Positions 1 to 64,000 of a stretch of DNA of 64,000 nucleotides are shown in pieces. The notes under the pieces were generated by a model that was given only the letters and a program-made list of their open reading frames with translations, did not search any database and was not told the DNA's origin. Every line of letters begins with the position of its first letter. Position 1 is the stretch's first letter. Origin of the DNA: Bacteroidota bacterium (GTDB lineage: Bacteria; Bacteroidota; Bacteroidia; Cytophagales; Cyclobacteriaceae); contig JAFEAM010000008.1 in the NCBI GenBank assembly GCA_018266395.1, forward strand, positions 4,461 to 68,460. Direction: 5' to 3'. A program made the position numbers and the translations under genes.

Positions 1-123
1 TCCATCGACAAGGTTAGCAAGATCAACGGCATGGACATCACGTTTGTGACCAGTGCCACAACCGACGAAGAGAGTTACGAGCTCCTGAAAGCATTCGGGA
101 TGCCTTTTGTAAACAAAAACTGA
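1..123 (+). CDS. rplE: 50S ribosomal protein L5, 3' end only
   Basis: The window opens inside a reading frame whose last 40 codons end at TGA 121-123. The tail contains [12 protein letters not shown] and ends FGMPFVNKN, the typical C-terminus of bacterial L5, where the conserved ending is a GxPF-type turn. L5 binds 5S rRNA in the central protuberance of the large subunit. The rpsN start follows after 8 bases, the usual spc-operon order. The start and most of the protein lie outside the window, so nothing can be said about the N-terminus. Confidence 0.93.
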
Positions 124-131
124 CAGAAACC

Positions 132-401
132 ATGGCAAAACTTTCAATCGTAGCAAGGGACAAGAAGAAGGAGCGGCTCGTGGCCCGTTACAAGGCCAAG
201 CGTCAGGCTTTGAAAGAGGCCGGTGAGTGGGGAAAGCTGGATCAACTCCCCAGGAGTTCGTCAGCGGTCCGCATCAGGAACCGGTGCAAGCTCACAGGTC
301 GTCCGCGCGGCTACATGAGCAAATTTGGCATTTGCCGTAACCAGTTCCGCCAGATGGCCCTGGATGGCAAAATCCCTGGTTTGACGAAGGCAAGCTGGTA
401 A
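132..401 (+). CDS. rpsN: 30S ribosomal protein S14
   Basis: This 89-residue S14 assembles late into the head of the small subunit. It is the long, zinc-free (C-minus) form: the N-terminal half is lysine and arginine rich, and the C-terminal half carries the signature [21 protein letters not shown], but the two CxxC pairs of the short zinc-binding form are absent. Length matches the 89-residue family form. It sits between rplE and rpsH. The 75 bases after its stop hold a consensus promoter and a hairpin, so rpsH can be transcribed separately from rpsN. Confidence 0.98.
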
Positions 402-402
402 T

Positions 403-432
403 TTGAAGTAAGACAAGGAATAAATATCTTTG
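403..432 (+). promoter_or_regulatory. Bacteroidota housekeeping-type promoter ahead of rpsH
   Basis: TTG at 403-405, a 19-base spacer and TATCTTTG at 425-432 match the Bacteroidota sigma consensus (-33 TTG, -7 TAnnTTTG) exactly, with the preferred spacing. It lies just after the rpsN stop. The expected transcript start is about 436-438 and the rpsH leader would be about 40 bases. An internal promoter would let rpsH and the genes after it be made independently of the upstream S10/spc transcript. The match is seen directly; its activity is inferred. Confidence 0.65.
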
Positions 433-459
433 CGGCCCTGTTTTGAAAAAAGGGGCCGC
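432..459 (+). promoter_or_regulatory. GC-rich hairpin in the rpsN-rpsH gap
   Basis: GCGGCCC (432-438) pairs perfectly with GGGCCGC (453-459), and T and A runs in the loop can extend the stem. No T-run follows, so it is not a standard intrinsic terminator. The left arm begins at the last base of the -7 element, so only read-through transcripts would contain the complete hairpin. Possible roles are a ribosomal-protein control site, a processing site or an mRNA-stability element; none can be chosen from the sequence. Confidence 0.5.
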
Positions 460-476
460 CCTTAACAGAAAAGAAC

Positions 477-875
477 ATGACAGACCCTATTGCAGACTAC
501 CTGACCCGGCTTAGAAACGCCATCAAGGCGCGCCATCGCGTGGTGGAATTGCCTGCCAGCAACATCAAGAAGGAGATCACCAAGGTGTTGTTTGACAAGG
601 GCTATATCCTCAATTATAAGTTTGAGGAAACCGACAACAAGCAGGGTAAGATCAAGATCGCTTTGAAATACAATCCTGAAACGAAGGATTCCGCTATTTC
701 AAAGATCGATCGCGTCAGCACGCCCGGTTTAAGGCAATATCGCCCCTCGGATGGGCTTCCCAAGGTTCTCAACGGTCTTGGCATAGCCATCCTGTCCACT
801 TCAAAAGGTGTAATCACCGACAAAGAAGCCAGGGCGTTGAATGTAGGTGGTGAAGTTTTGTGTTACGTCTATTAA
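477..875 (+). CDS. rpsH: 30S ribosomal protein S8
   Basis: S8 binds helix 21 of 16S rRNA and is a primary assembly protein of the platform; in E. coli it also represses the spc operon by binding its mRNA. The 132 residues start [15 protein letters not shown] and end with the conserved GVITDKEAR...GGEVLCYVY block. Length fits the family. It is the first gene after the internal promoter and hairpin in the preceding gap, which would suit a regulatory target, although S8 binding there is only a guess. rplF begins 9 bases after its stop. Confidence 0.98.
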
Positions 876-884
876 TAAAGAACA

Positions 885-1442
885 ATGTCACGGATAGGCA
901 GACTTCCGATCGCTCTTCCCAAAGGTGTAACATGCACCTATTCAGAAGCCAATCACAAGGTTTCTGTTAAAGGCCCCAAGGGTGAGCTGCACCAGGTGCT
1001 GAAGCCCAATTTTGGGGTGAAGGTGGAAAACGATACTGTTCATGTTACGCGCCCCTCTGACGATAAGCCGGATCGCGCCATGCATGGTCTGTACCGTGCT
1101 CTCATTGCCAACATGGTGGCCGGCGTGAACAAAGGCTATCGCCAGGAATTGGAATTGATCGGTGTAGGTTACAAGGCGACAGCCCAGAGCAATGTGCTCG
1201 AGCTCAGCCTGGGTTATTCGCACAGTGTGTTCCTCGCCGTGCCTTCAGAATTGAAACTGCAGGCGGTGCAGGAAAAAGGTGCCAACCCGATGATCATCCT
1301 TGAGGGTATAGACAAGCAGTTGATCGGACAGGTTGCTGCCAAGATCAAGTCATTAAGAAAAGTGGAGCCTTACAAAGGAAAGGGTATCCGCTATGTGGGT
1401 GAATATGTACGCAGAAAGGCCGGCAAGGCAGCTGCTAAATAA
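885..1442 (+). CDS. rplF: 50S ribosomal protein L6
   Basis: L6 lies near the factor-binding region of the large subunit. The 185-residue product starts [15 protein letters not shown] and has the duplicated L6 fold. The C-terminal half contains the signature region around [15 protein letters not shown], followed by a basic tail ending GKAAAK. Length agrees with bacterial L6 (about 175-185). It is spaced 9 bases from rpsH and 8 from rplR, consistent with one polycistronic message. Confidence 0.98.
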
Positions 1443-1450
1443 TTAAGGAT

Positions 1451-1804
1451 ATGTCCATCAAGAAAAAGGTCATTCGCAGGGAGAGGATCAAGCGCGGCAT
1501 CCGCAAGCACGTGGAAGGCACGGCCGATCGTCCCCGTCTTTCTGTCTTCAGAAGCAACAAGGCCATCTACGCACAGCTGATCGATGATGCGAAGGGCGTC
1601 ACGATCGCCGCCGCTTCATCACTTGAATTGGATAAGAACGCCAAGCTCAATGTTGAGACATCGAAGTCGGTGGGTAAAAAGGTAGCTGAAAAGGCAGTAG
1701 CCTCCGGCGTAAAGTCTGCGGTCTTTGATCGCAATGGGTATCTATATCATGGTAATGTCAAGGCTTTGGCTGATGGAGCCAGAGAAGGTGGCCTAAAATT
1801 CTAA
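1451..1804 (+). CDS. rplR: 50S ribosomal protein L18
   Basis: L18 binds 5S rRNA together with L5 and L25. The 117 residues begin with a strongly basic, disordered N-terminus and continue with the conserved [20 protein letters not shown] stretch and the C-terminal [26 protein letters not shown]. Length is typical (115-120). The gene is tightly packed: rpsE starts 4 bases after its stop, which suggests translational coupling. Confidence 0.98.
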
Positions 1805-1808
1805 TCGC

Positions 1809-2327
1809 ATGACTCAAAGCAACGTAAGTACGGTCAAAGCCAGTGAAATCGATCTGAAAGAAAAGGTCGTGGCTATCCAGCGCGTCGCCAAGGTTGTAAA
1901 GGGCGGACGCCGTTTCAGCTTTGCTGCAATTGTGGTGGTTGGTGATGGCAACGGCGTGGTGGGTTACGGACTGGGCAAAGCCAATGAAGTTACGGATGCC
2001 ATTACAAAAGGCATCGACGATGCCAAGAAGCATCTGGTGAAAGTACCGATCATCAAAGGCACTGTTCCCCATGATTGCATTGGCAAATTTGGCGGTGGTC
2101 TCGTGTTGCTGAAGCCTGCTTCCCCCGGTACAGGAGTTATTGCCGGTGGTGCCATGCGTGCTGTTCTGGAAAGCGCCGGCGTTCACAACGTGTTGGCAAA
2201 ATCCAAGGGTTCCTCCAATCCTCACAATGTGGTAAAGGCCACTTTCAAAGCCCTTACCAGCATGCGGGATGCACGGACCATTGCGCGTAACCGCGGTGTT
2301 GAGTTGTCAAAAGTTTTTAATGGATAA
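1809..2327 (+). CDS. rpsE: 30S ribosomal protein S5
   Basis: S5 supports decoding fidelity and lies at the mRNA entry site. The 172-residue protein has the double-stranded RNA-binding-like N-domain ([18 protein letters not shown] near residue 25) and the C-terminal S5 domain containing [15 protein letters not shown] and the ending [20 protein letters not shown]. Length is within the family range. rpmD starts 4 bases after its stop. Confidence 0.98.
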
Positions 2328-2331
2328 GATT

Positions 2332-2511
2332 ATGGCGAAGGTCAGAATTACCCAGATCAGAAGCACCATCAAGCGCCCCGCAACCCAGTTGCAGACGATT
2401 GAGTCATTGGGCCTGGGTCGTCGCGATAAGTTTGTAGAAGTTGAATATACTCCTCAAATCCAGGGTATGGTAAAGAAAGTCAGTCACCTGGTGAGCGTAA
2501 AAGAGATCTGA
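2332..2511 (+). CDS. rpmD: 50S ribosomal protein L30
   Basis: This 59-residue L30 has the family pattern MAKVRITQIRSTIK...TIESLGLGRRDKFVE and ends VSHLVSVKEI. A longer in-frame extension back to 2269 exists but would overlap the end of rpsE in another frame. The ATG at 2332 gives the standard length and N-terminus, so it was chosen. rplO starts 2 bases after the stop. Confidence 0.96.
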   Translation: MAKVRITQIRSTIKRPATQLQTIESLGLGRRDKFVEVEYTPQIQGMVKKVSHLVSVKEI

Positions 2512-2513
2512 AT

Positions 2514-2960
2514 ATGAAACTGCATACACTGAAGCCGGCAGCCGGCTCAACCAAAACAAACAAGCGCCTCGGACGCGGTCAGGGATCTGGTGGCAGCACG
2601 GCAGGCCGTGGCCACAAAGGTGCCCAGTCCCGTTCAGGCTATCATAAGAAATTCGGCTTTGAAGGCGGTCAGATGCCTTTGCAGCGTCGTATTCCGAAGT
2701 TCGGCTTCAAGAATAACGAGAAGATTTACTACAAGGCCATCAACCTTGATGTGCTGGAATCACTTGCGCAGAAGACCAAAGTTTCGGCTTTGAATCTGCA
2801 GTTGATGATGGACAACGGGGTGATCGGCAAGAATGACAAGGTAAAAGTGCTGGGCCGCGGTGAACTGAAATCAAAGGTGACCGTAGAGGCACATGCTTTT
2901 TCGACCACCGCAACGAAAGCCATTGAAACAGCCGGCGGCAGCGCTACAACTGTGAAATAA
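2514..2960 (+). CDS. rplO: 50S ribosomal protein L15
   Basis: L15 is a large-subunit protein with a long extension reaching into 23S rRNA. The 148 residues begin MKLHTLKPAAGSTKTNKRLGRG and show the glycine-rich GSGGSTAGRGHKGAQSRSG segment. The C-terminal globular part ends in the alternating AFSTTATKAIETAGGS motif. Length is typical. The secY start codon directly follows its stop. Confidence 0.98.
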   Translation: MKLHTLKPAAGSTKTNKRLGRGQGSGGSTAGRGHKGAQSRSGYHKKFGFEGGQMPLQRRIPKFGFKNNEKIYYKAINLDVLESLAQKTKVSALNLQLMMDNGVIGKNDKVKVLGRGELKSKVTVEAHAFSTTATKAIETAGGSATTVK

Positions 2961-4271
2961 ATGAAGCGATTCATTACCACCATAAAGAACATTTTTTCCA
3001 TCGAGGAGCTCAGGGTCCGTATTCTGAATACCATCGGATTCCTGATCATCTTCCGTCTGGGTTCTTACATCGTGCTGCCGGGTATTGAGCCGAACGCTCT
3101 TACCGGTAACCAGGGTGGTATTTTTGATTTGCTGAACACATTCCTCGGAGGCTCCTTCAGCAGGGCTTCCATTTTTGCTCTTGGCATCATGCCTTATATC
3201 TCCGCTTCCATCGTGGTGCAACTGCTCACGGTAGCGGTACCGCACTTTGCCAAACTGCAGAAAGAGGGAGAGAGTGGCAGGAAAAAGTTGAATCAGTTTA
3301 CCCGTGTGCTCACCATTGTGATCACAGCGGCACAGTCTTATGGTTACCTGCGGGCAACCATCAATCCTGAGGCGATTATCAGCCCCGGACTGTTCTTTAC
3401 GGTTTCATCCATTGTGATCCTTGTTTCCGGGACCATGTTCTGCATGTGGCTGGGAGAGCGCATCACAGACAAGGGCATTGGCAATGGTATTTCCATGCTT
3501 ATCATGATCGGGATTGTATCCCGTTTCCCTACGGCCCTTTATCTGGAAGCCACAGGCAAAGGCATGCAGGGCGCACTGCTCTTCATCATTGAACTGCTGG
3601 CGCTGTTCTTCGTGGTGGTTGGAGTGATTGCCCTCACGCAGGCCACACGCCGCATCCCGGTACAATATGCCAAGCAGGTAGTGGGCAACAAGCTTTATGG
3701 CGGCAAGAGGGATTTCATTCCTCTTAAATTGAATTCGGCCGGTGTCATGCCAATCATATTTGCACAGGCTCTCATGTTTATTCCTCCGCTGATTGCAGGC
3801 ATCTGGCGCGACAGCGATCTCGGCGCATACGTAGGCTCCACCTTCGCGGATTTCACTTCATGGCAATACAACACCTTGTTTGCCGTGATGATCCTGGCCT
3901 TCACTTTCTTCTACACGGCCATCACGGTGCCTTCCAATGACATTGCAGACAACCTGAAAAGAAACGGCGGTTTCATCCCTGGTATCAAACCCGGAAAACA
4001 GACCGCAGAGTTCATAGACAATATTTTATCAAAGATTACTCTTCCGGGCGCCCTCTTCCTGGCGGCCATTGCCATCATGCCTGCTTTTGCAGTGCGTGCT
4101 GGTGTAACGCAAAACTTCGCACAGTTTTATGGCGGAACATCGCTCCTCATTCTCGTTGGTGTGGTATTGGATACCCTCCAGCAGATTGAGAGCTACCTCC
4201 TCATGAGACACTACGAAGGGATGATGAAGTCCGGCAGAGTGAAAGGACGTTCTCAGTTTGCTGCGGCGTAA
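2961..4271 (+). CDS. secY: Protein translocase subunit SecY
   Basis: SecY forms the protein-conducting channel of the Sec translocon in the inner membrane, with SecE and SecG, and is driven by SecA. The 436-residue sequence has ten hydrophobic segments. The SecY signature region is visible around GIMPYISASIVVQLL (about residue 76) and MWLGERITDKGIGNGISMLI. The C-terminus ends in a short basic cytoplasmic tail (MMKSGRVKGRSQF). Length fits bacterial SecY. Its place between rplO and map is the standard spc-operon position, and no adk gene is inserted here. Confidence 0.98.
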   Translation: MKRFITTIKNIFSIEELRVRILNTIGFLIIFRLGSYIVLPGIEPNALTGNQGGIFDLLNTFLGGSFSRASIFALGIMPYISASIVVQLLTVAVPHFAKLQKEGESGRKKLNQFTRVLTIVITAAQSYGYLRATINPEAIISPGLFFTVSSIVILVSGTMFCMWLGERITDKGIGNGISMLIMIGIVSRFPTALYLEATGKGMQGALLFIIELLALFFVVVGVIALTQATRRIPVQYAKQVVGNKLYGGKRDFIPLKLNSAGVMPIIFAQALMFIPPLIAGIWRDSDLGAYVGSTFADFTSWQYNTLFAVMILAFTFFYTAITVPSNDIADNLKRNGGFIPGIKPGKQTAEFIDNILSKITLPGALFLAAIAIMPAFAVRAGVTQNFAQFYGGTSLLILVGVVLDTLQQIESYLLMRHYEGMMKSGRVKGRSQFAAA

Positions 4272-4277
4272 GGTTTA

Positions 4278-5072
4278 ATGATCCACCTGAAGACGCCAGA
4301 GGAGATTCAGATCATCAGAGAAAGCGCGCAGATACTTGCGCAAACTCACGGTGAAGTGGCCCGGATGATTAAGCCGGGTGTGAAGACAAAAGATCTGGAT
4401 CGACGGGCGGAAGAGTTTATCAGGGACCATCACGCGGAACCCTCTTTCCTGCACTACAATGGCTTTCCGGCCTCGTTGTGCATTTCGGTTAATGAAGTAG
4501 TAGTACACGGTTTTCCGGGTACCTACGAGTTGAAAGAAGGAGACATTGTGTCAGTGGATTGCGGTGTAAAGTATAATGGCTTTCACAGCGATTCGGCTTA
4601 CACGTATCCGCTGGAGGGTGTGACGCAAGAAGTGCTGGACCTGCTGAACCGGACGTATGATTCACTCTATCTCGGCATAGCGCAGGCGAAGGCCGGCAAC
4701 CGGATCGGAGACATCAGTCATGCGATCCAGGCCCATGTTGAGCAGTTTGGATACGGTGTTGTACGGGAACTGGTTGGGCATGGCGTTGGACGGAATCTTC
4801 ATGAAGATCCGGAGGTACCCAACTACGGTAAACGGGGGAAGGGACCCAAGATCGTCGCCGGGATGGTCTTTGCAATAGAACCCATGATAAACATGGGAAC
4901 GCAAAGAGTGGTGCAGGAGAAAGACGGATGGACCATACGGACCAATGATCGCAAACCATCTGCTCACTTTGAGCATACGGTAGCGGTTCACGAGGAACGG
5001 ACTGAAGTGCTGACGTCGCATGAAGAGATAGAGAGAAACTATACATATAAGTGGCGAAGCAAAAGTCGATAG
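4278..5072 (+). CDS. map: Type I methionine aminopeptidase
   Basis: MetAP removes the initiator methionine from nascent proteins. The 264 residues show the pita-bread metalloprotease ligands: aspartates in SVDCGV and FHSDSAY, histidine in [12 protein letters not shown] and glutamates in FAIEPM and HFEHTV, matching the dinuclear metal site. The N-terminus begins [16 protein letters not shown], typical of the type Ia enzyme. It follows secY by 6 bases, and its last 22 bases overlap infA, implying coupled translation. Confidence 0.98.
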
Positions 5073-5269
5073 AACAGGATGGAACGATCCAGGAGGCGCT
5101 CTCGAACGCGATGTTCAGGGTACAACTGGAAAACGGCCACGAAGTGCTTGCACACATCTCCGGCAAGATGAGGATGAATTACATCCGTATTCTGCCCGGC
5201 GACAAGGTGAGACTGGAAATGTCGCCGTATGATCTGACAAAGGGAAGGATAACTTTTAGATACAAGTAA
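5051..5269 (+). CDS. infA: Translation initiation factor IF-1
   Basis: IF-1 occupies the ribosomal A site during initiation. The 72-residue OB-fold protein reads [18 protein letters not shown], with [20 protein letters not shown] and the C-terminal [13 protein letters not shown], as in all bacterial IF-1. The start is a GTG at 5051, inside the end of map. The GTG start and 22-base overlap are unusual enough to note, but the resulting length is exactly the family length. Confidence 0.97.
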
Positions 5270-5271
5270 TT

Positions 5272-5388
5272 ATGAAGGTAAGAGCCTCCATCAAGAAACG
5301 CAGCGCAGAATGTAAAATCATTCGCCGCAAGGGCAAGCTGTATGTCATTAACAAAAAGAACCCCCGCTACAAGCAGCGTCAGGGATAA
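5272..5388 (+). CDS. rpmJ: 50S ribosomal protein L36
   Basis: This 38-codon gene was translated by eye from ATG 5272 to TAA 5386-5388. The product starts [15 protein letters not shown] and ends NPRYKQRQG, the universal L36 frame. Three of the four zinc ligands of the C-plus form are replaced (only the cysteine at residue 14 remains), so this is the zinc-independent type. It lies 2 bases after infA and 25 bases before rpsM, its normal position in Bacteroidota. Confidence 0.96.
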
Positions 5389-5413
5389 GATAACGTATTA
5401 AAAAAGATCATAC

Positions 5414-5794
5414 ATGGCACGTATTGCAGGTGTTGACATTCCGGATAACAAAAGAGGCGAAATCGGCCTCACCTATATCTATGGCCTTGGCCGCCGCTCA
5501 GCTCAGAACATTCTGACCCAGGCGGGAGTAAGCTGGGACAAGAAGGTGAAGGAGTGGAATGACGAAGAGTCAAACAAAATCCGACAGATCATTGCGGAGA
5601 AATACCGTATTGAGGGTTCACTCCGGTCAGAGACACAATTGAGTATCAAGCGCCTGATGGACATCGGTTCTTACCGCGGACTTCGTCATCGCAGGGGACT
5701 TCCTGTTCGGGGGCAGAGCACCAAGAACAATGCCCGTACGCGTAAAGGAAAGCGCAAGACAGTGGCCAACAAGAAGAAAGCAACCAAAGGTTAA
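5414..5794 (+). CDS. rpsM: 30S ribosomal protein S13
   Basis: S13 sits in the head of the small subunit and contacts the P-site tRNA and the large subunit. The 126 residues start [17 protein letters not shown], contain the helix-turn-helix-like [11 protein letters not shown] region, and end with the [22 protein letters not shown] signature and a basic tail. Length fits the family. It opens the alpha-operon portion of the cluster (rpsM-rpsK-rpsD-rpoA-rplQ). Confidence 0.98.
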
Positions 5795-5821
5795 TTAACA
5801 GCGGATCATAACATCACGGAT

Positions 5822-6232
5822 ATGGCAAACGAACAAGCCCCGGTAGAGAAAAAGAAAGACAAAAGCAGGAAGCGTACGGTAAACGTTGAGGCGGTAGGCC
5901 AGGCGCACATCAAGGCCACCTTCAATAATATCGTAATCTCCATGACCAATTCCACCGGTCAGGTTGTTGCGTGGGCCTCTGCCGGCAAAATGGGATTCAA
6001 AGGCTCGAAGAAGAACACGCCCTATGCAGCGCAAACGGCGGCGCAGGAGTGCTCCACCAAGGCTTTTGAGCAGGGCCTGAGAAAAGTGGAAGTCTTCGTG
6101 AAAGGCCCTGGTGCCGGACGCGAGTCGGCCATCCGTACCATACAGAACTCCGGGATTGAAATCCTGGCGATCAGGGATGTAACGCCACTGCCGCACAATG
6201 GATGCCGTCCCCCCAAGAAGAGAAGAGTTTAA
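5822..6232 (+). CDS. rpsK: 30S ribosomal protein S11
   Basis: S11 lies in the platform near the mRNA exit and the 3' end of 16S rRNA. The 136-residue product has a charged N-terminal extension ([13 protein letters not shown]), the core [20 protein letters not shown] and the C-terminal signature [20 protein letters not shown]. Length is slightly above the 129-residue E. coli form because of the N-terminal extension. It lies 27 bases from rpsM and 25 from rpsD. Confidence 0.98.
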
Positions 6233-6257
6233 TCAACAGGAATTGTAAGAACAGATC

Positions 6258-6863
6258 ATGGCAAGATATACAGGTCCGAAAGCGAAGATTTCAAGAAGGT
6301 TCAACGAGCCGATTCTGGGCGAAAGCAAGGCGCTTCAGAAGAAGAATTATGCTCCTGGCCAGCATGGAAAGACCAAAAAGAGAAAGCAATCAGAATATGC
6401 GACGCAGCTCGCTGAAAAGCAGAAAGCCAAGTATATCTATGGCGTTCTTGAGCGTCAGTTTGCACACACCTTCGACAAGGCAACCCGCAAGAAAGGGGTG
6501 ACCGGTGAGGTGTTGCTGCAGTTGCTGGAAGCCCGTCTGGACAACACAGTCTATCGGTTGGGCATTGCTCCTACCCGCCGTGCCGCACGTCAGTTGGTCA
6601 TTCATAAGCATATTCTTGTTAATGGCGATGTGGTGAATATTCCTTCATTCTCATTGCGTGCCGGTGATAAAGTAGGTGTGCGTGAAAAGTCGAAGTCACT
6701 CGAAGCAATCACCAATAGCCTGTCCATCGGCAGTGCCAAGAAATATCCCTGGTTGGAGTGGGATGGATCAGAGATGGAAGGAAAGGTGATCAACCTCCCC
6801 GTACGCGGAGATATTCCTGAGAATATCAACGAACAGCTGATCGTCGAATTGTACTCCAAGTAA
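6258..6863 (+). CDS. rpsD: 30S ribosomal protein S4
   Basis: S4 is a primary 16S rRNA-binding protein, and in enteric bacteria the translational repressor of the alpha operon. The 201 residues start [15 protein letters not shown]. The S4 RNA-binding domain is at about residues 90-150 ([13 protein letters not shown]...[12 protein letters not shown]). The N-terminus lacks the zinc-binding cysteines found in some S4 forms. It precedes rpoA by 54 bases, a gap holding a small perfect hairpin. Confidence 0.98.
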
Positions 6864-6870
6864 CGTCTGA

Positions 6871-6889
6871 TTCCGGGTCTTACCCGGAG
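6871..6889 (+). promoter_or_regulatory. Short hairpin between rpsD and rpoA
   Basis: CCGGGT (6873-6878) and ACCCGG (6882-6887) form a perfect six-base stem with a three-base CTT loop, extendable by a T-A pair and a T-G wobble. No T-run follows, so it does not look like a full terminator. It sits in the only sizeable gap of the alpha operon before rpoA and could affect the ratio of polymerase subunit to ribosomal proteins through processing or attenuation; that role is inferred. Confidence 0.4.
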
Positions 6890-6917
6890 ACCATTAAAAA
6901 ATTTAAACCAAGGAATT

Positions 6918-7907
6918 ATGTCAATATTAGCGTTTCAAATGCCGGAGAAGGTGGTTATGGAGAAGTCGGATGACTTCCATGGATTCTTCACCTTCAAACC
7001 GCTGGAAAAAGGATATGGCGTAACCATCGGCAATGCCCTTCGCAGAATCCTGCTCTCTTCACTTGAGGGATATGCGATCACCGGTATTAAGATCCCCGGC
7101 GTATTGCACGAATTTTCTACCATCGAAGGAGTTGTTGAAGATGTTGCTGAAATCATTCTTAACCTCAAGCAGGTTCGTTTTCGCAAGCTGTCAGACAATT
7201 TTGACAACAAGATCACGGTAAGCATCAAGAAGCAGAAGCATTTCAAGGCCGGAGATATCGCAAAGTTTACATCCGCCTTTGAAATCCTGAATCCTGATCA
7301 TGTAATCGCAACCCTGGACGAGACCGCTCACTTTGAGGTTGAACTGACAATTGAAAAGGGCAGAGGCTACCTTCCCGCTGAGGAAAACAAGCCCAATGAG
7401 CAGGTATTCGGATTCATTCCGATTGATGCAATTTTCACACCTATCAAGAACGTGAGATTCAGCGTCGAGAACACCCGCGTGGAGCAGCGTACGGATTATG
7501 AGAAGCTTTTGCTTGAAATCGAGACAGACGGCTCGATCCATCCTGAAAAGGCCCTCGAAGGCGCAGCTTTCATCCTGATACAGCACTTCCGCCTCTTCTC
7601 CGACAAATCGATCGAACTCGAAACCGGTGCAGACAGCGAAGTAGAACAGGTGGATGAAGAGATGCTGCATATGCGCAAGCTCCTCAAGACTCCTCTGCAT
7701 GATCTCGACCTGTCTGTACGGGCTTACAACTGCCTGAAGGCAGCTGACGTGAAGACGTTGGGTGATCTGGTTCAGTTGGAAATTTCTGACATGATGAAAT
7801 TCAGGAACTTCGGTAAGAAGTCCCTGGCCGAGTTGGAGCAACTGGTTTCTGAAAAGAACCTGACCTTCGGCATGGACCTTGCAAAATATAAACTGGAAGA
7901 AGACTAA
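6918..7907 (+). CDS. rpoA: DNA-directed RNA polymerase subunit alpha
   Basis: The alpha subunit dimerises to nucleate core RNA polymerase, and its C-terminal domain binds UP elements and activators. The 329 residues show the N-terminal assembly domain ([26 protein letters not shown] near residue 27) and the alpha-CTD helix-hairpin-helix region with [22 protein letters not shown] and [16 protein letters not shown] near the end. Length equals that of E. coli RpoA. Its stop overlaps the rplQ start by one base (TAATG). Confidence 0.98.
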
Positions 7908-8428
7908 TGAGACACGGTAAGAAAGATAATCACCTGGGCCGTACCAAGGCTCACCGGGAGGCAATGTTGTCCAACATGGCTTCGTCCCTCCTGATCCATA
8001 AGCGGATCACCACCACGGTTGCCAAGGCAAAGGAATTAAGGAAGTTCGTTGAGCCCCTGATCACAAGGGCCAAGACGGATACCATGCACTCACGCCGTAT
8101 GGCATTCTCCTATCTCCAGAACAAGGATTCCATCAAGGCCCTTTTCGGTGAAGTTGCCACCCGCACGTCAGAGCGTCCGGGCGGTTACACCAGGATTATT
8201 AAGTTGGGCGATGTTCGTCTCGGCGACGCAGCCGAAATGTGCATGATGGAGCTGGTAGACTTCAACGACCTCTATAAGAAGGACGGTACCAAGAAGGCCA
8301 AAACCCGCCGGAGCCGCAAAGGCAAGAAGTCGGAAGGTGCTCCCGAGGCCGCATCAGCAGAGGCAGAATCAAAGGCCGAACAGCCATCCAAGGAAGAAAA
8401 GAAGCCTGAAGCGAAGAAAAAGAAGTAA
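7907..8428 (+). CDS. rplQ: 50S ribosomal protein L17 with charged C-terminal extension
   Basis: L17 lies near the peptide exit tunnel. The first ~120 residues are canonical ([21 protein letters not shown], then [18 protein letters not shown] and [20 protein letters not shown]). The last ~50 are a low-complexity Lys/Glu/Ala tail ending KKPEAKKKK, giving 173 residues against about 127 in E. coli. Such tails are common in L17 of Bacteroidota. The gene ends the cluster: a clear terminator follows 22 bases after its stop. Confidence 0.97.
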
Positions 8429-8450
8429 TAGATGACTTCAATCGATAGCA

Positions 8451-8484
8451 AGAAGGGACCTGTCAAAAACGGGTCCCTTTTTTC
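8451..8484 (+). terminator. Intrinsic terminator after rplQ
   Basis: AAGGGACC (8453-8460) pairs with GGTCCCTT (8472-8479) around an 11-base loop and runs into six T residues (8478-8483). This is a standard Rho-independent terminator closing the ribosomal operon, just before the carA promoter region. Confidence 0.85.
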
Positions 8485-8517
8485 ATTTGCGTCATAGCGC
8501 GAACCCCTTCTCCGATG

Positions 8518-8525
8518 TATTTTTG
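8518..8525 (+). promoter_or_regulatory. Candidate -7 element for carA
   Basis: TATTTTTG fits TAnnTTTG exactly. No TTG is found at the expected -33 distance, so only half of the promoter is supported. The predicted transcript start near 8529-8531 lies between the upstream terminator and the TTG start chosen for carA, and this placement helped decide that start. Confidence 0.45.
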
Positions 8526-8546
8526 TTAAACCAACCACTTATTCCC

Positions 8547-9659
8547 TTGAACCAGAAAGCTTACCTCTTGCTGCAAGACGGCCTGCTCGTAGAGGGTACC
8601 GCCATTGGCAAATTAGGTACCACGGGCGGCGAGATTTGCTTTAATACCGGTATGACCGGATACCAGGAAATCTACACTGATCCTTCATACTTCGGTCAGA
8701 TTATAGTGAATACCACGGCTCATATCGGAAACTATGGGACTATGCCGGAGGAGCAGGAATCGGATAACCCGAAGATCAGCGGACTGGTGGTGAATGAGTT
8801 CTCTGATGACTTCAGTCGTAAGGCATCGAGAGAGAGCCTTCAGAAATATCTGGAGAAGCACAATATCGTCGGCATCGCAGATGTAGATACCCGGATGCTG
8901 GTGCGCCACATCAGGAATAAAGGTGCGCAGAATGCAATCATATCTTCTGAATTGCAGCCCGAACAACTGAGGGCTCAACTCATGAAAGTGCCGGATATGA
9001 ACGGCCTTGAGCTTTCTTCTGTGGTGAGTACAAAAGCAGCCTACACGGCGGGTGATCCCAATGCGTCGGTGCGGATCGCTGCACTGGATGTTGGCATCAA
9101 GCGGAACATTGTTCGCTGCCTTGTGGATCGTGGCTGCTATGTAAAAGTATTTCCGGCCAAGACCACTTTTGCACAAATGGAGGAATTCAATCCTGACGGC
9201 TATTTTATCTCCAATGGACCGGGTGATCCATCTGTGATGGATTATGCGATCAAAACCGTCAAGGACATTCTTGCTTCGGAAAAGCCCGTGTTTGGAATTT
9301 GCCTTGGCAATCAGTTGCTGGCACTCGCCTGTGGATTATCCACCTACAAGATGCACCATGGACACCGCGGCCTCAATCACCCGGTGAAGAATCTGGTTAC
9401 GGGGCTGGGTGAAATGACTTCCCAGAATCATGGGTTTGCCGTCAGTGAAAAGGATATTGAGAAGAACCCTGATGTTGAGGTGACGCACCTGCACCTGAAT
9501 GATCAAACGATCATGGGCATCAGGTTGAAAAGCAAAAAGGCCTTTTCAGTGCAATACCACCCGGAAGCCTCTCCCGGACCACATGACTCACGCTATCTCT
9601 TTGACGACTTTGTGGCTATGGTGAAGGAAAGCCAGACACAAGCCGTCGCAGCAAAATAA
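8547..9659 (+). CDS. carA: Carbamoyl-phosphate synthase small (glutaminase) subunit
   Basis: CarA hydrolyses glutamine and channels ammonia to CarB, which makes carbamoyl phosphate for arginine and pyrimidines using bicarbonate. The N-terminal CPSase small-chain domain covers about residues 1-140 and the class I amidotransferase domain about 175-360. Visible motifs are SNGPGDPS, the nucleophile in GICLGNQ (Cys252 with this start) and YHPEASPGP (His338). The frame is open back to 8487, but that lies in the terminator. The TTG at 8547 gives MNQKAYLLLQDG and 370 residues, near the family norm, and lies 17 bases after the predicted transcript start. carB is not in the window. Confidence 0.95.
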   Translation: MNQKAYLLLQDGLLVEGTAIGKLGTTGGEICFNTGMTGYQEIYTDPSYFGQIIVNTTAHIGNYGTMPEEQESDNPKISGLVVNEFSDDFSRKASRESLQKYLEKHNIVGIADVDTRMLVRHIRNKGAQNAIISSELQPEQLRAQLMKVPDMNGLELSSVVSTKAAYTAGDPNASVRIAALDVGIKRNIVRCLVDRGCYVKVFPAKTTFAQMEEFNPDGYFISNGPGDPSVMDYAIKTVKDILASEKPVFGICLGNQLLALACGLSTYKMHHGHRGLNHPVKNLVTGLGEMTSQNHGFAVSEKDIEKNPDVEVTHLHLNDQTIMGIRLKSKKAFSVQYHPEASPGPHDSRYLFDDFVAMVKESQTQAVAAK

Positions 9660-10964
<1,305 letters not shown>

Positions 10965-11004
10965 AGAATGATTTCAGATTACTGATTTCAGCCCCAGTAT
11001 ATGG

Positions 11005-11036
11005 AAAAGGTCGGAGACAAGTACTCCGGCCTTTTT
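11005..11036 (+). terminator. Intrinsic terminator after eno, probably bidirectional
   Basis: A 12-base stem (11005-11016 with 11024-11035, one G-T wobble) has a 7-base loop and ends in five T residues. The left arm starts with four A residues, so the element can also end the convergent ABC transporter transcript arriving from the minus strand. It is the only clear element in the 150-base gap. Confidence 0.85.
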
Positions 11037-11114
11037 ACTTTGAGGGTGGGATGGAGAATGTTAGTGTTCACATGTTCAATAGGTTCTGGTCTTTAATTGG
11101 GTTGAAAAAAGAAA

Positions 11115-12947
11115 TCAAATATCTATCAAAACCTTCTGCCCCAGGCGCCAGAGTTCCGCATACAATCCATGTTCTGCCAACAAGGACTCGTGCGTGCCTT
11201 CTTCCACTATTCTTCCCTCGTGTATGACGAAAATCTTGTCACAATTCTCAAGGGTGGACAAACGATGGGAAATGGTAATCACCGTCTTTCCTTTCATGAG
11301 TTTTTCAAGAGCATCGCTGACGGTCTTCTGAGATTCTGTATCCAGTGATCCGGTGGGCTCATCAAGAATCAAGATGGGTGCATTGCGAACTACAGCACGT
11401 GCTATACCAATCCGCTGACGCTCACCGCCGGACAAGGTAAGCCCCCGTTCACCAATCTTAGTTTGGTAACCATCCGGCAACTTCATGATAAAATCATGAC
11501 AATTGGCCAGCCTGGCTGCCTCAATAATTTCCTGATCGGTCGCTTCCGGGCGCCCATAGGCGATATTGTCCCGAATAGTTCCAAAGAACAACATCGTGTC
11601 TTGAAGGACAAAGCCGATTTCACGGCGGAGTCCCTCCAGCGTATAGTCCGTGATGTCAGTCCCGTCAACAGTAATTCGTCCCATGACGGGATCATACAAC
11701 CGCGGGATCAGACTCACCAGGGTGGACTTGCCACCACCGGTCGGCCCGCATATTCCGATGCGCTGGCCGGCTTTGATGGTAATGTCGATGTCGTCAAGCA
11801 CAGGGATTTCCTTTTTGTATGCAAAGTGCACATGCTCAAAACTGATGTCGCCTTTTATGCGACCGGGGTCCTTGGCATTCGGCTTTTGTGGCACAATCAT
11901 GTCGGCGAGAAGAATGCCCTGAATCCGTTCCACCGCCACAGTGGCCTGAGCGATGCTAATGGTCATCTTACCCAGGTCTTTGACTGGATTGAAGAACTTA
12001 TTCAGGTAAGCCAGAAATACTGTCAGCGCGCCTATGGTCATGGCTCCTTCTATGACGAGGCTGGCACCTCTCCAAATAACGAACCCCATACAGACAGAAG
12101 CTGTCACGGCAAATACAGGTGAAATTATCGACTTGATCTTCCTGGCTTTGAGTGCGGCTTTCACTGTCTCCAGGCTCACCTTCCTTAGGCGGGTTTCTTC
12201 AAGGTCCTGACGACCAAAGGCATTGACGGCTCGAATGGATTCCAGCCCGTGTTGCAGAACATTAACCAGTTCAGCCTGGTCACGCCTTACTTCATGGGTT
12301 GCAAGTTTTACAGCCTTTCTGAAACGGATGACAAACAACAGCAGGAAGGGGGCCATCCCGATGCTGATCATCGCGAAGTCCCACCTCAGGAAAAGCATAA
12401 GTACAAACATTCCAGCAATGGTTAACCCGTCGATCAGAATGTTCAGTACAGTTGCGGAAACAAAATCCTGAATGGTTGTGACATCTGCTGTGATGGTGCT
12501 CAATAGTTCACCAACTCTATGGGTATCATAATACGCAAGTGACAGGTGCTGTAAATGCCGGTAGACTTTTATTCGCAGGTCGTTGGCGATGTACTGCGCC
12601 ACGCTTTCGGTAAAATAGTTGTCGATATAACCCGCTATGCCACCAAGGAGCGCAATGATCACTATTGCACCACCGCACATGGCGGCGAGCGTCATCGGTG
12701 AATACGCTGACCACAATTCATTCAGCCAGGAGAGATGAACCGGCAATGGGTGCTGTACAATGACATAATCAATGATGACTTTCAGCGGCCAGGGTGCTGC
12801 AAGGCTCATGCCCGTCTCCAGCAGCATCGCGCCCAGAATGATAAATATCCATGACCAATAAGGAATTACAAGTTCAGTAACCAACCCCGAAAGTGTGGTG
12901 TATCGGTGTCGCAGGGCTCGTTGTGTTGTGGAATCGAGAGATGACAT
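11115..12947 (-). CDS. ABC exporter, fused membrane and ATPase domains (MsbA-like)
   Basis: A half-size ABC exporter that would work as a homodimer in the inner membrane. The N-terminal ~310 residues hold six transmembrane helices (ABC transporter type 1 fold). The ATPase domain follows, with Walker A GPTGGGKST, signature LSGGERQRIGIARAVV, Walker B ILILDEPTGSLD and the H-loop ITISHRLST. The frame runs up to 13064, but that overlaps the upstream gene. ATG 12947 (MSSLDSTTQRAL) gives 610 residues with an AGGCAGGTG-like ribosome site, so it was chosen. The substrate is unknown; family members export lipids, drugs or peptides. It lies 32 bases downstream of the amidotransferase gene and is probably cotranscribed. 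Confidence 0.92.
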   Translation of the reverse strand: MSSLDSTTQRALRHRYTTLSGLVTELVIPYWSWIFIILGAMLLETGMSLAAPWPLKVIIDYVIVQHPLPVHLSWLNELWSAYSPMTLAAMCGGAIVIIALLGGIAGYIDNYFTESVAQYIANDLRIKVYRHLQHLSLAYYDTHRVGELLSTITADVTTIQDFVSATVLNILIDGLTIAGMFVLMLFLRWDFAMISIGMAPFLLLFVIRFRKAVKLATHEVRRDQAELVNVLQHGLESIRAVNAFGRQDLEETRLRKVSLETVKAALKARKIKSIISPVFAVTASVCMGFVIWRGASLVIEGAMTIGALTVFLAYLNKFFNPVKDLGKMTISIAQATVAVERIQGILLADMIVPQKPNAKDPGRIKGDISFEHVHFAYKKEIPVLDDIDITIKAGQRIGICGPTGGGKSTLVSLIPRLYDPVMGRITVDGTDITDYTLEGLRREIGFVLQDTMLFFGTIRDNIAYGRPEATDQEIIEAARLANCHDFIMKLPDGYQTKIGERGLTLSGGERQRIGIARAVVRNAPILILDEPTGSLDTESQKTVSDALEKLMKGKTVITISHRLSTLENCDKIFVIHEGRIVEEGTHESLLAEHGLYAELWRLGQKVLIDI

Positions 12948-12979
12948 ATGCTGCACCTGCCTTAAAATAGTTTGTTCCT

Positions 12980-13804
12980 CTAGGTGCTTGCAGGCTTGAA
13001 TGGTGTTATGGTCACTTTTCCTTTTTCGATCAGCAAAGTGGATGATTCCGGCACGGCATTCCACAGTTCAGGATACTTTCCGATAGGCTCAGACACAAGG
13101 GCCCGTGCCGACTCACCGAAGGCTCTCTCTTTTCCGGGGTTCAGCTTGTACACTTCTTCCACGCCCGGGCTCACAAATAAGGTGGGTGCTTTGTTATCAC
13201 TTGCATATCGGAATCCGTACAACTTTTCTCCATCGCTGATGCCCAGGGTCATCCATACAGATTCATTGACGCCATATTTCTTGCCTGTTTCCTCCACAAA
13301 ATGAACCATTCTCGCAACGGCTCCCTGCACATCATTTTCGAGACCGAAACTGAGCGCCAGATGAAACATTAATTCTGAGTCTGTAGAGCCGAGTATATTA
13401 TTGAAATAGACCGGATCTACCGCAACCATCAAATCCCTGCGAAATTTCTCTATTTCGAAGATTTCCCCGTTGTGCACAAAAAGCCAATTCTTGTAGCGGA
13501 AGGGATGACAATTGGTCTCCTGTATGGTGGCCAGGGAGGTGGCCCTTACGTGTGCCATAAACAAGTGCGACTCGATATGTGCTGCGAGGTCTCGAAGGTT
13601 AAAGTCATTCCAGGCCGGCCGGATACTGTGAAACAACCCAGGCGTTTCAAACTTGTCGTACCAACCAATGCCGAATCCATCACCGTTGGTTGGTGTCTCC
13701 GCCGACCGGGAGCTGAGACTCTGGTCGATCAGGTTGGAGGGCGCTTCGAATAGAAGCTGCTGCAACCGGATCGGTCCTCCTGAATAGGCCATCCATCTGC
13801 ACAT
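12980..13804 (-). CDS. Class II glutamine amidotransferase (YafJ/EgtC-like)
   Basis: A 274-residue single-domain Ntn-type amidotransferase. After removal of Met1, Cys2 (MCRWMAYSG) would be the nucleophile. Supporting motifs are PTNGDGFGIGWYD, FMAHVRATS, NCHPFRYKNWLFVHNGEI and STDSELMFHLAL. These proteins hydrolyse gamma-glutamyl amides; EgtC acts in ergothioneine synthesis, while most YafJ-like members have no known substrate. No ergothioneine gene is nearby, so egtC should not be assigned. It precedes the ABC exporter in the same operon, which suggests a gamma-glutamyl compound might be processed and exported; that is inference. Confidence 0.88.
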   Translation of the reverse strand: MCRWMAYSGGPIRLQQLLFEAPSNLIDQSLSSRSAETPTNGDGFGIGWYDKFETPGLFHSIRPAWNDFNLRDLAAHIESHLFMAHVRATSLATIQETNCHPFRYKNWLFVHNGEIFEIEKFRRDLMVAVDPVYFNNILGSTDSELMFHLALSFGLENDVQGAVARMVHFVEETGKKYGVNESVWMTLGISDGEKLYGFRYASDNKAPTLFVSPGVEEVYKLNPGKERAFGESARALVSEPIGKYPELWNAVPESSTLLIEKGKVTITPFKPAST

Positions 13805-14035
13805 AGTGTTACGAGTTAATATCCAAAATACGCAGGTCCAATGAAGTAATTGCTCCTTTTCAGGTGATAATTATCAGGTCTGCGCCTTGAAAAGCGGTGT
13901 TGAAATCCCGCATGAGGGGGCATTCGCTGATTGAAGCCTTAGCATTGGCAAGGACCTTATCAGTTAAAGTGAGAATCTGCAATCAGGAGAATTAGAAAAT
14001 CATTGTCTATCTTCGTAAATCAATTTTTTAAACTT

Positions 14036-14326
14036 ATGATCAGGCGATTGCCTCCTATCATTCGCAATTTCTATTGGATCACAGGAATAGTGTTCATTGT
14101 ATGGATGACTTTTCTGGACTCCAATGATCTCATCAACCGCTACCGGCTGTCAGCCAAACTGCGATCCCTCGAAAATGAAAGGGAGTACTACCAGGAAAAG
14201 ATAAAGGAAGTGCAGAAGGATCGTGAAGCGTTGATGGGTACCCCGGAACTCTTGGAAAAATTTGCAAGGGAAAAATATCTCATGAAAAAGCCTTCAGAAG
14301 ATATTTACATCATTGAAGACAAGTAA
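14036..14326 (+). CDS. Septum formation initiator (FtsB/DivIC family)
   Basis: A small bitopic division protein with a short cytoplasmic start, one transmembrane helix (FYWITGIVFIVWMTF, about residues 12-26) and a periplasmic coiled coil rich in Glu, Lys and Arg (RLSAKLRSLENEREYYQEKIKEVQ). The end LEKFAREKYLMKKPSEDIYII is typical of Bacteroidota FtsB/DivIC. FtsB partners FtsL and FtsQ at the septum. The frame is open from a TTG at 14003, but that codon lies just before a TATCTTCG promoter-like motif. ATG 14036 (MIRRLPPIIRNFYW) gives the usual N-terminus and 96 residues. Confidence 0.88.
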   Translation: MIRRLPPIIRNFYWITGIVFIVWMTFLDSNDLINRYRLSAKLRSLENEREYYQEKIKEVQKDREALMGTPELLEKFAREKYLMKKPSEDIYIIEDK

Positions 14327-14328
14327 CA

Positions 14329-14859
14329 ATGAGAATTTCACTGATCCTGTTCGTCATTTTGTGGACCTCGACAAAGGGCATTGGACAGATCAGCCTGGGC
14401 AACGGCGCACCGCAAGGAAAGGATCGCTGGTACTTTGGCGGGGGACTTGGATTGAACGGGGGAACGAACACCCAGGGCTACCGCTATTTTTATGTCGGAC
14501 TATACCCGGTTGTCGGATATATGTTGAATGAGAAGACGTCCGTAGGAACCTCTCTTACCTGGCAACATTATGAATACCCGGACATTAGCCAAACGATTGA
14601 TCAGTATGGATTCAGTCCATTCATTAGGTACAATCTGGGACAGGCTTTTGCCTATAGTGAGTATATGTTTTTAAATTCTCCGACCTACGTGAACTCTGAG
14701 CGTAAAATGTATAACCGATGGCTTATAGGTCTTGGTTATAGCATGCCTATTGGCCGCCGTGGCGCAGTCAATGCCATGGGACTGTATGACATCTTGTACA
14801 AAGTGGAAGATCGTGCCTTTGCATCACCCTGGGTATTTAGGATCTGGTTTTCCTTCTGA
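14329..14859 (+). CDS. Outer-membrane beta-barrel-like protein of unknown function
   Basis: A 176-residue protein with a signal peptide (MRISLILFVILWTSTKGIGQ). The mature part has alternating hydrophobic and aromatic strands such as WYFGGGLGLNG and RYFYVGLYPVVGYMLN and ends in aromatic FRIWFSF, typical of an outer-membrane barrel insertion signal. It probably forms a small barrel of about 8-10 strands. It starts 2 bases after the FtsB-like gene and may be cotranscribed, but nothing links it functionally to division. Confidence 0.75.
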   Translation: MRISLILFVILWTSTKGIGQISLGNGAPQGKDRWYFGGGLGLNGGTNTQGYRYFYVGLYPVVGYMLNEKTSVGTSLTWQHYEYPDISQTIDQYGFSPFIRYNLGQAFAYSEYMFLNSPTYVNSERKMYNRWLIGLGYSMPIGRRGAVNAMGLYDILYKVEDRAFASPWVFRIWFSF

Positions 14860-14860
14860 G

Positions 14861-15940
14861 TCAGAAAGCCACTCCAAGTTTTTGTCCTAATGTTTCAAGG
14901 TCCTTCCTGACACTTGCCTCCAGAGGAATTCCAATCCGACGACGTTCAGCTTCACACTCTCTTTCCGGATCACCGGGAATGATAACCTTAGGCTGACCCT
15001 CAATCGTCTTTGCTGACCTGAACCTCATAATCCAATTGTCCATGTGTTGCTTGAATTCTTGTGCTGGACGGAATGCATCAACACGCATGGCGCCAAAGAA
15101 ATGTCCGATACCTTCACCAACCGGATCAGCTGGTGGAGTAAGAAAACTTACAAACGGAGGAACCCATGGACCGTAGTTGGCTCCCGAAAGAACGGCACTG
15201 AAGATATCCACCCATGCTCCCAGGCAGAAACCTTTATGACTTCCATGTTCTCTGTCGCTGCCTAACGGAATTAGTGCGCCACCTTCTTTCAATTCATGTG
15301 CGTTGGTGGATGGTGTTCCATTCTTTTTCTGAATCCATCCCAAAGGCGCATCCTGATTCTTCCGTTGTAGTATTTCCAGCTTGCCGTTGGCAGCCGTGGT
15401 TGTAGCGAAGTCGGCCACAAACGGAGGTTGTTCATTAGCTGGAATGACGACGCAAATTGGGTTTGTTCCCAGCAGTCGTTCCACCGAAAAAGTAGGGGCC
15501 ACCAACGGACTCGCATTGGTCATGGCCATACCGATCATGTCATGTTGCAGGCACTTCATGGCATGATAGCCTGCAATACCAAAGTGATTGGAGTTCTTTA
15601 CGGCAACCCAACCCGTTCCGCACTGTTTTGCCTTCTCAATTGCAACTTCCATTGCGTAAGGGGCTACAACCAGTCCTAATCCCTGATCTCCGTCAATGAC
15701 GGCTGTGCTGGGTGACTCGTGTACGATTCGAATTGACGGCTTACTATTGACACGGCCGGCTTCCCAAAGCCGCACATATCCACTTAAACGGGCGAGGCCA
15801 TGAGAGTCAATCCCCCTGAGGTCGGCACTCAGCAGGACGTCTGCGGAAGTGCGGGCCTGATCCTCGGGGCACCCGATTTTGATAAATACCTGGTATGCGA
15901 ATTGCCAGAGCCTGTCAAATGAAATGGTTTCCTGTTCCAT
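14861..15940 (-). CDS. Ldh family oxidoreductase (malate/L-lactate dehydrogenase superfamily)
   Basis: An NAD(P)-dependent oxidoreductase of the Ldh_2 fold, which includes malate, ureidoglycolate and delta-1-piperideine reductases. About 359 residues show the conserved RGIDSHGLARLSGYV (catalytic His), NSNHFGIAGYHAM, GTNPICVVIP and GSHKGFCLG. Substrate cannot be read from the sequence. An upstream TTG start at 15946 lies inside a TATTTTTG promoter element, so ATG 15940 is preferred. The stop is one base from the convergent barrel gene. Confidence 0.88.
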   Translation of the reverse strand: MEQETISFDRLWQFAYQVFIKIGCPEDQARTSADVLLSADLRGIDSHGLARLSGYVRLWEAGRVNSKPSIRIVHESPSTAVIDGDQGLGLVVAPYAMEVAIEKAKQCGTGWVAVKNSNHFGIAGYHAMKCLQHDMIGMAMTNASPLVAPTFSVERLLGTNPICVVIPANEQPPFVADFATTTAANGKLEILQRKNQDAPLGWIQKKNGTPSTNAHELKEGGALIPLGSDREHGSHKGFCLGAWVDIFSAVLSGANYGPWVPPFVSFLTPPADPVGEGIGHFFGAMRVDAFRPAQEFKQHMDNWIMRFRSAKTIEGQPKVIIPGDPERECEAERRRIGIPLEASVRKDLETLGQKLGVAF

Positions 15941-15943
15941 GCC

Positions 15944-15951
15944 CAAAAATA
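15944..15951 (-). promoter_or_regulatory. Candidate -7 element for the Ldh-family gene
   Basis: On the minus strand the sequence is TATTTTTG, an exact TAnnTTTG match, directly before the start codon. No TTG lies at the normal -33 distance. If used, the transcript would begin almost at the ATG (15938-15941) and be leaderless or nearly so. Confidence 0.35.
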
Positions 15952-16051
15952 ACTATGATTGACACTGCTGTTGCATGATTTAATGACAAAAGAGTTGATA
16001 CGGGGTTATGGAAATCATGGGCTCACTGCATCTAATAGCTAAATTTATGTT

Positions 16052-17656
16052 ATGAAAAATATCGTTGCCCTAGTCATTGTGTTGACCCTTTCTTCGGCCA
16101 CTATGGCCCAAACTGAGAAACAGGTCGAATCGAAAATCACAGATGTAACCGTATTCCTCGCCCGCGCCCAGGTGACACGCGCCGTGAAGACGCGCGTGGA
16201 TGCAGGCAAAACCAACCTCGTTGTAACAGGATTGACCTCCCAATTGGATCCTCAAAGCATCCAGGTTTCAGGTAAAGGATCTGTCATTCTGCTGGGCACT
16301 TCTCACCGCCAGAATTTCATGAACGAACTGAATATGCCTAAGGCGCTGAAGTTGTTGAACGATTCGGTGGACTTTTATCAAAAACAAGTGGGACTTGAGC
16401 AAAGTCAAAAGGAAATCCTGAACCGGGAGGAACAAATGTTGCTCAGCAATCAGAAAATAGGAGGGGCGAATCAGAATCTCACAGTGGCAGAACTCAAGGC
16501 CATGGCCGATTTCTACCGGAGCAGGCTTGGAGAAATTGTGACCGCCCGCTCAAAGTCAGACGACCGTGTGAAGAAGCTGACTGAGAAAATTAACCGGTTG
16601 AAGAATCAGATCAATTCACAAAACGAACTTCGTTCCAGGAATTCGAGTGAGGTAGTGGTGACGGTATCTTCAGAAGCTGGAGGCGCGTTAGAACTCGAAC
16701 TCAGCTATGTTGTGGCTAATGCAGGGTGGGTACCGATATACGACCTCCGGGCTATCAATACCAAAAGTCCTGTTCAATTGAACTATAAGGCAAATGTTAT
16801 TCAGCAAACAGGGGAAGATTGGGCAGGGGTGCATCTTACACTTTCCACCGCTAACCCTAATCTCGGTGGTCTCAAGCCTGAACTCTATACTCAGTATCTG
16901 GATTTTTATACGCCTGTAGCCTATGACTATGCCAAGAAGAGTCAGCCCCGGTCAGCAATGCCGGTGAGGGCTGAAGCGAAATCAATGGATATAGCTGCGG
17001 AAGAGACAGCTGTAACCTCGGCTGAGTTTGTAAGCACGGTACAAACGTCGCTTAACACGGAATTCGACATCTCACTGCCATATAATGTTCCGTCATCCAT
17101 GGAGCCCACTCTTGTGGACATTCGCAAGTATGACCTCAATGCATCTTATCTCTACTCTGTTGCCCCCAAACTGGATATGGATGCCTTCCTGCTAGCCAAA
17201 GGGACCGGCTGGGAGGAATTCAGCCTCCTTCCTGGTGAGGCTAACATTTTCTTTGAAGGCACTTTCGTCGGAAAGACGGCCATCAATCCCAACTCAATCA
17301 AAGATACGCTCGCGATCTCGCTGGGAAGGGACAAACGCATTGTTGTGAAGCGAGAGAAGGTAAAAGATTTCACTACACGAAAAGCGATTGGATCGAATAT
17401 CCGCGAGACCTATGCCTATGAAGTGTCCGTGCGGAATACCAAACAGGAACCCATTCGAATCGTAGTGGAAGATCAGGTTCCGGTATCGCAAAACAGTCAG
17501 ATCGAAGTGATGGTCTCCGATAACGGTGGTGCAGCCTACAACAAGGACACGGGCAAACTTCAATGGACCTGGACACTTCAGCCGAATGAGACCAAGAAAG
17601 CCACATTCAAATTTGAAGTGAAGTATCCAAAGGATAAACAGATATCAGGTCTGTGA
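16052..17656 (+). CDS. MuiA-family protein (DUF4140/DUF4139)
   Basis: A 534-residue exported protein with a signal peptide (MKNIVALVIVLTLSSATMAQ). An N-terminal DUF4140 part has the pattern SKITDVTVFLARAQVTRAVKTRV. A coiled-coil segment spans about residues 95-205, and a C-terminal DUF4139 beta-domain contains LELSYVVANAGWVPIYDLRA and ends WTLQPNETKKATFKFEVKYP. This family is named after the mucoidy inhibitor A gene of Streptomyces and has no established biochemical role. The carboxypeptidase-like insertion seen in some Bacteroidota members is absent. A 13-base-pair hairpin follows 14 bases after the stop. Confidence 0.88.
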   Translation: MKNIVALVIVLTLSSATMAQTEKQVESKITDVTVFLARAQVTRAVKTRVDAGKTNLVVTGLTSQLDPQSIQVSGKGSVILLGTSHRQNFMNELNMPKALKLLNDSVDFYQKQVGLEQSQKEILNREEQMLLSNQKIGGANQNLTVAELKAMADFYRSRLGEIVTARSKSDDRVKKLTEKINRLKNQINSQNELRSRNSSEVVVTVSSEAGGALELELSYVVANAGWVPIYDLRAINTKSPVQLNYKANVIQQTGEDWAGVHLTLSTANPNLGGLKPELYTQYLDFYTPVAYDYAKKSQPRSAMPVRAEAKSMDIAAEETAVTSAEFVSTVQTSLNTEFDISLPYNVPSSMEPTLVDIRKYDLNASYLYSVAPKLDMDAFLLAKGTGWEEFSLLPGEANIFFEGTFVGKTAINPNSIKDTLAISLGRDKRIVVKREKVKDFTTRKAIGSNIRETYAYEVSVRNTKQEPIRIVVEDQVPVSQNSQIEVMVSDNGGAAYNKDTGKLQWTWTLQPNETKKATFKFEVKYPKDKQISGL

Positions 17657-17670
17657 TGGATTCAGTTTAT

Positions 17671-17704
17671 GGTTTCCTGTTTCGTCAACGGGAAGCGGGA
17701 AACC
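17671..17704 (+). terminator. Strong hairpin after the MuiA-family gene
   Basis: Bases 17671-17683 pair with 17692-17704: 13 base pairs including two T-G wobbles, with an 8-base loop. The sequence after it is AT-rich but has no immediate T-run (five T residues come 21 bases later), so termination efficiency is uncertain. It may instead protect the mRNA 3' end. Its position argues against an ATG at 17669 starting the next gene. Confidence 0.5.
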
Positions 17705-17737
17705 ATAACTAAATCTAAATTCCTATTTTTGGACGCT

Positions 17738-18841
17738 TTGAAACGACTAGCACCCTTTTTCCTGTTATTGCTTCCCCTTATTAGCATAGGCCAGGTGATC
17801 AACACGGCCATGATGGACACAGTGGAAAACACCGTAATAGGTCATGTCGGATTGGGAGGTTATGTTGATTCATACTACAGCTACAATTTCAATAAGCCTC
17901 AGGACGATGTTAATCCGTACTTTGTTTCATCCGCACGTAACAATGAGTTGACGGTTAACCTGGCTTATGTGGATGTCCGCTACCGTTCCACCAACATGAG
18001 GGCGCGTTTTGTTCCGGGTTTCGGCACATATATGGACGCCAATTATAAGAATGAGCCTGGCTCCCTCAAGAACATGGTGGAAGCTAATGTTGGCATTCGA
18101 ATTCCAAACAGTAAAATATGGGTTGATATTGGTGTTCTCGGTTCTCCCTATACCAATGAGAGTGCAATTTCAAAAGACCACCTGATGTACCTCCGGTCGT
18201 TTGCACCGGAAAATGTGCCTTATTGGGTAACGGGAGCCCGAGCGACCATTCCTGTTTCCCCGAAAGTGAATGCGTACTTATATGTTATCAACGGTTGGCA
18301 GGTGATCCAGGACAACAACAAGTCAAAGTCCATTGCCACCCAACTGGAGGTGCGACCTGACAAGAACCTTCTCTTTAACTGGAATACTTACATTGGCAAC
18401 GAGGAATCAAAAGACAGGCCTGAACTCAGAATGCGGTACTTCAATGACTTCTACGTCATTTACAGGCCAGAGGGCAAGAGGATCTCGGCTACCAGCGACT
18501 TCTACTTTGGCTATCAGGAGAAATCCAATGCATCTACAGCATTCTGGTGGCAGGCGAATGTGATTGGAAAGTACACCTTCAACAACATCTTCTCGCTTTC
18601 GGGCCGGTTGGAACACTTTGATGATCCGAATGCTGCCGTCATCCCCACCAACATCAATGGCGGCACCGGATTCAAAGCTTCCAGCGTTGGATTGTGTGCC
18701 AATTTTAGTCTTTACAAGTTGACCTTGTTCCGTTTTGAGGGCCGTCAGTTCTTCTCTCAGGATAATGTTTACAAGGACCCCAATGGCACTCCCACCAACA
18801 CTTCCTTCATGCTTGTGGGCAGTCTTACCGCCTGGTTCTAA
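17738..18841 (+). CDS. Outer-membrane beta-barrel porin-like protein (OmpL/BBP2-like)
   Basis: A 367-residue predicted barrel. With the TTG at 17738 the protein starts MKRLAPFFLLLLPLISIGQ, a clean signal peptide. An in-frame ATG at 17669 would add 23 residues before it and lies inside a hairpin, so it is disfavoured. Barrel-like strands recur (VNLAYVDVRYRST, GYVDSYYSYNFN), and the C-terminus FMLVGSLTAWF is aromatic as in outer-membrane proteins. Bacteroidota homologues are annotated as putative OmpL-like porins. A TATTTTTG element at 17724-17731 sits 6 bases before this start. The end overlaps the convergent ppx-like gene by 4 bases. Confidence 0.8.
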   Translation: MKRLAPFFLLLLPLISIGQVINTAMMDTVENTVIGHVGLGGYVDSYYSYNFNKPQDDVNPYFVSSARNNELTVNLAYVDVRYRSTNMRARFVPGFGTYMDANYKNEPGSLKNMVEANVGIRIPNSKIWVDIGVLGSPYTNESAISKDHLMYLRSFAPENVPYWVTGARATIPVSPKVNAYLYVINGWQVIQDNNKSKSIATQLEVRPDKNLLFNWNTYIGNEESKDRPELRMRYFNDFYVIYRPEGKRISATSDFYFGYQEKSNASTAFWWQANVIGKYTFNNIFSLSGRLEHFDDPNAAVIPTNINGGTGFKASSVGLCANFSLYKLTLFRFEGRQFFSQDNVYKDPNGTPTNTSFMLVGSLTAWF

Positions 18842-19764
18842 AGCAAGAGAAAATCCCTGGCAATCACACCCTCTTTCAAAGAGTAAGTGGAAACGCGCAC
18901 ACGCTCAAATTCAAAGTGTTTGAGAAGGTATTGAATGAGACAACTGGCCACCACGATCATGTCCACCCTCATTTCGATCATCCCGGGTATTTTCAACCTT
19001 CCAGCGCGGTCCAGTGATATCAGATCGCGGTGAATAGCCTGAATCCCTTCGATGGTTAATGGCGTTTCCGGTGCCTCTCCAGAGTAGCGCAGACCATTTT
19101 GCACGGAGTAAATTTCGCTCAGGGTATCAAATGTGCCGGAGGATCCGATAAGTGTTCTGATACGATGGTCGGCCACGGCGAGATGCAGTGGCTTTAATTC
19201 CTGCTGGAGGTAATTATCAAGTGCTTCCTTTTCCTCCATAAGGATTGGATCGTGCCTGTGAAATCTTTCAAGCAAGCGTTGAGCGCCTATGTCAAAGCTT
19301 TTCTTCCAGTGAACCTTCGATTGACTCGCGATGATAAACTCAACGCTTCCGCCTCCAATATCTACAATCAGGGAAGTTTCATCACCCATCGGCGCGGCCC
19401 ACTTAACGCCATGGTAGATGTAGTTCGCCTCCTCATCACCTGAAATGATATTGACGGAAATGCCGGAGGCCGCCTCCAGCTCTTTCAGTACATCGCCGGC
19501 ATTTTGCGCACTTCGGAGTGCACTTGTGCCAATGGCCCGAATGTCTGTAGCATGATACCTTTCTATCAGTTCCCCGAACTGGATCATGCATGACTTTGCC
19601 CGAAGCAAGGCCTCATCGGTAATCTTATCCTGGTTGATTCCACCCTGGCCCAGTTTCACCGGCTGCTTCTCCCGGTGCAGTATGGCAAAATCCGCGCCAA
19701 GCCGCACAATCATAAGGTGAAAGGTATTGGTTCCCAAATCAATGACTGCGACGTTTTTGCTCAT
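18838..19764 (-). CDS. Ppx/GppA family phosphatase (exopolyphosphatase-like)
   Basis: A 308-residue member of the actin-like ASKHA fold. Motifs are the N-terminal phosphate loop VAVIDLGTNTFHLMIV, RAIGTSALRSAQNA, the second loop LIVDIGGGSVEFI and LIGSSGTFDTLSEIY. The family hydrolyses polyphosphate or the gamma-phosphate of pppGpp. At about 310 residues it has only the two core domains and lacks the C-terminal HD domain of E. coli Ppx/GppA, as in many Bacteroidota. Which substrate it prefers cannot be told. Confidence 0.9.
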   Translation of the reverse strand: MSKNVAVIDLGTNTFHLMIVRLGADFAILHREKQPVKLGQGGINQDKITDEALLRAKSCMIQFGELIERYHATDIRAIGTSALRSAQNAGDVLKELEAASGISVNIISGDEEANYIYHGVKWAAPMGDETSLIVDIGGGSVEFIIASQSKVHWKKSFDIGAQRLLERFHRHDPILMEEKEALDNYLQQELKPLHLAVADHRIRTLIGSSGTFDTLSEIYSVQNGLRYSGEAPETPLTIEGIQAIHRDLISLDRAGRLKIPGMIEMRVDMIVVASCLIQYLLKHFEFERVRVSTYSLKEGVIARDFLLL

Positions 19765-19807
19765 GATTTATTCGATTGGGACAAGTTAGTACATAGGCAA
19801 ACAAACT

Positions 19808-19815
19808 TATATTTG
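19808..19815 (+). promoter_or_regulatory. Candidate -7 element for the carboxyltransferase gene
   Basis: TATATTTG matches TAnnTTTG, 17 bases before the ATG at 19833. No TTG is present at the usual -33 spacing. It lies in the 68-base divergent gap shared with the ppx-like gene. Confidence 0.4.
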
Positions 19816-19832
19816 GGCCCAACCATCGACTC

Positions 19833-21395
19833 ATGAGCAAACCGCACGATCATCAGAATGAGAAATTTACCGAACTGAACAGGAAGAATCAGGAGGCCCT
19901 GCTGGGAGGAGGTGTCAAGAGGATCGAACAACAGCACTCAAGAGGCAAACTGACCGCCAGGGAGCGGATTCACTTATTGCTTGATGAAGGGACTTTTGAG
20001 GAATTGGGCAAGTTCGTCATGCACCGGGCCCGGGATTTCGGCCTGGATAAGGAGCACTACCTGGGAGACGGCGTGGTAACCGGGTATGGCAGGATCAATG
20101 GCAGATTGGTATATGTTTTTTCTCAGGACTTCACCGTGTTTGGTGGATCCCTTTCTGAAACCCATGCAGAGAAGATTGTGAAGATTATGGACCTTGCCAT
20201 GAAGAATGGCGCGCCCCTGATCGGTCTTAATGACAGCGGTGGTGCCCGCATTCAGGAAGGCGTTGTATCTCTTGGTGGGTATGCAGACATCTTCTACAGG
20301 AATGTAATGGCGTCCGGTGTTGTGCCCCAGATATCAGCCATCATGGGCCCTTGTGCGGGAGGCGCCGTATACTCTCCGGCCATGACCGATTTTATTTTCA
20401 TGGTGGAGAACACTTCATTCATGTTTGTTACAGGTCCAAACGTTGTGAAAACGGTGACCCATGAAAATGTAACGGCAGAAGAATTGGGCGGTGCCATTAC
20501 ACACAGCACCAAAAGCGGTGTAACACATTTTGCGTGCGCCAATGAAGCTGAATGCATCAGGTATATCAAACAGTTGCTGAGCTACATTCCGCAGAACTGT
20601 GAAGATGAAGCGCCCAGAATTCCCTATACCCCAAGCAACGAAAGGCGACCGGCCCTGGATTCGATTGTACCCGAAAACCCGAATCAACCGTATGACATGC
20701 GAGATGTAATTCTGGGTGTCGTGGATGAAGGAAGTTTCTTTGAGGTGCATAAGAATTTTGCTGAGAATATTGTGGTGGGATTTGCCCGTTTGGCTGGCAG
20801 AAGCATTGGTATAGTGGGCAACCAACCTGCGGCCCTGGCAGGCGTTCTCGACATTCACTCCAGCGTGAAGGGAGCCCGCTTTGTCCGTTTCTGCGACAGT
20901 TTCAATATTCCTTTGCTTGTACTTGAAGATGTCCCCGGGTTCCTTCCCGGGACCGACCAGGAATGGAATGCGATCATCACCAACGGTGCAAAACTCCTTT
21001 ACGCCTTCTCTGAGGCAACGGTGCCTCGTGTCACCGTCATTACCCGCAAGGCGTACGGCGGTGCGTATGATGTGATGAACTCCAAACACATTGGGGCTGA
21101 CATGAACTATGCGTGGCCAACGGCCGAAATTGCGGTGATGGGCGCCAAGGGTGCTTCGGAAATTATTTTCAAGAAGGAGATATCGGAAGCCACTGATCCC
21201 GAAGCCAAACTGAATGAGAAAGTGGACGAGTACACCCGGAAATTTGCCAATCCGTACCGCGCTGCACACCGCGGCTATATCGACGAAGTCATTTTCCCGG
21301 ATCAAACCAGGGAAAAGCTCATCACGGCGTTCGCAATGCTGGAAAATAAAGTAGCTGTTCTTCCAAAGAAGAAGCACGGCAATATTCCGCTCTAA
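19833..21395 (+). CDS. pccB: Acyl-CoA carboxylase carboxyltransferase beta subunit (propionyl-CoA carboxylase type)
   Basis: The 520-residue protein carries both carboxyltransferase halves of the crotonase fold. It would transfer carboxyl from carboxybiotin to an acyl-CoA such as propionyl-CoA, giving methylmalonyl-CoA. Motifs are [46 protein letters not shown] and [16 protein letters not shown] in the first half, and [20 protein letters not shown] and [15 protein letters not shown] in the second. The biotin carboxylase (alpha) subunit is not in the window. The assignment to propionyl-CoA over other acyl-CoAs rests on overall resemblance. Confidence 0.88.
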
Positions 21396-21428
21396 ACAAG
21401 AAATCAGAAATCAGAAACTCTAAGAAGT

Positions 21429-22499
21429 ATGGACAAGAAAAGCAAAGACTTCCTCTACGGCTACCTTAATAATTCATCGCCTACGGGATTCGAGTATACC
21501 GGCCAGCAGATCTGGCTGAACTACCTCAAGCCATATATAGATGACCACATCGTGGATGTGTACGGCACAGTGGTCGGCGTTGTGAACCCAAAGGCTGACT
21601 ACAAAGTTGTGATTGAAGCACATGCCGATGAAATTTCCTGGTTTGTGAATTATATCACTGATGAGGGATACATCTATGTAAGACGAAATGGCGGATCAGA
21701 TCACCAGATTGCCCCGTCGATGAGGGTCAACATCTACACCGAGAAGGGCGTAGTAAAGGGCGTCTTTGGTTGGCCGGCGATTCATGTCAGGGATGCTGGC
21801 AAAGAGGAAACGCCTAGCCTCAAAAATATTTTTATCGACGTGGGTGCCGAATCCAAAAAGGATGTGGAAGCCATGGGGATTCATGTAGGATGTGTGGCAA
21901 CCTTCGAAGATGAGTTTATCGAGCTGGGAAAGAACTTCTTTGTAGGGCGCGCATTAGACAACCGCATGGGCGGATTCATGATTGCAGAAGTAACCCGACG
22001 TTTGAAAGAAAACAAGAAGAAGCTGCCTTTTGGCCTCTACGTGGTGAATGCCGTACAGGAGGAGATTGGCCTGCGCGGTGCGGAGATGATTTCGCGGCGG
22101 CTGAAACCTGACCTGGCCATCTGCACGGATGTTACCCATGATACGCAGTCGCCGATGTATAACAAAAAGGAAAGCGGAAACATGAAATGCGGCCTCGGCC
22201 CGGTTGTTTGTTACGGACCCGCGGTACAAAACAATGTACTCAAGATGATCATTCAGGTGGCTGAGAAGAAGAAGATAGCATTTCAGCGTCAGGCAGTATC
22301 CCGGTCTACCGGTACTGATACCGACTCTTTTGCCTACTCAGCGGAAGGGGTTGCATCTGCTTTGATATCATTACCATTGAAGTACATGCACACCACAGTG
22401 GAGATGGTTCATAAACACGATGTTGAAAATGTAATCAACCTCATTTATGAAGTCTTGCTTCAGGTAAAACCCGGGCACGATTATCGTTACATCAAATAG
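21429..22499 (+). CDS. M42 family metallopeptidase
   Basis: A 356-residue cytoplasmic aminopeptidase of the M42 (TET/FrvX-like) family, which forms large dodecameric shells and trims peptides. The dinuclear metal and catalytic motifs are in order: EAHADEISWFV (about residue 64), GRALDNRMGG, VQEEIGLRGAE, ICTDVTHDTQ, TGTDTDSFAY and MHTTVEMVHKHDVE. Length is typical. It follows the carboxyltransferase gene by 33 bases and is 2 bases before the next gene, so a shared transcript is likely. Confidence 0.92.
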   Translation: MDKKSKDFLYGYLNNSSPTGFEYTGQQIWLNYLKPYIDDHIVDVYGTVVGVVNPKADYKVVIEAHADEISWFVNYITDEGYIYVRRNGGSDHQIAPSMRVNIYTEKGVVKGVFGWPAIHVRDAGKEETPSLKNIFIDVGAESKKDVEAMGIHVGCVATFEDEFIELGKNFFVGRALDNRMGGFMIAEVTRRLKENKKKLPFGLYVVNAVQEEIGLRGAEMISRRLKPDLAICTDVTHDTQSPMYNKKESGNMKCGLGPVVCYGPAVQNNVLKMIIQVAEKKKIAFQRQAVSRSTGTDTDSFAYSAEGVASALISLPLKYMHTTVEMVHKHDVENVINLIYEVLLQVKPGHDYRYIK

Positions 22500-22501
22500 G
22501 C

Positions 22502-23281
22502 ATGGCCTGGTACTCCGCCACAGATCAGATGGGAAGGGTGGTGGAACTTAAGGCGCGACCTGAGAGAATCATTTCGCTGGTTCCTTCTCAGACGGAGTTG
22601 CTTTACGACCTGGGCGCCGGCGATCAGGTCATTGGGATAACCCGGTATTGCACGCATCCTGCTCAATGGCGTAAGGAGAAGAAATTAGTCGGTGGGACGA
22701 AACGACCGGAACACACACTTATAAGCAAACTGCAGCCCGACCTGATTATTGGCAACAAGGAAGAAAACAGGAGGGAAGACATTGTTTCTTTGGAAAAGCA
22801 GTTCCCTGTCTGGATGAGTGACGTGGTAACCTTCGAGGATGCCTTTTCAATGATCCAGTCAGTGGCAGCTCTAACTGGTCATGAGACCGAGGGGAAGACG
22901 ATGATTACATCAATCCAGTCGGCATTTTCGTCAATGGAGAAGTTCAGGAGTCTTACGGTGCTCTATCTCATTTGGCACAAGCCCTGGATGGCGGTTGGAT
23001 CCGGTACCTTCATTCACTCCATGCTTACAGCATTGGGACTGGTCAATGTTGTCGCCAATGAAGCGCGGTATCCCATGTTGACCGATGCCCAAATGACGGA
23101 GTTGCATCCGGACCTGGTCTTCCTGTCTTCAGAGCCGTACCCCTTTTTCGACACGCATTTGAAGGAAGTGAATCTTCTCTTCCCGCGCAGCCGGATCCTG
23201 AAAGTCGATGGGGAAATGTTCAGCTGGTACGGTAGCCGCCTGGCCATAGCCCCGGCATATTTCAACTCTCTTCAGATCTGA
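22502..23281 (+). CDS. Helical-backbone metal receptor (BtuF/TroA-like binding protein)
   Basis: A 259-residue protein with the periplasmic-binding fold of class III receptors: PERIISLVPSQTELLYDLGAGDQVIGITRYCTHP near the N-terminus and ELHPDLVFLSSEPYPF near the C-terminus. BtuF-type members bind cobalamin and others bind ferric siderophores or metals. This copy begins MAWYSATDQMG with no signal peptide or lipobox, so it is probably cytoplasmic or its true export route is not visible. It has no transporter partner nearby. It overlaps the convergent aroA by 20 bases. Confidence 0.8.
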   Translation: MAWYSATDQMGRVVELKARPERIISLVPSQTELLYDLGAGDQVIGITRYCTHPAQWRKEKKLVGGTKRPEHTLISKLQPDLIIGNKEENRREDIVSLEKQFPVWMSDVVTFEDAFSMIQSVAALTGHETEGKTMITSIQSAFSSMEKFRSLTVLYLIWHKPWMAVGSGTFIHSMLTALGLVNVVANEARYPMLTDAQMTELHPDLVFLSSEPYPFFDTHLKEVNLLFPRSRILKVDGEMFSWYGSRLAIAPAYFNSLQI

Positions 23282-24497
23282 TCCTGAAACCCACAGCGCC
23301 CAGATCTTCCCAGAAAGCCGGGTATGACTTCTGCACAACATCAGGATCCTCAATAATCACGTCCATGCGAGTAGCCAGGGGTGCAAATCCCATGGCCATT
23401 CGATGATCATGATAAGTATGGACGAAAAGTTGCTGATCTCCACCCTTTCCTGGAACCAGCGACCAGCCGACTGTCGTCTCCTCTAAGGCAGCACCTATCT
23501 TCTTCAATTCAGCCTGCAGTGCGGCAATCCGGTCGGTCTCCTTGATGCGCAGACTCTCCAGTCCCGTGAATTCTCCCTTTACACCCAGCACCGAGCAGAC
23601 AGGAAGGATCGTCTGGGCCAGGTCCGGGCAGTCCGTGAAATCAAGCTTAATGGATTTCGTTGTGATGGACTGGTGCTGAAGCCTGAGTCCTCCATTTTCA
23701 AAGATGGACTTCACGCCCAGCGGTTGCATGATATCGGTGATCACCCTGTCGCCCTGAAGGGCCTCCGCGACTACATCCGGCAGGAAGAGATCAGCTTCGG
23801 TCGCCAGGGCCGCTACGGCGTACCAATAACTGATGGCGGACCAATCACTTTCAATCCTATAGCTGCGGGGTTGGTAAGCTGCCGGATCTATTCTGATTGT
23901 TGTATCCCTGAAATCAGGTGTCACCCCGAAGTGTCCCATCAGGGCTGCCGTCATCTCCAGATAAGGTTTGCTGCCCACTTTTCCCTCCAGGCAGATGGTC
24001 AGCCCCTTCGGAAGGGCGGGAGCTATCATCATCAAAGCTGAGATGTACTGACTGCTGATGTCACCCCTGATATTGACTTCCTCCGACGCCTGGGTATTGA
24101 ATCCCTTCACCTCAATGGGAGGGAAACCTTCCTTACCCTGGTAACTGATATCGACCCCAATACTGCGGAGGGCGTCTACCAAAAGCCGGATGGGGCGCTC
24201 CTTCATCCTGTCTGTGCCAGTCAATACCCTGTGCTGACCTGTGACGCCGAAATATGCCGTAAGGAATCGCATCGTTGTCCCGGCATCCTTCACGTTAATT
24301 ACGGTATCGGTTGACCGGATAAGCTCATGCATCAGCTTCGTGTCCCGGGCGGATGACAAATGAAGTAGGTTACATCTGAAGTTAGTCAGTGCATCAATTA
24401 GCAATGCACGGTTACTTACACTTTTGGATGACGGTAACGATTGAATGACCCCGCTAACGGTCGATTGTCTGCTGATGTGGAGGTGAGTCGAGGGCAT
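23262..24497 (-). CDS. aroA: 3-phosphoshikimate 1-carboxyvinyltransferase (EPSP synthase)
   Basis: AroA joins shikimate 3-phosphate and phosphoenolpyruvate in aromatic amino-acid synthesis. The 411-residue protein shows LPSSKSVSNRALLIDAL, DAGTTMRFLTAYFG, RPIRLLVDALRSIG, the C-terminal LRIKETDRIAALQAELKKIG and YHDHRMAMGFAPLA. It is slightly short compared with the roughly 427 residues of E. coli AroA, and the first motif (SKSVSNR) is a variant of the common SKSxSxR. It lies on the same strand as aroB with a small plus-strand gene between them. Confidence 0.94.
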   Translation of the reverse strand: MPSTHLHISRQSTVSGVIQSLPSSKSVSNRALLIDALTNFRCNLLHLSSARDTKLMHELIRSTDTVINVKDAGTTMRFLTAYFGVTGQHRVLTGTDRMKERPIRLLVDALRSIGVDISYQGKEGFPPIEVKGFNTQASEEVNIRGDISSQYISALMMIAPALPKGLTICLEGKVGSKPYLEMTAALMGHFGVTPDFRDTTIRIDPAAYQPRSYRIESDWSAISYWYAVAALATEADLFLPDVVAEALQGDRVITDIMQPLGVKSIFENGGLRLQHQSITTKSIKLDFTDCPDLAQTILPVCSVLGVKGEFTGLESLRIKETDRIAALQAELKKIGAALEETTVGWSLVPGKGGDQQLFVHTYHDHRMAMGFAPLATRMDVIIEDPDVVQKSYPAFWEDLGAVGFRIRSEES

Positions 24498-24591
24498 GTC
24501 GTTGCTTGAAATATTAAAGTGTTATTAAATATTCCCGAATGATTTATAGGGTCAATGAAACAAATTAATTTCGAATCGAGTTAATAATGGT

Positions 24592-24783
24592 ATGAGTACA
24601 ACCCGAAAAGTTGCTATTGGTCTTGGAATCGCAGGGGGTGCATTGCTCGCGGCCTGGTTGCTGACTGGCGACCGGAAGAAGAAGACGAAGGACTTCGTTC
24701 TTCGGAGAGCAGATGACCTTAAGAAGTCCTTTCAAAAGAAGGATAATGCGACTACTGACGACCATGAACCAACTTATGTCTGA
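24592..24783 (+). CDS. Small membrane-anchored protein (YtxH-like)
   Basis: A 63-residue protein with one N-terminal transmembrane helix (VAIGLGIAGGALLAAWLL, about residues 7-24) followed by a basic-charged amphipathic tail (GDRKKKTKDFVLRRADDLKKSFQKK). This layout resembles YtxH-type small stress proteins, but the similarity is one of architecture only. A TAATTTCG motif at 24566-24573 could be a variant -7 element. It is tail-to-tail with aroB, overlapping it by 10 bases. A reading frame on the opposite strand is less convincing. Confidence 0.6.
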   Translation: MSTTRKVAIGLGIAGGALLAAWLLTGDRKKKTKDFVLRRADDLKKSFQKKDNATTDDHEPTYV

Positions 24784-25796
24784 AAAGCCCGGTATGCATT
24801 CATTGCCCCCTCGATTTCTGAGGGGCTGACCGGTATGTCCCAAACGGCCTTCCCAATCCCATGGGGGAGTGCCATTAGTATCTTATTGCTCCTGTTTTTC
24901 TTGTCTTGCTGCACCAATGGAAGAATCCGGCCTGGGTCGGGCACATCCAATTTGCCATAAAGGCTGGTCAGATATCCTGTCACTTCTTCACCTTCCTGCC
25001 TGCTCATCAATTTCTTGCCAACGGCTATGCTGGATTCCATCATCATTCCGGCAGCAATGGCCTCACCGTGAAGTATTCTATTACCTGAATTTAGAAAGTG
25101 GGTCTCGAGGGCATGCCCAATGGTGTGGCCAAAATTGAGGATTTTTCGACGCCCCGTTTCCTTGGGGTCTCTGCTCACTACCTTGTGTTTGAAGGCCACA
25201 GAGTGTTTGACCAGCGTCAGCCAGTTCTGAGACTCAAGACTCCTTCGCCTAAGTTTCCCCCACATGGCAGAGTCAGAGATCAGGCAGTGCTTTATGACCT
25301 CCGCAAATCCGGATCTCAACTCCCGTTCGGGTAGGGTTTCCAGAAAGTCAGTACCAATAACCGTTAGCCTGGGAAGCTGAAAGACCCCGATATGGTTCTT
25401 GAGTCCATGAAAATCTATACCCAGTTTGCCGCCTACGCTTGCATCCACCTGTGATAGCAGGGTGGTGGGCAGGATGACAAAGTCAATACCTCTTTTATAG
25501 GTGGCGGCGCAGAATCCTCCCATGTCACCAATCACCCCTCCGCCCAGGAGGAGGAGAACGGCATGTCGGTCAAACCGCAGGTCCGTCAGCTGTTGCCAGA
25601 TCTTTTCGCACGTGGCAAGTGTCTTCTGATCTTCTCCTGAAGGTACTTGCAGCAGATGGTGCTCAGGTAATTTGCCGGCAATCGAGGGATAGCAATGCCG
25701 GAGTGTATTCTCGTCGGTGAGTACACCAACGGCGGAATAGCTCTTGAGGCGGAGACTTCGAAGATCCGGCTTGGTGCCGATTTGTACCTCTTTCAT
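24774..25796 (-). CDS. aroB: 3-dehydroquinate synthase
   Basis: AroB converts DAHP to 3-dehydroquinate, the second shikimate-pathway step, using NAD and a divalent metal. Motifs are VPSGEDQKTLATCEKIW, LLLGGGVIGDMGGFCAATYKRGI, PTTLLSQVDASVGGKLGIDFHGLKNHIG, RSGFAEVIKH and KILNFGHTIGHALE with the metal-binding His residues. An in-frame TTG at 25808 exists; ATG 25796 gives MKEVQIG and 340 residues, near the family norm. aroA lies downstream on the same strand, so the pair may share regulation. Confidence 0.94.
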   Translation of the reverse strand: MKEVQIGTKPDLRSLRLKSYSAVGVLTDENTLRHCYPSIAGKLPEHHLLQVPSGEDQKTLATCEKIWQQLTDLRFDRHAVLLLLGGGVIGDMGGFCAATYKRGIDFVILPTTLLSQVDASVGGKLGIDFHGLKNHIGVFQLPRLTVIGTDFLETLPERELRSGFAEVIKHCLISDSAMWGKLRRRSLESQNWLTLVKHSVAFKHKVVSRDPKETGRRKILNFGHTIGHALETHFLNSGNRILHGEAIAAGMMMESSIAVGKKLMSRQEGEEVTGYLTSLYGKLDVPDPGRILPLVQQDKKNRSNKILMALPHGIGKAVWDIPVSPSEIEGAMNAYRAFQT

Positions 25797-25850
25797 GATC
25801 AGGGTCAAAAATAGGGGAATTAATGGCGTGAATAACGGGCCTGGAATCGA

Positions 25851-25879
25851 TTGTAAAAGCTGCCTTCAACCTATCTTTG
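25851..25879 (+). promoter_or_regulatory. Consensus Bacteroidota promoter for proline dehydrogenase
   Basis: TTG at 25851-25853, an 18-base spacer and TATCTTTG at 25872-25879 match the Bacteroidota sigma consensus. The transcript is expected to begin near 25883-25885, leaving a leader of about 17 bases. It overlaps the in-frame upstream start at 25877, which therefore cannot be the translated start from this promoter. Confidence 0.7.
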
Positions 25880-25900
25880 GGGCGCAATTACACCTGTGCT

Positions 25901-27082
25901 ATGGACATTAATCCTTCCGTTCGTTTTGACGATACTGCAGTAGCATTTCAATACAAGTCAGACCAAGAGCTTAGAAAAGCGAATTTCATCTTCACTATTG
26001 TCAATCACCCCTGGATCTCAGCCCTGGCAACGAGTGCGGTGAAAGTGGGAATGGCCCTTCACCTTCCCATAAAGGCGATGGTTAGAAGTACAGTATTTGA
26101 GCACTTCTGCGGGGGAGAAACTATTGATAAGGCTGACAAAACCTCTGCCAACCTGGCAAAGTTCAATGTCCGGACGATCCTGGACTATTCTGTTGAAGGT
26201 GCCAAAACCGAGAGGGGCTTTGATTCCACATGTGAGGAGATCCTCAAGACTTTCGATAAGGCGAAAGTGACGCCCCATATTCCGTTTTGTGTATTTAAGA
26301 TGACCGGGATGGCCGACCACGCCCTCCTCGAAAAGATTCATGCGAACCAGACTTTAACTGCGGAGGAAACTGCCGCCTTTCAGCGTGTGCGCGAAAGGGT
26401 GGACCGCATCTGCAAAAAGGCCTTCGATCTGAATATTCCTATCCTTATTGACGCGGAAGAGACATGGATTCAGAAGCCCATTGATGCGCTGGTCTATGAG
26501 ATGATGGCGAAGTACAATGGCAAGAGTGCCATCGTATTCAACACTTATCAGATGTACTGTACCGATAGTCTTGGTAAAATGAGGGACTCGTTGCACAATG
26601 CGGTCATGCATAACTACTTCCTGGGATTCAAATTGGTTCGCGGTGCCTATATGGAAAGAGAGAGGGAACGGGCTGTTCAAATGGGTTATGCCAGCCCCAT
26701 TTATCCCGACAAGGAAGGAACAGACAAGGCGTTTAACGATGCGCTCCAGTTCTGCGCCGATAACAAGCAGCGGGTTTCTTTTATGTGTGGATCCCACAAT
26801 GAGTACAGCAATCAATACCTGACAGTGCTGATGGAAAAGCACGGAATGGCACCTAATGATAACCGTGTTTGGTTTGCTCAATTGCTGGGCATGAGTGACA
26901 ACATCTCATTTAACCTTGCGAAGGCAGGATACAACGTGGCAAAGTATGTGCCTTATGGACCGGTTGAATCCGTCATGCCTTACCTGCTGAGGCGCGCCTC
27001 CGAGAACACTTCGGTGGCGGGTCAGAGCAGCAGGGAGTTATCGATGATCCGGAAGGAGTTGAGCCGCCGCAAAAAGGGATAA
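25901..27082 (+). CDS. Proline dehydrogenase
   Basis: A monofunctional FAD-dependent proline dehydrogenase that oxidises proline to pyrroline-5-carboxylate and passes electrons to quinone. The (beta/alpha)8 barrel shows [46 protein letters not shown] and [22 protein letters not shown], the last being the conserved C-terminal signature. The start is ATG 25901 ([11 protein letters not shown]), giving 393 residues; an upstream TTG lies inside the promoter. P5C dehydrogenase is not in the window, so the pathway is split, as is usual in Bacteroidota. Confidence 0.92.
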
Positions 27083-27137
27083 GGCGCAATCGTCGCCATT
27101 TTCTCTATTTTTACAGTCCATTGTCCTTTATCAAGTA

Positions 27138-28871
27138 ATGCAACTGAGTGAACAGGAGCTGATCCGCAGGCAAAGCCTGCAGGAAATGCAGAAGTTGGGG
27201 ATCAATCCCTATCCGGCAGACCTTTTTGAAATCAATACATCAGCAAAGGAAATTCACGATCGTTTTCCTTCGGCTCCGGATGAATTCAAAAACGTGTCAT
27301 ATGCCGGCAGGATCATGACCCGCCGGATAATGGGCAATGCCTCCTTCGCGGAATTGCAGGATGAGTCAGGCAGAATCCAGGTGTACTTTCGCCGCGACGA
27401 CCTTTGTCCAGGTGAAGACAAGAATTTATACAATACGGTGTTCAAGAAACTCCTGGACATCGGGGATATCATTGGCGTGAAGGGTTTCGTTTTCAAAACG
27501 CAGACGGGAGAAATTTCCATTCATGCAACAAGCCTTGCGGTCCTCTCAAAGTCACTGCGTCCGCTGCCTATCGTAAAGGAAACAACCGATGAGCAGGGGC
27601 ATGTTCATAAGCACGACGCATTCAAAGATCCTGAGCTGCGCTACCGCATGCGCTATGTGGATCTTGTCGTCAACCCCGAAGTGCGCGACGCTTTCGTCAA
27701 GCGAACGAGGCTGGTTAACTCGATGAGGGAATACCTCAATGGACTGGGCTACCTGGAAGTTGAGACGCCAATTTTGCAACCCTTGTATGGTGGCGCTGCT
27801 GCCCGGCCGTTCAAGACTCACCACAATACGCTGGACATGACATTGTACCTGCGGATTGCCAACGAATTGTATCTGAAGCGCCTTATCGTGGGGGGATTCA
27901 ACGGCGTGTACGAGTTCTCCAAAGACTTTCGCAACGAAGGAATGTCACGATTCCATAACCCTGAATTCACGCAGGTGGAGTTGTATGTCGCATACAAGGA
28001 CTATCAGTGGATGATGGACCTCGTGGAAGAAATGATCGAGAAGGTTGCCATTGATCTTCATGGAACCACAGAGGTGCGGGTTGGAGAGAACCTGATCAAT
28101 TTCAAAAGGCCATGGAAGCGCTTTACCATGTACGAGGCGATTCAACATTTCACCGGTATCGATATTTCGACAATGGACGAATCGGCGCTGCGCGCAACAT
28201 GCAAGCAGTTGCATGTGCCAATGGATGATACCATGGGCAAAGGCAAACTGGTAGACCAGATTTTTGGCGAGAAATGCGAGCCCCATCTGATCCAGCCGAC
28301 TTTCATCACGGACTACCCTGTGGAGATGTCGCCGCTGGCGAAGAAACACAGAACCGCGCCCGGACTGGTGGAGCGGTTTGAAGCGATTTGCAACAGCAAG
28401 GAGATTTGCAACGCATTCTCCGAGTTGAATGATCCCATCGATCAGCGCCAACGCTTTGAAGAGCAACTGGAATTGGGCAAGCGCGGCGATGAAGAAGCTA
28501 TGACGCTGGACGAAGATTTTCTTCGTGCGCTTGAATATGGCATGCCTCCCACCGCTGGATTGGGTATCGGTATTGACCGCCTGTCAATGATCATGACGAA
28601 CTCACCCTCTATCCAGGATGTGATCTTTTTCCCGCAGATGAAGCCTGAAAAGCAGGGGCCTGTCTCTTCTGATGAGGACTTTATCAAAATTGGTGTGCGC
28701 CAGGAAGTATTGCCAATTCTTCAGAAACTGGGCATTCACACGCTGGAGCAACTCAAAGAGGCAAAAGCCGGTAAGCTTCTGAATGACATGGGCGGGATGA
28801 GAAAGAAACTCAAACTGGAAATTCACCCCGTAACCCTGCCGGAAATTGAAGGCTGGCAGAAGGCCCTTTGA
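27138..28871 (+). CDS. lysS: Lysyl-tRNA synthetase, class II
   Basis: LysS charges tRNA-Lys. The N-terminal OB-fold anticodon-binding domain covers about residues 55-165 ([22 protein letters not shown]). The class II catalytic domain carries motif 2 ([20 protein letters not shown]) and motif 3 ([13 protein letters not shown]). At 577 residues it is longer than E. coli LysS because of a ~70-residue C-terminal extension with a helix-hairpin-helix look ([21 protein letters not shown]), which is usual in Bacteroidota. It stops one base from the convergent lptD. Confidence 0.96.
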
Positions 28872-28872
28872 A

Positions 28873-31623
28873 TCAATTGTCGAAGAAGGAGCGGGTACGG
28901 TTCAGCTTCAGGTCTTTCAGTAAAGACGATTTGATCCCTATGTAGAAGCTGTAGGACTGGTATTTTCCGAAAGGAACCCAGCTCAGATTCACCTGCCAGC
29001 AGTGAAGGTCTCGGGCGATGGTGAGGTAAGTCTGGGTGAAATCATTCTGTTGGAAGTCATAACCTGAGTTGAAGGTAATCTTCCATTTTTCAGTCAGGGA
29101 AAAATCCCCATTGAAACGCGCTGCTTGCGTAATCTTCGGATCACTGTTTGCGGGATGGGAATAATCCACATTGTAACTGATGCGAAGATTCCAAGGGATA
29201 TTGAAGTCGATGTATGCGTCGGGGTTTGCAAGCAGGTATTTCCTGTCCCCCTCACCTATATTGGCTTTCGAAATTTTATCACGGGTATCAGTGTCTTTCT
29301 TCTGTCCTTTGGGATTCAGGTTGGTACTGAGGGCAAGGTTGGCAGCCGTCACCCGGCCGATTCCGGAACCCTCCTTCACAATACGGTAGCTGCCGGAATT
29401 TTCCGGTATCGCGTACTGACCCCAGGCATATGAGCTCGTGCGTCGCTCAACTGTGACAGTCCCGTTGGTCATGGTCACGTATTTGTACGGATCAAGCGTG
29501 GCGGTCATGTTGATGTTGAGTTTGTCCTGCAGGATATTGGTGTTGCCTGCCATTGTGAAGGGCGCCAGCCGGAAAGAGTCGGCGACAAAATTATATGAGC
29601 TGCTGATGGAAAGGGTATTGAAGAGCGGTATCTTCTTGGCTACGGTATCGTTCTTGCTTTTCACCTTCATCTCAATATTGTTATTGATCCCGAAGCTCAT
29701 GGCGGCTGCCCGACCTGTGCGGGAAGAGCCATATACAAATCCTTCGTGGACAGACTTGTAAACGGGATAAGGGCTGTTGGGAAGCGTAAACTTTTGGTAA
29801 TAGCCGTAACTGGGATCCCCGAAGTCAGGCTGGAAGCTCATTCCCACCGACGGATTGATGATATGGCGGATTGCCTGAATGCCTGTTGGTTTCTTGAAGA
29901 AGACAGTACCATAGATTCGGGTGGTCAGGTTTACGGAAGCTGAATAGTTGGTCACCTGGTTGAATCCCTGCACGGTGTCTTTCACCACGAGCGAATTCCC
30001 GTCTGCTGAAAATCCCCAGTTCAGCTTCTGGAAGTACCACAGTTCATCAAGTGTTCCTCCCACACTTGCGGTAAAGAATTTGAGGATTTTGAATGAAGTG
30101 GAGATGGGTATGCTGTGCCGAACACCATTCTTGGCATGCTTGAAGAAGTAGGGGAGGTTCTGCGTGTTGAAAGGTGCTATACTGTCTGTGGTCGGATCAT
30201 ACTTCTTGATCTTGCCAAGGTTATTGGTGATCTGGTTGGTCCCGTTCATGGTGTACCTCAGGGAAAAGTTCTGGAAGAACATTCCATCCGATACCTTCTT
30301 GAAGGGATAAAGATTGTTGATGTTGAAACTCACGTCTGGCAGAGGCAGGTCCACCTGCTTGGTGTACACGTCCTGGTTGTGGCGCAGGTTTACGCCCAGG
30401 CTGAATTTTGATCCGAAGGTTTTGGAATATGAAACATTTGAACTCAGTTTCCGGGTACCGTTGTCGAGCCGCATGGTGGCAGGATTGGTGTTCATCGGCA
30501 GAAAGTTGGTGCTGTTGTAGGTAGAAGTAGCTGCGTTAACAGAAGCCGAAAATCTTCCGGTTCCTTTGGTCTGCGGAGTGTGATTCCAGACAATGCGGAA
30601 GTCGTTGATCTTGGTGGTGCTCTCCACATTTCCGCTTGAGTAGTTGCTGGTGAAACTGAAGTTGAAATTGCCGTTGTATTTGTAGCGCTTCATGTAACTG
30701 GAGTTGACATAAAGAGCCGAGGACCCCTTGCTGTAAAGATCTCCCGTGACCTGCAATTTTATGTAATCATTAATGTCAAAGAAGTAACCCCCGTTTCGCA
30801 GGAAGAATCCGCGGTTACGTTCTTCTCCGTAGGCCGGAACGATTATACCTGATGCGCTCTTCCGGGGAGAAGGAAATATGCCAAAGAGAAAACCGGCCGG
30901 AAGTGGAACATTGTTGAGCTCCATATAGAAAGGACCGACCACCATTTTATCTCCAGGGATGGCCTTGGCCTTGGTGGCAATAATCTGGTAATGCGGATGG
31001 GCCAGGTTACAGGTGGTGTAGGCATTGCGGACACTGAGTAATTCGTTCTTCTCGTTCTTGAATACAGCGTTTCCGTGCAGGTATCCTTCCCCCTGGTTGG
31101 TCACCACTTCAGTAATCTTGGCTTTCTTGGTTTTGAAATTGTAAACGATGTTCTTCGTTTCATACTTCTCCGATCCGTTAACGAAGATGGGGTAGCCCAC
31201 ACGGCGTCCCAGTGAATCCAGTGTGCCATTGGCAGATATGGTTGACTTCTCGTAGTCAATAGTAATTTCTTCCGCAGTAAGCTGAATCGTGCCGTAGACA
31301 ATTTTGGCGTTCCCATAGAGGTGAACAATCTTCTTGTCCATGCTGGAATTGATCGAGTCCCTGGCCGAGTAAGTGATGGTTGTCTCGATTTCGCTCTTTC
31401 GCCGCTTGGCCCGGAGGCTGTCGCTCAGATGTGATTTGGGCAGCGTATCCAGGTCGTTGGTCGCCTGGTTGGTTACCATTTCCTTAATCTGGGATTTGAC
31501 CCCCGGACGCTCCTGAGCAAGGGTGCCGGTGGTGCACAAAAGAAAGGCTAAAAGAAGTCTCCAGGGCACGGGAAGAGAGGTCAAGGGTAGCGGTGGAAAT
31601 TTATCTTTTAGCGAAAAATTCAC
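28873..31623 (-). CDS. lptD: LPS-assembly outer-membrane protein LptD, Bacteroidota type
   Basis: LptD with LptE inserts lipopolysaccharide into the outer leaflet. The 916-residue product has a signal region (WRLLLAFLLCTTGTLAQ), a periplasmic OstA/LptA-like jellyroll at about residues 95-230 (KKIVHLYGNAKIVYGTIQLTAEEITIDY) and a long beta-barrel domain. GFLFGIFPSPRKSASGIIVPAYGE matches the conserved plug/barrel junction of the Bacteroidota family. The start is uncertain: no ATG is available, GTG 31623 opens the frame, and GTG 31569 would place the signal peptide right at the N-terminus. Confidence 0.88.
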   Translation of the reverse strand: MNFSLKDKFPPLPLTSLPVPWRLLLAFLLCTTGTLAQERPGVKSQIKEMVTNQATNDLDTLPKSHLSDSLRAKRRKSEIETTITYSARDSINSSMDKKIVHLYGNAKIVYGTIQLTAEEITIDYEKSTISANGTLDSLGRRVGYPIFVNGSEKYETKNIVYNFKTKKAKITEVVTNQGEGYLHGNAVFKNEKNELLSVRNAYTTCNLAHPHYQIIATKAKAIPGDKMVVGPFYMELNNVPLPAGFLFGIFPSPRKSASGIIVPAYGEERNRGFFLRNGGYFFDINDYIKLQVTGDLYSKGSSALYVNSSYMKRYKYNGNFNFSFTSNYSSGNVESTTKINDFRIVWNHTPQTKGTGRFSASVNAATSTYNSTNFLPMNTNPATMRLDNGTRKLSSNVSYSKTFGSKFSLGVNLRHNQDVYTKQVDLPLPDVSFNINNLYPFKKVSDGMFFQNFSLRYTMNGTNQITNNLGKIKKYDPTTDSIAPFNTQNLPYFFKHAKNGVRHSIPISTSFKILKFFTASVGGTLDELWYFQKLNWGFSADGNSLVVKDTVQGFNQVTNYSASVNLTTRIYGTVFFKKPTGIQAIRHIINPSVGMSFQPDFGDPSYGYYQKFTLPNSPYPVYKSVHEGFVYGSSRTGRAAAMSFGINNNIEMKVKSKNDTVAKKIPLFNTLSISSSYNFVADSFRLAPFTMAGNTNILQDKLNINMTATLDPYKYVTMTNGTVTVERRTSSYAWGQYAIPENSGSYRIVKEGSGIGRVTAANLALSTNLNPKGQKKDTDTRDKISKANIGEGDRKYLLANPDAYIDFNIPWNLRISYNVDYSHPANSDPKITQAARFNGDFSLTEKWKITFNSGYDFQQNDFTQTYLTIARDLHCWQVNLSWVPFGKYQSYSFYIGIKSSLLKDLKLNRTRSFFDN

Positions 31624-31667
31624 GATTTTGTGCGAATTTATGTCAAATAGCTCAGATCAGTAGCTCC

Positions 31668-32447
31668 GTGAAGCGTACCACCAAGGCCTTTTTGTTAGCA
31701 ATAACCTTGCTAAACTTATCAGCCACGCCCCGGTTTGCTGAAAATTCGGTGGACACGATTGTCATTGATGCCGGTCATGGAGGCAAAGACCAGGGTACAC
31801 GGGGAGTCTATATGAAGGAGAAGGATGTGGCCCTGAAGATTGCCTTAAAAGTGGGCAACTACATTGAGAAGAACATCAAAGGGGTAAAGGTCATCTACAC
31901 CAGAAAAGACGACCGTTACCTCCCGCTGGACGAGAGGGCCGCCATCGCCAACAAGGCAAAGGCCGACCTTTTCATCTGCATACACGCCAACGCCATCTGG
32001 AAACCGGAAATCTATGGAACGGAGACCTACGTTATGGGATTGCACAAATCAGAGGGTAATCTGGAAGTGGCAAAAAGAGAAAATTCTGTGATCCTGCTGG
32101 ATGACAATTATGAAGAGCGGTATGAAGGCTTTGATCCCAACAGCCCGGAATCAAGTATTCTGTTTTCACTCACCCAGAGCGCTTATCAGGAAAGCAGCCT
32201 GAAATTCGCGGACAAGGTGGAGTCACAGTTTCGTAACAAACTGGGCAGGAAAAGTCATGGCGTGAAGCAGGCCGGCTTTTGGGTTCTGTGGCGCACAGCA
32301 ATGCCAAGCGTACTCATTGAAGTGGGATTCCTGACCAATGCAAAAGAGGAAAAATTCCTTGGTGATGAAAACGGACAGGAGTTGATTGCCTCCGGAATCT
32401 ACCGGGCATTTAAGGAGTATAAGGCACAAGTTGAATCAATAAACTGA
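31668..32447 (+). CDS. N-acetylmuramoyl-L-alanine amidase
   Basis: A zinc-dependent amidase_3 enzyme that cleaves stem peptides from peptidoglycan in the periplasm. The start chosen is GTG 31668 (MKRTTKAFLLAITLLNLSATPRFA), giving a signal peptide and 259 residues; the frame extends back to 31593 but would overlap lptD on the other strand. Motifs are IDAGHGGKDQGTRG (zinc His), RYLPLDERAAIANKAKADLFICIHANA (zinc Glu and His) and MPSVLIEVGFLTNAKEE (catalytic Glu). No SPOR or LysM domain is visible. The MCE gene starts 5 bases after its stop. Confidence 0.93.
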   Translation: MKRTTKAFLLAITLLNLSATPRFAENSVDTIVIDAGHGGKDQGTRGVYMKEKDVALKIALKVGNYIEKNIKGVKVIYTRKDDRYLPLDERAAIANKAKADLFICIHANAIWKPEIYGTETYVMGLHKSEGNLEVAKRENSVILLDDNYEERYEGFDPNSPESSILFSLTQSAYQESSLKFADKVESQFRNKLGRKSHGVKQAGFWVLWRTAMPSVLIEVGFLTNAKEEKFLGDENGQELIASGIYRAFKEYKAQVESIN

Positions 32448-32452
32448 GTTCT

Positions 32453-33430
32453 GTGAGAAAAAAGGAATTGTTGGTGGGAATCTTTGCGGCAGTGACTATT
32501 GTGGTCCTGTACTTCGGATTCAATTTTCTCAAGGGCATAGACTTCTTCGCCACCACTACCAGGTACTACGTCATCTATGACAATGTCAACAACCTGGTGG
32601 TTTCCAACCCGGTCAAGGTCAGCGGCTTCTCCGTCGGCCGTGTCAGCAAGATACGCATCATGCAAAACCGCACACACAGCGTGCTGGTGGAGATCGATAT
32701 AGATTCAGATATCAAACTGGGAGATTCCACCAAGGCGATCCTTGACAGTGAATTGCTCGGAGGCAACTACATACTGCTTAGCATTGGCGATGTGCCAAAG
32801 GCGCTGAATCCGGGTGATACCCTGCTGGCAGAAGTGGCAAAAGGCATGTTTGACGTGCTCACCGAAACGGCTCAACCGGTGGCCAGCAACGTGCAATCCA
32901 CATTGAGAAAATTCGATGTAGTCATCGACAATCTGGCCCGCAACTCGCAACGGCTGGACTCCATCTTTGCCAAACTTCAGAAGACGCCTGACCTGTTGAA
33001 CGCCACACTCATAAACACCAACGGGAAAATAGATCAGCTATCCGGTCACTTCGTTGAGGTGGCAACCAACCTGAACGCTTCGCTCAACCAGCTGAGGCCG
33101 ACGCTCAAGAATTTTGAAACGCTGTCAGATTCATTAAAAAGGATGCAGTTGAACAAGACTTTGTTAAGAACCCAGCAGACACTTGCCAGCCTGAATGAAA
33201 CACTGGCCAAATTGAAAAAAGGTGATAACACGGTCAGCAAACTCATGACAGAAGATTCCTTATATAATAATCTGAACCAACTGCTGGTGCATATGGACAG
33301 CCTGACACTCCACCTGAACCGTTACCCCAAACATTTTACAGCCCCCTTGGGCAAAAGCCACAAGAAGGTGGAGAAGGACCGGCTGAAGGAAGAGGAGAAG
33401 AAGAAAGCTGCGGCAGCCACCAAGAAGTAA
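32453..33430 (+). CDS. MCE/MlaD family substrate-binding protein
   Basis: A 325-residue inner-membrane-anchored protein: one N-terminal transmembrane helix (LLVGIFAAVTIVVLYFGFNFL), then an MlaD/MCE domain at about residues 37-115 (YYVIYDNVNNLVVSNPVKVSGFSVGRVSKI). A long helical, coiled-coil-like region follows and the C-terminus is a lysine-rich tail. MCE proteins carry phospholipids between membranes with an MlaE permease and MlaF ATPase, neither of which is in the window. The start is GTG. It follows the amidase by 5 bases, so the two are likely cotranscribed. Confidence 0.9.
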   Translation: MRKKELLVGIFAAVTIVVLYFGFNFLKGIDFFATTTRYYVIYDNVNNLVVSNPVKVSGFSVGRVSKIRIMQNRTHSVLVEIDIDSDIKLGDSTKAILDSELLGGNYILLSIGDVPKALNPGDTLLAEVAKGMFDVLTETAQPVASNVQSTLRKFDVVIDNLARNSQRLDSIFAKLQKTPDLLNATLINTNGKIDQLSGHFVEVATNLNASLNQLRPTLKNFETLSDSLKRMQLNKTLLRTQQTLASLNETLAKLKKGDNTVSKLMTEDSLYNNLNQLLVHMDSLTLHLNRYPKHFTAPLGKSHKKVEKDRLKEEEKKKAAAATKK

Positions 33431-33450
33431 GTTATTCATTGATACACTGC

Positions 33451-35076
33451 ATGGATCTGGAATTCAACCGGAACGAGGATCTTTTCAAGCAGCTCTGTTT
33501 CCAGCTGGAAGCCAGAGCCGCCAAAATCCGTTTGGGCGGCGGTGAGAAAAAGATTGATGAGCAGCATCAGAAAGGCAAGCTTACGGCAAGGGAGCGAATT
33601 AATTATCTGATTGATAAGGAGTCTGCGTTTCTTGAATTCGGTCTTTTTGCAGCTGATGGCATGTATCGCGAACAAGGTGGCTGTCCCGGCGCCGGGGTCG
33701 TGACGGGCATTGGTCGCGTGAGTGGCCGACTCTGTGTCATCGTCGCCAATGACGCCACGGTCAAAGCGGGTGCCTGGTTTCCGATGACGGCAAAGAAGAA
33801 CCTCCGTGCCCAGGAAGTGGCCATTGAAAACCGCCTGCCCATTATCTATCTGGTAGACAGTGCAGGAGTCTTCCTTCCCATGCAGGATGAAATCTTTCCC
33901 GACAAGGAACACTTCGGAAGACAATTCCGCAATAATGCTGTGATGTCTTCCCGTGGAATCGTGCAGATTGCAGCGATCATGGGTAGCTGCGTGGCAGGTG
34001 GCGCTTACCTTCCCATCATGTCCGATGAAGCGATGATAGTGGACAAAACCGGTTCGATCTTTTTGGCAGGCTCATACCTCGTGAAGGCCGCCATCGGTGA
34101 GGAGGTGGACAATGAAACATTGGGAGGTGCCACTACTCACTGTGAGATTTCCGGCGTAACCGACAACAAGTTTCCCAACGATCAGGCCTGCCTGGATTAC
34201 ATTCGCTCGGTCGTGGATAAAATTGGCAGGCCAACACTAACCGGATTTGATCGCATCAAACCAGCCACTCCCTCAGCCAAACAGGAAGAGATTTATGGAA
34301 TTGTGCCCGCTGATCGCAGCAAGCCATACGACACGATGGAGATCATCAGAAGGCTGGTTGACAACTCTGAGTTTACAGAGTATAAGGCATTGTATGGGAA
34401 GAGTCTCATTTGTGGCTACGCCCGCATCGACGGATGGGCTGTTGGACTGGTGGCCAACCAGCGCAAGGTTGTAAAGACCAAGAAGGGCGAGATGCAAATG
34501 GGGGGAGTAATTTATTCCGACGCTGCTGACAAGGCTGCAAGGTTTATCATGAATTGTAACCAAAGAAAGATACCCCTGGTTTTCCTCCAGGATGTGAGCG
34601 GGTTCATGGTAGGAAGCAAGGCAGAACAGGGCGGCATCATCAAAGACGGGGCGAAAATGGTGAATGCTGTTGCCAACTCAACGGTACCCAAGTTTACAGT
34701 CATTATTGGTAACTCTTATGGCGCCGGCAACTATGCCATGTGCGGCAAGGCCTATGACCCCCGGTTGATTGTTGCCTGGCCGTCAGCGCAAATCGCCGTG
34801 ATGAGCGGGGCCTCAGCGGCGAAAACACTGCTGCAGATCCGCGTGAGCGCCCTGAAAGCACAGGGGAAGACCATTGAAAAAGAAGAAGAGACACTGCTAC
34901 TAAAGGAAATTACCGATCGTTATAATGAACAACTGAGTCCCTATTATGCCGCTGCGCGTTTGTGGGTGGACGATATTATTGATCCGCTGGAAACGCGCAG
35001 TTGGATATCCACAGGAATCGAGGCGGCCAGTCATGCGCCTGTGGAGCGGTTTAATGTTGGCGTGATACAAACCTGA
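33451..35076 (+). CDS. Acyl-CoA carboxylase carboxyltransferase beta subunit (methylcrotonyl-CoA carboxylase type)
   Basis: A 541-residue second carboxyltransferase, distinct from the one at 19833. It shows [63 protein letters not shown] and, in the second half, LQDVSGFMVGSKAEQGGIIKDGAKM and GNSYGAGNYAMCGKAYDPR. The LPMQDEIFPDKEHFGRQF segment is the hallmark of methylcrotonyl-CoA or geranyl-CoA carboxylases in leucine breakdown. ATG 33451 (MDLEFNRNED) is chosen over the non-ATG start 12 bases upstream. The alpha subunit is not in the window. The stop overlaps the next start (TGATG). Confidence 0.88.
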   Translation: MDLEFNRNEDLFKQLCFQLEARAAKIRLGGGEKKIDEQHQKGKLTARERINYLIDKESAFLEFGLFAADGMYREQGGCPGAGVVTGIGRVSGRLCVIVANDATVKAGAWFPMTAKKNLRAQEVAIENRLPIIYLVDSAGVFLPMQDEIFPDKEHFGRQFRNNAVMSSRGIVQIAAIMGSCVAGGAYLPIMSDEAMIVDKTGSIFLAGSYLVKAAIGEEVDNETLGGATTHCEISGVTDNKFPNDQACLDYIRSVVDKIGRPTLTGFDRIKPATPSAKQEEIYGIVPADRSKPYDTMEIIRRLVDNSEFTEYKALYGKSLICGYARIDGWAVGLVANQRKVVKTKKGEMQMGGVIYSDAADKAARFIMNCNQRKIPLVFLQDVSGFMVGSKAEQGGIIKDGAKMVNAVANSTVPKFTVIIGNSYGAGNYAMCGKAYDPRLIVAWPSAQIAVMSGASAAKTLLQIRVSALKAQGKTIEKEEETLLLKEITDRYNEQLSPYYAAARLWVDDIIDPLETRSWISTGIEAASHAPVERFNVGVIQT

Positions 35077-35930
35077 TGGAAGAGAACGAAATCAAGGCGC
35101 TGATCTCTTTGCTGGATGATGATGACAAGCAGGTTGTCGCTCATGTCGAAGAAAAGATATTGTCGTTGGGTAAGGAGGCGATTCCGCACCTTGAGAGGGA
35201 ATGGGAGAGCAACCTGAACCCGAAACTGCAGGGCCGCATCGAGGAGATTCTCCATGTGCTTCAGTATAATCTTTTGAAGGCACGCCTGCTGGATTGGTTC
35301 AAGGGTAAAGACCGGGATCTGCTTACTGGCATGTGGCTGGTGGCAACCTACCAGTATCCTGATCTGGAACTGGATAAACTGAAACAGGAGCTTGAGCAGA
35401 TCTACTATGAGACATGGCTGGAGTTCCGTCCCGATCTCCACCCCATGGACCAGGTCAAGGTGGTCAACGGGGTGTTGTTCAACAAACTCAAGTTCGGGGC
35501 CAATACGAAAAACTTCCATTCACCGGGCAACTCCATGATCAATGTTGTGCTGGAGTCTCGCAAGGGCAATCCCATTACCCTTTGTGTTATTTACATGTTG
35601 GTAGCCAACAAGCTCAAGATCCCCGTCTATGGTGTGAACCTGCCGAACCTTTTCATCCTCACTTACAAAGACGATCAGCACAATCAGTTTTATATCAACG
35701 CCTTTAACAGGGGTTTGATCTTTTCCCGCCAGGACATAGAGAATTATATCGCTGAACTGCATCTTGTTCCTCAGCCCTCCTTCTTCAACCCGTGCGACAG
35801 CCTGGAAATCATTCGTCGCGCGTTGCGCAACCTGATCATGTCGTTCGAAAAAATGGGAGAGCATGCCAAAGCCGAGGAAGTGAAACTGCTGCTGGTGGAA
35901 ATTGCAGAAGGAGGGGAATTGGGAGTTTGA
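35076..35930 (+). CDS. SirB1-like transglutaminase-fold protein
   Basis: A 284-residue protein of the SirB1/transglutaminase-like family. The conserved block is at about residues 130-190: VNGVLFNKLKFGANTKNFHSPGNSMINVVLESRKGNPITLCVIYMLVANKLKIPVYGVNLP. The Cys in PITLC takes the place of the transglutaminase nucleophile and is followed by a His/Asn region (QFYINAFNRG). The N-terminus is helical and HEAT-like. The function of this family is not settled. It overlaps the upstream carboxyltransferase by one base, so translation is probably coupled. Confidence 0.8.
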   Translation: MEENEIKALISLLDDDDKQVVAHVEEKILSLGKEAIPHLEREWESNLNPKLQGRIEEILHVLQYNLLKARLLDWFKGKDRDLLTGMWLVATYQYPDLELDKLKQELEQIYYETWLEFRPDLHPMDQVKVVNGVLFNKLKFGANTKNFHSPGNSMINVVLESRKGNPITLCVIYMLVANKLKIPVYGVNLPNLFILTYKDDQHNQFYINAFNRGLIFSRQDIENYIAELHLVPQPSFFNPCDSLEIIRRALRNLIMSFEKMGEHAKAEEVKLLLVEIAEGGELGV

Positions 35931-36098
35931 GTCATTTGATGATTTGGTGATTGAGGTCTCCAAATGGGATTGAGAAATGCAGACGGAATTCTCACGTATC
36001 AGGCTTCGTTCCCTGTTTAGTTTCTGTAGGCCCTATTGGGAACTAGAAACCAGATACTTGGAATTTGAAATACTTGAAATCACATCAACCCAACAACC
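35931..36098. repeat. Degenerate intergenic repeat of the GATTTGG / GAAAC type
   Basis: This gap holds GATTTGGTGATTGAGGTCTC-like sequence near its start and AGAAACCAGATACTTGG followed by TTGAAATACTTGAAATC (36065-36081) near its end. The last 17 bases recur exactly at 41322-41338. The GATTTGG block recurs in altered form near 48550. It appears non-coding. Confidence 0.5.
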
Positions 36099-36476
36099 AT
36101 GAAAGAATTTATGTTTTACGTGCGCAACATCGGAGACGCCAAGGCTGCCATGGCACCGGACGCCCATCTGTCATTTGTAAAGAAATGCGAGGTTTACATA
36201 GGGAAACTGAAATCACAGAAGATGTTGATGGCAGCGCAGCCCATCATGCGTGAAGGAGTTGTGCTTGCAAAATCAGGTGACATGTGGACTAAAACCGGCC
36301 TCGATACAACAAAAAATGTGCAGGTCGGATACTATCACATCCGGGCTGACAGTCTGGAAGAAGCAATCGAAATTGCAAAGGCCAATCCTGAGTTTGAATA
36401 CATTCCCTCGGCCAGCATCGAGATTCATCAAATCAAAACAAAGGAGGAGCAGACTGATTTTGTTTACCCCATGTGA
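36099..36476 (+). CDS. YCII-related domain protein
   Basis: A 125-residue protein with a YCII-like dimeric alpha/beta fold. The N-terminus MKEFMFYVRNIGDAKAAM, a central helix region and the C-terminal YYHIRADSLEEAIEIAKANPEFEY match the pattern of the family, in which a central His/Asp pair is often conserved. YCII-like proteins resemble dehydrochlorinases and DGPF-type proteins, but few have known reactions. Degenerate intergenic repeats flank it on both sides, suggesting an isolated single-gene unit. Confidence 0.75.
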   Translation: MKEFMFYVRNIGDAKAAMAPDAHLSFVKKCEVYIGKLKSQKMLMAAQPIMREGVVLAKSGDMWTKTGLDTTKNVQVGYYHIRADSLEEAIEIAKANPEFEYIPSASIEIHQIKTKEEQTDFVYPM

Positions 36477-36500
36477 ATAGGATGTCGCATCTGGATGGTT

Positions 36501-36530
36501 AAGAACTAGAAACTAGAAACCTGAATAACT
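36501..36530. repeat. AGAAACTAGAAAC-type intergenic repeat
   Basis: The segment reads AAGAACTAGAAACTAGAAAC, a doubled AGAAACT unit, followed by CTGAATAAC. It belongs to the same degenerate class as 36040-36081, 41290-41347 and 21396-21425. Confidence 0.5.
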
Positions 36531-36539
36531 CTAGCCCAA

Positions 36540-37109
36540 CTACTTCCTCCTGATACTGCACCCCGCGGCCCGGGTTTGAGCGGTCGTCAACGGCTTCCCG
36601 CTCACTAAATGTTCGATGGCATCTTTGAGATAGTCTGCAGTTACGGCCTGGGCCGACTGCGGGTTGTCATCAATAGCGCCTTTGTATACGACCTGGAATT
36701 TTCCGCCTGATGGCTTCAGCACAAAGGCTTCGGGACTTCTTCTCGCGTCGAATGCAGTCATAACCACTTGCTGCTTGTCGGCCAGGTAGGGCACTTCCAT
36801 GTTCCATTGGGCTATTGCTTCAGCCATACGATCCTCGGACTCTTCTGCTTCGGGATGTGAATTAATAAGCAGAAAGGCTGCACTGCCTTTGAAACTTTCA
36901 ATTGTCATTCTGATACGTTCACGGTACTCCTTGTCAAACGGGCACTCGTTGCTGGTGAATATGATGACTACAACCTTCCCGGACGAAAACTGATTCAGCG
37001 ATACATTCGAACCGGTGCGCGCGTCCTTTAGTGTAAAATTGGTCACCTGCTGTCCGGCGCAAAACCGGCTGAAAAGGCAGAAGACAGAAATGAAGATCAG
37101 TGATTTCAT
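36540..37109 (-). CDS. Exported thioredoxin-fold (redoxin) protein
   Basis: A 189-residue protein with a signal peptide (MKSLIFISVFCLFSRFCAGQ) and an AhpC/TSA-like thioredoxin fold. The active region SNECPFDKEY holds one cysteine where thioredoxins have CxxC, giving a CPFD motif. FDARRSPEAFVL is the cis-proline region. A C-terminal GCSIR motif adds a second conserved cysteine, as in other Bacteroidota members. A peroxidase or electron-transfer role in the periplasm is plausible. It overlaps the upstream phosphopantetheinyl transferase gene by 4 bases. Confidence 0.8.
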   Translation of the reverse strand: MKSLIFISVFCLFSRFCAGQQVTNFTLKDARTGSNVSLNQFSSGKVVVIIFTSNECPFDKEYRERIRMTIESFKGSAAFLLINSHPEAEESEDRMAEAIAQWNMEVPYLADKQQVVMTAFDARRSPEAFVLKPSGGKFQVVYKGAIDDNPQSAQAVTADYLKDAIEHLVSGKPLTTAQTRAAGCSIRRK

Positions 37110-37738
37110 AAACCGCCGGGATAGCTTGTGAATACGACAACAAAATCTTTGTACACCCTGTACTTCAGGGGGGCCTTCATGAGTAAATCACCGGCTTCTA
37201 TTCTGCCGTCCAGCAATCCGTGATCGGCCAGAGTAAAGGGACCCACGCGCAGGTGATCTGTGAAAAGCAGATTCCGCTTACCGTAAATTTTGTAAAGCAC
37301 CTCTTTGGCACACCAGTAAATGCAGAGCTTCGTGAGATGATTCCCCGCATCGGCAAGTTCCTCTACGCTGAATACCCGCGAGGCCACCTGCAACAACTTG
37401 TCCTTCGGCTGTTCCAGGTCAATCCCCACCGGAAGCGATGGATGCCATTGCGCAGCCACATAAGGATAGGAATGGGACAAAGAGATCTGGCTGCTATGTT
37501 CCTTCAGAAATGGTTTCCCAAACTCATCTTTCCGTAGTCCCACATAAGTAACCCCAAAGGATTCCACCAACGACCTGATCAGTGCCCGACCTGCCAACCA
37601 TTCGAGCCGTTTTTGCGGATGGACAATATCGTCCGGACAGGATTCCAGGGACGCGTAAGTGAGCTCACTTTCCATCTCTGTGACTTCCCAAAGCGCCCAG
37701 GCGCCTCCCCCGGTGTTTTCAATGGATCGAACCGGCAT
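37106..37738 (-). CDS. 4'-phosphopantetheinyl transferase superfamily protein
   Basis: A 210-residue Sfp-like enzyme that attaches phosphopantetheine to carrier proteins. Conserved pieces are RLEWLAGRALIRSL, the FGKPFLK and ISLSHSYPYVAA motifs, the Mg-binding PVGIDLEQPKDKLLQVASRVFS and the WCAKEVLYKIYGKRNL signature (WxxKEA type). No polyketide or peptide synthase is in the window, so it probably serves fatty-acid synthesis or a remote cluster. It is translationally coupled to the downstream redoxin (ATGA overlap). Confidence 0.88.
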   Translation of the reverse strand: MPVRSIENTGGGAWALWEVTEMESELTYASLESCPDDIVHPQKRLEWLAGRALIRSLVESFGVTYVGLRKDEFGKPFLKEHSSQISLSHSYPYVAAQWHPSLPVGIDLEQPKDKLLQVASRVFSVEELADAGNHLTKLCIYWCAKEVLYKIYGKRNLLFTDHLRVGPFTLADHGLLDGRIEAGDLLMKAPLKYRVYKDFVVVFTSYPGGL

Positions 37739-37828
37739 AATGCAAATTCCGCTTTCATCTTCAATTTTGCTAAAAGTTGACGGTGGACGAGAATAATTAG
37801 GGCAGAATTGCTGTTATATACGACGAGC

Positions 37829-38737
37829 ATGGGTTCGATACAGGTTCAGAAAGTTCAATCCCTTACAGGTCACCGGTCGGCCATTTACAATCTCCAGCCC
37901 ACCGAGGATGAAGGCGTTATCCTTTCCTCAGCCGGAGATGGGATGATTGTACGCTGGGGCCTCGGCCATCCTGATGAAGGTGAAATGATTGCCAAACTTC
38001 CAAATTCAGTTTACGCCATTCATGTTCCGGAAGCCAATCTTCTCCTCGCAGGCCACAATTATGACGGCATTCATTTGCTGGATTGGCGTAACAAAAAGGA
38101 AGTAGCTTCCCTCCAACTTACCCGATCAGCAATTTTTGATATTCAGTCTCTTCATGGCCTGGCCTATGTGGGTACAGGCGATGGCGAAGTGGTGGTGGTG
38201 GATTACAAAAAAATGGCTGTCGTACGCACTCTGCCTTCCGGTTCAGGCAGCGCCCGATCCATTGCGGTGAGCGACAAGAGAAGAGAACTGGCCGTGGGAT
38301 ACAGCGATCATTTCATACGAATTTTTGATCTGGATACTTATGCATTGAAAAAGGAATGGGTGGCTCATCAGAACTCTGTATTCAGCGTTATTTACAATCA
38401 TGCGCATGATTTGCTTCTCAGCGGCTCGCGCGACGCCCGACTGAAAGCCTGGGAACCGGGAAAGGACTATGCATTGCGACAGGAGGTCGTGGCTCACCTG
38501 TTTGCCATCAACCACATTGCCTATAGCCCGGACAATAAACATTTTGTAACTTGCAGTCTGGACAAGACAGTCAAGGTCTGGGACGCAGACCGGCTGGCAC
38601 TGCTGAAGGTAATTGACAAGGCACGCCATGCGGGCCACAGCAGTTCGGTTAACCGGTTACTCTGGACTTCCTTTCAGAATCGTCTGATCAGTGCAGGTGA
38701 CGACCGAATGATCTCCGTTTGGGACGTAATTTTTTAA
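37829..38737 (+). CDS. WD40 repeat protein
   Basis: A 302-residue beta-propeller with about seven WD40 blades. Several end in WD or equivalent pairs, for example SCSLDKTVKVWDADRL and SAGDDRMISVWDVIF at the C-terminus, and LTGHRSAIYNL at the N-terminus gives the GH start of blade 1. It has no signal peptide and is probably cytoplasmic. WD40 propellers are scaffolds; no partner can be named, though the DivIVA-like gene follows 19 bases later. ATG 37829 is chosen over a TTG at 37808 because it gives MGSIQVQKVQSLTGH. Confidence 0.88.
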   Translation: MGSIQVQKVQSLTGHRSAIYNLQPTEDEGVILSSAGDGMIVRWGLGHPDEGEMIAKLPNSVYAIHVPEANLLLAGHNYDGIHLLDWRNKKEVASLQLTRSAIFDIQSLHGLAYVGTGDGEVVVVDYKKMAVVRTLPSGSGSARSIAVSDKRRELAVGYSDHFIRIFDLDTYALKKEWVAHQNSVFSVIYNHAHDLLLSGSRDARLKAWEPGKDYALRQEVVAHLFAINHIAYSPDNKHFVTCSLDKTVKVWDADRLALLKVIDKARHAGHSSSVNRLLWTSFQNRLISAGDDRMISVWDVIF

Positions 38738-38756
38738 ACTTAAACAACGCTACGTC

Positions 38757-39440
38757 ATGAAAATCACACCTCTGGAAATCCGTCAAAAGACGTTTGAAAG
38801 AACGCTTCGTGGCTATGACAAAGACGAAGTGAATGCATTTCTGCTCTCGCTGTCTCAGGAGTGGGAACGCACCCTTGATGAAATCAAGGAGTTGAAAATG
38901 AAGCTCGACAACACCGAGAAGGAAGTGGGAAAACTTCGCGAGGTGGAGACTTCATTGTTCAAGACACTGAAAGCTGCAGAAGACACAGGCGCCAACGTAA
39001 TTGACCAGGCCAACAAGGCAGCAGAACTTCACCTCCGTGAGGCGCAGATCCGTGCCGAGGCGCTCATGAATGAGGCAAGAACCAAAGCAAAGAATACCAT
39101 CGAAGAAGCGGATGTCACCTCAAAGCAACTGCTCTCTGAAATGGAGGAGAACCTGAAGGAACTTGTTCAGCAGTACAAACAAGTGGAATCGCACCGGAAC
39201 AACCTCCTCGACGATCTTCGCCGCATGGCCAGCGAGGCCCTCGATCGTGCCAACCGCATCCATCATGCCGCGAGGAATTTCAATCCTGATGATCATCTTT
39301 CTTTTGCCAAAAAGGAAATGAAGCGTGCTATACTTCCCAATGAACCGGAAGAAAGCCGCCCGAAACCGGAAGAGCCGGCACCTGCACGCCCTACCATGCA
39401 GAACGAGCCGATCCGCTCTTTTTTTGACGAAGTGGCATGA
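38757..39440 (+). CDS. DivIVA domain protein
   Basis: A 227-residue coiled-coil protein. The N-terminal domain KITPLEIRQKTFERTLRGYDKDEVNAFLLSLSQEWE is the DivIVA/GpsB membrane-binding signature. A long coiled coil continues to about residue 170, with a proline-rich tail (RPKPEEPAPARP) after it. DivIVA senses negative membrane curvature at poles and septa in Gram-positive bacteria; its role in Bacteroidota is not established. It overlaps folB by 4 bases and follows the WD40 gene closely. Confidence 0.9.
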   Translation: MKITPLEIRQKTFERTLRGYDKDEVNAFLLSLSQEWERTLDEIKELKMKLDNTEKEVGKLREVETSLFKTLKAAEDTGANVIDQANKAAELHLREAQIRAEALMNEARTKAKNTIEEADVTSKQLLSEMEENLKELVQQYKQVESHRNNLLDDLRRMASEALDRANRIHHAARNFNPDDHLSFAKKEMKRAILPNEPEESRPKPEEPAPARPTMQNEPIRSFFDEVA

Positions 39441-39796
39441 GGGGACGGATTAATCTGGAAGGGCTGGAGTTTCATGCCTTTCATGGTGTCTACCCCCACG
39501 AGCGTTCCTCCGGTAATAAGTTTGAAGTCGATGTCAGCGTTGAGGCCGAACTCAGCGACTCCGCTTTTCATGATGATCTTTCAGGAACAATCAATTATGA
39601 AGACGTGTACGCCATCGTGAAAGGGCAGATGGAGAAGCCATCAAAACTTCTCGAACGCGTCGGGCATACTATAGCGGAGGCGGTCTTGAAGCGATTTCCA
39701 GAGGCAGTTTCAGTACAGATCAGCATTGCCAAGTTCAATCCCCCCATCGGTGGAGTGTGCCGAAAGGCCTCGGTTTCCATTCTCAAGACACGCTAA
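39437..39796 (+). CDS. folB: Dihydroneopterin aldolase
   Basis: FolB cleaves dihydroneopterin to 6-hydroxymethyl-dihydropterin in folate synthesis. The 119 residues show INLEGLEFHAFHGVYPHER, a central NYEDVYAIVKG, LLERVGHTIAEAVL and the closing SIAKFNPPIGGVCRKASVSI, all hallmarks of the tunnelling fold. Length is typical. The start ATG overlaps the DivIVA stop (ATGA). Its end overlaps the convergent IscA-like gene by 4 bases. Confidence 0.93.
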   Translation: MRGRINLEGLEFHAFHGVYPHERSSGNKFEVDVSVEAELSDSAFHDDLSGTINYEDVYAIVKGQMEKPSKLLERVGHTIAEAVLKRFPEAVSVQISIAKFNPPIGGVCRKASVSILKTR

Positions 39797-40101
39797 GCCG
39801 TAGGCTTATCAGTGAAATGGAATCCGCGCGCATCGGCGCCTTCGTAGAAATCCACCTGCTTCCCGAAAACATAGAGTACATGCTTCTTATCCACGTGTAC
39901 CATGACACCAAACTGATCGTACGTAATGTCCCCATCATGCGGTTTGTCAAAGCCGATAACCAGTTGAGCTGCTCCGCAGCCGGTGCCGCCTCGTACACCA
40001 ATACGCAGCCCGTACCCCGCCGGAATCTTCTTTGTGTCCATGATTTTCCTCACTTCGGCGGCTGCCTGCCGACTGAGGGTAACGGGTTGGATTTCGCTCA
40101 C
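39793..40101 (-). CDS. HesB/IscA-like protein lacking the C-terminal cysteines
   Basis: A 102-residue A-type carrier-like protein. The N-terminal region VTLSRQAAAEVRKIM and the block LRIGVRGGTGCGAAQLVIGFD place it in the IscA/HesB family, with the first conserved cysteine at residue 42. The usual CxC near the C-terminus is missing: the equivalent stretch reads FYEGADARGFHFTD. Canonical cluster binding with three cysteines therefore cannot occur. Similar CxC-less forms exist in Bacteroidota, and their function is unclear. Confidence 0.82.
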   Translation of the reverse strand: MSEIQPVTLSRQAAAEVRKIMDTKKIPAGYGLRIGVRGGTGCGAAQLVIGFDKPHDGDITYDQFGVMVHVDKKHVLYVFGKQVDFYEGADARGFHFTDKPTA

Positions 40102-40211
40102 AGACTATTTTAAGGGGTTGAGTCGTTTAATTCCGGATGGCTGCCCCGGGGCAAAGCCATACGGCCAAAAATACCTAATTTTAAAACTTCAAAGACTCTG
40201 AATTGGTTCTT

Positions 40212-40733
40212 ATGGATGCTGTGCTTGAATATGGCAAACTGCTGATACCCGCCTCGCTGGTATTGTACTCGGTGTACCTTATCGTTCGTTCCTTCATTCA
40301 GAAGGAGATAGACACGAAGAAACTGGAGGTCAGAAGCCGGGCCATCGAGACCATTTTGCCCAACCGGCTGCAAGCCTATGAACGCATGACCTTATTTCTG
40401 GAACGCATCAGCCCACCCAACTTGCTGCTCCGCCTCAACAATCCCGGCTACTCCGCACGGGAATTCCATAAGCTCCTGCTCGATGAAATCCGCAACGAAT
40501 ACAACCATAACGTGGCCCAGCAGATTTACATGAGTGAGGAAGTGTGGAATATGATCCGCAATGCTAAAGAGGATCTGACCATCCTCATTAATGAGGCGTC
40601 TTCGCAAATGGAGGCGGAATCCACGAGCCTGGATCTGTCCCGGAAAATCTTTGAACTCTCACTGGAGAAGAAGGTGGAGCCCATCAACCATGCCCTCTCG
40701 GAATTGAAGAAGGAAATTCAGCAGGTCTTTTAA
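40212..40733 (+). CDS. Single-pass membrane protein of unknown function (possibly DUF7935)
   Basis: A 173-residue protein with one N-terminal transmembrane helix (LLIPASLVLYSVYLIVRSFI, about residues 9-28). A long helical cytoplasmic part follows, containing SRAIETILPNRLQAYERMTLFLERISPPNLL and YNHNVAQQIYMSEEVW. I recall a Bacteroidota-specific family of this kind (DUF7935), but the name is from memory and tentative. ATG 40212 (MDAVLEYGKLL) is preferred over a TTG 9 bases upstream. dtd starts 2 bases after its stop, so they are likely cotranscribed. Confidence 0.72.
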   Translation: MDAVLEYGKLLIPASLVLYSVYLIVRSFIQKEIDTKKLEVRSRAIETILPNRLQAYERMTLFLERISPPNLLLRLNNPGYSAREFHKLLLDEIRNEYNHNVAQQIYMSEEVWNMIRNAKEDLTILINEASSQMEAESTSLDLSRKIFELSLEKKVEPINHALSELKKEIQQVF

Positions 40734-40735
40734 CT

Positions 40736-41188
40736 GTGCGGGCCGTCATTCAGCGTGTGACCCGCGCGTCGGTCACGATCGGGGGAGCTGTTAAATCCGA
40801 AATCAACAAGGGACTGCTGGTCCTGGTCGGCATTGAGGAAGCCGATGGTGCCGAGGATATTGAATGGCTTTCTGCAAAAATTGTCAACCTGCGTATTTTC
40901 AATGATGCGGAAGGTGTCATGAACGTCAGTGTCAAAGACGATGGCGGTGACATTCTGCTGGTGAGCCAGTTCACATTGCATGCCAGCACAAAGAAGGGTA
41001 ACCGTCCTTCCTACATTCAGGCTGCCCGTCCGGAGACAGCCATTCCCCTGTATGAAAAATTTGTGCAGGCCCTGGAGCTGGGCCTTGGCAAAAAGGTCGG
41101 CACTGGTGAGTTTGGTGCAGACATGGCAGTAGAACTAGTTAACAACGGGCCTGTGACTATTATAATAGATACAAAGAGCAGGGGTTAA
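40736..41188 (+). CDS. dtd: D-aminoacyl-tRNA deacylase
   Basis: Dtd hydrolyses D-aminoacyl-tRNAs and glycyl-tRNA-Ala, a proofreading role in translation. The 150 residues start (GTG) MRAVIQRVTRASVTIGG. They contain GLLVLVGIEEADGAEDIEWLSAKIVNLRIFND, the active-site SQFTLHASTKKGNRPSY and the Gly-cisPro motif in ELVNNGPVTIII near the C-terminus. Length is typical. Confidence 0.95.
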   Translation: MRAVIQRVTRASVTIGGAVKSEINKGLLVLVGIEEADGAEDIEWLSAKIVNLRIFNDAEGVMNVSVKDDGGDILLVSQFTLHASTKKGNRPSYIQAARPETAIPLYEKFVQALELGLGKKVGTGEFGADMAVELVNNGPVTIIIDTKSRG

Positions 41189-41289
41189 TCGCTGAGGCGC
41201 CGCGGCACAGAGAATTCAAAGGGAATTCAGGTGAGATCTGAGTTCTGCCCGAGCTGATTACTTGACGTTGAAACTTTGGTCAGAGCTGG

Positions 41290-41347
41290 GACCTCGGAAC
41301 CCGGAATCAGGAACCGGGAACTTGAAATACTTGAAATCTGAAATCTG
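41290..41347. repeat. Degenerate GGAACCCGGAATC / TTGAAATACTTGAAATC repeat
   Basis: The gap between dtd and the TPR gene contains short GGAAC and GGGAACTTG units ending in TTGAAATACTTGAAATC (41322-41338), identical for 17 bases to 36065-36081, then CTGAAATCTGAATC. It appears non-coding and belongs to the dispersed intergenic class described for 36040-36081. Confidence 0.55.
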
Positions 41348-41353
41348 AATCGC

Positions 41354-43447
41354 TTAGACCGTTGGCTCTTTAGCCTTTTCCTTAGGAGGCAGGGTCGGAG
41401 GCAATTCCCCGCCCAGCACCGTTTTGTGGATACCAAAAAACCGGTAAGCCAGGAGGCGGCCAGCCTTTTCTTTGTCAATCTCAGGTATGATCCATTCACC
41501 CTCCTGAAGAGTCTCACCGTTTGACTGGACGCTAAACCGGACCAACCACCCTCCTGAGGTGTGGGCCGATATTTTTACAGTTGCCAGTGGGGCATTTCCT
41601 GTGTCAGTAAAGCGAAGTTCTGTGCTTCGAAGTTGATCCTCCAGCAGTTTTCGCAAGTCGTCGGGTCCGTCTACCGAAAGATGAAAAGACATTTCCAGCT
41701 CCGAGTAGGGCACCAGTTGCGGGTAAAGCTTATACAATTCCAGAAGGTGCCCCTGCCGCTCCTTGCCATTGGTGGCGAGTGCCATGCCTTCATGGGTGCG
41801 GGCCAGCAACAGTTTTTCAAAAGGTGCATGAACCTGCTCATCGCTAAGAACGCTCTGGAAATAGCTCCGTGCCTTTTCCTCATCTCCATCGGCCAGGTAA
41901 AGTTTGCCCAGGTAATAGCGATAATACTTCCTGATGTTTGGTCGCTTGTCTGTCGTCAGTCGCTTCTTGTAAAGATTGATGAAGTAGCGCGTGCCGAAGC
42001 CGTCGATGACAGAATAAACCTCATCGAAATTAATGAGATTCTCGGGTGAAAAAATCGTGTAAAGCACCTGTTCGCGCTCCGGGTTTTCCGCCACCAGGTT
42101 TGCCAGTATCATTTTATGGTTCCGGATCGCCAGCGTGTATTTCATCCATCGGAACCAATTGAGCGGATTGAACCAGAAGTACCATTCGCCGTTCTCGAAC
42201 ATGAACTCCTGTCTGAGGCGCACGTGGTTGAGATACTCAAGGGAAGCCACAGCAAGGTTGTACTGCTCTTGTCCCCAGGTGGTGCCGATGTGCAATTCCT
42301 GGAAGCGGGCTGCCTTGGTGATGCGCTCCAGGCTCTCGGCTGTAAGACCTTCATAGTAACGGGCTCTTGCAAGCCCAATGCTATGCCAGCCGTAACCGGG
42401 CGTACTGCCTTGTTCACGCAATACGTTGCTGAGCAGCGTGTCGGCCATGTGGGGTTGCCCGCGATAGGTTTCGAGGGTGCCGCGCATGTAAAAGAACTCC
42501 CTTGTATTCTTCTCCACACCGCGCTCGCGGGTCTCCGCATCGATAAAGAATTTCTCAGCCTCTTCAAATTCACCCAAAGTCATCTTGAAGTTGGCGTAGT
42601 TGTTGCTGCTATGGGCGTTGTTCTCGAGGAGGATATTGTAGTACAACGTGGCAGAGTCGATGTTCAGCAGGTAGTCATGGATCATTGCCTTGTAGTGGAA
42701 TGTGCCCAGGAATTGCCTGTTCATGTAGGTTGGATCAAACATGCCGTTGACCAGTGGCAAATCAATCTTGAGTTTCCGGATGGCTGAATCCAGGAGTTTA
42801 TTGGCAGTGGCCACGTTCTTGCTCACTGAATTTTTAAGGAAGGGGAACCGCGCGGAGGTATACATGCGGTTGCGGTGATAGATCCATGCCATGGTGTTAT
42901 AAGTGCTCATGGCGGTTTCCATCTGAAGATCCCGATCGCGCACGTGATAGAGTACCTCCATTGCCTCTTCCTGGCGCTCTACATTCTGGTAGCACCGGTT
43001 GAGGAAATAAGTGATCAGTCCGTAGTCGAAATGGATGGGATAAACTTTGGCATAGACATTGACATTGTTCGAGCGTGTGCGCAAGTCGCGGTTAAAGTCT
43101 TTTTCCATGAGGTCCATCGCTTTCTTGAGCGGCGCGATGGCACGATTGAAGCCCAGTTCATCGTCGGCACGAAAGAAGAGGAAAGCACCTTCGAGCATGT
43201 AACCGACATAATAGGTGCTGTCGAGGCGAATAAACTTGCGGCCCTTTTCCAGTGTTGCTTCATCCAGGAATGACTTGACGGAGTCTTGCCGCTCGCGGTT
43301 GATCTTGTCCCGGATGGCAGACTGACCCTGCGCCAAAAGTGTGGCCAGAACAAACAGAACGACGGGTAAGACACGATTGAGGACAAAAATTACACCTGTC
43401 CTCCTTCGTGTGATTCCTGTCGCTATGTTCACGTAGCTGACTGTCAT
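41354..43447 (-). CDS. TPR-type exported protein, last gene of the MoxR operon
   Basis: A 697-residue protein, probably exported or anchored: a hydrophobic segment lies near the N-terminus (VLPVVLFVLATLLAQGQ). Most of the protein is helical with tetratricopeptide-like pairs, for example FEEAEKFFIDAETRERG and YYLGKLYLADGDEEKARSYF. A predicted beta-rich C-terminal part (about 600-680) precedes a proline-rich tail. It lacks any recognised catalytic motif. It starts 7 bases after the MoxR stop. A TPR partner fits a scaffold role for the MoxR/DUF58/transglutaminase set, but this is inferred from position. Confidence 0.75.
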   Translation of the reverse strand: MTVSYVNIATGITRRRTGVIFVLNRVLPVVLFVLATLLAQGQSAIRDKINRERQDSVKSFLDEATLEKGRKFIRLDSTYYVGYMLEGAFLFFRADDELGFNRAIAPLKKAMDLMEKDFNRDLRTRSNNVNVYAKVYPIHFDYGLITYFLNRCYQNVERQEEAMEVLYHVRDRDLQMETAMSTYNTMAWIYHRNRMYTSARFPFLKNSVSKNVATANKLLDSAIRKLKIDLPLVNGMFDPTYMNRQFLGTFHYKAMIHDYLLNIDSATLYYNILLENNAHSSNNYANFKMTLGEFEEAEKFFIDAETRERGVEKNTREFFYMRGTLETYRGQPHMADTLLSNVLREQGSTPGYGWHSIGLARARYYEGLTAESLERITKAARFQELHIGTTWGQEQYNLAVASLEYLNHVRLRQEFMFENGEWYFWFNPLNWFRWMKYTLAIRNHKMILANLVAENPEREQVLYTIFSPENLINFDEVYSVIDGFGTRYFINLYKKRLTTDKRPNIRKYYRYYLGKLYLADGDEEKARSYFQSVLSDEQVHAPFEKLLLARTHEGMALATNGKERQGHLLELYKLYPQLVPYSELEMSFHLSVDGPDDLRKLLEDQLRSTELRFTDTGNAPLATVKISAHTSGGWLVRFSVQSNGETLQEGEWIIPEIDKEKAGRLLAYRFFGIHKTVLGGELPPTLPPKEKAKEPTV

Positions 43448-43454
43448 GGGTTGC

Positions 43455-44441
43455 TCAGCGTTTGGGTTGAATGCCCATTGCGGCTAATTTGTTCACCTCC
43501 TGTTCGGCCAGCTGGGTCAACACCGTGCGGGCTGCGTCGCGGTTGCGGAAAATCAGGCGGTGGTGAATGACCGGCTGCGCGAGAGCCAGCAGATCGTCTT
43601 CAATTACAAAGTCGCGATCATTGACGAGCGCCCAAGCCTTGAGGCACTTGATGAAAGTAATGCCACCGCGGGTGGAACATCCCAGCGCAATTTCAGGGTG
43701 TTGCCGCGTAGCGCGCACCAAGCGCACAATCCCTTTGACCAACTCGGGATGGATGTACACATTTTCCGCCTCCTGCTGCAGGTTGATGATGTCCTGGTAA
43801 TGCAGTACCTGCTTCACGGTTTCGCGCACATTACCAATGGTGAGATAGTTGGTATAAATATCAAACTCCGTTTCTTCGTTCACATATCCCAATGAAATCT
43901 TCATAAAGAAGCGATCGAGCTGAGCGGCCGGCAACGGATAGGTACCTTCCATCTCGATCGGGTTTTGCGTGGCAATGGTGAAGAAGAATTTGTCCAGGGG
44001 CATCGTGGTGTCGCCAACAGATATCTGGTTTTCGGCCATACACTCGAGCAGCGCACTTTGCACTTTGGGTGAAGCACGATTGATCTCATCGGCCAGCAAT
44101 ACGTGCGTAAACAACGGCCCTTTCTTGAATACAAAGTCCTTGTGAGCCTCGTCGAAGATGTGCGACCCGATCAGGTCCATCGGCAGCAGGTCGGGTGTAA
44201 ACTGAATACGCCTGAAGGCCACGCCGCCTCCCGGCCTGTGCAGATCGCCTGCCGCTTCGGAAATGGATTGGGCCAGTGTCTTGGCCAGCACGGTCTTCCC
44301 GGCACCCGGGTTGTCTTCCAATAGTATGTGACCACGTGCCAGCAATGCAGCAATCACGTACTTGATTTCCTGGCTTTTTCCACGGATGATGGTCTCCATG
44401 TTTTTGACCAGCGCCTGCAGAGAGGTGTTCGTATTACTCAT
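43455..44441 (-). CDS. MoxR family AAA+ ATPase
   Basis: A 328-residue MoxR ATPase with Walker A EDNPGAGKTVLAKTLA, the sensor/Walker B region VLLADEINRASPKVQSALLECMAE and ATQNPIEMEGTYPLPAAQLDRFFMK. A C-terminal lid with STRGGITFIKCLKAWALVNDRDFV completes the family pattern. MoxR ATPases act as chaperones that help assemble or activate protein complexes, commonly beside a VWA/DUF58 protein. Its start overlaps the transglutaminase stop by 4 bases, and the TPR gene follows 7 bases later, so the set is one operon. Confidence 0.93.
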   Translation of the reverse strand: MSNTNTSLQALVKNMETIIRGKSQEIKYVIAALLARGHILLEDNPGAGKTVLAKTLAQSISEAAGDLHRPGGGVAFRRIQFTPDLLPMDLIGSHIFDEAHKDFVFKKGPLFTHVLLADEINRASPKVQSALLECMAENQISVGDTTMPLDKFFFTIATQNPIEMEGTYPLPAAQLDRFFMKISLGYVNEETEFDIYTNYLTIGNVRETVKQVLHYQDIINLQQEAENVYIHPELVKGIVRLVRATRQHPEIALGCSTRGGITFIKCLKAWALVNDRDFVIEDDLLALAQPVIHHRLIFRNRDAARTVLTQLAEQEVNKLAAMGIQPKR

Positions 44442-47107
44442 AATGATGATATTTCAGATTCTGTGTGAGATGGTTGTTGAAAATACAGGTATGCCCGCCA
44501 GAGGCGGAAATAATTCCCAAATATGCGGATGAACCCAAGTGTCTTTCGCAAGGCCGGGCCGACCTTGTCGTGAAAAGCATTCATCTCATCCTGCTCGCCG
44601 GAATCCACAGGCTTCACACTGTACTTCATCCTTAGGTACGTGTTCATGAAGGAGGTAAATGTGAGTCCCAGCGAAGGGTCAACCTTTTGACGGGCGTATT
44701 GCAGCGGAGTTTCCTGATCACGGAAAATGCCGGCCATGTGAAGGCGATAAAGCGCAGCACGGTAAATCCAATCGGCCCGGGCCGGCATCGCCGACATTTT
44801 GACGCGGCCCATGAGATAGAAAAGGTACAACCCGGGAGACAGCATCACGAGCACGACAAAGACCAGCACGATTATGGCAGCGACCTGTCCAATGGCCAGC
44901 CAGTCGGTGGGAGGCTTTGCCTTCTGTTTAACGCGCGTGCTGTCACTTTCCTTCTTTTCTTCCTTACGGTGAATGTGAATTTCATCGGCCGGCAAGGGTC
45001 TGGGGAAATTCTGGACCTGTTGATCGATCCCCACACCAGCGCGCGGAAGAGGAACTTTCTTGGCATCGTCCTTATAAGATACAACTATGAGGGAGTCACC
45101 CGGCTGAATGGCCGAGAAAGTGGTGTCGTGTTCATTGAAAACGATGCGACACAGTGAGGCATCGATATTGAGGGTGATTGGGCTCGTCAACTCATGAGGC
45201 GTGTTGTGGAAGATCAGATCGCGGAATGTAGCATCGAGGCTCTTCCCTGGATGATCGACCCTGTCGGCAATTGCATTCAGCACCAACCATGGATCGGGTG
45301 GGGGCAACGGCGGTGTGCCGTCAGGGCGTGGTGCTTCCTGCTGGTCCTCATTGCCGATCGTCATATCGAAATCCATCCACCCATAATCGGGAAAGTAGAC
45401 CTGCGTCCATGCATGGGCCTGGCTGGCATAGAACCAGTACCAGCCCTTGTTCTTGTCGCTGCGGTCGATCGTGGCAAATCCGGTGGTAAATCGGGTGGGT
45501 ACACCCAGTGCGCGGAGCATGAAGTGTGATGCCCCTGCATAGTAGGTACAATAACCGGCCCTGGTCTTAAAGAGAAAATCATACAGCATTTTGGAACTGG
45601 GGATGTTGGGGTCATCCACTGCACCCGGCTTCAGCGTGTAGCGAAAGACGCGCTTGCCCAGTTCGTCACGCTGAAGAAAGAAATCGCGCACGGCCAGCAC
45701 CTTGTCGAGCGGACGCGCTTTGTCTTTTACAAGGCCTTTCGCCAACTGTGCGATGGAATCATAAATACCTCCCGTCGGCGTGCGGGTGTAGTACTCCAGA
45801 AAGTCCGCATTTACGCGATGGTAGTCCCGTATGTTTCGCAGTTCATCGTACCGCTGTTTCTGTATGGTTTCAAGAACCGGGTTGGCCGAGATGTTGTAGA
45901 CAAAGTACGCGTTGTTCAGTTCGGACGCGTAGGTGTAGATCTTGTAGGCGGAGAGAAAGGTTTTTTGAAAATCTTTCTCCACCGGTATGGTCTGAATGGC
46001 AAACACGCTCGAGGGGCCGAGCACTGAATGTTTCCAGGTGTTTTCTGAGAGGTAAACATTGGCCTCGATTACTGTGCGGTATTTGTCGCCCATCGCTTTG
46101 CGAAAAATGGAGGTGTCGGTGTAACTGTAGTAGAGAGGCACCTCTGTCGGGTCCACCTGGATCTCATCCAACGAAGGCACGTTTACATCGCGTGTGAAGG
46201 TTTCCTTTGCGGGATCGTAGCGGGTGAGATAGTGGAAGACGAAGTACAGCGGGATCGGCTGACGCTTTTCGTCGTAGTTGTTGAGCTTTGCGCAGAACAT
46301 GAGTTTGTCCGACTGGCTCATGCGCGAAGTAATCCGCATGGTGTCTTTCAACCGCAGGCCGTCGTCTGTATTTTCCATCAGCCCATGCCGGTCGTCATAG
46401 CCGTCCTGGCTCTTATCCTTGTCATTTTTTGCACCGCGGGCACTGAGTTCCTTTTCCACAACCTTCCGTTGGCCACGCAACAACCTTTCGGTGATGAAGA
46501 AGGAGAAAAGCACCAACAGCACAAACAAACCCACCCGGAGACTCAGCCGGCCCGCTTTTTTCCACGTCCATTCTGTCGACTGACTCAATTGTGGTGTGAG
46601 GAAAAAAAGGTAAAGTGCGTACATCAGCAACGGTAACAACCGCGTGAGAAGATAAGTGTACGACAGGTCTGTGGTATCCGAAATGTTTATCAGCGTGATG
46701 ATAAATAGCAGCACGGTTACCCAAATGTAGCCCAGCGTCAACCGGACGAGCAGCAGCCCGAACAGCCAGCCGAGGAGAAACAAAGTAGAGAAGAGTTGAA
46801 AACGTGTGGTTGCGTAGAACAGGTCAAACTCGCCAGGCAGCCAGCTGATGATCTGGCTCAGGAAATAATAAACCAGGCCCAGGATAAGGAAGCTGACCAG
46901 CCACCGGGCGCGGAAAAAATAGAGCGCATAGGCCAGTGTGAGTCCTGTGGTAAAGAACAATCCCTGCGCCCACACGCTGGTATTGAATGCCGTAAAACTC
47001 ATGTTGATCCACAACAACGTGACATAGCCGATTGCAGCCGTGGGCAGCACTACCAATACTTGGAGGAAGATCAGTTGCCTGAAACGGTATGGGGCGTCGG
47101 TGCTCAT
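44438..47107 (-). CDS. Membrane transglutaminase-like protein (TgpA-like, DUF3488 type)
   Basis: An 889-residue inner-membrane protein. The N-terminal ~220 residues contain about six or seven transmembrane helices (DUF3488-like). A periplasmic transglutaminase core follows, with the triad visible as RAGYCTYYAGASHFMLRALG (Cys), SQAHAWTQVYFPDYG (His) and WMDFDMT (Asp). A further helix near residue 725 precedes a DUF4129-like C-terminus. TgpA of Pseudomonas is the nearest named relative of this layout. It overlaps DUF58 and MoxR by 4 bases each, pointing to fixed stoichiometry. The substrate is unknown. Confidence 0.9.
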   Translation of the reverse strand: MSTDAPYRFRQLIFLQVLVVLPTAAIGYVTLLWINMSFTAFNTSVWAQGLFFTTGLTLAYALYFFRARWLVSFLILGLVYYFLSQIISWLPGEFDLFYATTRFQLFSTLFLLGWLFGLLLVRLTLGYIWVTVLLFIITLINISDTTDLSYTYLLTRLLPLLMYALYLFFLTPQLSQSTEWTWKKAGRLSLRVGLFVLLVLFSFFITERLLRGQRKVVEKELSARGAKNDKDKSQDGYDDRHGLMENTDDGLRLKDTMRITSRMSQSDKLMFCAKLNNYDEKRQPIPLYFVFHYLTRYDPAKETFTRDVNVPSLDEIQVDPTEVPLYYSYTDTSIFRKAMGDKYRTVIEANVYLSENTWKHSVLGPSSVFAIQTIPVEKDFQKTFLSAYKIYTYASELNNAYFVYNISANPVLETIQKQRYDELRNIRDYHRVNADFLEYYTRTPTGGIYDSIAQLAKGLVKDKARPLDKVLAVRDFFLQRDELGKRVFRYTLKPGAVDDPNIPSSKMLYDFLFKTRAGYCTYYAGASHFMLRALGVPTRFTTGFATIDRSDKNKGWYWFYASQAHAWTQVYFPDYGWMDFDMTIGNEDQQEAPRPDGTPPLPPPDPWLVLNAIADRVDHPGKSLDATFRDLIFHNTPHELTSPITLNIDASLCRIVFNEHDTTFSAIQPGDSLIVVSYKDDAKKVPLPRAGVGIDQQVQNFPRPLPADEIHIHRKEEKKESDSTRVKQKAKPPTDWLAIGQVAAIIVLVFVVLVMLSPGLYLFYLMGRVKMSAMPARADWIYRAALYRLHMAGIFRDQETPLQYARQKVDPSLGLTFTSFMNTYLRMKYSVKPVDSGEQDEMNAFHDKVGPALRKTLGFIRIFGNYFRLWRAYLYFQQPSHTESEISSL

Positions 47108-48492
47108 GATGTGATGTCGAGTGTGTCAGTGAGCCAGGCATTCGCACGTGTGCGAAGCATGTTGTTTACGGCCTGTTCGTTTTGCAATACTTTTTTGCGA
47201 AGGGATGACAGCAACCACGGCTGCCGCAGCCGGTCCGCTGGTCTCCCTTCAGGTCTAAAAAAAATATCGCGCAGGCTGATCCGGAAAGGGGAGGGAATGG
47301 CCGTGGAGAGTTTTACTACAACCACAGGCACATGTTCCGGTACTTTCTTCAACAAAGTTTGTACTTCCTCCGCCGGTACCATTGAACTTACACATACGAG
47401 TGCTGCTTTCTGCGGGTTAACAAATTCCGATGGCGTCAACCGCGTTTGCCAGCGCTGCGCGGCCATCTGCACAAGCTCGGTATGACGATCTCCCACGCCA
47501 GCAAGCTGAGGTATTTCCTGGTCATGAGGCAGCCGTATCTGATGTCCACTCTTGCCCATCGACTCCCACAACTGGCGGCAGCGATCTTTATAGACATTAA
47601 GCAACTCAACCTCGAGGGGTCCCTCTTCTCCGAAGCCGCGGAAGAAGCTCATGTAAAGGTAAACGTGCGAGGCATAGGGATCTTTGATCTCAGGAATGCG
47701 GACTACCAGCTCGCCGCTCTTCGCATAGATCTTCCACACGATCCGATGGATGTTATCTCCGGTTTCGAATTCTTTGTAGTTCACCAGTTCGCCCTCCACA
47801 CGCCTCGGGACATCGATGCGGTACTTCTGCTCTTCGGTGGCAAAAGGTTGGGTGTGCACCTTCACCGTTGGCTGTGTCACAGGCAATGCAACCAGTTGAT
47901 GCACTTGCAGTACGCGGGAGGGCCAAGACACCAATCCGAAAAGATCCTGGAAAAACAACCACACGCCCTCGGCATCGTGAATGCCCCGGTTATGCAACCA
48001 GACTGTTCCATGGCCCGCGATGCCAAACCGCCGCCACTCCCTGGGGGCTCGAAGGTTGTGGTCAAGCAGTACCTCGTGTGGTACGCTTTCCTGGCGGAAG
48101 GCAATGGATCCGCGTACGAGGCCGAGAAATGGTCGCCACACAGGTCCTTTCACCTGGACCGTGAGCCGCACCCTTCCTGCCTCAGCGACAAGACCATCGC
48201 CGAGTTGCACCTCTACTTTGATTTTTCCGCGCATGTACTGGTACCGGAACATCAGCCAGCAAACCAAGGAACTAGTCAGTGTGACCACCACCATGCCGAG
48301 AACCGACCATAACAGCAACTGAAGGAAGTAGCCCATCACCAACCAGACGTTGGAATCAGGCTGGCCATACTCCCGGCGCAGCCAGGTCAGGGCGATCCCG
48401 AAACAGATGGCGGCGAGGACAAGCGCCCAGCGCACCACCATCCAGGGAGCGAATTGAGAAGAACGCCGTAAAATTCGGGTGAGCAAAGCCAT
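47104..48492 (-). CDS. DUF58 domain protein, first gene of the MoxR operon
   Basis: A DUF58 protein of about 462 residues with two N-terminal transmembrane helices. The conserved block reads NYKEFETGDNIHRIVWKIYAKSGELVVR, the DUF58 GDxxRxIxW signature. DUF58 proteins have a von Willebrand-like fold and usually sit next to MoxR. The frame is open to 48540; ATG 48492 (MALLTRILRRSSQ) is preferred because the upstream stretch (MPSDTTVFFSIF) is unlike the family and overlaps promoter-like TATTTTTC motifs. Transglutaminase and MoxR genes follow with 4-base overlaps. Confidence 0.85.
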   Translation of the reverse strand: MALLTRILRRSSQFAPWMVVRWALVLAAICFGIALTWLRREYGQPDSNVWLVMGYFLQLLLWSVLGMVVVTLTSSLVCWLMFRYQYMRGKIKVEVQLGDGLVAEAGRVRLTVQVKGPVWRPFLGLVRGSIAFRQESVPHEVLLDHNLRAPREWRRFGIAGHGTVWLHNRGIHDAEGVWLFFQDLFGLVSWPSRVLQVHQLVALPVTQPTVKVHTQPFATEEQKYRIDVPRRVEGELVNYKEFETGDNIHRIVWKIYAKSGELVVRIPEIKDPYASHVYLYMSFFRGFGEEGPLEVELLNVYKDRCRQLWESMGKSGHQIRLPHDQEIPQLAGVGDRHTELVQMAAQRWQTRLTPSEFVNPQKAALVCVSSMVPAEEVQTLLKKVPEHVPVVVVKLSTAIPSPFRISLRDIFFRPEGRPADRLRQPWLLSSLRKKVLQNEQAVNNMLRTRANAWLTDTLDITS

Positions 48493-48633
48493 ACGATCAA
48501 GGTGAAAAATAGAGAAAAATACCGTAGTGTCACTTGGCAATTGGGTGATCGGGTGATTTGGCGATTGGGGCGTCTCATCTCAGGAACCAGAAACTTAAGC
48601 AGTATCTTCCGTAGCCCAAACCTGATAGCATTT

Positions 48634-48984
48634 ATGTACACTGCCAGATACCTCAGCCCCATGGTGCCGTCATACAATATTCCAGGCACGGTTGCTTTCT
48701 TTACGAGTCTGCTTGATTTCAAGATTGTGCGTGACGATAAGACGTATGTGATATTAATGAAAGATCAGGTGACGGTTCATATCCTGCGGGCGGGCATGGA
48801 TATCGGGCAGATGGAATTCTACCTGGAAGTCGACGATGTTGAAAAAGTCTGGCAACAGATGCAGCCTGGTTTGTCAGGACTCAAGGTAAGGGCCCCTTTC
48901 GACCGGGACTACGGAATGCGGGAGATCCATGTTCAAATTCCTGAAACGAATACGCTTATGTTCATCGGTCAGATGATCAGGTAA
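48634..48984 (+). CDS. VOC/glyoxalase-fold protein
   Basis: A protein of about 116 residues with one glyoxalase/bleomycin-resistance-like (VOC) module: a paired beta-alpha-beta-beta-beta pattern including YNIPGTVAFFTSLLDFKIVRDDKTYV and the C-terminal EIHVQIPETNTLMFIGQ with a conserved Glu as possible metal ligand. No substrate can be named. The frame opens at 48502 inside a degenerate intergenic repeat; ATG 48634 or ATG 48661 are more likely starts, and 48634 is used here. Confidence 0.7.
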   Translation: MYTARYLSPMVPSYNIPGTVAFFTSLLDFKIVRDDKTYVILMKDQVTVHILRAGMDIGQMEFYLEVDDVEKVWQQMQPGLSGLKVRAPFDRDYGMREIHVQIPETNTLMFIGQMIR

Positions 48985-49001
48985 TTCAACACGTTCGTGC
49001 G

Positions 49002-49691
49002 TTACCCGTATAAGGACTCACCATTGGCGTTGGTGGACAGCAAATCGCTCATGTAATCGAAGAACGGACGGATGGCACGGAAGTCGTTGCTAACTCGCTT
49101 GAGAAAATTCGGTGACACCACCTGTATGTCGGTGTAGTCCTTTTCAAACCAGAATTGCTTGAACCGGAGTAGATCAATGGCAGGATGATCTTTTGGGTAA
49201 CCCTTCGGGGCGGTCTTTACCTGGTCGCCTTCCATGGCGCCGAAGGTGTCCAACAGTTTCTTGTTTCGCAGGAGCTTCCGCCAATGAGGATAATTCTGAT
49301 CTATATCCTGGCGAATGCGTGCAAGGTCAGCAGGGTTGGGATAGGTGAATCCGCAGCCGATGCGTGAAGCTCCAGGCTTGATCCAGAAATAATATCCTCC
49401 GCGCAAGTGGGGTTTCACTCGCCTCAGGCTGCCAGCGAACCTCGGATTATATGGGGTCTTGTCTTCCGAGAAACGAACATCATTATAGATACGATACAAT
49501 GATTCTTTCCCGCTGCCGGTCTCCAGTTGGTCATACCGGTTCATTTCGGCAATCAGATTGTCAAGCCAGGCCGATACATTTAGCTGAGCCGTCAGGTAAC
49601 GGTTTTTGTTTTTCTGAAACCAGTCGCGATTGTTGTTCCGGACCAGTGCCCGCAGAAAGGAAAGGGTGTTGGGTGAAATCGTTGAAGTCAT
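49002..49691 (-). CDS. DUF2461 domain protein
   Basis: A 229-residue protein of the DUF2461 (TIGR02453) family. Typical blocks are TLSFLRALVRNNNRDWFQKNKNRY, YRIYNDVRFSEDKTPYNPRFAGSLRR, HLRGGYYFWIKPGASRIGCGFTYP and a C-terminal AIRPFFDYMSDLL. ATG 49691 (MTSTISPNTLSF) gives the family N-terminus; the upstream extension is discarded. The function of DUF2461 is unknown, though it is widespread and conserved. Confidence 0.88.
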   Translation of the reverse strand: MTSTISPNTLSFLRALVRNNNRDWFQKNKNRYLTAQLNVSAWLDNLIAEMNRYDQLETGSGKESLYRIYNDVRFSEDKTPYNPRFAGSLRRVKPHLRGGYYFWIKPGASRIGCGFTYPNPADLARIRQDIDQNYPHWRKLLRNKKLLDTFGAMEGDQVKTAPKGYPKDHPAIDLLRFKQFWFEKDYTDIQVVSPNFLKRVSNDFRAIRPFFDYMSDLLSTNANGESLYG

Positions 49692-49770
49692 AGGGAGTTC
49701 TTCGGAGTGCCGGGGCAAGATGCGAAAAACGTCATTGCCTTCCCATCCAAACATGACAGGCTATAAGTAA

Positions 49771-50256
49771 TCAGAGTTCTAAAGCAGCTTTGATATATTC
49801 TGAAGCTCTTCGTTCCGCAAAAATATCTGCAGTCAGCATCAGCGCGCCTTGAAGCAACATGCCCACCCCGAGGCCCAACCAGAATTCACGTGAGGGGGTA
49901 AGGAAAATCAGCAATAGACCGATGACCACAAAAGCTACTTCAATTTTTTTGTATAGTGAAAAATTCTTCATCACGGTTTCCATTCGCCTGGTTTCATCTG
50001 CCACGAACGCGGGTTTATCCTGGTGACGAAGCTTTTCCAATGTTTCCATCTGTTGATCCGTGCGGAAGTAGACGGTTCCGCCTACAACGAGCTGGATAAG
50101 ACCTATGAATATTACCGGAACAGCAAAACCTTTGTAAAAGGCATCCCCCCATCTTAATAAGCAATACACAGAAAAGGAGAGCGTGAGTATTCCGAATGCG
50201 ATGAAAATAAGACTTTCGTTTTTCTCAGCGGTGAAATAGTTTTTGATGAAGTCCAT
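49771..50256 (-). CDS. Small integral membrane protein of unknown function
   Basis: A 161-residue protein with four predicted transmembrane helices, in two pairs separated by a charged linker (YFRTDQQMETLEKLRHQDKPAFVADETRRMETV). Hydrophobic stretches are IFIAFGILTLSFSVYCLL, VPVIFIGLIQLVVGG, VAFVVIGLLLIFLT and LGLGVGMLLQGALML. I do not recognise the family. The linker resembles a dimer-forming helical region but has no visible ligand motif. Confidence 0.65.
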   Translation of the reverse strand: MDFIKNYFTAEKNESLIFIAFGILTLSFSVYCLLRWGDAFYKGFAVPVIFIGLIQLVVGGTVYFRTDQQMETLEKLRHQDKPAFVADETRRMETVMKNFSLYKKIEVAFVVIGLLLIFLTPSREFWLGLGVGMLLQGALMLTADIFAERRASEYIKAALEL

Positions 50257-50320
50257 AGAGCTTGCTATTGGAATATAAGTGCAGTTTCGGTGTTATTGGC
50301 CAAGGCTTTTATACGGAAAC

Positions 50321-51025
50321 TCATTCTCCTTTGCCACCCAAAAGCCTTCCAACAACGAATACAATATACAGGCTTGTGAAGAGAGACTCAATGACGGCAA
50401 TGCGCTGAATAAAAATCCCGGTGCCATCAGGCACATCAAAACCTGCAGCGACAAAATAACTGACCTGAAATCCAGCCTGGATGATTCTTAGATTGGACTC
50501 CAGTTGCACCCCGAGCTGTGCCGGGTTGATATGCCCTACGATCGTGAATATGTATCCAAAGATGATCGGAAGAAGCAAGTAGGCGTTGATGGCTGCAAGT
50601 ATGCCGTAGTTGCTGTCATGTCGGTAAAGGAACATGTCTTTGACGATAACCCAGAAGATGATGGACAAGCTGCTGAGTTGCAGAAAATAGTTCAACATCG
50701 AGAGCCCGGAATACTGTTCGGGTGGAATGTCGCGGTTGATGATTGCGCCGAGGACGCACTGCATGATAATCAGGAGTGCGTATCCGCGCTTCAGGGTCTT
50801 GTGTTCAAGGAAATTCGCTGTTACGCGATAGAGGAAATAGTATAACAGGGCGATGATGACGATCATAAATGGCATGATGACGGCCAGTGGAACAGCGACA
50901 CTGTTGTCGGAATAGCCAAATATGCTTTGAAGAACGTAGGCACCCAGATTGGCCATCGCCAAAATGCTGAAATCCCTTTTCCTTCTGGCTATGAGATCAT
51001 CGGACACTGCAGTGAGGGATGGCAT
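50321..51025 (-). CDS. Membrane protein resembling a potassium channel without the TVGYG filter
   Basis: A 234-residue protein with about six transmembrane segments. The C-terminal part (about 188-230) reads SYFVAAGFDVPDGTGIFIQ, then AVIESLFTSLYIVFVVGRLLG. It resembles the pore loop and last helix of two-transmembrane potassium channels, whose filter is usually T-x-G-Y-G-D, yet here the filter position shows only AAGFD. The resemblance is a hand alignment. It could be a non-selective channel, a degenerate relative or a false similarity. Confidence 0.6.
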   Translation of the reverse strand: MPSLTAVSDDLIARRKRDFSILAMANLGAYVLQSIFGYSDNSVAVPLAVIMPFMIVIIALLYYFLYRVTANFLEHKTLKRGYALLIIMQCVLGAIINRDIPPEQYSGLSMLNYFLQLSSLSIIFWVIVKDMFLYRHDSNYGILAAINAYLLLPIIFGYIFTIVGHINPAQLGVQLESNLRIIQAGFQVSYFVAAGFDVPDGTGIFIQRIAVIESLFTSLYIVFVVGRLLGGKGE

Positions 51026-51357
51026 GAGGCTGATTGATGATGGCTTAAGATATTGAATTTTCTATGTAATTGTTGGGGGATAAGGCGATTGGCAATTGTA
51101 TTACTGGGCCTCGGTTCTTGAAACCAGTAAAAACGGTTCTCAGGTTGACTTACCCTAAATCCGAAATGCGCATTAGTCTCATTTGGGAATTATCCATAAA
51201 CCAGGCGCCAGAAACCAAAATCGCTTGCGTGACTTCGCTTCCAGGCATCGGGTGCAGAAGACATAAAGACATCAAATCATTCCGTTTGCCCGGAGAGGTC
51301 GATGAAGTTAATGACTATGACACAGGTGATAAGACTCTTTTTCATCGGCCTGACGTT
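51026..51357. other. Intergenic stretch without a supported gene
   Basis: Nothing convincing is coded here. It contains scattered degenerate GAAACC-like repeat fragments (near 51180-51225, ending CAGAAACCAAAATC) and the downstream flank of the exported 130-residue gene. Long open frames in the region are antisense shadows. Confidence 0.6.
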
Positions 51358-51750
51358 TCAGGGTCTGTGACCGATCAATTGAGCTTCATATTCAAAGGAT
51401 ACTTTTCCTTTTCTGCTGATGATGAAGGTGAAATGATCACCGGATTTGAACGCTTCAGGTTGTTCCGTATAAACCCTCAACCTTCCCTCAAGCGGCACGC
51501 GCTGCGGATCGTCGAATTTCTTTTCTACCAGTGTGATATTGTTCGGCAGGCATGGCTTGCAAGTCGCCCCCTCCGGACAAGGGGGGCAAATGTAGACATC
51601 AAACACGTAGCCGTTTATCTCTATGGTGTCCTTGATGGTATCCTTTAGCTGATTCCACCTGATATGGGGTGGGCTGGATTGCGCTTGAATAACCCCTGCG
51701 GGAAGGAAGAGAAATAAGGCAAGAATGAAAATATTTCTTATGGTCGTCAT
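51358..51750 (-). CDS. Small exported cysteine-containing protein
   Basis: A 130-residue protein with a signal peptide (MTTIRNIFILALFLFLPAGVIQAQ). Four cysteines are clustered as CPPCPEGATCKPC (about residues 55-67), which could form disulfides or bind a metal ion. The rest is beta-rich. No family is recognised. The arrangement CPPC-x5-CKPC is unusual in a short exported protein, but a structural rather than catalytic role is as likely. Confidence 0.65.
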   Translation of the reverse strand: MTTIRNIFILALFLFLPAGVIQAQSSPPHIRWNQLKDTIKDTIEINGYVFDVYICPPCPEGATCKPCLPNNITLVEKKFDDPQRVPLEGRLRVYTEQPEAFKSGDHFTFIISRKGKVSFEYEAQLIGHRP

Positions 51751-51995
51751 ATCTTCAATTCAATCCGACCCCGCAAACCGACAATTCGTTTAATCGATTT
51801 CCTTACATGAAGTTAAGGTATTTGGGGGAATTCTTTTTTTATGAATAAACCCTCCTTTTGACACACTCGTTACTGAGTAAATGTGCACGGGCCCCGATCC
51901 CGGACCAAATCTCTGAATGACTTTCTATATAATCCTTGCCGTCTTCCGAAACATTTTTCTTGACGATTGGGCATTTGATTGAATACATTAGCCCC

Positions 51996-53078
51996 ATGCT
52001 AGAACTACTCAGGATTACAAAGACGACGTCCGCATTGTTGGGAATCGTGACGACAGCACTGCTTTGTTTCAACTGCAAACAGGCAACTCAGGAGGAAGTA
52101 AGGCTCCGCCATGCCAACGGTTATGCCAGGCAGGACTGGCAGATGGATTCCATCTACAGGAGATTGCATTTGAAAGACACGGCAAACGACCTGGAATGGA
52201 AGTGCGCCATCAGTCCACATGACAACTATCGCTTTGCCGGTAAGCTGTACTATGAATCCTTGAGGGGAATCAATGCGCCCACGATCATTTTGGTTGGCGT
52301 GGCTCACCGGGCCCGCAACTACGGACTGCAGGACAAAATCATCTTTGGAACTTTTACGGAATGGGAATCGCCATACGGAGGCATCAAAGTATCGGACCTG
52401 AACAAGGAGATCATCAGCAAGATGCCGCAAAAGGATTTTATTGTTCACGACAGCATGCAGATCATCGAACATTCCCTCGAAGCGATCATCCCTTTTCTCC
52501 ACCGCAAGAACCGGAAAGCGGAAATCGTTCCGATTCTGGTGCCCTACATCAACTATGAAGGCATAGACTCTATCAGTACTCATCTCACTACGGTGCTGGA
52601 CGGAATCATGAAGGAGCGGAACTGGCGTTATGGAAAAGACCTGGCAGTTGTCATCTCCAACGACGCCGTTCACTATGGTGACCTTGAATGGGGCGGTAAT
52701 ACCAACATGGCCCCCATGGGTACGGACCCTGCCGGCACCGAAAAGGCACGACAAATGGATCGCGAGATCATTGGCAACTGTCTGACAGGGGAACTCACGT
52801 TGGATAAAGTCAGGCAATTCACGGAGTACACCGTAAAGAAGGAGGACTACAAAGAATACAAATGGGTATGGTGCGGAAGGTATTCTGTTCCTTTCGGATT
52901 GTCCTTTGCCAACAAACTCAGCCTGATGGAGACGGGCAAACCTTTGAAGGGCACTTTCCTCGGATACCAGACCAGCATCGATCACCCGCTCATCGAAGTG
53001 GAGGATCTTGGGATGCCGGTCACCGCCTTGTCAACCAACAGGCACTGGGTAGCCTATGTGAGCGAGGTGTATGAGTAG
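51996..53078 (+). CDS. MEMO-like protein with N-terminal membrane anchor
   Basis: A 360-residue protein with the MEMO1/AmmeMemoRadiSam-B fold. Motifs are AISPHDNYRFAGKLYYE (His75), LVGVAHRARNYG (His104), IIEHSLEAIIPFLHR (His159) and VVISNDAVHYGD. Human MEMO1 binds copper or iron with equivalent residues. Here the N-terminus MLELLRITKTTSALLGIVTTALLC gives a hydrophobic signal or lipoprotein-type anchor, unlike cytoplasmic MEMO. ATG 51996 is chosen; the frame extends further upstream. No AMMECR1 or radical-SAM partner lies nearby. Confidence 0.82.
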   Translation: MLELLRITKTTSALLGIVTTALLCFNCKQATQEEVRLRHANGYARQDWQMDSIYRRLHLKDTANDLEWKCAISPHDNYRFAGKLYYESLRGINAPTIILVGVAHRARNYGLQDKIIFGTFTEWESPYGGIKVSDLNKEIISKMPQKDFIVHDSMQIIEHSLEAIIPFLHRKNRKAEIVPILVPYINYEGIDSISTHLTTVLDGIMKERNWRYGKDLAVVISNDAVHYGDLEWGGNTNMAPMGTDPAGTEKARQMDREIIGNCLTGELTLDKVRQFTEYTVKKEDYKEYKWVWCGRYSVPFGLSFANKLSLMETGKPLKGTFLGYQTSIDHPLIEVEDLGMPVTALSTNRHWVAYVSEVYE

Positions 53079-53121
53079 TGACCTCTTAGGTGGGTTCTGT
53101 TACCCTTTTCCCAGTCAGTTC

Positions 53122-53255
53122 CCGTGCTTTTGTAATCATTTCCCATACTTTCCTCGTGCTTTCCCAATCCTTTGCCGTGCTTTTGCTATCATTTCCCATA
53201 CCTTCCTCGTGCTTTCCCAATCCTTTGCCGTGCTTTTGTAATCATTTCCCATGCT
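53122..53255. repeat. 53-base direct tandem repeat, about 2.5 copies
   Basis: Copies begin at 53122, 53175 and 53228 (the last partial) with a strict 53-base period. Copies 1 and 2 differ at about 3 of 53 positions. The unit is CT-rich and contains CGTGCTTT twice. The period is not a multiple of three, so this part is not a repeated protein motif. Confidence 0.88.
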
Positions 53256-53258
53256 TTA

Positions 53259-53395
53259 CCAAGGCTTAGCAAGGGTTTGCCAAGGCTTAGCAAGGGTTTA
53301 CCAAGGCTTAGCAAGGGTTTGGCAAGGGTTTGCCAAGGCTTAGCAAGGGTTTATCAAGGCCTGGCAAGGGTCTGTCAAGACTTAGCAACAGTCAA
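53259..53395. repeat. 21-base tandem repeat array, about six units
   Basis: The unit CCAAGGCTTAGCAAGGGTTT plus A or G starts at 53259, 53280, 53301, 53333, 53354 and 53375, with an extra 11-base half unit (GCAAGGGTTTG) at 53322-53332. The first three copies are near-identical and later ones drift. It directly abuts the 53-base array. In one frame it would encode a 7-residue repeat, but no coding evidence exists. GCAAGGG-type units here and CCTTTGCC-type units in the neighbouring array are partly complementary, so folding into a hairpin is possible. Confidence 0.88.
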
Positions 53396-53614
53396 CGAAG
53401 TCCGGGCACGATGTTACCAAGGCTTAGCTGAACATCCTCCAATCTCTGCAATCGCTTTCAAACCTTTCCCAATCATCCACAAGCCCATTTTCCAGCCTCT
53501 CCAGATGAAATGGCTGCATCTCGAAGCATTCATTTTTGCCAAAGTACTAGGCGCAATTGATTATGTTCGGACCTTGCGAACTTTGGAGGGCTGAGGCACC
53601 TTCTGGTTAAGATC

Positions 53615-54205
53615 ATGAATTCCGCCCATTCTCTCGATCCGTCTTCCTGGGTCTCCAATTATGGCGACTATCTGTATTCCTTTTGCAGACTAAGGGTTGG
53701 TGATCCAGCTACAGCTGAAGACCTGGTGCAGGAAACGTTGCTGGCCGCCTTCAAGTCCAGAGACATGTTCAGGGGGCAAAGCTCGGAGATTACCTGGCTG
53801 GTGAGTATCCTGAAGAATAAGATTTCAGACCACTACCGGAAGAAAGATGTACTACGGGAAGCCGGCGACTATTCGGAATGGACAAATAATGAATCGATCG
53901 ACAATTTCTTCGATCACGCCACCGGCCATTGGCTGTCTGAGGCAGCGCCGCAGGCCTGGAACAGCGCGGACAGCAGCCTGCTGAAGGATGAATTCGAAGA
54001 TGTGTTGGGACAATGCCTGCAAAAGATGCCTTCCAAACTGGCACCTGTGTTTATGGCCAGGTTCTTTGATGAAGAAGAAGCGGAAACTATTTGTAAGGTT
54101 CACGGCCTTTCACCGTCAAACTACTGGGTGATCCTGCACCGCGCCAGGGTTATGTTGCGCGCCTGCCTTGAGAAGAATTGGTTTTTAACGAAGTATCCAC
54201 GATGA
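53615..54205 (+). CDS. ECF-type RNA polymerase sigma factor
   Basis: A 196-residue sigma-70-family factor. Region 2 is visible as YLYSFCRLRVGDPATAEDLVQETLLAAFKS and region 4 as LGQCLQKMPSKLAPVFMARFFDEEEAETICKVHG with the helix SPSNYWVILHRARVMLRACLE. The linker of about 60 residues (roughly 80-130) is longer than usual in ECF factors. It overlaps the anti-sigma-like gene by 4 bases (ATGA). The minisatellite lies about 220 bases upstream of its start. Confidence 0.92.
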   Translation: MNSAHSLDPSSWVSNYGDYLYSFCRLRVGDPATAEDLVQETLLAAFKSRDMFRGQSSEITWLVSILKNKISDHYRKKDVLREAGDYSEWTNNESIDNFFDHATGHWLSEAAPQAWNSADSSLLKDEFEDVLGQCLQKMPSKLAPVFMARFFDEEEAETICKVHGLSPSNYWVILHRARVMLRACLEKNWFLTKYPR

Positions 54206-54474
54206 TCTATCCGTTCAAGAAGGTTGTTTTTGATTGCCGCCAGGCCACATTCCTTTCAGTGAAGAGGGATGAAGGTGCCATTACCCCACTTGAAAGTATA
54301 AAGCTTTGGTACCATTTGCTGTACTGTGAACCTTGCCGCAGGTTTATTTCGCATTGGCGATTTCTGAAAGGAGCGGGCAATTCAGCGATTTTATTCAGCC
54401 GGCGGCCTCCTTTTAGATTGCCTGACGAAGCCCGGGCAAGAATCCAGGGCCAACTGGATCAGTCTGCTTCATGA
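54202..54474 (+). CDS. Zinc-finger anti-sigma-like protein
   Basis: A 90-residue soluble protein with the anti-sigma zinc-finger pattern: FDCRQATFLSVKRDEGA, then HLLYCEPCRRF, giving His-x3-Cys-x2-Cys plus an upstream Cys. There is no transmembrane helix, unlike membrane anti-sigmas, so it would sense a cytoplasmic cue. The start is ATG 54202 overlapping the sigma stop; a longer frame from 54178 is discarded. Pairing with the adjacent sigma factor is inferred from coupling. Confidence 0.8.
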   Translation: MIYPFKKVVFDCRQATFLSVKRDEGAITPLESIKLWYHLLYCEPCRRFISHWRFLKGAGNSAILFSRRPPFRLPDEARARIQGQLDQSAS

Positions 54475-54493
54475 ATAAAATCTGAAAGGTTGT

Positions 54494-54521
54494 TGTAAGG
54501 GGATACCGGCAGTTCCGTCTA
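54494..54521 (+). promoter_or_regulatory. Candidate ECF-type promoter for the YHS genes
   Basis: TGTAAG (54494-54499), 16 bases and CGTCTA (54516-54521) resemble the TGTAAC/CGTC elements used by ECF sigma factors. It lies directly before the first YHS gene; its transcript would begin at about the ATG. The adjacent ECF sigma factor is the obvious candidate to recognise it, which is inferred. Confidence 0.45.
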
Positions 54522-54528
54522 ATCGGTC

Positions 54529-54987
54529 ATGAAGAATCAAAATATTTCCTTTAAGCACCTATTGATGGTGCCGTTGCTTATTGTAATCATCGGCCGTGTT
54601 GCAGCCCAGCCGATATTCACATCCGAAGGGGTTGCTATTCGTGGCTATGATCCGGTGGCCTACTTTAAAGATGGCAAGCCGGTATTGGGTTCGGCTGCTT
54701 TCTCTTATGTCTGGCAGGGAGCCGAGTGGCGGTTTAAGGATAAAACCAACATGGAGCTTTTCAAGGCAAATGCCGGGAAGTACGCACCCCAATTCGGGGG
54801 CTGGTGCGCCTACGGGGTCAGCGAAAACCATAAGTCGCCCACAGAGCCTGAGGCTTTCACGATAGTGAATGATAAGCTCTACCTCAACTACAACCTGAAG
54901 GTGAAGGAGATATGGCTTCGTAATCGCGATGAACGAATTATTAAAGCGGAAACCAACTGGATAAACCTCAGGAACAACATGCCATGA
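54529..54987 (+). CDS. Exported YHS domain protein (first copy)
   Basis: A 152-residue protein with a signal peptide (residues 1-26, ending GRVAAQ). The YHS family core is GVAIRGYDPVAYFKDGKPVLG, SYVWQGAEWRFKDKTNMELF and APQFGGWCAYGVS, including the conserved Cys in GGWCAYG. This family of exported YHS proteins has no settled function; metal or redox roles are suggested by the Cys and by its neighbours. The second YHS copy follows with a 4-base overlap. Confidence 0.85.
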   Translation: MKNQNISFKHLLMVPLLIVIIGRVAAQPIFTSEGVAIRGYDPVAYFKDGKPVLGSAAFSYVWQGAEWRFKDKTNMELFKANAGKYAPQFGGWCAYGVSENHKSPTEPEAFTIVNDKLYLNYNLKVKEIWLRNRDERIIKAETNWINLRNNMP

Positions 54988-55454
54988 AGAAGATTAACCA
55001 TCTTTTTGTAATGCTGTTCCTGGCGATTCACGTGCTTCAGCCCATAACCTCCAGTGGACAGTCACTTGCCACCCAATTGAACCTCAAGAATGGGGTGGCA
55101 ATAAGTGGCTATGATCCTGTAGCCTATTTCACTTTGCATAAGGCCGTAGAGGGTAAGGAGGAATGGGCCTACCAGCATGAAGGCGTGACCTACTACTTCT
55201 CTACAGAAGCCAACCGAAAAGCATTTGCTGCCTCTCCTTCAGCCTACGAACCTCAGTATGGAGGATGGTGCGCCTATGCGATGGGAGCAACAGGGGAGAA
55301 GGTTGAGATCGATCCCGAGACCTTTAAAATATCGGACGGCAAGCTCTATCTCTTCTACAACCAGTTCTTCAACAATACTCTACCCAAATGGAACAAGGAA
55401 GAGGCTGCACTAAGGCTGAAGGCTGATAGGAACTGGAGAGCTTTTATTCATTAG
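54984..55454 (+). CDS. Exported YHS domain protein (second copy)
   Basis: A 156-residue paralogue of the preceding gene with its own signal peptide (residues 1-26, ending SSGQ). It shares GVAISGYDPVAYF, YQHEGVTYYFSTEANRKAF and PQYGGWCAYAMG with the conserved Cys. The two copies differ strongly in sequence and so are not a recent duplication. The start overlaps the upstream stop by 4 bases (ATGA). Confidence 0.85.
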   Translation: MKKINHLFVMLFLAIHVLQPITSSGQSLATQLNLKNGVAISGYDPVAYFTLHKAVEGKEEWAYQHEGVTYYFSTEANRKAFAASPSAYEPQYGGWCAYAMGATGEKVEIDPETFKISDGKLYLFYNQFFNNTLPKWNKEEAALRLKADRNWRAFIH

Positions 55455-55469
55455 AAAAACCGAAATGCT

Positions 55470-55859
55470 ATGAAAAAGACATATTCAATTTTACTGCGTC
55501 TCTTGGCAGCCGTGATAATGCTGCAGACGCTTTATTTCAAATTCACCGGGGCGCCAGAATCCGTGTACATCTTCACTCAGGCAGGCATGGAGCCATGGGG
55601 ACGGATTGGAACGGGGGTCGCCGAGCTGGTTGCATCGCTTCTGTTGTTGATCCCGGCCACAGTTGCGTTAGGAGCTGCTATGGCCCTGGGTCTTATGTTT
55701 GGTGCCGTGGCCACGCACTTGTTCATACTTGGTGTTGAGGTGAAGGGTGACGGCGGGCAGTTGTTCGCTTACGCTTTGATCGTGTTGAGCTCATCGCTTA
55801 TCCTGTTGTTTCTCCACAGGGACCAGTTGTTTTCTTACCGAAAAATGATTCTTGGATAA
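55470..55859 (+). CDS. DoxX-like membrane protein
   Basis: A 129-residue protein with four predicted helices. The pattern LLRLLAAVIMLQTLYFKFTGAPESVYIFTQAG and AELVASLLLLIPATVALGAAMALGLM fits the DoxX/DoxD-like family of small membrane proteins, some linked to thiosulfate oxidation or redox stress. No enzymatic partner is visible. It is 15 bases after the second YHS gene and 1 base before the DinB-like start. Confidence 0.78.
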   Translation: MKKTYSILLRLLAAVIMLQTLYFKFTGAPESVYIFTQAGMEPWGRIGTGVAELVASLLLLIPATVALGAAMALGLMFGAVATHLFILGVEVKGDGGQLFAYALIVLSSSLILLFLHRDQLFSYRKMILG

Positions 55860-55860
55860 C

Positions 55861-56418
55861 ATGCTACAACTCACGAAAGCCTGCGAACTACTCTTGCATG
55901 AGCTGGTGTGGGTGATATCGGCTGTCACCGACAAGGACTTCTGTACGCCTTCGACTGTGCTCGGCGGCTCCACAATAGGCCAGCACGTGCGCCACACGAT
56001 CGAGTTTTTCCATTGCCTCGAGAAGGGAATGAGAACAGGTGTGGTAAACTACGACAGTCGCGAACATAACAGGAAACTTGAAATTGACCGTTCCCTTTCC
56101 ATAAACGCACTTGGCGAAGTTGAACGATTTGTGGGATCAGTCCAGGAAGATGTGAACCTGACACTTGAAGTGGGCTACGGCAGGGATAGTGACAACACTT
56201 GCAGTATCAGCACGAGTTTTCATCGTGAATTGGCCTACAACATCGAACATTTGGTACATCATATGGCCATAGTCAGGATCGGGCTGCGTGACGTTGCCAC
56301 TCATGTGAGACTGCCGGCGGATTTTGGAGTAGCGGCTTCAACCATGCGTTATCGGAGTGCATTGCATGAAAGCGGGTTCTCGAATGTGGGTAACATTGCT
56401 GACCACCAGGTGGATTGA
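55861..56418 (+). CDS. DinB-like metal-binding protein
   Basis: A 185-residue four-helix protein resembling DinB/YfiT: an N-terminal histidine region (TIGQHVRHTIEFFHCLE) and later HRELAYNIEHLVHHMAIVRIGLRD. The histidines are positioned as in the metal site of the family, which includes thiol transferases and unknown enzymes. ATG 55861 (MLQLTKACELL) is used; an earlier start at 55852 overlaps the DoxX-like gene by 8 bases. It ends the sigma/YHS operon. Confidence 0.78.
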   Translation: MLQLTKACELLLHELVWVISAVTDKDFCTPSTVLGGSTIGQHVRHTIEFFHCLEKGMRTGVVNYDSREHNRKLEIDRSLSINALGEVERFVGSVQEDVNLTLEVGYGRDSDNTCSISTSFHRELAYNIEHLVHHMAIVRIGLRDVATHVRLPADFGVAASTMRYRSALHESGFSNVGNIADHQVD

Positions 56419-56432
56419 TCCACTTCCGGCCC

Positions 56433-57170
56433 TCAGGTGTTCTTCTCTATCTGATTAAATCGGGAATTATAGATCAGGTAAACTACCGCAGCCATCACAA
56501 TTATCATCCCTGCATAACTGAACATTGCGATCAAAGCGTAATCGACCTGCCTTTTCAATACGATTCCATAGAATCCCCAAACCAAGGCAAGAGCAAGAAA
56601 AGGGTTTTGAAGTCGGAAGATGGTGACTGCACCAACCCCTGCACCGATAATAATCATGATGATGGTCCAGGTTTGTTGACTGAACCCGAATCCGTCCCAT
56701 GACAGGGTAACCAACAAGGCGGTGGCATTGGCAATCGTGGCAAGGCAGATCCAACCCAGGTAGACTCCAAAGGCCAATCGCAACAACCATCCAGCCTTCC
56801 CCTGAAGTGTTTTATTGATACTTACGAGTGTGGCCAGCAATGCTACCATGACGATCAATGAAAGGACAACTTTTTCATAATGCCACACCACTATCCACAA
56901 AGCGTTCAACATGAAGTTGGCCGTTACAGCCCAGCCCAGTGAGCTCATTTGATCCCTGTACCGGGCAAAAAATTGTACTGCCATCACTGTTAGCAACAAC
57001 AGGTAAATGACACCCCAAATAGAAAAAGTGATACCCGCTGGCACAAACAGGTTAGGGTATTGATCCGACAACTCGCCGGTCGTCTTGCCGTTGATCGGCA
57101 AAGCATTGGCAAGTGCGTTCATTACGATCATGACTGTAAATGCGAATAGATTGGAAATCCGGTATTTCAT
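56433..57170 (-). CDS. Tryptophan-rich sensory (TspO/MBR-like) membrane protein
   Basis: A 245-residue integral membrane protein with about seven hydrophobic segments. NLFVPAGITFSIWGVIYLLLL and the Trp-containing helices (ALWIVVWHYEKV, GVYLGWICLATIANATALLVTL) fit TspO-related proteins of Bacteroidota, which are longer than the ~160-residue classical TspO. TspO binds porphyrins and responds to oxidative stress in other bacteria; whether this copy does so is unknown. It overlaps the DUF1295 gene by 4 bases. Confidence 0.78.
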   Translation of the reverse strand: MKYRISNLFAFTVMIVMNALANALPINGKTTGELSDQYPNLFVPAGITFSIWGVIYLLLLTVMAVQFFARYRDQMSSLGWAVTANFMLNALWIVVWHYEKVVLSLIVMVALLATLVSINKTLQGKAGWLLRLAFGVYLGWICLATIANATALLVTLSWDGFGFSQQTWTIIMIIIGAGVGAVTIFRLQNPFLALALVWGFYGIVLKRQVDYALIAMFSYAGMIIVMAAVVYLIYNSRFNQIEKNT

Positions 57171-57964
57171 GCGTCGTTGGATTTTGGAAACCAGGGAAAG
57201 AATGCCGGCGTCTGTTTTATATAGTTCTCGTACTCCGGCTTGGTCCTCTTGAGACTCTTCTCAAGGAGGGCTACTCCTGACACTTTCAGCAGGAGCACAT
57301 TCATAAGCGCGGCGCTCAGCAATGACCACCAATGTCCGGCGGCGATGCCGAACGTTGCAAAGCTCCACCATATCAGTGCATCGCCAAAGTAATTGGGATG
57401 CCTTGTGTACTTCCATAACCCTTCTCGCAGCACCTTGCCTTTGTTGGAAGGGTTTGATCTGAATTGCATCAATTGATAATCTCCACCTGCCTCAAATATG
57501 AATCCGGTTGCCCATAACACAAGTGCAAAACCATCAAGAAAAGAGAAAGCAATATTGGCTTGGGGGATCTGTGCCATGAGTAAAGGCGCCGAAATAAGCC
57601 ACAATAATATTCCCTGCAAAAGGAAAACCTGGAAGAAGCTGAACCACCAATAGTTTCGCTCACCGTAACGTTTCCTGAATTCTGTGTAACGATAATCCTC
57701 GCCCTTACCGGAATTGCGGATGCCTATGTGAACGGAAAGACGTATGCCCCACACAACAGTGAGAACCAGCACGAGAAGTCCCCGCCAGTGATAGGGCTCT
57801 GCAAGGTTATAGTAATAGAAGCAGGCCACTACAAATCCGAGTCCCCAGAACATATCCACAATGCTTACGTTCCGCAGTGGAATGCTGATGATCCAAACCA
57901 CCGCAAATAACCCCAGGGTGATGGCCAGACCAGTAAGGTAAATCTCTCCCATTACATGATGCAT
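57167..57964 (-). CDS. DUF1295 family membrane reductase-like protein
   Basis: A 265-residue protein with about six transmembrane helices of the DUF1295 / steroid 5-alpha-reductase type. The C-terminal signature LREGLWKYTRHPNYFGDALIWWS and the final YENYIKQTPAFFPWFP are conserved. Related enzymes use NADPH to reduce double bonds in lipids or catalyse methyl transfer; the substrate here is unknown. ATG 57964 and ATG 57952 are both possible. It is coupled to the TspO-like gene downstream. Confidence 0.85.
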   Translation of the reverse strand: MHHVMGEIYLTGLAITLGLFAVVWIISIPLRNVSIVDMFWGLGFVVACFYYYNLAEPYHWRGLLVLVLTVVWGIRLSVHIGIRNSGKGEDYRYTEFRKRYGERNYWWFSFFQVFLLQGILLWLISAPLLMAQIPQANIAFSFLDGFALVLWATGFIFEAGGDYQLMQFRSNPSNKGKVLREGLWKYTRHPNYFGDALIWWSFATFGIAAGHWWSLLSAALMNVLLLKVSGVALLEKSLKRTKPEYENYIKQTPAFFPWFPKSNDA

Positions 57965-58032
57965 GAAATAATAACACCAGGAAGGTGAATTAGTTCTGGG
58001 TCGGTAGTCCTCCTTCAGTTGAGTTCCTCAAG

Positions 58033-58869
58033 TTAAGGATTGCAATGAACGCAATACATGGGCTCCTCAAATTCCTTCCGATCGGGTCGTGGTACCACCG
58101 ACCGATTACCGCATTCTTGACAAGAATACTCAAGTGATCGGATGGAAGCTGTGGGTAAGTGGCACAACCGGCAAGGAAGCCCTGTAATGGTTCGGCTGAC
58201 TCCAAAGCCGGGGGCACTGCAGATAGGGCACCTGGAATTTACAAGTTCAATAAGTTTGCGACCAGCTGCTTCAATCACTTTCATTCTTGTCGGATTGAAG
58301 CAGGCACGCATGTCCGTTTCCGCATAGACCGAGCCACTGGATTTCAGGCAACTATCAAAGGCTGCCCTGAACAATCTCCAATCAGTAATGCCTTTTTCCA
58401 AAAAGGTGAAATTGTCGGTACTGGGCCGGATGATAAGACCGTGAGACGGAAAGCCAATAGCGGCGGCAAAGTCTTCCGCCTCTTTCCAGCTGGCGAGCGG
58501 CCTGCCATCAAAATTGGTATCGGTGGAAATTTCACTTGCAATATACTCGCGACCAGAGTCCTTATCGGTGAGAAGCAACAGCTCTTCATCAACCGGCAGA
58601 AAGGGCACATCCGGATGACTTCCGAAGGAGCCTTCGCTCGCGAGTGCAAGGGTAGCGTGGCTGATCCTGAGTGCCTCGGCACATTTCTTTCTCGCCGCCT
58701 CAAGGGCGCCATCGATCCGTTGTACTTCTCCAGTGAAGGTGCCAAACTTGTCCGTGTCCAGATGGTTAGGCACTTCGGTGATCACGCCCCAGCACTTTTC
58801 CAACAGAGGCGAAAGCATCTTTTCTTTCCCATGTTGGGTGGCAATGACCAGTCTCCGCCCGGTCCACAT
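58033..58869 (-). CDS. DUF6671 zinc-ribbon protein in the bicarbonate operon
   Basis: A 278-residue protein. The N-terminal domain begins RRLVIATQHGKEKMLSPLLE and contains RIDGALEAARKKCAEAL and LALASEGSFGSHPDVPFLPVDEELLL. The C-terminal ~70 residues hold four CxxC pairs (CPIC, CRLC, CQEC, CVHC) forming two likely zinc ribbons. I place it in DUF6671, a family of unknown function. TTG 58881 opens the frame, but ATG 58869 is a better start. It is the last gene of the operon, 8 bases after sbtB, which suggests a link to inorganic carbon use. Confidence 0.75.
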   Translation of the reverse strand: MWTGRRLVIATQHGKEKMLSPLLEKCWGVITEVPNHLDTDKFGTFTGEVQRIDGALEAARKKCAEALRISHATLALASEGSFGSHPDVPFLPVDEELLLLTDKDSGREYIASEISTDTNFDGRPLASWKEAEDFAAAIGFPSHGLIIRPSTDNFTFLEKGITDWRLFRAAFDSCLKSSGSVYAETDMRACFNPTRMKVIEAAGRKLIELVNSRCPICSAPGFGVSRTITGLPCRLCHLPTASIRSLEYSCQECGNRSVVPRPDRKEFEEPMYCVHCNP

Positions 58870-58877
58870 CCCGGCTT

Positions 58878-59171
58878 TCAACTTTGGTACACTTCTGACA
58901 CGTGTACGGGATAATGATAGGCTATCATCGCGTACCGACCAAAGTACTTCTGTTTGACATGTTGAAGGATGGCTTCAGTTGCGTCGGGGTTCACAAGAAT
59001 TTCAATCTTCACATTCTCTCCATCCCACGGATTGTCGCGCAAATGTCGCGGGCTTCTTCCCATGACCTTTGAAAGGGTGTAGCCCTTCGCTCCAAGTTCA
59101 ACGATCTCTTTTTCCAGCGCTGCGGTCAGCGTTTCATCCGCAATAAGAGTAAGCATTTGCAACGGCTCCAT
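58878..59171 (-). CDS. SbtB-like PII family regulator of bicarbonate uptake
   Basis: A 97-residue PII-fold protein. The T-loop region KVMGRSPRHLRDNPWDGENVK (about residues 36-56) ends in the WDGENVKIE pattern typical of SbtB. SbtB binds adenine nucleotides, including cAMP, and controls SbtA. This copy lacks the short cysteine-containing C-terminal loop of some cyanobacterial SbtB proteins and ends at YPVHVSEVYQS. It lies 5 bases after the permease gene, which strongly supports a functional pair. Confidence 0.85.
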   Translation of the reverse strand: MEPLQMLTLIADETLTAALEKEIVELGAKGYTLSKVMGRSPRHLRDNPWDGENVKIEILVNPDATEAILQHVKQKYFGRYAMIAYHYPVHVSEVYQS

Positions 59172-59176
59172 AATTC

Positions 59177-60133
59177 TTACTTAACTATGATTTGTGCGAG
59201 ATAATGATAGAGCGGCAGCCCAAAAATGATGTTGAAAGGGAAAGTGATGGCAAGGGCCGCTGTGAGATAGTAGGAAGGGTTGGCGGCAGGCAGTGCCACA
59301 CGGCATGCTGCAGGTGCTGCAATGTAAGATGCGCTCGCAGCAAGCACGCCGAGTATGGTAGCGCCGCCAAGGCTCAATCCCGCGAGATGTCCTAAATAGA
59401 TGCCAAGGGTGGCATGAAACACCGGGAAAATAATGCCAAATCCTGCAAGGAAGAGTCCACTGGTGCGCAAATCGGATAGTTTTCTGCCTGCCATGAGACC
59501 TGCTTCGAGCAGGAACAGTGTAAGGATTCCCTTGAAGGGCGTGTCAAAAAGTGGCGCAACTTGTTCCCACCCTTCTTTTCCGATGACATACCCGATGACA
59601 AGAAAACCGATCAGAAGTATACTGCTCTTTCCTGAGACCAGTTCAATGGCAACTTCCCTCAGGTTCGATGTCCCTTCCTCTCCGCTGTTTTGTATCCTTG
59701 CAATGGAGATCGCCACCAGGATGGCGGGAATTTCCATGATTGCGAGTAAGGTGGGCATGAATCCTTCATAGCTCACCCCGAGCATATCGTGGTATACCAG
59801 TGCGGCGCTGAAGGTAACAGCGGAAACTGATCCATAGTGCGCAGCCAGCGCAGCGGAATTATTTACATCCATCTTTCCAGCCTTCCGCATCAGCCAGTAA
59901 GTCCAGAGGGGGATGATGCAGCAGAGCGCGATGGCGGCCATGGCCGGAAATTGTACTTCCTGGAAGGAGGCAATGGACAGTTTGTAGCCTCCTTTTATTC
60001 CGATGGCCACCAGAAGATAGATGGTCAGCGACTGATAAAGCCCGTCTGGAAATTTCAAGTCGCTCCTGAGGCGGGAGGCCAGAACGCCAAGGACAAAGGC
60101 GAGAACCATAGGTGAGAGAATTCCTGTTATCAT
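59177..60133 (-). CDS. SbtA-like sodium-dependent bicarbonate permease
   Basis: A 318-residue inner-membrane permease with about ten transmembrane helices. It shows SPMVLAFVLGVLASRLRSDLKFPDGLYQSLTIYLLVAIGIKGG at the N-terminus, AALAAHYGSVSAVTFSAALVY, and the repeat-like AASASYIAAPAACRVALPAANPSYYL near the C-terminus, all conserved in the SbtA family. SbtA imports HCO3- with Na+. The adjacent sbtB-like gene and carbonic anhydrase support this function. Substrate specificity in this host is inferred. Confidence 0.88.
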   Translation of the reverse strand: MITGILSPMVLAFVLGVLASRLRSDLKFPDGLYQSLTIYLLVAIGIKGGYKLSIASFQEVQFPAMAAIALCCIIPLWTYWLMRKAGKMDVNNSAALAAHYGSVSAVTFSAALVYHDMLGVSYEGFMPTLLAIMEIPAILVAISIARIQNSGEEGTSNLREVAIELVSGKSSILLIGFLVIGYVIGKEGWEQVAPLFDTPFKGILTLFLLEAGLMAGRKLSDLRTSGLFLAGFGIIFPVFHATLGIYLGHLAGLSLGGATILGVLAASASYIAAPAACRVALPAANPSYYLTAALAITFPFNIIFGLPLYHYLAQIIVK

Positions 60134-60149
60134 ATGGTGTTTTGGTTTT

Positions 60150-60815
60150 CTATTCTAAGAATTCAACCTGGCCTGTACTCAGATGGTAAACAGCCCCAAT
60201 GATCCGGATGGAATTTTCTTTCACCCGCTTGCTCAACAAAGGCTCCAGACTTTTCAGTTGCTCCACCTGCATGCGAACATTTTCCCGGATGGATTCGTCC
60301 AAAAGGTGTTCGGGGTTATTTTTTTTTGCTTTCTCAACAGCCGGTTTGATCGCGTTAATCAGTGTCACGATATGGCCAGGCACTTCCGGAAGGTTTACCG
60401 CTGCGGAAACTGCACCGCATTGGGTATGCCCAAGAACTACAATGAGTTTTGTTCCGAGTATTTCTTCTCCAAATTCGATGCTGCCCCACGAAGCGTATGT
60501 GGAGACCTGACCCGCTGTGCGTACAATGAAGAGGTCCCCAAGCCCCTGATCAAAAATGATCTCATTGGGTACCCTGGAGTCGGAACAGCCAATGATAGTT
60601 GCAAAGGGGTTCTGACCTTTTGCAACTTCATGTAACCGGCTGCTGTCCTGCCGTGGCCTTGCTGAATGACCTTCCATAAAGCGCTTATTGCCTTCTTTGA
60701 GCCATTTGAGGGCGACGTCTGGTGAAATCTGCCTGGCTCCCTGTCCATTACAGGTAATGACCTGAAACACTGCCCAGAGCGCAATTATTGAATAGAGGAG
60801 TGCTATTTTTTTCAT
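60150..60815 (-). CDS. Exported beta-class carbonic anhydrase
   Basis: A 221-residue beta-carbonic anhydrase with an N-terminal signal region (residues 1-25; Cys22 could be a lipoprotein site, VITCN). Zinc ligands and the catalytic dyad are visible: ATIIGCSDSRVP (Cys77, Asp79, Arg81) and VVLGHTQCGAVSAAV (His130, Cys133). It interconverts CO2 and bicarbonate, here probably in the periplasm or on its inner face. It lies 16 bases before sbtA and overlaps the upstream membrane gene by 4 bases. Confidence 0.92.
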   Translation of the reverse strand: MKKIALLYSIIALWAVFQVITCNGQGARQISPDVALKWLKEGNKRFMEGHSARPRQDSSRLHEVAKGQNPFATIIGCSDSRVPNEIIFDQGLGDLFIVRTAGQVSTYASWGSIEFGEEILGTKLIVVLGHTQCGAVSAAVNLPEVPGHIVTLINAIKPAVEKAKKNNPEHLLDESIRENVRMQVEQLKSLEPLLSKRVKENSIRIIGAVYHLSTGQVEFLE

Positions 60816-61255
60816 AGATGATTACGATTTGAGGAATGCTCTCTGACATATGACACGCGGCCTCTTACAAGAAGATAGGTGAGAATGCACGCCGCTATGA
60901 TGATGAGTGTTTCCACCAACATTTCGGCGGGATCCCGTCTAAACCCTTCATCAACTCCGTTGGATGGGGATATTAAGCCAGCCGTGAGCAGGCATGCCGC
61001 AAGCAGGAGTTGCTTCAGAGAATTCCATGCTGCCGTTCTGTCGATTGAGTCAAAAAATAGCCGGATTCTCGAGATAACCTGACTGGCGCTACCCACGAGA
61101 TAGGTAAAGATCAGTTCGCCGAATCCAAGGGCCAGAAGCACGATGAGCGCATCAATGAAGATTTCCTGTGTCAGCGTACTTGCAGGAGCGTACCATTTCG
61201 AAAGAACCAGCAGGCCGAGGAGTGAAAAGGAAAGAATTCTGGGTATCAAATTCAT
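60812..61255 (-). CDS. Four-helix membrane protein, first gene of the bicarbonate operon
   Basis: A 147-residue protein with about four transmembrane helices (LSFSLLGLLVLSKWYA, IDALIVLLALGFGELIFTYLVG, LLLAACLLTAGLIS, LIIIAACILTYLLV) and a basic cytoplasmic loop (SRIRLFFDSIDRTAAWNSLK). No family is recognised. ATG 61255 (MNLIPRILSF) is chosen; the longer frame from 61330 overlaps the regulator's promoter. It is translationally coupled to the carbonic anhydrase (ATGA overlap), so a role in inorganic-carbon handling is a reasonable inference. Confidence 0.7.
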   Translation of the reverse strand: MNLIPRILSFSLLGLLVLSKWYAPASTLTQEIFIDALIVLLALGFGELIFTYLVGSASQVISRIRLFFDSIDRTAAWNSLKQLLLAACLLTAGLISPSNGVDEGFRRDPAEMLVETLIIIAACILTYLLVRGRVSYVREHSSNRNHL

Positions 61256-61272
61256 GGTGCTGTTTTTTTGCG

Positions 61273-61280
61273 CAAAGATG
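61273..61280 (-). promoter_or_regulatory. Weak -7-like element for the bicarbonate operon
   Basis: On the minus strand this reads CATCTTTG, one base off TAnnTTTG, 17 bases before the ATG at 61255. No good -33 TTG is present, as expected for an activator-dependent promoter. The LysR-type palindrome would lie at roughly -45 to -60 from its start point. Confidence 0.3.
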
Positions 61281-61313
61281 GGCTTGCCTTTGCATTCATT
61301 TTTATTCATATTT

Positions 61314-61326
61314 TGTATAGAATACA
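61314..61326. promoter_or_regulatory. LysR-type T-N11-A operator
   Basis: TGTATAGAATACA is a perfect inverted repeat (TGTAT-AGA-ATACA) with exactly the T-N11-A form bound by LysR proteins. It lies in the 83-base gap between the regulator and the divergent bicarbonate operon, 13 bases before the regulator ATG. Autoregulation and activation of the operon are inferred from its position. Confidence 0.65.
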
Positions 61327-61338
61327 TCACGATTTGTT

Positions 61339-62265
61339 ATGAATTACACGCTTAACCAGTTGCAGATCTTCCTCAAGGTTTCAGAGAAAAGAAGCATCAC
61401 CAAGGCTGCCGAGGAATTGCATCTCACGCAGCCTGCCGTATCCAATCAGCTCAAAAACTTCCAGGACCAGTTCGACATACCTTTGACCGAGTTGGTGGGG
61501 CGAAGGATCTTCATCACCGACTTCGGGATGGAAATAGCCAAGTCGGCTGAAAGAATACTCAATGAGGTGAACCTGATCGATGCGAAGACCCACGACTTCA
61601 AAGGGAACCTGACCGGGAGATTAAGATTATCCGTGGTCTCCACGGGCAAATATGTCATGCCCTATTTCCTTTCAAACTTCATGAATGAAAACAGGGGGGT
61701 GGAATTGGTAATGGATGTAACCAACAAGCAAATGGTAATTCAAAGCCTCGAGGAGAATACAGTCGACTTTGCCCTTGTTTCAATCCTTCCGAAGTCACTA
61801 AAAGTGGAAAAGGTGGACCTTCTCCAAAACAAGTTGTACCTGGTGGGAAACCAATCACATGAATTCAAGAAGAACCAGTATAAGAAACAACTTTTCAGGG
61901 AACTCCCTCTGATCTACCGTGAGCCGGGATCCGGTACCCGACAGGCTATGGAATCATTCATCAAGCGGAATCATGTTTCCGTGGTAAAGAAAATGGAACT
62001 GACCTCCAACGAGGCGGTCAAACAGGCCGTACTGGCAGGCTTGGGCTATTCCATAATGCCCCTGATCGGAATACGTCACGAGTTGCACAGTGCGGAATTG
62101 CAGATCATACCCGCGCAGGGCCTGCCCATCAAAACCATGTGGAGCCTGATCTGGACCAAAGGAAAGAAGCATGCACCGGTGGCCGAGGCCTTTCTCGAGT
62201 ACCTCAGACGGGACAAAATGAAAATAGTAAAGGACAATTTCAGTTGGTACGAAGATTACATCTGA
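61339..62265 (+). CDS. LysR family transcriptional regulator
   Basis: A 308-residue LysR-type regulator. The N-terminal winged helix-turn-helix is clear (LNQLQIFLKVSEKRSITKAAEELHLTQPAVSNQLKNFQ, residues 5-42). The periplasmic-binding-like effector domain follows (LRLSVVSTGKYVMPYFLSNFM onward). The divergent placement with a T-N11-A palindrome is the usual LysR layout. CbbR, CmpR and CcmR are LysR regulators of carbon-uptake genes in autotrophs, so an analogous role is plausible here. The effector is unknown. Confidence 0.9.
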   Translation: MNYTLNQLQIFLKVSEKRSITKAAEELHLTQPAVSNQLKNFQDQFDIPLTELVGRRIFITDFGMEIAKSAERILNEVNLIDAKTHDFKGNLTGRLRLSVVSTGKYVMPYFLSNFMNENRGVELVMDVTNKQMVIQSLEENTVDFALVSILPKSLKVEKVDLLQNKLYLVGNQSHEFKKNQYKKQLFRELPLIYREPGSGTRQAMESFIKRNHVSVVKKMELTSNEAVKQAVLAGLGYSIMPLIGIRHELHSAELQIIPAQGLPIKTMWSLIWTKGKKHAPVAEAFLEYLRRDKMKIVKDNFSWYEDYI

Positions 62266-62439
62266 AGGCTTCAGGACCCACTTGTCAAACAGTATTTTGC
62301 TCGAGATACTCGGATCAGCGACGGGGCCTGTACACTCACAGAACCGCCACAATTCCCCGCGAAATTTTGATTTGAAAGTTCCATTATGGCCTCCTGTTTA
62401 CGGTTGTATTTTCATCCATACGCTGAGTTCTTAGCCGAT

Positions 62440-63339
62440 TCAGACAGGTGTTATATTAATTACGACATTCCCCTTCTTATGGAAGGATTCTACATACGTA
62501 TGCGCCTCTTTAATCTGGTGAAGTGAGTATCTTCTGTCGATGACAGTTGTCAATTTTCCATCCTCGATCAACTGTTTCAATTCAAGCAAATCATCCGGAT
62601 GGGATTTCGGCGAACTGTTCACCGATACGTATTTACCTCCTTTTCTCAGCAAAGGTCTGCAAGCGGCCTTTGACGTTTTACCCACAGCGTCAAAAATGAT
62701 GTCATAACGGGTATCGGTTTTAGAGAAATCCGATTTGGTGTAGTCAATGACTTGACTGGCTCCAAGCTGACGCACGAGAGGTACATTGGGCGTGCTGCAA
62801 ACTCCGGTGATATCAGCGTTATATGCCTTGGCAATCTGGACCGCAAAAGTGCCAACACTTCCTGATGCACCATAAATCAGGACTTTGTCCTTTGCCTTGA
62901 GGCCACTCTGCTTCAAGAAACGGAGCGCGGTAATGCCGCCAATCGGAATTGTGGCCGCTTCTTCAAAGGTCATGTTGAATGGCTTTTTGGCAATCAGGTC
63001 ATTGACTGGAAGGCAGGTGTATTCTGCATATCCTCCAAACCGGAGGCCGCACGATGCAAAAACGGCGTCGCCTGGTCTAAAGGACTGAACCATGTCTCCG
63101 ACTTCTTCCACCACTCCTGCAATTTCAAACCCCAGTATTTTTACGCGCGTGGGTTTAAAAAGCCCATTGAATAGCCGGGCGAGAATGGGATCGGCTTTTC
63201 GCATCCGCCAATCTCCGGCCGATACCGTAGTGGCGTGTATTTTGATCAACACCTCATTTCTCTTTGGTTTGGGCCTGTTGATGTCCTTTAGCTCCAGCAC
63301 ATCCGGTGGGCCGTACTTCTCATATACAACTGCTTTCAT
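62440..63339 (-). CDS. Medium-chain NAD(P)-dependent alcohol dehydrogenase (quinone-oxidoreductase-like)
   Basis: A 299-residue zinc-independent MDR enzyme. MKAVVYEKYGPPDVLELKD begins the GroES-like domain, with ILGFEIAGVVEEVGDMVQSFRPGDAVFA. The Rossmann domain shows VLIYGASGSVGTFAVQIAKAYNADITGVCS. Catalytic zinc ligands (the GHE motif) are absent, as in quinone reductases. Related enzymes reduce quinones or enones. It overlaps the DUF4386 gene by 4 bases, so the two are probably one operon. Confidence 0.9.
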   Translation of the reverse strand: MKAVVYEKYGPPDVLELKDINRPKPKRNEVLIKIHATTVSAGDWRMRKADPILARLFNGLFKPTRVKILGFEIAGVVEEVGDMVQSFRPGDAVFASCGLRFGGYAEYTCLPVNDLIAKKPFNMTFEEAATIPIGGITALRFLKQSGLKAKDKVLIYGASGSVGTFAVQIAKAYNADITGVCSTPNVPLVRQLGASQVIDYTKSDFSKTDTRYDIIFDAVGKTSKAACRPLLRKGGKYVSVNSSPKSHPDDLLELKQLIEDGKLTTVIDRRYSLHQIKEAHTYVESFHKKGNVVINITPV

Positions 63340-63998
63340 TTAGAGCTGTCATTTTGATTGACAAATCCTTTAACTACGAGCCAGATCCCCAATGAAAACT
63401 CGAACAGCGCAACACCGACGGCGGATAACCCGGCCACGGGAGATTGACGCTCAATGAACCCGAACATCACTGCGATAAATCCTGCAACAAGCATCGGCGC
63501 TCCTGCAATGCCGATCACGGAAAGAGCTCTTGGCACCAGCCTCGATTGATACAACAGGATACCCAGCAATAGGTCGTTTATTGCAGGAATGAAACCCTGA
63601 CCGAGCATGAAGATACGGTCATACAGAGCAACCAGTGCCTGGCTGACTGCTACTGCCTCAGGCCCAACCCCTGCCTCTCGTAAGGTCACAACCGATAACA
63701 GGAACGAAACACCGACAAACATGGTGGCTGCCTCAAGAATCCTGGCCCCAACAAAGCCCAACGCAAGTCCTTGGTTTTGTTTTCGTAGCACGGGGAATAA
63801 CACGACGGCCGTGGCAATGTTTGCGAGGGCTACAATCATCTCGAGGATACCGCCAACAATCACGTCGGTGTCTGGTCCAGGACCAAGGACGTAGTTTGGA
63901 TCATGAACCGATCGGTAGAGCACGAGGGTGGGGATTGAGACAAACGTCAGTAAATAGAACGCTCCCGCAAGAAGGGCAGTCTTCCGTTGTGAAGTCAT
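63336..63998 (-). CDS. DUF4386 family membrane protein
   Basis: A 220-residue protein with about six transmembrane helices. Typical family sequence is RKTALLAGAFYLLTFVSIPTLVLY at the N-terminus, FVGARILEAATMFVGVSFLLSVV in the middle and SVIGIAGAPMLVAGFIAVMFGF later. The function is unknown. It is the first gene of a two-gene unit with the alcohol dehydrogenase. The start ATG lies 2 bases from the window edge, so the upstream region cannot be read. Confidence 0.85.
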   Translation of the reverse strand: MTSQRKTALLAGAFYLLTFVSIPTLVLYRSVHDPNYVLGPGPDTDVIVGGILEMIVALANIATAVVLFPVLRKQNQGLALGFVGARILEAATMFVGVSFLLSVVTLREAGVGPEAVAVSQALVALYDRIFMLGQGFIPAINDLLLGILLYQSRLVPRALSVIGIAGAPMLVAGFIAVMFGFIERQSPVAGLSAVGVALFEFSLGIWLVVKGFVNQNDSSK

Positions 63999-64000
63999 CG

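Follow-up and report, generated by a model that had tools for sequence, protein, structure and literature searches.

The window analyzed here, a stretch of 64,000 nucleotides, carries a minus-strand operon of five packed genes, encoding a 147-amino-acid membrane protein, an exported β-carbonic anhydrase, an SbtA-family permease, a PII-like protein and a DUF6671 protein, and this operon is divergent from a plus-strand gene for a LysR regulator. The features are as follows:

58033..58881, minus strand, DUF6671 protein of 282 amino acids (Pfam DUF6671, 244.7 bits)
58878..59171, minus strand, SbtB-like PII protein of 97 amino acids (Pfam P-II, 45.8 bits)
59177..60133, minus strand, SbtA-family Na+/bicarbonate symporter homologue of 318 amino acids (Pfam Sbt_1, 379.5 bits against a cut-off of 27)
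60150..60815, minus strand, exported β-carbonic anhydrase of 221 amino acids (Pfam Pro_CA, 135.1 bits; CSDSR and HTQCG motifs)
60812..61255, minus strand, small membrane protein of 147 amino acids with an ATG start at 61255 (no match in Pfam and NCBIfam searches)
61293..61341, no strand assigned, predicted LysR operator/promoter (alignment of 56 promoters)
61339..62265, plus strand, LysR regulator (Pfam LysR domains, 62.6 and 131.7 bits)

The first-pass annotation had described five minus-strand genes with 4-base overlaps or gaps of at most 16 bases beside a divergent LysR gene, and both the coordinates and the Pfam assignments confirmed this arrangement. Overlaps of 4 bases are found at 58878/58881, between the DUF6671 and PII-like genes, and at 60812/60815, between the carbonic anhydrase and membrane protein genes, while gaps of 5 and 16 bases separate the PII-like gene from the Sbt_1 gene and the Sbt_1 gene from the carbonic anhydrase gene, respectively. 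The membrane protein likely starts at the ATG at 61255, rather than at the mechanically assigned GTG at 61330, because the GTG falls within the conserved operator described below and the ATG comes after the TTTG box of the promoter (61273–61276).

The permease matched the SbtA protein Slr1512 with an E-value of 1.6e-27. Four residues of Slr1512 (S114, Y140, S324, and S327) have been proposed to contact bicarbonate (PMC8352866) and, in an alignment read by hand, the contacts at Ser114 and Ser324 are kept as S104 and S269 of the permease, while those at Tyr140 and Ser327 are changed to L130 and A272. Since two of the four contacts proposed for the Synechocystis protein are kept, bicarbonate transport by the window permease is considered likely. 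The product of the gene 5 bases from sbtA belongs to the PII family and gave a better match to TTHA0516 (E 8.2e-18) than to the SbtB protein slr1513 (E 1.9e-7). Its T-loop region is five residues shorter than in cyanobacterial SbtB and its C terminus (VSEVYQS) is without the CGPxGC motif, which is conserved in some SbtB homologues only (PMC8352866). The carbonic anhydrase has a hydrophobic N terminus (residues 4–22) and belongs to the Pro_CA family, with the C-D-S-R and H-x-x-C motifs present as CSDSR at 77 and HTQCG at 130.

The window LysR protein is 54–76% identical to the other 55 LysR proteins of the operator alignment, to which proteins were admitted at 50% identity or more. Its best NCBIfam profile was CbbR, with a score of 184.3 bits that falls far below the equivalog cut-off of 450. 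The 56 LysR promoters, that of the window among them, align to one operator, with a palindrome pattern, which we take to be of the T-N11-A type, present in 52 promoters and ATAAATA in 46. In the window, the operator comprises a CATAA..ATG element spanning the start codon of LysR and, after it, ATATGAATAAAAATGAATG, and it is the only exact site in its own genome. From the shared operator and the divergent arrangement, we infer that LysR controls the operon genes.

A pattern derived from the operator was scanned in 21 genomes, and the genes beside the hits were named by eye. The scan returned 15 hits in 12 genomes, and none with the reversed control pattern; hits at the clusters themselves are expected by construction. 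Four hits lay outside DUF6671 clusters. Two of these precede unlinked icd genes in sister Flavobacterium genomes (G099 and G105), one precedes a LysR gene with c7-like and SbtA-like genes on the opposite side (G100, Polaribacter irgensii), and one, with three mismatches (G103:C25), has no explanation. An operator site also precedes icd at locus L104, with no adjacent LysR gene. The pattern missed nine of the genomes scanned, although the LysR promoter is present in six of them (G000, G096, G098, G102, G108, and G114).

Gene neighborhoods were then surveyed at 80 DUF6671 loci, a selection from at least 586. At least one CO2-linked gene was present in 67 loci and a similar LysR gene in 44; SbtA was encoded in 42, Sua5 in 39, dihydroorotase in 36, isocitrate dehydrogenase in 25, carbonic anhydrase in 5, and BioD in 3. 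With some loci cut by contig ends, 12 of the 80 were without any core gene and 13 without any CO2-linked gene. The outcome that would have refuted the first-pass annotation, a lack of joint conservation of the window genes, did not appear in the survey, but their exact five-gene order was seen in only one other locus, L051 (G042, same genus), where genes for LysR, carbonic anhydrase, SbtA, SbtB, and DUF6671 are followed by one for an Asp-type dihydroorotase. Loci L052, L053, and L058 have LysR, carbonic anhydrase, SbtA, and SbtB with no DUF6671 gene nearby, L066 has LysR, carbonic anhydrase, SbtA, DUF6671, and c7, and L072 and L073 have SulP, carbonic anhydrase, and SbtA. This joint recurrence of SbtA, carbonic anhydrase, and LysR across loci, together with the SbtA-family permease and the matches to SbtB structures, supports the original description of a module for bicarbonate next to a regulator of the LysR type.

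The dihydroorotases of the relatives fall into two types. All 33 full-length linked copies carry Asp at the position of the carboxylated lysine, the Lys is kept in all 19 unlinked copies, and the two types are split by one branch with support of 100/99. The linked protein of L126 scored 612.6 bits against an NCBIfam equivalog cut-off of 535, and 17 second-copy rows exceeded that cut-off in 20 genomes. The HxH metal motif is altered, its first His being Gln in 31 of the 33 linked and all 19 unlinked copies, whereas the second His, H179, H234, and D306 are retained in every copy of both groups. The metal site is thus unusual, and dihydroorotase activity is assigned on the basis of NCBIfam. The window's own genome has a single dihydroorotase over the cut-off, and it is Lys-type.

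A long Sua5, inside or outside the cluster, was accompanied by a shorter family member in all 20 genomes searched, and so Sua5 is not clearly an extra copy. In the window's own genome, a search for the bacterial-C-domain isocitrate dehydrogenase gave no match, as was also the case for the control genomes in the same search, and a search for AceK gave none.

The structure predicted for DUF6671 (pLDDT 92.4, pTM 0.86) resembles the ITPase/HAM1, HcgB, and YjjX folds, and its core is accordingly predicted to be of this superfamily type. The Foldseek matches in question show 11–20% identity with query TM-scores of only 0.25–0.29, and hhalign against 20 HAM1 proteins lent no support at the profile level (probability 0.8%, E 0.07), a result with which remote kinship would still be compatible. 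Unlike these proteins, DUF6671 has an additional middle part (about 96–192), possibly resembling an ATP-grasp lid, and a C-terminal part with eight Cys invariant in a 55-sequence alignment, which presumably form zinc ribbons.

Cells need CO2 or bicarbonate for biosynthesis and, to our knowledge, the ways in which a non-autotroph copes with their scarcity are known mainly as single uptake systems. The first-pass annotation had proposed recapture of CO2 or bicarbonate for carboxylases encoded in the window. The genes it named are present (carboxyltransferases at 19833–21395 and 33439–35076; carbamoyl-phosphate synthase, small chain, at 8487–9659) and the bicarbonate reading holds, but the carboxyltransferase genes lie ~ 37 and ~ 23 kb from the operon. 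A response to scarce CO2 fits better than recapture for acyl-CoA carboxylases, given that the linkage in relatives is to Sua5, dihydroorotase, and isocitrate dehydrogenase, and in rare cases to BioD.

The best reading of these data, and one that we regard as probable, is that the operon seen here represents a reduced form of a Bacteroidota CO2-limitation regulon, by which bicarbonate supply is raised and a CO2-independent isoenzyme is provided. Scarce CO2 or bicarbonate would switch on the operon, with LysR driving its genes from the common operator; the exported carbonic anhydrase would interconvert CO2 and bicarbonate outside the cell, SbtA would bring in bicarbonate together with Na+, and the PII-like protein, by analogy with SbtA–SbtB, may gate SbtA according to adenylate state. 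In relatives, the position of the same regulator would allow it to drive enzymes for steps affected by a shortage of CO2. Of these, isocitrate dehydrogenase releases CO2 and forms 2-oxoglutarate, Sua5 performs bicarbonate-dependent TC-AMP synthesis, BioD, sometimes present, is CO2-dependent, and the second dihydroorotase should keep its activity without CO2, since its Asp motif replaces the carboxylated lysine. The weakest step of the proposal concerns DUF6671, which probably binds nucleotides and takes part in this response, either together with isocitrate dehydrogenase or by acting on a nucleotide substrate.

More tentatively, and with somewhat less than even confidence, the whole could be a dedicated CO2-starvation regulon outside cyanobacteria, analogous to zinc-sparing regulons, in which a dihydroorotase that has no carboxylated lysine and does not need CO2 is provided, the bicarbonate-limited steps of Sua5 and BioD are boosted, CO2 is obtained via isocitrate dehydrogenase and bicarbonate via SbtA, and DUF6671 is a new nucleotide-dependent enzyme.

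It could be, although we consider it unlikely, that this is an ordinary bicarbonate uptake operon, whose SbtA, PII-like protein, and carbonic anhydrase feed carboxylases, with the other genes linked in relatives being incidental and sharing no CO2 logic. The window operon indeed encodes only these three proteins, DUF6671, and the membrane protein, and in a phylum sample SbtA was far commoner (69 of 296) than DUF6671 (10 of 296, full length in 7). However, the same small gene set recurs with a similar LysR and operator in many differently titled records, and the operator also precedes unlinked icd. Less likely again is a regulon for 2-oxoglutarate or nitrogen balance, to which isocitrate dehydrogenase, AceK, the PII-like protein, and LysR would answer, bicarbonate being secondary. 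The LysR protein CcmR is described as sensing 2-oxoglutarate and NADP+ (PMC3401165), and in six same-genus loci (L087–L092) DUF6671 lies between icd and aceK, without SbtA. Yet SbtA, carbonic anhydrase, SulP, BioD, Sua5, and the Asp-type dihydroorotase are a poor fit to nitrogen control. Zinc-sparing dihydroorotase paralogues exist under Zur, but a Zur-like set in which the Asp-type enzyme substitutes for a two-zinc one is very improbable here, as the set contains a zinc carbonic anhydrase and a DUF6671 with eight invariant Cys, its regulator is a LysR protein with a palindrome, and we know of no zinc logic for Sua5, BioD, SbtA, or isocitrate dehydrogenase. One zinc is reported for the Asp-type dihydroorotase of A. 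aeolicus, in keeping with such a substitution, but the same paper also records two-zinc Asp-type enzymes (B. anthracis; PMC3880350).

If the CO2-limitation reading is true, a conserved regulon with a carboxylysine-free isoenzyme would mean that cells handle CO2 like any nutrient in short supply, with a dedicated program for sparing it, and DUF6671 would acquire a functional context; the predictions are testable in named Flavobacterium, Algoriphagus, or Polaribacter strains. Literature searches, judged by titles and abstract beginnings, listed no description of such a gene set. The recurrent LysR-linked set, which couples the import of bicarbonate to enzymes consuming, producing, or requiring CO2, among them a dihydroorotase variant lacking the lysine that must normally react with CO2, may represent a way of responding to CO2 shortage that has yet to be described in bacteria.

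Among known systems, cyanobacterial SbtA–SbtB (Slr1512/Slr1513) is similar in that an SbtA-family permease adjoins a PII-like gene, and LysR control of cyanobacterial carbon uptake is known (PMC3401165). The window pair differs in its shorter T-loop region, missing CGPxGC, and two changed bicarbonate contacts, and in its linkage to DUF6671 and, in relatives, also to icd, sua5, and the Asp-type dihydroorotase. The MpsAB genes of Staphylococcus aureus are comparable in that a non-autotroph needs them for growth at air CO2, but they are another gene pair, and the opening of the abstract mentions no isoenzyme set (PMC6689103). The human YRDC enzyme of t6A synthesis, whose Km for bicarbonate in TC-AMP formation is 13 mM, is a CO2-sensitive Sua5/YrdC-type enzyme limited by bicarbonate, and no low-CO2 gene cluster accompanies it (PMC5951830). 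Finally, in the type-I dihydroorotase of Aquifex aeolicus, Asp153 occupies the place of the carboxylysine, which is found slightly upstream in other enzymes (PMC3880350), whereas the Asp-type enzyme of the relatives accompanies a Lys-type one as an additional copy, sits in a bicarbonate-linked cluster, and has its first metal His mostly replaced by Gln.

The operon in the window may represent a reduced form of a LysR-controlled gene set for CO2 limitation. The first-pass annotation had placed five minus-strand genes (membrane protein, beta-carbonic anhydrase (CA), SbtA permease, SbtB-like PII protein and DUF6671) next to a divergent LysR gene at 58033–62265, and its coordinates, overlaps and gaps were all confirmed. 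The DUF6671, PII-like, Sbt_1 (SbtA permease), beta-carbonic anhydrase and LysR proteins of the window each clearly exceeded the Pfam cut-offs, and the membrane protein had no family match in Pfam or NCBIfam. For this last protein the GTG at 61330 falls within a conserved operator, which makes the ATG at 61255 the likelier start. A DUF1295 protein is encoded downstream of DUF6671 (57167–57964, minus strand), and L061 has a gene 59% identical to it close to SbtA-SbtB. Searches of the own genome covered DUF6671, Sbt_1, bacterial-C-domain isocitrate dehydrogenase, AceK, dihydroorotase, HAM1 and both operator patterns. Of the set, the window organism has the uptake part together with DUF6671, LysR and the operator; the wider gene set was seen in relatives. 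Regulation, transport and enzyme activity are what we infer at these loci.

Named genome contigs were scanned with a DUF6671 alignment, which confirmed at least 586 relatives, and gene presence around the best 80 of these was scored by tblastn.

Loci with each gene among the best 80 of at least 586 (LysR at 45% identity or more)
LysR, 44 of 80
SbtA, 42 of 80
Sua5, 39 of 80
Dihydroorotase, 36 of 80
c7 (small-protein cluster), 33 of 80
Isocitrate dehydrogenase, 25 of 80
CA, 5 of 80
BioD, 3 of 80
AceK, 1 of 80
SulP, 1 of 80

Of these best 80 of at least 586 loci, 67 carried one or more of SbtA, Sua5, dihydroorotase, isocitrate dehydrogenase, CA and BioD, and tblastn found none of ten core genes in 12 of the 80, some of the loci stopping at contig ends. 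Locus counts do not equal independent events, since the best 80 are those nearest to the query and include close relatives. Representatives were identified by Pfam/NCBIfam as TC-AMP synthase, dihydroorotase, dethiobiotin synthase and NADP isocitrate dehydrogenase. By record title, the best 80 of at least 586 take in Flavobacterium, Polaribacter, Psychroflexus, Pedobacter, Arcicella, Adhaeribacter, Algoriphagus, Fibrisoma, Brumimicrobium and Chitinophagaceae; loci L153 and L176, labelled as other phyla, are taken for mislabelled bins. A small-protein family (c7/d5; about 80–100 aa, KINFH-type motif) mostly stands immediately before DUF6671 in loci L100–L179, and the members scanned had no Pfam or NCBIfam match. 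Examples are:
L167:6720-7001, c7/d5 protein
L119:6459-6704, c7/d5 protein

Of 296 genomes sampled from the phylum, 10 contained DUF6671 (full length in 7) and 69 contained Sbt_1. Sbt_1 occurred in 5 of the 7 genomes with full-length DUF6671 versus 64 of the 289 others (Fisher p 0.009, in a sample that includes the own genome, itself not drawn blind). One distant phylum member has, roughly 1 kb away from SbtA, a frame whose match to DUF6671 is confined to the C-terminal portion (G314:C116:141082-143230).

Among 96 related genomes, DUF6671 was detected in 25 (24 above cut-off) and Sbt_1 in 37, with two SbtA kinds within the same genus. The first is 70–78% identical to the window SbtA, and its 10 loci carry an SbtB-like gene in nine cases, CA in six and LysR in five; the second is about 37–48% identical and frequently neighbours LysR, isocitrate dehydrogenase and c7, at times DUF6671. 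The window order, LysR (divergent)-CA-SbtA-SbtB-DUF6671, is repeated in L051, and L066 reads LysR (divergent)-CA-SbtA-DUF6671-c7. In six same-genus loci without SbtA nearby (L087–L092), DUF6671 stands between the isocitrate dehydrogenase gene (icd) and the kinase/phosphatase gene aceK; the same row was judged from reading frames in L086, whose DUF6671 had been removed by the overlap filter of the neighbourhood count. In several of L086–L092 an adjoining gene belongs to the same cluster as the TetR-type protein of L092. A SulP transporter, a diverged carbonic anhydrase (26% identity) and SbtA are consecutive in L072 (G035) and L073 (G007).

The 56 LysR upstream regions for which anchoring was possible, that of the window among them, align to CATAAAttattTTtATg...AAAtATAAATAAAAATttATg...TTTG, with a CATAA...T(T/A)AT palindrome pattern across the LysR start in 52 and ATAAATA in 46. 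A consensus-derived pattern, allowing up to 3 mismatches, gave 15 matches in 12 of 21 genomes and none in the other nine, and the reversed control gave 0 in all 21. The own genome, G096, G098, G102, G108 and G114 were unmatched, yet their LysR promoters stand in the alignment, and the pattern is therefore narrower than the site family as a whole. Judged from their coordinates, 11 of the 15 matches lie at DUF6671 clusters, as expected by construction except at L104, where the site precedes icd without an adjoining LysR gene. Four lie outside, with adjoining genes named by eye: two precede unlinked icd in sister Flavobacterium genomes (G099, G105) whose clusters lack icd, and one in Polaribacter irgensii (G100) lies between LysR and c7-like plus SbtA-like genes, with DUF6671 and dihydroorotase located elsewhere. 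The fourth, at L262 (G103:C25:20850-20876), is operator-like with 3 mismatches and lies upstream of a gene whose product looks, by eye, SPFH/prohibitin-like. With a looser pattern, the single exact site in the own genome was the window's, and four more had 2 mismatches.

Bicarbonate is what SbtA and CA handle, CO2 is used by BioD and released by isocitrate dehydrogenase, and lysine-type dihydroorotase requires CO2 for its metal bridge. Because SbtA, CA, Sua5, BioD, isocitrate dehydrogenase and dihydroorotase are each linked to CO2 or bicarbonate, the gene set points to CO2, which is the sole theme, of those considered, to cover every linked gene; the SulP-CA-SbtA grouping was counted toward it. 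For the human homologue of Sua5/YrdC, the Km for bicarbonate is 13 mM (excerpt of PMC5951830). As CcmR senses 2-oxoglutarate (excerpt of PMC3401165) and isocitrate dehydrogenase makes it, 2-oxoglutarate is a candidate signal for the LysR protein.

Two or more dihydroorotases above the family cut-off were found in 15 of 20 genomes searched; G104 has one inside the DUF6671 cluster (linked) and a second divided between contig ends, and the four single-copy genomes (G111–G114) are those without dihydroorotase in the cluster. The carboxylated-lysine motif holds Lys in 19/19 unlinked sequences and is replaced by (T/S)DDGLY in all 33 linked copies longer than 420 aa, and one branch (100/99) parts Lys-type from Asp-type enzymes in a tree including the own genome's copy, which is Lys-type. 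Behind the window-like gene order of L051 lies an Asp-type dihydroorotase (VCGLSDDGLY, about 7625–8968) with one in-frame stop, reflecting either gene decay or sequencing error. Outside the DUF6671 cluster, Flavobacterium sandaracinum (G099:C65:83736-88851) has a further above-cut-off dihydroorotase and, ~3 kb from it, a second long Sua5. The linked copies show the pattern of Aquifex aeolicus dihydroorotase, in which Asp153 substitutes for the carboxylated lysine and the Lys of other enzymes is shifted upstream (PMC3880350, in part). The second His of the HxH metal motif, H179, H234 and D306 are conserved in every copy of both kinds; the first His is Gln in 19/19 unlinked and 31/33 linked copies, which counts against a simple reading.

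The window permease matched Synechocystis SbtA (E 1.6e-27), for which Ser114, Tyr140, Ser324 and Ser327 are the proposed bicarbonate-binding residues (PMC8352866). S104 and S269 align with Ser114 and Ser324, and Leu and Ala occupy the positions of Tyr140 and Ser327. The PII-like protein gave a stronger match to TTHA0516 (E 8.2e-18) than to SbtB (E 1.9e-7), compared with which its T-loop region is 5 residues shorter; CGPxGC is absent. Membership of these families makes bicarbonate transport by the permease, and adenylate gating by the PII-like protein, likely.
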